Source: Verrucomicrobiales bacterium
GTDB lineage: Bacteria > Verrucomicrobiota > Verrucomicrobiia > Verrucomicrobiales > DEV007
Assembly: GCA_023253615.1 (NCBI GenBank)
Contig: JALRFZ010000322.1
Coordinates: 1 to 11,900 of the forward strand
DNA: 11,900 bases
Direction: 5' to 3'
In this document: positions 1-11,900 of the stretch, one piece after another
How positions within the stretch are numbered: position 1 is the first letter of the stretch
Layout of the letters: each line of letters starts with the position of its first letter
The notes under the pieces: model-generated
What the model saw: only the letters and a program-made list of their open reading frames with translations
What the model was told of the DNA's origin: nothing
Database searches by the model: none
Program-made: the position numbers and the translations under genes

Positions 1-113
1 ATCACCGTGCCGCTTGTCGCGACCTTGGCGGCGCGGGCGACGGCAATCACGGGCATGGGGCAGCGGTGGCCGCGCTCATTGAGGCGCACATCGGGGCGAG
101 GCAGATCAGTCAT
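1..113 (-). CDS. TusA/SirA-family sulfur carrier protein, partial (C-terminus beyond left edge)
   Basis: Only the first 37 residues are in the window, read leftward from an ATG at 113-111. They contain the family signature LNERGHRCPMPVIAVARAA: an N-terminal strand, then the CPxP motif (Cys18-Pro-Met-Pro21) at the start of the first helix. In TusA-family proteins this Cys carries persulfide sulfur from a cysteine desulfurase to acceptors in tRNA thiolation or cofactor synthesis. The spacing of motif to start and the residues after CPxP fit a complete N-terminus of an approximately 75-100 aa protein. The start overlaps the stop of the upstream minus-strand gene (ATGA), so the two are probably translated together. 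The wording of the motif reminds me of actinobacterial TusA-like proteins, which is recollection, not a search. The acceptor pathway cannot be told from the fragment. Confidence 0.7.
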   Translation of the reverse strand, partial: MTDLPRPDVRLNERGHRCPMPVIAVARAAKVATSGTV

Positions 114-415
114 GTGCTTCTCTCCGATCCCAGGTCATCCGCCTGGAGCATGGCACGGACGTCCGCCACCACCTGCGAGGGCAGCCACGCGGGCGCGAAG
201 GGCGTCACGGCGCCTCCATCCCACGGGGAGCTTGTGAAGCGCGCAGGCTCGCCAAGCGCCGATGCGGGGACGGTGTAGCCGGTTGCGGTCATCCACGCGT
301 AGCCGAGGAGCGCGCCCGTGATGCCGGCGGACAGCCCAAGCGCAGCACCGATCGCGGCGCCGCGGCCGACACTCGGCGCGATCGCCTCGTCGTTCGTATG
401 CAGGTCAGCGGGCAT
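110..415 (-). CDS. small hypothetical membrane protein with a glycine zipper
   Basis: This 101-residue protein is not one I recognise. One hydrophobic segment, about residues 19-42, has glycines every fourth residue (Gly19, 23, 27, 31) and again at 34 and 38, a glycine-zipper pattern typical of tightly packed membrane helices. About 60 Ala/Pro-rich residues follow outside the membrane, with no cysteines. Three things argue that it is a real gene: a strong GGGAGG ribosome binding site sits six bases before the ATG; its stop codon overlaps the start of the TusA-like gene by ATGA; and the neighbouring TusA reading frame is convincing. It may anchor or assist a membrane process, but the sequence shows no function. 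Its promoter region would lie to the right of 430, where the sequence switches to an unrelated plus-strand gene, so its upstream part appears to be missing. Confidence 0.6.
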   Translation of the reverse strand: MPADLHTNDEAIAPSVGRGAAIGAALGLSAGITGALLGYAWMTATGYTVPASALGEPARFTSSPWDGGAVTPFAPAWLPSQVVADVRAMLQADDLGSERST

Positions 416-421
416 CGGGGG

Positions 422-427
422 CCTCCC
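422..427 (-). promoter_or_regulatory. Shine-Dalgarno site GGGAGG for the small membrane protein
   Basis: On the minus strand the sequence reads GGGAGG, six bases (CCCCCG) before the ATG at 415-413. This near-optimal site fixes the start of the 101-aa gene. It contrasts with the plus-strand genes of this window, none of which has a convincing site of this kind. Confidence 0.65.
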
Positions 428-450
428 AGAGGATGCGGTCGCGCAGCGGC
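428..450. other. apparent junction between two unrelated sequence blocks
   Basis: Left of this interval the DNA holds a minus-strand gene with its ribosome binding site. Right of it, a plus-strand creatininase-family reading frame begins in the middle of the conserved domain (homology starts near GVLVLPPLAYT, codon 448-450 onward). Reading back into 1-430 in all three plus frames I find no trace of the expected N-terminal E-x-H-G-x-H-L-P segment. Both genes thus lose their upstream parts at the same place. I infer a recombination breakpoint, a mobile insertion boundary, or an assembly chimera; no terminal repeats or target duplication are visible. Confidence 0.5.
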
Positions 451-1041
451 GTGCTCGTTCTGCCTCCGCTCGCCTACACCGTCTCCTCCGGCCATACCCG
501 GAAATGGCCCGGCACGTTCTCGCTGCGTCATGAGACCTTCATCCACACCGTCTGCGAGATCGCGAGCTGGCTCCGCTCCGGCGGGTGGTCGCGGCTGCTT
601 TTCGTGAACAGCCATTTCGGCAACGACGCCTCCCTCCGCGTCGCCGTGGAAAAAATCCGAATCGAGCACCTCGGACATCTCCAGGTGGGATTGAAGCACA
701 CCTTCCTCCTCACCCCGGCGATCCGCGACTACTTCGTGAGCGATGCCGACGACCTCCACGCGAACCGCGCCGAGACCGATCTGATGCTCCACCTCGCGCC
801 CGACACCGTCGGCATGGACCTCGTCGAGGACGATCCCGACCGCACCGCCGGCACCGTCTTCAGCCATCCCGTCTCCCAGACCAGCCTCAACGGCGTCACC
901 GGAGCGCCCTCTCTCGGCGAAGCCGCCCGCGGCGCTTCCCTGTTCGAGGAAATGGTCACCGCCCTCGTCTCCGTCATCGAAACCGCGAAGACCGAGGAGC
1001 CTCCACTTGCCAAGGAATACTGGGCTTCACCGACCTCCTGA
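433..1041 (+). CDS. creatininase-family amidohydrolase, 5'-truncated
   Basis: The frame encodes the C-terminal three quarters of a creatininase-family protein. Creatininase relatives are metal-dependent amidohydrolases that open cyclic or linear C-N bonds (creatinine, formamides, the mycofactocin precursor). Visible landmarks, counted from the ATG at 433: LPPLAYTVSSGH then WPGTFSL (residues 10-31), the NSHFGN motif with metal-ligand type His61, and HANRAETDLML with His109 and Glu114, equivalent to the family's HAGxxETS. Family members run about 240-270 residues. Here the N-terminal 50-60 residues, including the E-x-H-G-x-H-LP metal ligands and the metal-binding Asp, are absent, so this copy would be expected to be inactive as it stands. 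The ATG at 433 is only the first available start, not a convincing one. The gene ends 42 bases before the GlnT-like copy A, so the intact gene was probably co-transcribed with it and may supply an amide hydrolase to the same pathway. Confidence 0.75.
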   Translation: MRSRSGVLVLPPLAYTVSSGHTRKWPGTFSLRHETFIHTVCEIASWLRSGGWSRLLFVNSHFGNDASLRVAVEKIRIEHLGHLQVGLKHTFLLTPAIRDYFVSDADDLHANRAETDLMLHLAPDTVGMDLVEDDPDRTAGTVFSHPVSQTSLNGVTGAPSLGEAARGASLFEEMVTALVSVIETAKTEEPPLAKEYWASPTS

Positions 1042-1083
1042 CATTACCACCTCTTCCGAAACTTTTTACCTTTTACTCCTCGA

Positions 1084-2508
1084 ATGTCCTCCGACTCCGC
1101 CCCCGTCTTTGCCGTTCCCGCCGGATTTGCCGCCGATCCCGGGAAGCTCGCGTCCGTGAAAGAGCGCCTCTCCGCCGCCGGTGTCGAATACCTCTTTTCC
1201 ACCTATGTCGATGTCCACGGCGTGCCCAAGGCCAAGGTCAATCCGCTCGCCTCGCTCGAGAAGATGGCGAAAGGCTCGGAGCTCTTCACCGTCGGCGCGA
1301 TGGAAGGCATGGGGCTCGTCGGACCGCAGGAAGACGAATGCGCCGCCGTGCCGGATCTCGATACCGCGATCGTCTGCCCTTGGGACAAACGCTTCGCCTA
1401 CTTCTTCGGCGACCTCTACCACCATGGCGCGCCCTACGCCAACGACTCACGTCAGATTCTGAAACGCCAGCTCGACCGGGCCGCCTCGATGGGTCTGAAA
1501 TTCAATCTCGGGATCGAGCCGGAGTTTTACGTTCTCCGCGAAGATCCAGAAACCGGCAAGCTCGTGCCCTTGCCCGAGCGCCGCTACCTCGGCACCTGTC
1601 CCGCCTACGACGTGCATCAATCCCTCGGATCGATGGACTTCCTCGATCCCATGGTGAAATACATGAACGAACTCGGTTGGGGCGTCTTTTCCTTCGATCA
1701 GGAGGGCGGCCACGGCCAATACGAGTTCGACTTCGATTACGCCGACGCCCTCACGACTTCCGACCGGCTCACCTTCCTGCGGCTGATGGCGAAGGAAGTC
1801 GCCACCTCGATCGGTGCCATCGCCTCCTTCATGCCGAAGCCCTTCGCGACCGACTTCCGCTCGGGCTGCCATTACAACATGTCCCTCGCCAGTCTCGAAA
1901 CCGGGGAGAATCTCTTCGCGGTCGAGCCCGGGTCGAATCCCTACGCCGAGCGTCATGGCATCCCGCTCTCGAAGATGGCCTTCCACTTCGTCGCCGGCAT
2001 TCTCCGCCATGCCTCTTCCATCACCGCCGTGTCCTCACCGACCTACAACAGCTACCAGGGCTTCATCGCCCAGGGCGACATGCCTGATGTGAGCTGGGCG
2101 CCGGTTCTCGTCGCCTTCGGGAAAAACAACCGCTCCGCGATGATGCGCCTGCCCTTGAACCGCTACTGCGTCGAGAACCGCGCTCCCGACATGGCGAACA
2201 ATCCCTACCTCACCGCCGCTCTCCACCTCGCCGCGGGACTCGACGGCATCGAGGAACAACTCGATCCCGGCGAACCGGTGAATGACAACATCTACGCGAA
2301 AAGCCGCCGCGAACTGAAAGCCGCCGGAATCCGCTTTCTCCCTCCGACCTTGTTGCACGCCCTCGACGCCTTCGAGGACGATCCCTTCATCGACGGCGTC
2401 TTCGGCGAAATGAAAGGCATCTACCTCGCCCAGAAACGCCGCGAATGGGAGCAGGCCTTCTACACCATTCACGACCTCCAGCTCGAACGTCAGTTTACGA
2501 GGCTGTGA
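1084..2508 (+). CDS. GlnT-type glutamine synthetase family protein, copy A (likely gamma-glutamyl-amine ligase)
   Basis: The 474-residue protein belongs to the glutamine synthetase fold, in the GlnT/gamma-glutamylmethylamide synthetase branch (about 430-470 aa), not the 700-aa GlnN type. These enzymes phosphorylate the side-chain carboxylate of glutamate with ATP and join it to ammonia or an amine. Seen in order: N-terminal beta-grasp segment STYVDVHGVPKAK (about 39-51); metal ligands in NLGIEPEF (Glu145, Glu147); GGHGQYEFDF (Gln212, Glu214); FMPKPF (Lys252); SGCHYNMSL (His263, Asn265); ATP/phosphate-binding NSYQGF and NNRSAMMRLP; and ENRAPDMANNPYL (Glu364, Arg366). At the position where classical enzymes have the ammonium-binding Asp of FDGSS, this copy has Glu74 (MEGMG), while copy B has Asp59. 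The C-terminus also departs from the family ending seen in copy B. I infer an amine substrate other than ammonia. The leader is pyrimidine-rich without a Shine-Dalgarno site. Confidence 0.88.
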   Translation: MSSDSAPVFAVPAGFAADPGKLASVKERLSAAGVEYLFSTYVDVHGVPKAKVNPLASLEKMAKGSELFTVGAMEGMGLVGPQEDECAAVPDLDTAIVCPWDKRFAYFFGDLYHHGAPYANDSRQILKRQLDRAASMGLKFNLGIEPEFYVLREDPETGKLVPLPERRYLGTCPAYDVHQSLGSMDFLDPMVKYMNELGWGVFSFDQEGGHGQYEFDFDYADALTTSDRLTFLRLMAKEVATSIGAIASFMPKPFATDFRSGCHYNMSLASLETGENLFAVEPGSNPYAERHGIPLSKMAFHFVAGILRHASSITAVSSPTYNSYQGFIAQGDMPDVSWAPVLVAFGKNNRSAMMRLPLNRYCVENRAPDMANNPYLTAALHLAAGLDGIEEQLDPGEPVNDNIYAKSRRELKAAGIRFLPPTLLHALDAFEDDPFIDGVFGEMKGIYLAQKRREWEQAFYTIHDLQLERQFTRL

Positions 2509-2927
2509 GGGGAGTGGGCCTACGGAATACACGGAAAACACAGAAGGGGGAAAGATGGAATCAGGGCAGAAAAGACTGATGGATCAAGATTCTCCGGCAT
2601 ATCGGATGCGCCCGGTATCGGAGGTGGATGAAACCTGTCTCAATGCCGACCCTCTGTATTTCCGCGTCTTCCGTGTGTTCCGTAGGCCGCCCCTCTATCG
2701 CTCGATTGTGGGCCGTATTTCTCCGTTTCCGCTCCACGACCTCCTCCTGCAGTTGGGCATCACCGTGTGCAGCTTCGTCTTCGTGGGCTGCGAGGCGTGA
2801 CTTCCTTCCGCCACGCCTATCCATTGAGGATACCGGTCCCATTACCCTAACAAAAACACCATATCCGGACCTGTCTCCCAGACCTTTTACCTTTTCACCT
2901 TTTACGCGGCCGTGGGCCGCTCCCGCC
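2509..2927. other. 419-bp intergenic region between copy A and the oxygenase
   Basis: I find no supportable gene here; short frames on either strand simply translate the repeat. It holds an inverted-repeat element (2516-2690), a less structured stretch up to about 2840, the word CCCTAACAAAAACACC at 2845-2860 that recurs before other genes in the window, and a TTTTACCTTTTCACCTTTTAC tract ending 22 bases before the oxygenase start. No clear -35/-10 pair was found by eye, though a promoter for the oxygenase could lie here given the gap length. Confidence 0.5.
2516..2690. repeat. imperfect inverted repeat, TTCCGTGT type
   Basis: The left arm (2516-2550, containing CCTACGGAATACACGGAAAA) and the right arm (2650-2688, containing TTCCGTGTGTTCCGTAGG) are near reverse complements. 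The outer 22 bases match at about 20 positions; further in, the right arm has a short duplication of TCCGCGTCTTCCG. About 100 bases of unrelated sequence separate the arms. From memory, similar TTCCGTGTATTCCGT words are scattered through intergenic DNA of Verrucomicrobiota, which would make this a dispersed palindromic element. It begins eight bases after the copy A stop codon, so it could also act as a transcript-end or stabilising structure. Confidence 0.6.
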
Positions 2928-4280
2928 ATGAACCCGGTCACCGAATCCGAAGTCCGCGCCGCCTGTCTGCCGAATCCGGCGCGCCCCTCCCGCCCCGCGC
3001 TGCGCCAGGCACCGCCCGAGCTGCCCGTCTCCGACATCCTCGCGGAGATCGGGCGCATCGCTGATCTGCCGCTCCCGCAGGCCACCACTTTGCCTCCCCA
3101 GGCCTACACCAGCGAGGAGTTCTTCCGCTGGGAGATCGCGAATCTCTTCGAGAACGACTGGATCGCGCTCTGCCACGTTTCGCAGATCCCGAACACCGGC
3201 GATTTCCTGAATCTCGAGGTCTTCGGCGAACCGCTCATCGTCGTGCGCACGAAGGAAGGCGACATTCGCGTCCTTTCCCGCGTCTGCCCGCACCGCGCCA
3301 TGGACATCATGCCCCCCGGCTTCGGCTACGACGGACACGGCATGGCGACACCGCACGAGGGCAAACCTGGCTGCGGAAATACGCGCTTCTTCCTTTGTCC
3401 CTACCATTTCTGGACCTTCGAACTCGATGGAGGACTGAAGGCCTGCGCCGAGATGGGCGAGGCCGAGGGATTCCAACGGGACGAATGGGGATTGCGGGGC
3501 TTCCGCACCGAAGTGTGGAACGGCTTCGTCTTCGTCAATCTCGATGGCGGCGTGCCTCGGACCGTCGCCGAGCAGTATGCCAGCCTCGCCGCAGACATGG
3601 CCCCTTGGAATCCGGCGGAGATGGAGCTGATCGTCGCCAACGAGTGGGATTGCAGCTTCAACTGGAAGGTTCTCGCCGAGAACTTCATGGAATCCTACCA
3701 CCACGCCGGAGCCCACAGCAAGACGCTGCAACCCATGATGCGGGCCCGCGACACCTGGACCGAGGAGGAAAAACCCTTCCACATCCGCTGCCACCTGCCC
3801 ATGCGCGAGACCGTCCGCGCCGAGATCCAGGAAAAGGAGAACAGCGGCGACGGCTGGGACAATTTTCCACCCATTCCCGGCCTGCCGGAAGAGGAGCGTT
3901 TCAGCTGGGGACTCGTGATGGCTTACCCGCTCTTCACCTTCGTCTACACCGCCGACTCCCTCATCTGGTACCGCATCCTCCCCGTCGCTCCCGACCGGCT
4001 CCAGCTCCTCACGACCATCCTCGTGCCGAAGAGCTCCACCGAACTGCCGGACTTCGAGGCCCGTCGCGAGCGGGCCAACCGCGCTGGCATCGATTTCCAC
4101 CTCGAGGACATGGAGGTCTGCATGGCCGTGCAGCGGGGCCTCGCCACCGCCGGCTACCAGCGCGGCAGACTCAGCCACCTCGAGATGCCCGTCTGGCTCA
4201 TCCAGCGCTACCTCGCGGCGAGATCGCGCGGCACCTGGCCCACGATGGATCGGCCCGCCGCCCCCTCGCAGCAACCTTGA
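2928..4280 (+). CDS. Rieske non-heme iron oxygenase, alpha subunit (quaternary-amine oxygenase-like)
   Basis: The 450-residue protein has the two-domain layout of Rieske oxygenase alpha subunits, which use electrons from a separate reductase to activate O2. The Rieske [2Fe-2S] ligands are Cys120-Pro-His122 and Cys157-Pro-Tyr-His160. The catalytic domain shows NWKVLAENFMESYHHAGAH, giving iron ligands His258 and His263, with Asp394 (HLEDMEVC) as the likely third. The residue that usually bridges the two centres is Glu255 instead of Asp, and the C-terminal QRGL...LSHLEM segment resembles GbcA/CntA-type enzymes that attack N-methylated amines such as glycine betaine and carnitine. The 34 residues between the Rieske ligand pairs are about twice the usual 15-17. 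I chose the ATG at 2928 because the frame upstream only translates the repeat. Two GlnT-type ligases flank the gene; no reductase is in the window, so its partner must be elsewhere. The exact substrate is unknown. Confidence 0.88.
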   Translation: MNPVTESEVRAACLPNPARPSRPALRQAPPELPVSDILAEIGRIADLPLPQATTLPPQAYTSEEFFRWEIANLFENDWIALCHVSQIPNTGDFLNLEVFGEPLIVVRTKEGDIRVLSRVCPHRAMDIMPPGFGYDGHGMATPHEGKPGCGNTRFFLCPYHFWTFELDGGLKACAEMGEAEGFQRDEWGLRGFRTEVWNGFVFVNLDGGVPRTVAEQYASLAADMAPWNPAEMELIVANEWDCSFNWKVLAENFMESYHHAGAHSKTLQPMMRARDTWTEEEKPFHIRCHLPMRETVRAEIQEKENSGDGWDNFPPIPGLPEEERFSWGLVMAYPLFTFVYTADSLIWYRILPVAPDRLQLLTTILVPKSSTELPDFEARRERANRAGIDFHLEDMEVCMAVQRGLATAGYQRGRLSHLEMPVWLIQRYLAARSRGTWPTMDRPAAPSQQP

Positions 4281-4360
4281 TCAGACCCTGTCTGGTGGGG
4301 CATTGAACCCTCTTTGCTCCCCGATCCACCCATTTCAGAAAAGACTAACAAACACCGAAT

Positions 4361-4441
4361 CATCTGCGGAAATCCGCGGCCCATCCGTGCTCATCTGCGT
4401 TTCCCTTTTTGAACGCGGATGATCGCGGATCTCCGCAGATG
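4361..4441. repeat. nested palindromic repeat, GCGGAT/ATCCGC type
   Basis: Left arm CATCTGCGGAAATCCGCG (4361-4378) is the near-perfect reverse complement of CGCGGATCTCCGCAGATG (4424-4441), with one mismatch. An inner pair, CATCTGCGTTT (4392-4402) and GAACGCGGATG (4411-4421), extends the symmetry. Each outer arm is itself palindromic (GCGGAAATCCGC), so DNA or RNA could fold into a long or a branched hairpin. The same hexamer recurs at 4444-4450 (ACGCGGATCC). The element ends only 32 bases before the copy B start codon. I recall comparable GCGGAT-rich repeats as dispersed elements in Verrucomicrobiota; a role in expression of copy B is possible but unproven. Confidence 0.6.
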
Positions 4442-4473
4442 TACGCGGATCCGAGCCCCATTTTCCTTCCCCG

Positions 4474-5835
4474 ATGAAATCCACCCAAGAACTCACCCTC
4501 CTCCGCGACGAACTCAAAGCCAAGGGCGTCAAATACTGTGTCGGCGCCTACGTCGACATCCACGGCGTGCCCAAGGGCAAATTCGTGCCCATTGATCATT
4601 TCGTCCATTTCGCCGAGGGCTCCGAGCTCTACACCGGCTATGCCCTCGACGGGCTCGGACAAAAACCCAACGACGACGAGATCGCCTCCGTCCCCGATCT
4701 CGACCGGGGTTGCATCCTGCCTTGGAACCAGGAGGTCGCCTTTTATCCCGCCGACAACACCTTCAAGGGCGAACCCTACGAAGTGAACACGCGCGTCGCC
4801 TTGAAAAAGGTCCTCGCCGAAGCCGCCTCGATGGGATTCGGAATGAATCTCGGAATCGAATGCGAGGTCTACATCCTCCGCCTCACGAAGGAGGGCAAAC
4901 TCGAGATCCCCAACGACGACGACAACCTCGTCAAAGCCTGCTACGACGTGAAGCGTTTCCTCGATCGCTACACCTGGCTCGACAAGGTCTCGACGACGAT
5001 CAACGACCTCGGCTGGGATCTCTATTCGCTCGACCACGAGGATGCGAACTCGCAATTCGAGTTCGATTTCAAATACGCCGACGCGCTGACCATGTGCGAT
5101 CGCTTCGTCTTCTTCCGCATGATGGCGAAGCAGTACGCCTCCGAGGAGGGGCTCATCGCCACCTTCATGCCGAAACCCTTCGCCGACAAGACCGGCACCG
5201 GGGCGCATTTCAACATGTCGCTCTACGATCTGGAGACGGGATCCAATCTCTTCGCCCGCGATCCCGCCAACGATCCGCGGGGCCTCGGGCTCACCGAGCT
5301 CGGCTATCAGTTCATCGCCGGGGTGCTGAAACACGGCCCCGCTCTCTGCGCCACCTTTGCCCCGACCGTGAACAGCTACAAACGCCTCGTGCGTCGCGGA
5401 CTGATGGCCTACTACAGTTGGGCACCGGTCTTCAACAGCTACGGCCGCAACAACCGCACCAACGCCCTGCGCGTCCCCATGGGCGGCGGGCGCGTCGAAG
5501 CGCGCAACGCCGACGCCGCCTGCAATCCCTACCTCGCCGGTGCCCTCGTTCTTGCCGCCGGCCTCGAAGGGATCCGCGAAGGGCTCGACCCCGGTCCCGC
5601 GCAGGAGGACAACCTCTACGAATACAGCCCGGCCCAGCTCGCCGCCGCCGGCATCCAGGAGCTGCCGCGCAATCTCGACGAAGCCGTGCAGGCCTTCGCC
5701 GCGGACCCGTTCGTCACCAAGGTGCTCGGCGAAGAGCTGCGCGACGAATTCATCACCTACAAAGCGGAAGAATGGCGCCAATACCACCAGACCGTCTCGC
5801 AATGGGAGATCGAGCGGTATGCGCGATTGTTCTGA
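4474..5835 (+). CDS. glnT: GlnT-type glutamine synthetase family protein, copy B (gamma-glutamylmethylamide synthetase-like)
   Basis: The 453-residue protein is a paralogue of copy A (about 40-45% identical over the central part by eye) and the more typical member of the GlnT/gamma-glutamylmethylamide synthetase branch. Landmarks: [12 protein letters not shown] (about 25-36), ALDGLG with Asp59 at the ammonium-site position, [11 protein letters not shown] (Glu129, Glu131), [12 protein letters not shown] (Gln194, Glu196; the family usually has Gly where Ser193 stands), FMPKPF (Lys234), [10 protein letters not shown] (His245, Asn247), [32 protein letters not shown] (Glu342, Arg344), and the usual ending with [16 protein letters not shown]. 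It would join glutamate to ammonia or a small amine such as methylamine using ATP. That would fit recycling of nitrogen released by the neighbouring oxygenase, or activation of its substrate. The symbol denotes the family, not a proven reaction. It starts behind TTTTCCTTCCCCG, with no Shine-Dalgarno site. Confidence 0.88.
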
Positions 5836-5975
5836 GGCGGCGGGACCGCGGGAAAACTTTCGTTTGCCTTCCGGGGCTTTCGCGACGTAGCTTGGCATCG
5901 TCACTCCCCGATGGAAGGGGATCGGGCGGGTCGCTGTTCTCGAATTTCACCCCGCCTCCGGCCGCTCCGGCGAAC

Positions 5976-6000
5976 GGGCATCATGCCCTTCTTCTCTTGC
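5976..6000 (+). terminator. weak candidate terminator after GlnT-type copy B
   Basis: GGGCA-TCA-TGCCC (5976-5988) is a perfect five-base stem followed by a pyrimidine run (TTCTTCTCTTGCTC) containing only broken T stretches. It lies 140 bases after the copy B stop codon. The stem is short and the T-tract interrupted, so this is only a possible end of the cluster transcript. Confidence 0.25.
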
Positions 6001-6113
6001 TCGTGTCCGCTCCTTCCGGGAGGGCCGTCATCACTGGAATCCACGCGCCGCTCCGCCTCCCATGCGGGCGCCCCACGGGTCCGGATGCCGCGCGACAGGC
6101 GCACTCCGCACGC

Positions 6114-6127
6114 GACCCGAACGGGTC
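6114..6127. promoter_or_regulatory. palindrome GACCCGAACGGGTC, possible operator
   Basis: The 14-base sequence is two perfect six-base half sites around a central AA. It lies 56 bases before the rnr start. The two-base centre makes a tight RNA hairpin unlikely, so a protein-binding palindrome is the alternative reading. In DNA of this base composition chance occurrence is quite possible. Confidence 0.2.
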
Positions 6128-6182
6128 CCGCGGTCCGGGGAAAAGCGCCATCCCACCCTAACAAACACACTTTTCCTGATCC

Positions 6183-8462
6183 ATGGAAGAAATCCTCATC
6201 CGACACTTCGGCCGCAAACGCGACACGATCTTCACCCTTTCCGAACTTCACGAAATCCTCGGCGTCCCCGGCGACGGCCGGACGCAACTCCAGCGCGGGC
6301 TCCGCGAGCTCGAGCGCCGGGCCCTCGTCGTCCGTCTCCCGGGCGGACGTTATCTCTCGGCGGCTTCCGCCTCGCTCGTGGCAGGGCGGCTCCAGCTCAC
6401 GAAATCCGGGCGCGGTTTCGTGACACCGGCGGATCCGGCCTTGCCCGAGATCGCGATCGCGGCCCGGGAAACGGGCACGGCCCTGCCGGATGACCGCGTC
6501 CTCGTCCTCCTCGACGAGATGCCGAAAAAGCGATTCTGGCAGCGGGCTTCGAGCCCTGCGGCGCCGCTCGCGGGCAGCGTCGTCTCGATCGTCGAGCGCC
6601 GCCGGTCGCGCTTCGTGGGTACTTTCCACCGCACCGCCAAGGGATTCGAGGTCCGGCCGGACGATCCGCGTTTTCCGCGCGGGATCGCGGTGCCGCCGCG
6701 GGGGAATGCCGCGGTGCGTGCGAGGCAGGGCGACAAGGTCGTCGTCGAGTTGTCCCGTTGGGAGTCCCGCCACGCCGCTCCCGAGGGGCGCGTCGTCGAG
6801 GTGCTGGGCGCTCCCTCGCATGAGGGCATCGACATGCTCGGCGTGCTGCGCCAGTATGATTTGAACGGCGAGTTTCCCGCCGCGGTCTTGAAGGAGGCCA
6901 AGCGTTTCGGCAGCCATGTCCAGGCGGGGGATCTCGCGGGACGCCGCGATTGCCGTGCGCAGGCCGTCATCACGATCGATCCGGACGACGCGCGCGATTT
7001 CGATGACGCCTTCTGTCTCGAGCCGGCCGGTGCGAACCGCTGGAAGCTCTGGGTGCACATCGCCGACGTTTCCCACTACGTCCGCCCCGGGTCGGCCCTC
7101 GATGCCGAGGCGAGACGCCGGGGGAATTCCTCCTACCTCGTCGATCGCGTCATCCCCATGCTGCCCGAGGAGTTGAGCAACGAACTTTGCTCGTTGAAGC
7201 CCCACGTCGACCGCCTCACGAAGTGCGTGGAGTTCCTCCTCTCCTCCGACGGACGCATCCTCGCCACCGACTTCTACCCGGCCGTGATCCACTCGAAAAA
7301 GCGATTCACCTACGCCGGCGCCCTCGAGGTGCTGGAGGGCAGGGCGGAGGATGCGATCGGCAGGATGCTCCAGCAGGCCGGTGATCTCGCCCAGGCCATC
7401 CGCAAGCGGCGCTTCGCGAACGGCTCGCTCGATCTCGACTTCCCCGAGACAAAGATCCGTCTCGACGCCCAGGGACGGGTCTCCCGGATCGAACGCCATG
7501 AAAACGACGCGTCGCACCAGCTCATCGAGGAGTTCATGCTCCTTGCCAACGAAGCCGTCGCGGGCAGGCTGATGAAGCTCGGGCGTCCCGCGATCTACCG
7601 CACCCACGAAGCGCCGGATCCCGACCGTCTCGACGGCTACCGCAAGGAAGTGCTCGGCCACTCCATCCCCTGCGGCAACCTCACCCGTCCCGATGAAGTC
7701 CGGAAGCTCTTCACCCGTCTCGGCGATCTCGCGATCGGGGCGGCGCTGAAGATCGGCTTTCTCCGGTCGTTGCAACGGGCCCGTTACACCGCCGATCCGA
7801 TCGGCCACTACGGGCTGGCGAAGAAGAAATACACCCATTTCACCTCGCCGATCCGCCGCTACGCCGACCTCGTCGTCCATCGCAGCCTCTTCGCCCCGGC
7901 GAAACACGTCCCGGGTGACGCCCTCCACGAAGTGGCCGACCACCTCTCCTCCACCGAGCGCAACTCCGCCGACGCCGAGCGCGACAGCAAGGAGCTGAAG
8001 CTGCACGCCTTCCTCCTCGATCAGGTCCACACGGAAAAGCGGGTGCGCTACGCCGCCAGGGTCACCGCCTTGCGCGATTTCGGATTTTCCATCGACATCG
8101 AGGCCCTCGGGATGAATGCCATGGTGCCGCTCTCGCTCCTCGAAGACGATCACTACCGCCACGACCCCGTCGCGAAACACATCGCGGGACGCCGTGCCCG
8201 CCGCGTTATCCGCCTGGGCGACACCCTCGAAGTCGAGATCGCGAAGGTCGACACCATCAGGAAAATGATCGATTTCCGTCTCGCCGGAGCCGCCTCCACC
8301 CCGGCCCGGCAGCGGACCGGACGCCGTGGCGGCGAAGCCAAGGGGCATGTTCTTTCCTCCCGTCCCCGCGCCGCCGAGGGTGCCGCGATCGTTCCCGATG
8401 CCGCCGCCCCGGCCCGCCGTCGCCGTCGCTCCCGCCGCCGCGGCAAGGCCGGAGCCGCCTGA
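6183..8462 (+). CDS. rnr: ribonuclease R
   Basis: The 759-residue protein is a 3'-to-5' processive exoribonuclease of the RNB family that degrades structured RNA (mRNA decay, rRNA and tmRNA-linked quality control) in the cytoplasm. Domains: N-terminal winged helix (about 1-60, TLSELHEILGV), two cold-shock-type OB folds (about 65-235), the RNB catalytic domain with TIDPDDARDFDDAF giving metal-binding Asp266, Asp272, Asp274 and Asp275, the conserved HYGLAKKKYTHFTSPIRRYADL from His542, an S1 domain (about 618-705), and a basic, Ala/Arg-rich tail ending RRRRRSRRRGKAGAA. The winged helix and basic tail mark RNase R and exclude RNase II. The ATG lies behind CACTTTTCCTGATCC with no Shine-Dalgarno site; it is the only start that leaves the winged helix at its expected place. 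The gene appears to stand alone, with 347 bases before it and 210 after it. Confidence 0.95.
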   Translation: MEEILIRHFGRKRDTIFTLSELHEILGVPGDGRTQLQRGLRELERRALVVRLPGGRYLSAASASLVAGRLQLTKSGRGFVTPADPALPEIAIAARETGTALPDDRVLVLLDEMPKKRFWQRASSPAAPLAGSVVSIVERRRSRFVGTFHRTAKGFEVRPDDPRFPRGIAVPPRGNAAVRARQGDKVVVELSRWESRHAAPEGRVVEVLGAPSHEGIDMLGVLRQYDLNGEFPAAVLKEAKRFGSHVQAGDLAGRRDCRAQAVITIDPDDARDFDDAFCLEPAGANRWKLWVHIADVSHYVRPGSALDAEARRRGNSSYLVDRVIPMLPEELSNELCSLKPHVDRLTKCVEFLLSSDGRILATDFYPAVIHSKKRFTYAGALEVLEGRAEDAIGRMLQQAGDLAQAIRKRRFANGSLDLDFPETKIRLDAQGRVSRIERHENDASHQLIEEFMLLANEAVAGRLMKLGRPAIYRTHEAPDPDRLDGYRKEVLGHSIPCGNLTRPDEVRKLFTRLGDLAIGAALKIGFLRSLQRARYTADPIGHYGLAKKKYTHFTSPIRRYADLVVHRSLFAPAKHVPGDALHEVADHLSSTERNSADAERDSKELKLHAFLLDQVHTEKRVRYAARVTALRDFGFSIDIEALGMNAMVPLSLLEDDHYRHDPVAKHIAGRRARRVIRLGDTLEVEIAKVDTIRKMIDFRLAGAASTPARQRTGRRGGEAKGHVLSSRPRAAEGAAIVPDAAAPARRRRRSRRRGKAGAA

Positions 8463-8561
8463 AAAGCGCCTGGCCCCTCCCTTCCGGGGCGCCGGATTGC
8501 CAGTTGTCACCGGGTTCCGGCGGGCGGAGCCTGCCGGCGGGGCGCGGGCGCGTCCCCCCGG

Positions 8562-8580
8562 AGCCTGACAAAAGGCTTTT
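8562..8580 (+). terminator. weak intrinsic terminator candidate after rnr
   Basis: AGCCT (8562-8566) pairs with AGGCT (8573-8577) around a GACAAA loop and is followed by TTT before CC. It is 100 bases past the rnr stop. Both stem and T-run are short. A GC-rich hairpin without T-run (GGCCCC...GGGGC, 8472-8490) lies immediately after the stop and could help protect the 3' end. The rest of the 210-base gap to prc shows nothing else. Confidence 0.35.
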
Positions 8581-8672
8581 CCACGAATCCGTTTCAGTGT
8601 AATTTCCCAACCTGTCCCGCCGTCAGTGCTGGACAGACTCCGGACACGACACTCCCAGACTTCCTCCGCCTC

Positions 8673-11027
8673 ATGGTCCCCGCGAAACTTCTCCCGACCC
8701 TCCTCCCGGCCTTGATCGCCCTGCTCGCCGCGGGCACGCCACCCTCCGCCGCCGCGCAGGAAGAGACCCAATACGGCGATCTCGCCCTCCGCGTCGTCGG
8801 CATGCTCGAAGAGGAGCACTTCCTCCGCGAGCCTTTCAACGACAAGATGTCCGAGCGGGCCCTCGATGCCTACTTCGAGGCCCTCGACTACAGCCGGATC
8901 TACTTCACGAAGGAGGATGTCGAGGGATTCTACGCGAAATACCGCACCCAGATCGATGATCTCGTGCGCGCCGGCGGCATCCCCGCGGCCTTCGAGATCT
9001 TCGCCGTGTATGAAGAGCGCGTCCGCGACCGCGTCGAGATGGCGAAGAAGCTGGCCGTGCCGAACACCTTCACCTACGATTCCGACCGCACCGTCGAGAT
9101 TTCCCGCAAGGACTCCGAGTGGGCCGCGGCCGGGGAGGGGCACGACCAGCTCTGGCGGAATCTGATCGAAGGCGATCTCCTCCGCGAGAAGCTGATCGCC
9201 GAAGCCGTCGAGAAGGAAAAGGCGAAAGAAGCCGAAAAAGCGAAGGCCGCGGGCGAGGAGCCCAAGCCCGCCAAGGAGGACGCCGAGTCGAAGAAATCCA
9301 TCTACGAGAAAGTCTCCGACCGCTACGACCGCATCCTCAAGCGGGTGAAGGAAAACACCACCGAGGATGTCGCGGCCCTGTTCATCAAGTCGATCTCCGC
9401 GGCCTATGATCCGCATTCCGAGTATTTCTCGCAGCAGCAATACGACAATTTCCGCATCGGGATGAATAAGTCCCTCACCGGGATCGGCGCGATGCTGCAA
9501 AAGAACGAGGACGAGGGCGGCGCCACGATCGAAGGGCTCGTCGTCGGCGGCCCCGCTTTCAAGGCCGGCAAACTCGAGGTGAGTGATCGCGTCATCGGCG
9601 TGGCGCAGGGCGCCGACGGGGAATTTGTCGATGTCGTCGAGATGAAGCTTTCCGACATCGTCGATCTCATCCGCGGCGAGATCGGCACGATCGTGCGTCT
9701 CAAGGTGATTCCCAAGGGCAAGGACGGCGAGATCAAGCTCGTCGACATCCTGCGCGACAAGATCGACCTCAAGGACAGTCTCGCCACCGCCGACCTCATC
9801 ATCACCAAGGATCCCTCCGGAGCCGAGGAGAAGCTGGGCTGGATCACCCTGCCTTCCTTCTACGCCGACATGGACGGCGGCCAGACCAGCACCACCACGG
9901 ACGTGCGCCGCCTCCTCACCCGGCTCTCCATCGAGGGCATCAACGGTCTCGTGATCGACCTCCGCGACAACGGTGGCGGTTCACTCGAGGAAGCGATCAA
10001 CATGACCGGGCTCTTCATCCGCAAGGGGCCGGTCGTGCAATCGGTCGATTGGCGCGGCCAGCGCGACCAGAAATATTCGCGCAACGGCGAGGCCGTCTAC
10101 GGCGGGCCGCTCCTCGTGCTCGTGAACAAGGCGAGCGCCTCCGCCTCGGAGATCTTCGCGGCCGCGCTGCAGGATTACGGGCGCGCCGTCATCGTCGGCG
10201 ACGAGTCCACTTTCGGGAAGGGTACGGTGCAGCAGCTGCGCCCCGTCCTCGGCCGCAAACTGTCCCTGCCTTTCGCCCGCGAGCCCGAGCAGGATGGTGC
10301 CCTCAAGCTCACCATCCAGACCTTCTACCGCATCGACGGCCACTCCACGCAGCGGCACGGCGTTGTCCCCGAGATCCGTCTTCCCTCCATGCTCGACATC
10401 GCCGAGATCGGGGAAGGGGCCCTGCCCAACGCCCTCGTCGTCGATCCGATCGAGCCGAGCCGCTACCTGCCCTTCTTCGAGAAGCCGATTGATTACGAGA
10501 TCCTCCAGAAAGCCTCCGAGGCCCGCGTGGCTTCCGGCCGCGATTTCGAATATATCCTGAAGGACATCAACGAAGAAAAGGAACGCATCGCCAGAAACGC
10601 GATTTCCCTGAATCTCGCCAAGCGCAATGAAGAGACCGCCCGGGCGGAGGTCGAGCGCGAGGAACGCAAAAAGTCGCAGATCGAATACTTCGCCTCCGTC
10701 CGCGAGGCCGAGAAGGATCTCTTCACGATCTACAAGCTCACGCAGGACAACGTCCTCGAGGAAAAGCTCGTCCTCCGCGACGAGCTCTCCGAGGAGCAGC
10801 TCAGCGGGATGTCCCGCGGTGGAGCCGACGAGGAGGAGGATCCCGAGATCAAGCTCCTCGAGTATCCCCACAAGTTCGACCCCTACGAGCGCGAGACCAT
10901 CCGCATCCTCCAGGATCTCATCGCCATCGGCAAGACGGGCAAACCCGTGAACATCTCCGAGGCGAAGCCCGAGCCCCGCGTGAAGACGGTGCCGATCGAG
11001 GCGAAAACCGCGCCGGAGGCGAACTGA
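8673..11027 (+). CDS. prc: tail-specific (C-terminal processing) protease Prc/Tsp, S41A family
   Basis: The 784-residue protein is a periplasmic serine protease that degrades or trims proteins from their C-termini, including in E. coli envelope and peptidoglycan-enzyme turnover. An N-terminal signal peptide ends near residue 28 (PPSAAA before QEE). An alpha-helical N-domain follows (about 33-255) with DPHSEYFSQQQYDNF at its end. The PDZ domain (about 268-360) contains GIGAMLQ and VVGGPAFKAG. The S41 core (about 385-570) carries DLRDNGGG, KASASASEIF with catalytic Ser490 and GKGTVQ with Lys516, the Ser-Lys pair of this family. The C-terminal helical DUF3340-type region (about 575-745) includes a charged coiled-coil stretch near 628-665. 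A Lys/Glu/Ala-rich stretch of about 35 residues (roughly 175-210) inside the N-domain has no counterpart I recall in E. coli Prc (682 aa) and accounts for part of the extra length. The ATG follows GACTTCCTCCGCCTC with no Shine-Dalgarno site. A strong terminator follows the gene. Confidence 0.95.
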   Translation: MVPAKLLPTLLPALIALLAAGTPPSAAAQEETQYGDLALRVVGMLEEEHFLREPFNDKMSERALDAYFEALDYSRIYFTKEDVEGFYAKYRTQIDDLVRAGGIPAAFEIFAVYEERVRDRVEMAKKLAVPNTFTYDSDRTVEISRKDSEWAAAGEGHDQLWRNLIEGDLLREKLIAEAVEKEKAKEAEKAKAAGEEPKPAKEDAESKKSIYEKVSDRYDRILKRVKENTTEDVAALFIKSISAAYDPHSEYFSQQQYDNFRIGMNKSLTGIGAMLQKNEDEGGATIEGLVVGGPAFKAGKLEVSDRVIGVAQGADGEFVDVVEMKLSDIVDLIRGEIGTIVRLKVIPKGKDGEIKLVDILRDKIDLKDSLATADLIITKDPSGAEEKLGWITLPSFYADMDGGQTSTTTDVRRLLTRLSIEGINGLVIDLRDNGGGSLEEAINMTGLFIRKGPVVQSVDWRGQRDQKYSRNGEAVYGGPLLVLVNKASASASEIFAAALQDYGRAVIVGDESTFGKGTVQQLRPVLGRKLSLPFAREPEQDGALKLTIQTFYRIDGHSTQRHGVVPEIRLPSMLDIAEIGEGALPNALVVDPIEPSRYLPFFEKPIDYEILQKASEARVASGRDFEYILKDINEEKERIARNAISLNLAKRNEETARAEVEREERKKSQIEYFASVREAEKDLFTIYKLTQDNVLEEKLVLRDELSEEQLSGMSRGGADEEEDPEIKLLEYPHKFDPYERETIRILQDLIAIGKTGKPVNISEAKPEPRVKTVPIEAKTAPEAN

Positions 11028-11060
11028 AGCGCGGCCTCATCCACCGGCGCGGGTGGTGGA

Positions 11061-11093
11061 GCAGGTGGGATGTCGAGATTCCGCCTGCTTTTT
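11061..11093 (+). terminator. intrinsic terminator of prc
   Basis: GCAGGTGGGA (11061-11070) pairs with TTCCGCCTGC (11079-11088) to form a ten-base stem with two G-U wobbles and an eight-base loop, followed directly by TTTTT (11089-11093). It lies 33 bases after the prc stop and 14 bases before the next start codon, so the downstream gene must have a promoter overlapping this region or depend on read-through. Confidence 0.85.
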
Positions 11094-11107
11094 CGTATTC
11101 CGGGGGA

Positions 11108-11900
11108 ATGAAACGTTTCGCCCTTATCGCCCTGTTCTTTCTTTCCGTCGGCACCGCCCCCGCCATCGATTACCCGTACGTCACCGACGAGCCGCAGAAG
11201 ACCGGCTGGCCGCTGACGGACGAGGAACGCGCCTACATTGTCGACAAGGCCGAACACGAGCGTCGTCCCGGGCGTGAGCGCAACCAACATCTGCCGCATC
11301 TCTGGCCCGTCGTGCCGACCGCCGGCCATTTCGGGGGCGACGCGTGGCTGAAACTGCACGAGGCCCATGTCAGGACGGTGCGGGAAAACAAGGGGCCTGT
11401 CGACGTGCTCCTCGTCGGCGACAGCATCACGATCCAATGGGGCGATTCATGGGCGAAACATTTCCCGGACAAGAAGGCCGTGAACATCGGCATCGGCGGC
11501 GACAAAACCCAGAACGTGCTCTGGCGCCTGGACCACGGCGGGGTCGAAGGTCTCCAGCCGGAGGCGATCGTGCTCATGATCGGCAACAACAACCTGTTCT
11601 TCACTCCCGAGACGGGGATCGAGGCCGCCGCGAAGGGGATCGGAATGTGCGTGAAAAACCTCCGCGAAAAGTTTCCCGACACCCCGATCATCGTCGCGAA
11701 AATCCTGCCCGCCCACGCGCCGGGGAACCGCTTCTACGAGGACGCCAGGAAAACCAACGCCGCCCTCGACCTGTTGAAACCCGGCGGCGATCCAAAGGTC
11801 CGTGTCCTCGATCTCTGGAGCGATTTCACCCATGCCGACGGCACGATCAAAAAGGACCTTTTCACCCCGGACCACATCCATCTCTCGCCGGCGGGATATG
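11108..11900 (+). CDS. secreted SGNH/GDSL-family hydrolase, partial (C-terminus beyond right edge)
   Basis: 264 codons are present and the frame is still open at the right edge. MKRFALIALFFLSVGTAPA is a typical signal peptide, cleaved near residue 19, so the enzyme is exported. After a linker of about 75 residues comes the SGNH fold: block I LLVGDSIT with the nucleophile Ser near residue 104, block II GIGGDKTQNVLWRL (oxyanion Gly), block III MIGNNNL (oxyanion Asn), and block V DHIHLSPAGY supplying the catalytic Asp and His. This order matches the platelet-activating-factor acetylhydrolase-like group of esterases/lipases, which in bacteria often deacetylate sugars or polysaccharides; the substrate here cannot be read from sequence. 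Only a few residues should be missing at the end. The ATG follows CCGGGGGA, a poorly spaced purine run, and begins just after the prc terminator. Confidence 0.9.
   Translation, partial: MKRFALIALFFLSVGTAPAIDYPYVTDEPQKTGWPLTDEERAYIVDKAEHERRPGRERNQHLPHLWPVVPTAGHFGGDAWLKLHEAHVRTVRENKGPVDVLLVGDSITIQWGDSWAKHFPDKKAVNIGIGGDKTQNVLWRLDHGGVEGLQPEAIVLMIGNNNLFFTPETGIEAAAKGIGMCVKNLREKFPDTPIIVAKILPAHAPGNRFYEDARKTNAALDLLKPGGDPKVRVLDLWSDFTHADGTIKKDLFTPDHIHLSPAGY

Follow-up and report, generated by a model that had tools for sequence, protein, structure and literature searches.

What does a gene block do in which two GlnT-type ligases flank a Rieske oxygenase and a creatininase-family amidohydrolase gene precedes them? 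The first-pass annotation read such a block as an amine-oxidation pathway, and this reading is partly supported by our comparison. A link to guanidine was missed there, because the guanidine genes lie outside the window, by which we mean the whole stretch of DNA that was analysed, an entire contig of 11900 bp. We hold it very probable that the block belongs with a guanidine cluster. Most likely, this cluster serves to gain nitrogen by degrading a compound that contains guanidine.

The four genes and the contig end

Table 1. Features of the window, with the evidence for each.
Feature	Position	Strand	Evidence
Foreign-looking stretch	1..428		Without counterpart in the cluster of the closest relative, L024
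Creatininase-family (PF02633) amidohydrolase, C-terminal part only	433..1041	+	Pfam, tblastn
GlnT A, GmaS/GlnT-like glutamate-amine ligase, divergent paralog	1084..2508	+	PF00120, TIGR03105, 9qur
Rieske non-haem iron oxygenase alpha subunit, CntA/GbcA-like	2928..4280	+	PF00355, PF00848, alignment, AlphaFold
GlnT B, GmaS/GlnT-like glutamate-amine ligase	4474..5835	+	TIGR03105, 9qur

As had been annotated, the two ligases and the oxygenase run in the same direction and carry the expected domains. GlnT A (474 aa; PF00120, E = 9.6e-81) scores 435.9 bits against TIGR03105, under the cut-off of 469.6, and GlnT B (453 aa) scores 611.7 bits, over it. The best solved relative of each is the glutamate-methylamine ligase 9qur (E = 2.8e-113 for GlnT B), and 9qur and 7cql, both methylamine-type, are the top two for both copies. 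We compared them with the marker and amine-pocket residues of RhGmaS that are given in the available part of PMC7948447. In both copies, the ammonium-binding Asp50' is absent, with Thr at the aligned position, and the GmaS Trp stands where glutamine synthetase has the Glu of the Glu-flap. The equivalents of the catalytic D177, E186 and R312 and of Trp300 are kept, and so are five of the seven pocket residues; the copies differ from GmaS in Q175, replaced by Ser, and N188, replaced by Asp, and in forming a clade of their own. By these published markers, both ligases look amine-type and GmaS-like rather than ammonia-type. The two replacements recur in 48 of the 50 GlnT ORFs of 79 loci (the other two are an unreadable fragment and a copy on the opposite strand that has the GmaS residues) and in 26 of 26 GlnTs of the genus stretches, whereas four GlnTs outside the block retain the GmaS residues. 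GlnTs of this Ser/Asp type were found in 15 of 15 Rieske-positive and 0 of 18 Rieske-negative genomes of the genus. AtdA1 and NpaA1 are likewise glutamine-synthetase-like amine ligases that feed amine degradation, as described in the accessible part of PMC11335346, and the ligases had been likened to AtdA1. An aniline-type ligase was rejected, however, as the similarity of both copies to GmaS (9qur) is far greater than that to NpaA1 (8wwu).

The Rieske ORF is open from 2628, and its start was placed at the ATG at 2928, as in 16 of 19 aligned relatives (the other three have longer, poorly aligned N-termini), which gives a subunit of 450 aa. The 17 best Foldseek matches of its AlphaFold model (pLDDT 84.5) were all CntA or Stc2 entries, and the iron motif E255-x2-H258-x4-H263 aligned to that of CntA. 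The ligands C-x-H, C-x2-H and E-x2-H-x4-H are present in 61 of 61 copies at least 38% identical to either reference Rieske protein. Fold and motif thus support the proposed assignment to the CntA/GbcA kind. The predicted enzyme nevertheless differs from CntA, GbcA and Stc2 in that its identity to CntA is 22% across the model, its score against the GbcA equivalog NF058607 is 128.6 bits, under the cut-off of 670, and no reductase gene is assigned nearby.

The creatininase-family gene that had been read before GlnT A matches PF02633 (E = 1.5e-40; profile positions 53-238 of 238), but the window holds only its C-terminal part. The first ~58 residues are missing, and residues 59-252 of an intact homolog match the ORF at 72% by tblastn. 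The intact homolog in L028 keeps E34, H36, D45 and H120. It lacks E122, W154 and W174, which we take to be residues of true creatininases, and the score against TIGR04448 (creatininase) is 113.3 bits, below the cut-off of 235; a true creatininase was ruled out on these two grounds.

The source assembly is fragmented (802 contigs, 84.73% complete, 4.65% contaminated), and because the window is a whole contig of it, the genes upstream of the creatininase-type gene are out of view. In L024, whose Rieske ortholog is 95% identical, the gene is intact, and nucleotide similarity to it sets in abruptly at base 429. The nucleotide comparison gave no match of more than 15 bases between the preceding bases and the L024 cluster, and the search of the window's own assembly gave no second copy of bases 1-428. 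An ORF at 113-415 on the minus strand has no Pfam or NCBIfam match. These bases are probably an assembly chimera or a foreign join at the contig end.

Gene neighbourhoods and the guanidine pathway

In all 11 other genomes of the genus with a Rieske ortholog, the creatininase-type gene stands together with the Rieske gene and GlnT B, and 8 of these 11 have the exact order creatininase-GlnT-Rieske-GlnT. Because this order recurs, the arrangement is not due to chance, and the gene set forms a conserved unit, in support of the first-pass reading. GlnT and the creatininase-type gene occur together in 29 of the 36 loci of the closest band; a creatininase-type gene was also found by tblastn in G010.

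In the relatives, the block is found together with genes for an ABC importer, for FGE-like and TIM-barrel proteins and for obtaining nitrogen from guanidine. All these parts stand in one collinear run of 17 genes in the cultured Roseibacillus persicicus KCTC 12988 (L055, on NZ_BMXI01000010), in the order SBP1-permease-ATPase-creatininase-GlnT-CMD-Rieske-SDR-FGE-(two genes)-TIM-NikR-two DUF1989-carboxylase-allophanate hydrolase. The first-pass annotation had proposed to look for transporters and a reductase among the conserved neighbours; the importer is beside the block in relatives, but no reductase was assigned among the 17 genes of this run. From Rieske to carboxylase, each gene in L055 and L063 overlaps the next or lies at most 63 bases from it, and in L063 the Rieske, FGE and TIM genes overlap by 4 bases each, as do the carboxylase and hydrolase genes. 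Among the 36 closest loci, 24 have a PuuE-like hydrolase and 19 have an SDR. The model of the TIM-barrel protein (pLDDT 90.8) shows a general xylose-isomerase-like fold only. The SDR, PuuE-like and TIM-barrel enzymes exceed the needs of a simple demethylation, a point against the route proposed below. Genes of the GFA (formaldehyde-activating) family are present in 12 of the 56 loci with a Rieske protein at least 38% identical, and a Pfam search of ten unlabelled neighbours assigned one in L076; none was found in 21 stretches from the genus of the window.

Within the genus, all 15 Rieske-positive genomes have the guanidine carboxylase, whole or in large pieces, versus 2 of 18 Rieske-negative ones. 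Like the other co-occurrence counts, these ignore relatedness, and 8 of the 18 Rieske-negative genomes are less than 80% complete. A guanidine-core gene lies within 25 of the 56 loci (from 54 assemblies) whose Rieske protein is at least 38% identical, but in none of the 23 loci at 33% or less. For a carboxylase anywhere in the genome, the corresponding counts are 48 of 55 (L084 left out) and 2 of 23. The other 31 of the 56 loci have no core gene within the stretch examined, and 7 of the 24 searched genomes of these loci gave no carboxylase. Comparison of synteny and co-occurrence shows, at the level of sequence, that the block belongs with the importer, the FGE-like and TIM-barrel proteins and the predicted carboxylase, deiminase and allophanate hydrolase.

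The L055 carboxylase scores 1799.4 bits against TIGR02712 (cut-off 1303.85), and its DUF1989 pair scores 312.9 bits against TIGR03425 (205.95) and 325.8 bits against TIGR03424 (284.7). DUF1989 proteins are the carboxyguanidine deiminase subunits CgdAB in the sections of PMC11271267 available to us. In the genome of the window, the guanidine genes are on other contigs, with similar DUF1989 genes (62% and 82%) on C765 and with carboxylase and hydrolase in two pieces each. The partial matches to allophanate hydrolase (TIGR02713) on C772 and C697 are each below the cut-off; among the remaining Rieske-positive genomes of the genus, 14 of 14 exceed it. According to the part of PMC11410670 at hand, a guanidine carboxylase has Asp at Kluyveromyces (K.) lactis position 1584 and Asp, not Asn, at 1330. 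Both are Asp in the carboxylase piece of the window's genome (L130). The 79 loci gave 20 readable copies, of which 17 have Asp at both positions and three have Cys at 1330. Further stretches of the G genomes gave 11 readable copies, L130 included, and all 11 have both Asp; the carboxylases of L052 and L131 are unreadable at these positions. The Cys type belongs to a clade of L063, L074 and L078, and L063 is the tightest run. No guanidine riboswitch was found in the 19 stretches scanned, the window included. Guanidine riboswitches often, but not always, mark such operons. That none was found, the Cys type in the tightest run, the guanidine genes on other contigs in the window's genome and the loci without a core gene speak against the route proposed below.

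A candidate route and competing explanations

We lean slightly towards reading the block as the first portion of a gene cluster that degrades a guanidino compound, its candidate substrate. The importer would bring in an N-substituted (alkylated or methylated) guanidine, and the Rieske oxygenase would hydroxylate the carbon beside a guanidine nitrogen. The hemiaminal would yield free guanidine and an aldehyde, perhaps with the help of an accessory protein, and the aldehyde would be formaldehyde if the substituent is methyl. Carboxylation, deimination and hydrolysis would then turn guanidine into ammonia and CO2. We give about an even chance to the step in which the Rieske enzyme frees guanidine from an N-substituted guanidine. 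More doubtful is the part of the ligases: GlnT A and B might form the gamma-glutamyl amide of an amine in the guanidine route, and the creatininase-family amidohydrolase might take the glutamyl group off. Because GlnT and the creatininase-type gene both occur in the Rieske-free genomes G050 and G055, what they do may be independent of the oxygenase.

In these two genomes, which bear a carboxylase, GlnT B and the creatininase-type gene are joined by an SBP1-type gene, and this would also fit ordinary glutamine synthetases that assimilate guanidine-derived ammonia beside a creatininase-type enzyme with an unrelated job. The Asp at the place of GmaS N188 is also found in ammonia-type synthetases, for example that of Bacillus subtilis. 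The available part of PMC11410670 gives a yield of three ammonia molecules from guanidine degradation. We nevertheless consider this explanation unlikely, since both copies lack Asp50', have the GmaS Trp and keep most of the amine pocket, and since six guanidine operons (G015, G034, G036, G037, G040 and G044) have neither GlnT nor a creatininase-type gene in the fetched stretch.

It is also conceivable, though distinctly less probable, that the pathway resembles aniline degradation and acts on an amine with no relation to guanidine: the amine would be glutamylated, the Rieske enzyme would oxidise it, and the creatininase-type hydrolase would release it. The guanidine genes would then be nearby by chance or would serve nitrogen salvage. 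L087 (a cyanobacterial bin) and the gammaproteobacterial L095 and L096 keep Rieske, GlnT, TIM and SBP2/Perm2 genes without a local guanidine gene, and no carboxylase was found in the L087 genome. However, the genomes of L095 and L096 do have a carboxylase elsewhere, the Rieske-to-carboxylase genes are tightly packed in L055 and L063, and the ligases resemble GmaS instead of NpaA1. In searches for a wider spread at E 1e-70, the query genome was the sole match among 292 cyanobacterial genomes and, for L096, among 293 genomes of its order. At 1e-25, 14 of 386 cyanobacterial genomes matched, namely the query genome and 13 weak matches (25-32% identity), and in the three of these 13 that were retrieved, no guanidine-core label was nearby.

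That 9qur and 7cql are the best solved relatives of both ligases would agree with a route in which the Rieske enzyme releases methylamine and the GlnTs make gamma-glutamylmethylamide for the N-methylglutamate pathway. This seems very improbable, as two of the seven pocket residues are replaced in nearly all cluster GlnTs and the assigned families of the R. persicicus run include no N-methylglutamate gene; the marker of N-methylglutamate dehydrogenase (SoxD, PF04267) was found in 0 of 56 genomes, but also in 0 of 14 controls. Creatine is an N-methylated guanidine, and the family name of the creatininase-type gene and the frequent PuuE-like and SDR genes could suggest that creatinine is opened by this enzyme and the rest stripped from guanidine by Rieske enzymes, but the lost creatininase residues and the low TIGR04448 score leave this the least credible explanation.

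Returning to the guanidino compound, we tentatively extend the proposal, with the chances somewhat against its full form. Substituted guanidines might be degraded by a route that a Rieske enzyme starts and in which the guanidino compound, or its amine product, undergoes gamma-glutamyl chemistry; this might be a new enzymatic source of free guanidine, independent of 2-oxoglutarate dioxygenases. It might be spread in Verrucomicrobiota and patchily in Cyanobacteriota and Pseudomonadota, would probably be controlled by a protein and not by a riboswitch, and the carboxylase of the Cys-type clade might act on a third substrate, other than urea and guanidine.

Relation to described guanidine systems

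The cluster is like the guanidine carboxylase operon (gca, cgdAB, atzF and an ABC importer), as described in the accessible parts of PMC11410670 and PMC12186494, in enzyme families, signature residues and importer set. It differs in adding one or more Rieske oxygenases, GlnTs, the creatininase-type hydrolase and the FGE-like and TIM-barrel proteins, and in having a NikR-like gene; no guanidine riboswitch was found. The available text of PMC12508155 describes MgdH and MgdL of Vreelandella boliviensis, a methylguanidine hydroxylase and lyase within a guanidine carboxylase operon. An oxygenase in such an operon would, here too, free guanidine from a substituted guanidine; in the same text, however, MgdH belongs to the 2-oxoglutarate dioxygenases and is controlled by guanidine riboswitches, whereas the present cluster has a Rieske enzyme and a larger gene set, and none of the assigned families of the R. 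persicicus run is a 2-oxoglutarate dioxygenase. In marine Synechococcus and Cyanobium, a Rieske protein is beside the guanidinase cluster (PMC10119275, available sections). The likeness, a Rieske-annotated gene adjoining guanidine genes and a TauABC-like importer, is one of description and not of compared sequences, and those strains use the guanidinase route with a ykkC riboswitch.

In the literature searched, as far as its accessible text goes, we found no description of a Rieske oxygenase joined to a guanidine carboxylase (co-mentions were unrelated uses), and nothing on guanidine carboxylase under the stem Verrucomicrobi-. A Rieske oxygenase is not described for the breakdown of guanidine compounds in that literature, and the function proposed here is a prediction. 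The natural origin of free guanidine is called a major gap, and much of the discovery of guanidine genes was guided by riboswitches, according to the available part of a recent review (PMC12186494). The present cluster would escape such discovery, because no guanidine riboswitch was found there. It offers a strain in culture, a delimited run of genes and a few residues for testing, and it would widen the known roles of Rieske oxygenases and GlnT-type ligases.

The gene set and its distribution

The first-pass annotation had read a creatininase-GlnT-Rieske-GlnT set as a candidate amine-oxidation pathway. The set is real and conserved, and its genes do lie in one direction, all on the + strand, with the creatininase gene truncated. 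The amine-pathway reading was too narrow, however: these genes are part of a cluster for guanidine nitrogen. A search of the genus, covering 32 genomes besides the window's own, found a Rieske ortholog in 11 (66-95% identity). The arrangement recurs in these genomes: all 11 have creatininase-type gene, Rieske gene and the ligase GlnT B in one run, next to genes for the substrate-binding protein, permease and ATPase of an ABC importer; in eight the run also includes the ligase GlnT A. A further three genomes of the genus, G007, G024 and G028, have a related second Rieske gene (about 43-46% identity) as their only one; within the reach of the stretches they retain the creatininase-type gene, GlnT B and importer genes.

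A wider scan of 84,980 species genomes gave at least 79 loci with named records, a sample drawn from the best matches. Among the matches listed, the closer loci are mostly from Verrucomicrobiota, including the cultured Roseibacillus persicicus, Luteolibacter marinus and Haloferula luteola; a small number are cyanobacterial, alphaproteobacterial or gammaproteobacterial. Beyond Verrucomicrobiota, a Rieske-GlnT-TIM-SBP2-permease group with no guanidine genes locally was observed at L087:6085-12557, L095:3629-11188 and L096:9911-18994. Genome G025 carries a second cluster (L036:6899-14845), in which a ligase gene of the GlnT A type stands with those for SDR, FGE, TIM, an importer and a second-type Rieske enzyme. 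Three metagenome bins named Akkermansia muciniphila (L062, L067 and L080) also possess this Rieske family; the species label looks doubtful.

The window is one entire contig of 11,900 bases from an assembly of 802 contigs that is 84.73% complete. Bases 1-428 had no match in the locus of the closest relative or elsewhere in the same assembly, and this counterpart-free stretch stops abruptly at base 429, within the creatininase gene. This, and the residues missing from that gene, point to a probable assembly chimera, with a false or foreign join at the start of the contig. In an alignment with 19 relatives, 16 agree on 2928 as the start of the Rieske gene. No connection of the three genes downstream of GlnT B to the cluster was noticed.

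Features of the window and the Cys-type carboxylases of three other loci
Feature	Position	Strand	Remark
Creatininase-family gene		+	C-terminal part only; ~58 residues missing
GlnT A	1084-2508	+	after creatininase-family gene
Rieske oxygenase alpha subunit		+	after GlnT A
GlnT B	4474-5835	+	after Rieske gene
RNase R, tail-specific protease, GDSL-type hydrolase	6183-11899	+	downstream of GlnT B
Cys-type carboxylase	L063:13004-16621		Cys at the Asp/Asn position dividing guanidine from urea carboxylases
Cys-type carboxylase	L074:12867-16484		same
Cys-type carboxylase	L078:10831-14448		same

The link to guanidine genes

By annotation, the conserved neighbours are the ABC importer, an FGE-like protein, a xylose-isomerase-like TIM barrel, an SDR, a PuuE-like hydrolase and a NikR-like regulator, as well as a urea/guanidine carboxylase, allophanate hydrolase and two DUF1989 proteins, the latter described as carboxyguanidine deiminase (PMC11271267). 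In R. persicicus (L055) they form a single collinear run without PuuE and with two extra genes, for a periplasmic-binding-like protein and a 2-hydroxyacid dehydrogenase; every gap from the Rieske gene to allophanate hydrolase is 63 bases or less, computed with the first possible gene starts. The Rieske, FGE and TIM genes of L063 overlap by 4 bases each, followed by 17 bases between TIM and carboxylase and a 4-base carboxylase/hydrolase overlap. The second DUF1989 protein of L055 (16660-17304, UAAP2 model) has a further match, to NF053776, the model of trimethylamine N-oxide demethylase (E 1e-29; 103.6 bits, cut-off 1100), and this match suggests common ancestry.

Guanidine carboxylases are described as requiring Asp at two positions (PMC11410670). 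Both were present in 17 of the 20 readable copies among the 79 best-matching loci and in 11/11 readable copies of further stretches, one from the window's own genome. In the other three (L063, L074 and L078) Cys replaces the specificity Asp, and a third substrate is possible for these enzymes.

Among the 79 best-matching loci, the stretch contained a guanidine-core gene in 18 of the 36 whose Rieske protein is at least 53% identical, in 7 of 20 at 38-52% and in none of the 23 at 33% or less. Among the matches listed, the 56 loci at 38% or more sit in 54 assemblies, and a carboxylase occurs anywhere in the genome for 48 of 55 of them, against 2 of the 23 loci (in 23 genomes) at 33% or less. For the genus, a carboxylase, intact or in sizeable fragments, was found in 15/15 Rieske-positive versus 2/18 Rieske-negative genomes, and these locus and genome counts are not independent events because the genus genomes are partly among the 79 loci, the genomes share kinship and several negatives are incomplete. 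Against the link, many stretches have no core gene. Six of the 31 loci of this kind (at least 38% identity) come from same-genus genomes with a carboxylase elsewhere; for the other 25, a carboxylase was found in 17 of 24 genomes searched, and none was detected in seven, a result that also speaks against the link. Six Rieske-free guanidine operons (G015, G034, G036, G037, G040 and G044) have the same importer beside the carboxylase genes, and this ties the importer to guanidine operons. Its substrate-binding protein shows similarity to the TIGR03427 'uca' type, with a score under the cut-off.

Ligases, oxygenase and the probable target

Compared with the GmaS residues reported in PMC7948447, both ligases retain the equivalents of Asp177, Glu186, Arg312, Tyr147, Glu179 and Lys30'; Trp occupies the Glu-flap position in both, and neither has Asp50' (positions taken by eye from alignments). 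Ser replaces Gln175 and Asp replaces Asn188. Of the 50 GlnT ORFs in the 79 best-matching loci, 48 have this S/D pair, the exceptions being an unreadable fragment and an opposite-strand L087 copy with Q/N; so do 26/26 GlnT ORFs from the genus stretches. Three copies outside the block (G008, G023 and G037) have Q/N. A 57-row tree split the four Q/N copies from the 53 others with support of 100/100, with long Q/N-side branches that leave the deeper order unsure. The residue pattern and this split place the two ligases, as judged from sequence, in a separate amine-type branch with an altered pocket. GlnT and the creatininase-type gene co-occur in 35 of the 79 best-matching loci, adjacent in 28. 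In the Rieske-free G050 and G055 they stand alongside an SBP1-type binding-protein gene; in G050 the start of this set and the guanidine operon are roughly 3 kb apart, and in G055 the two are on different contigs.

The iron-sulfur and iron ligands are intact in all 61 Rieske copies with at least 38% identity to either of two reference Rieske proteins. CntA and Stc2, which oxidise a carbon next to nitrogen, are the nearest folds to the predicted structure of the window's enzyme (pLDDT 84.5, pTM 0.85). The R. persicicus run, of 17 genes, has no gene assigned as a reductase. Of 56 loci among the matches listed, 12 contain a gene of the GFA family, whose name refers to formaldehyde activation (Pfam was run on 11 of the 12); none of 21 stretches of the window's genus does. 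At L076:11690-12136 the GFA gene immediately follows a Rieske-linked gene pair, with relatives in 11 more loci. Its presence would fit N-demethylation, whereas a bulkier substituent would be the better fit for the SDR, PuuE-like and TIM enzymes.

Among tested systems, MgdH/MgdL is the nearest precedent, described as releasing guanidine from methylguanidine within a guanidine carboxylase operon; that system uses a 2-oxoglutarate dioxygenase, in contrast to the Rieske oxygenase here (PMC12508155). In marine Synechococcus, a Rieske-annotated gene, possibly related to the window's gene, is reported to adjoin a guanidinase cluster (PMC10119275). We infer the substrate, the step order and the role of the ligases, and the target of the cluster is most likely an N-substituted guanidine. 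Guanidine pathways themselves are known; by the searches made in the literature, a Rieske-bearing one would be new.
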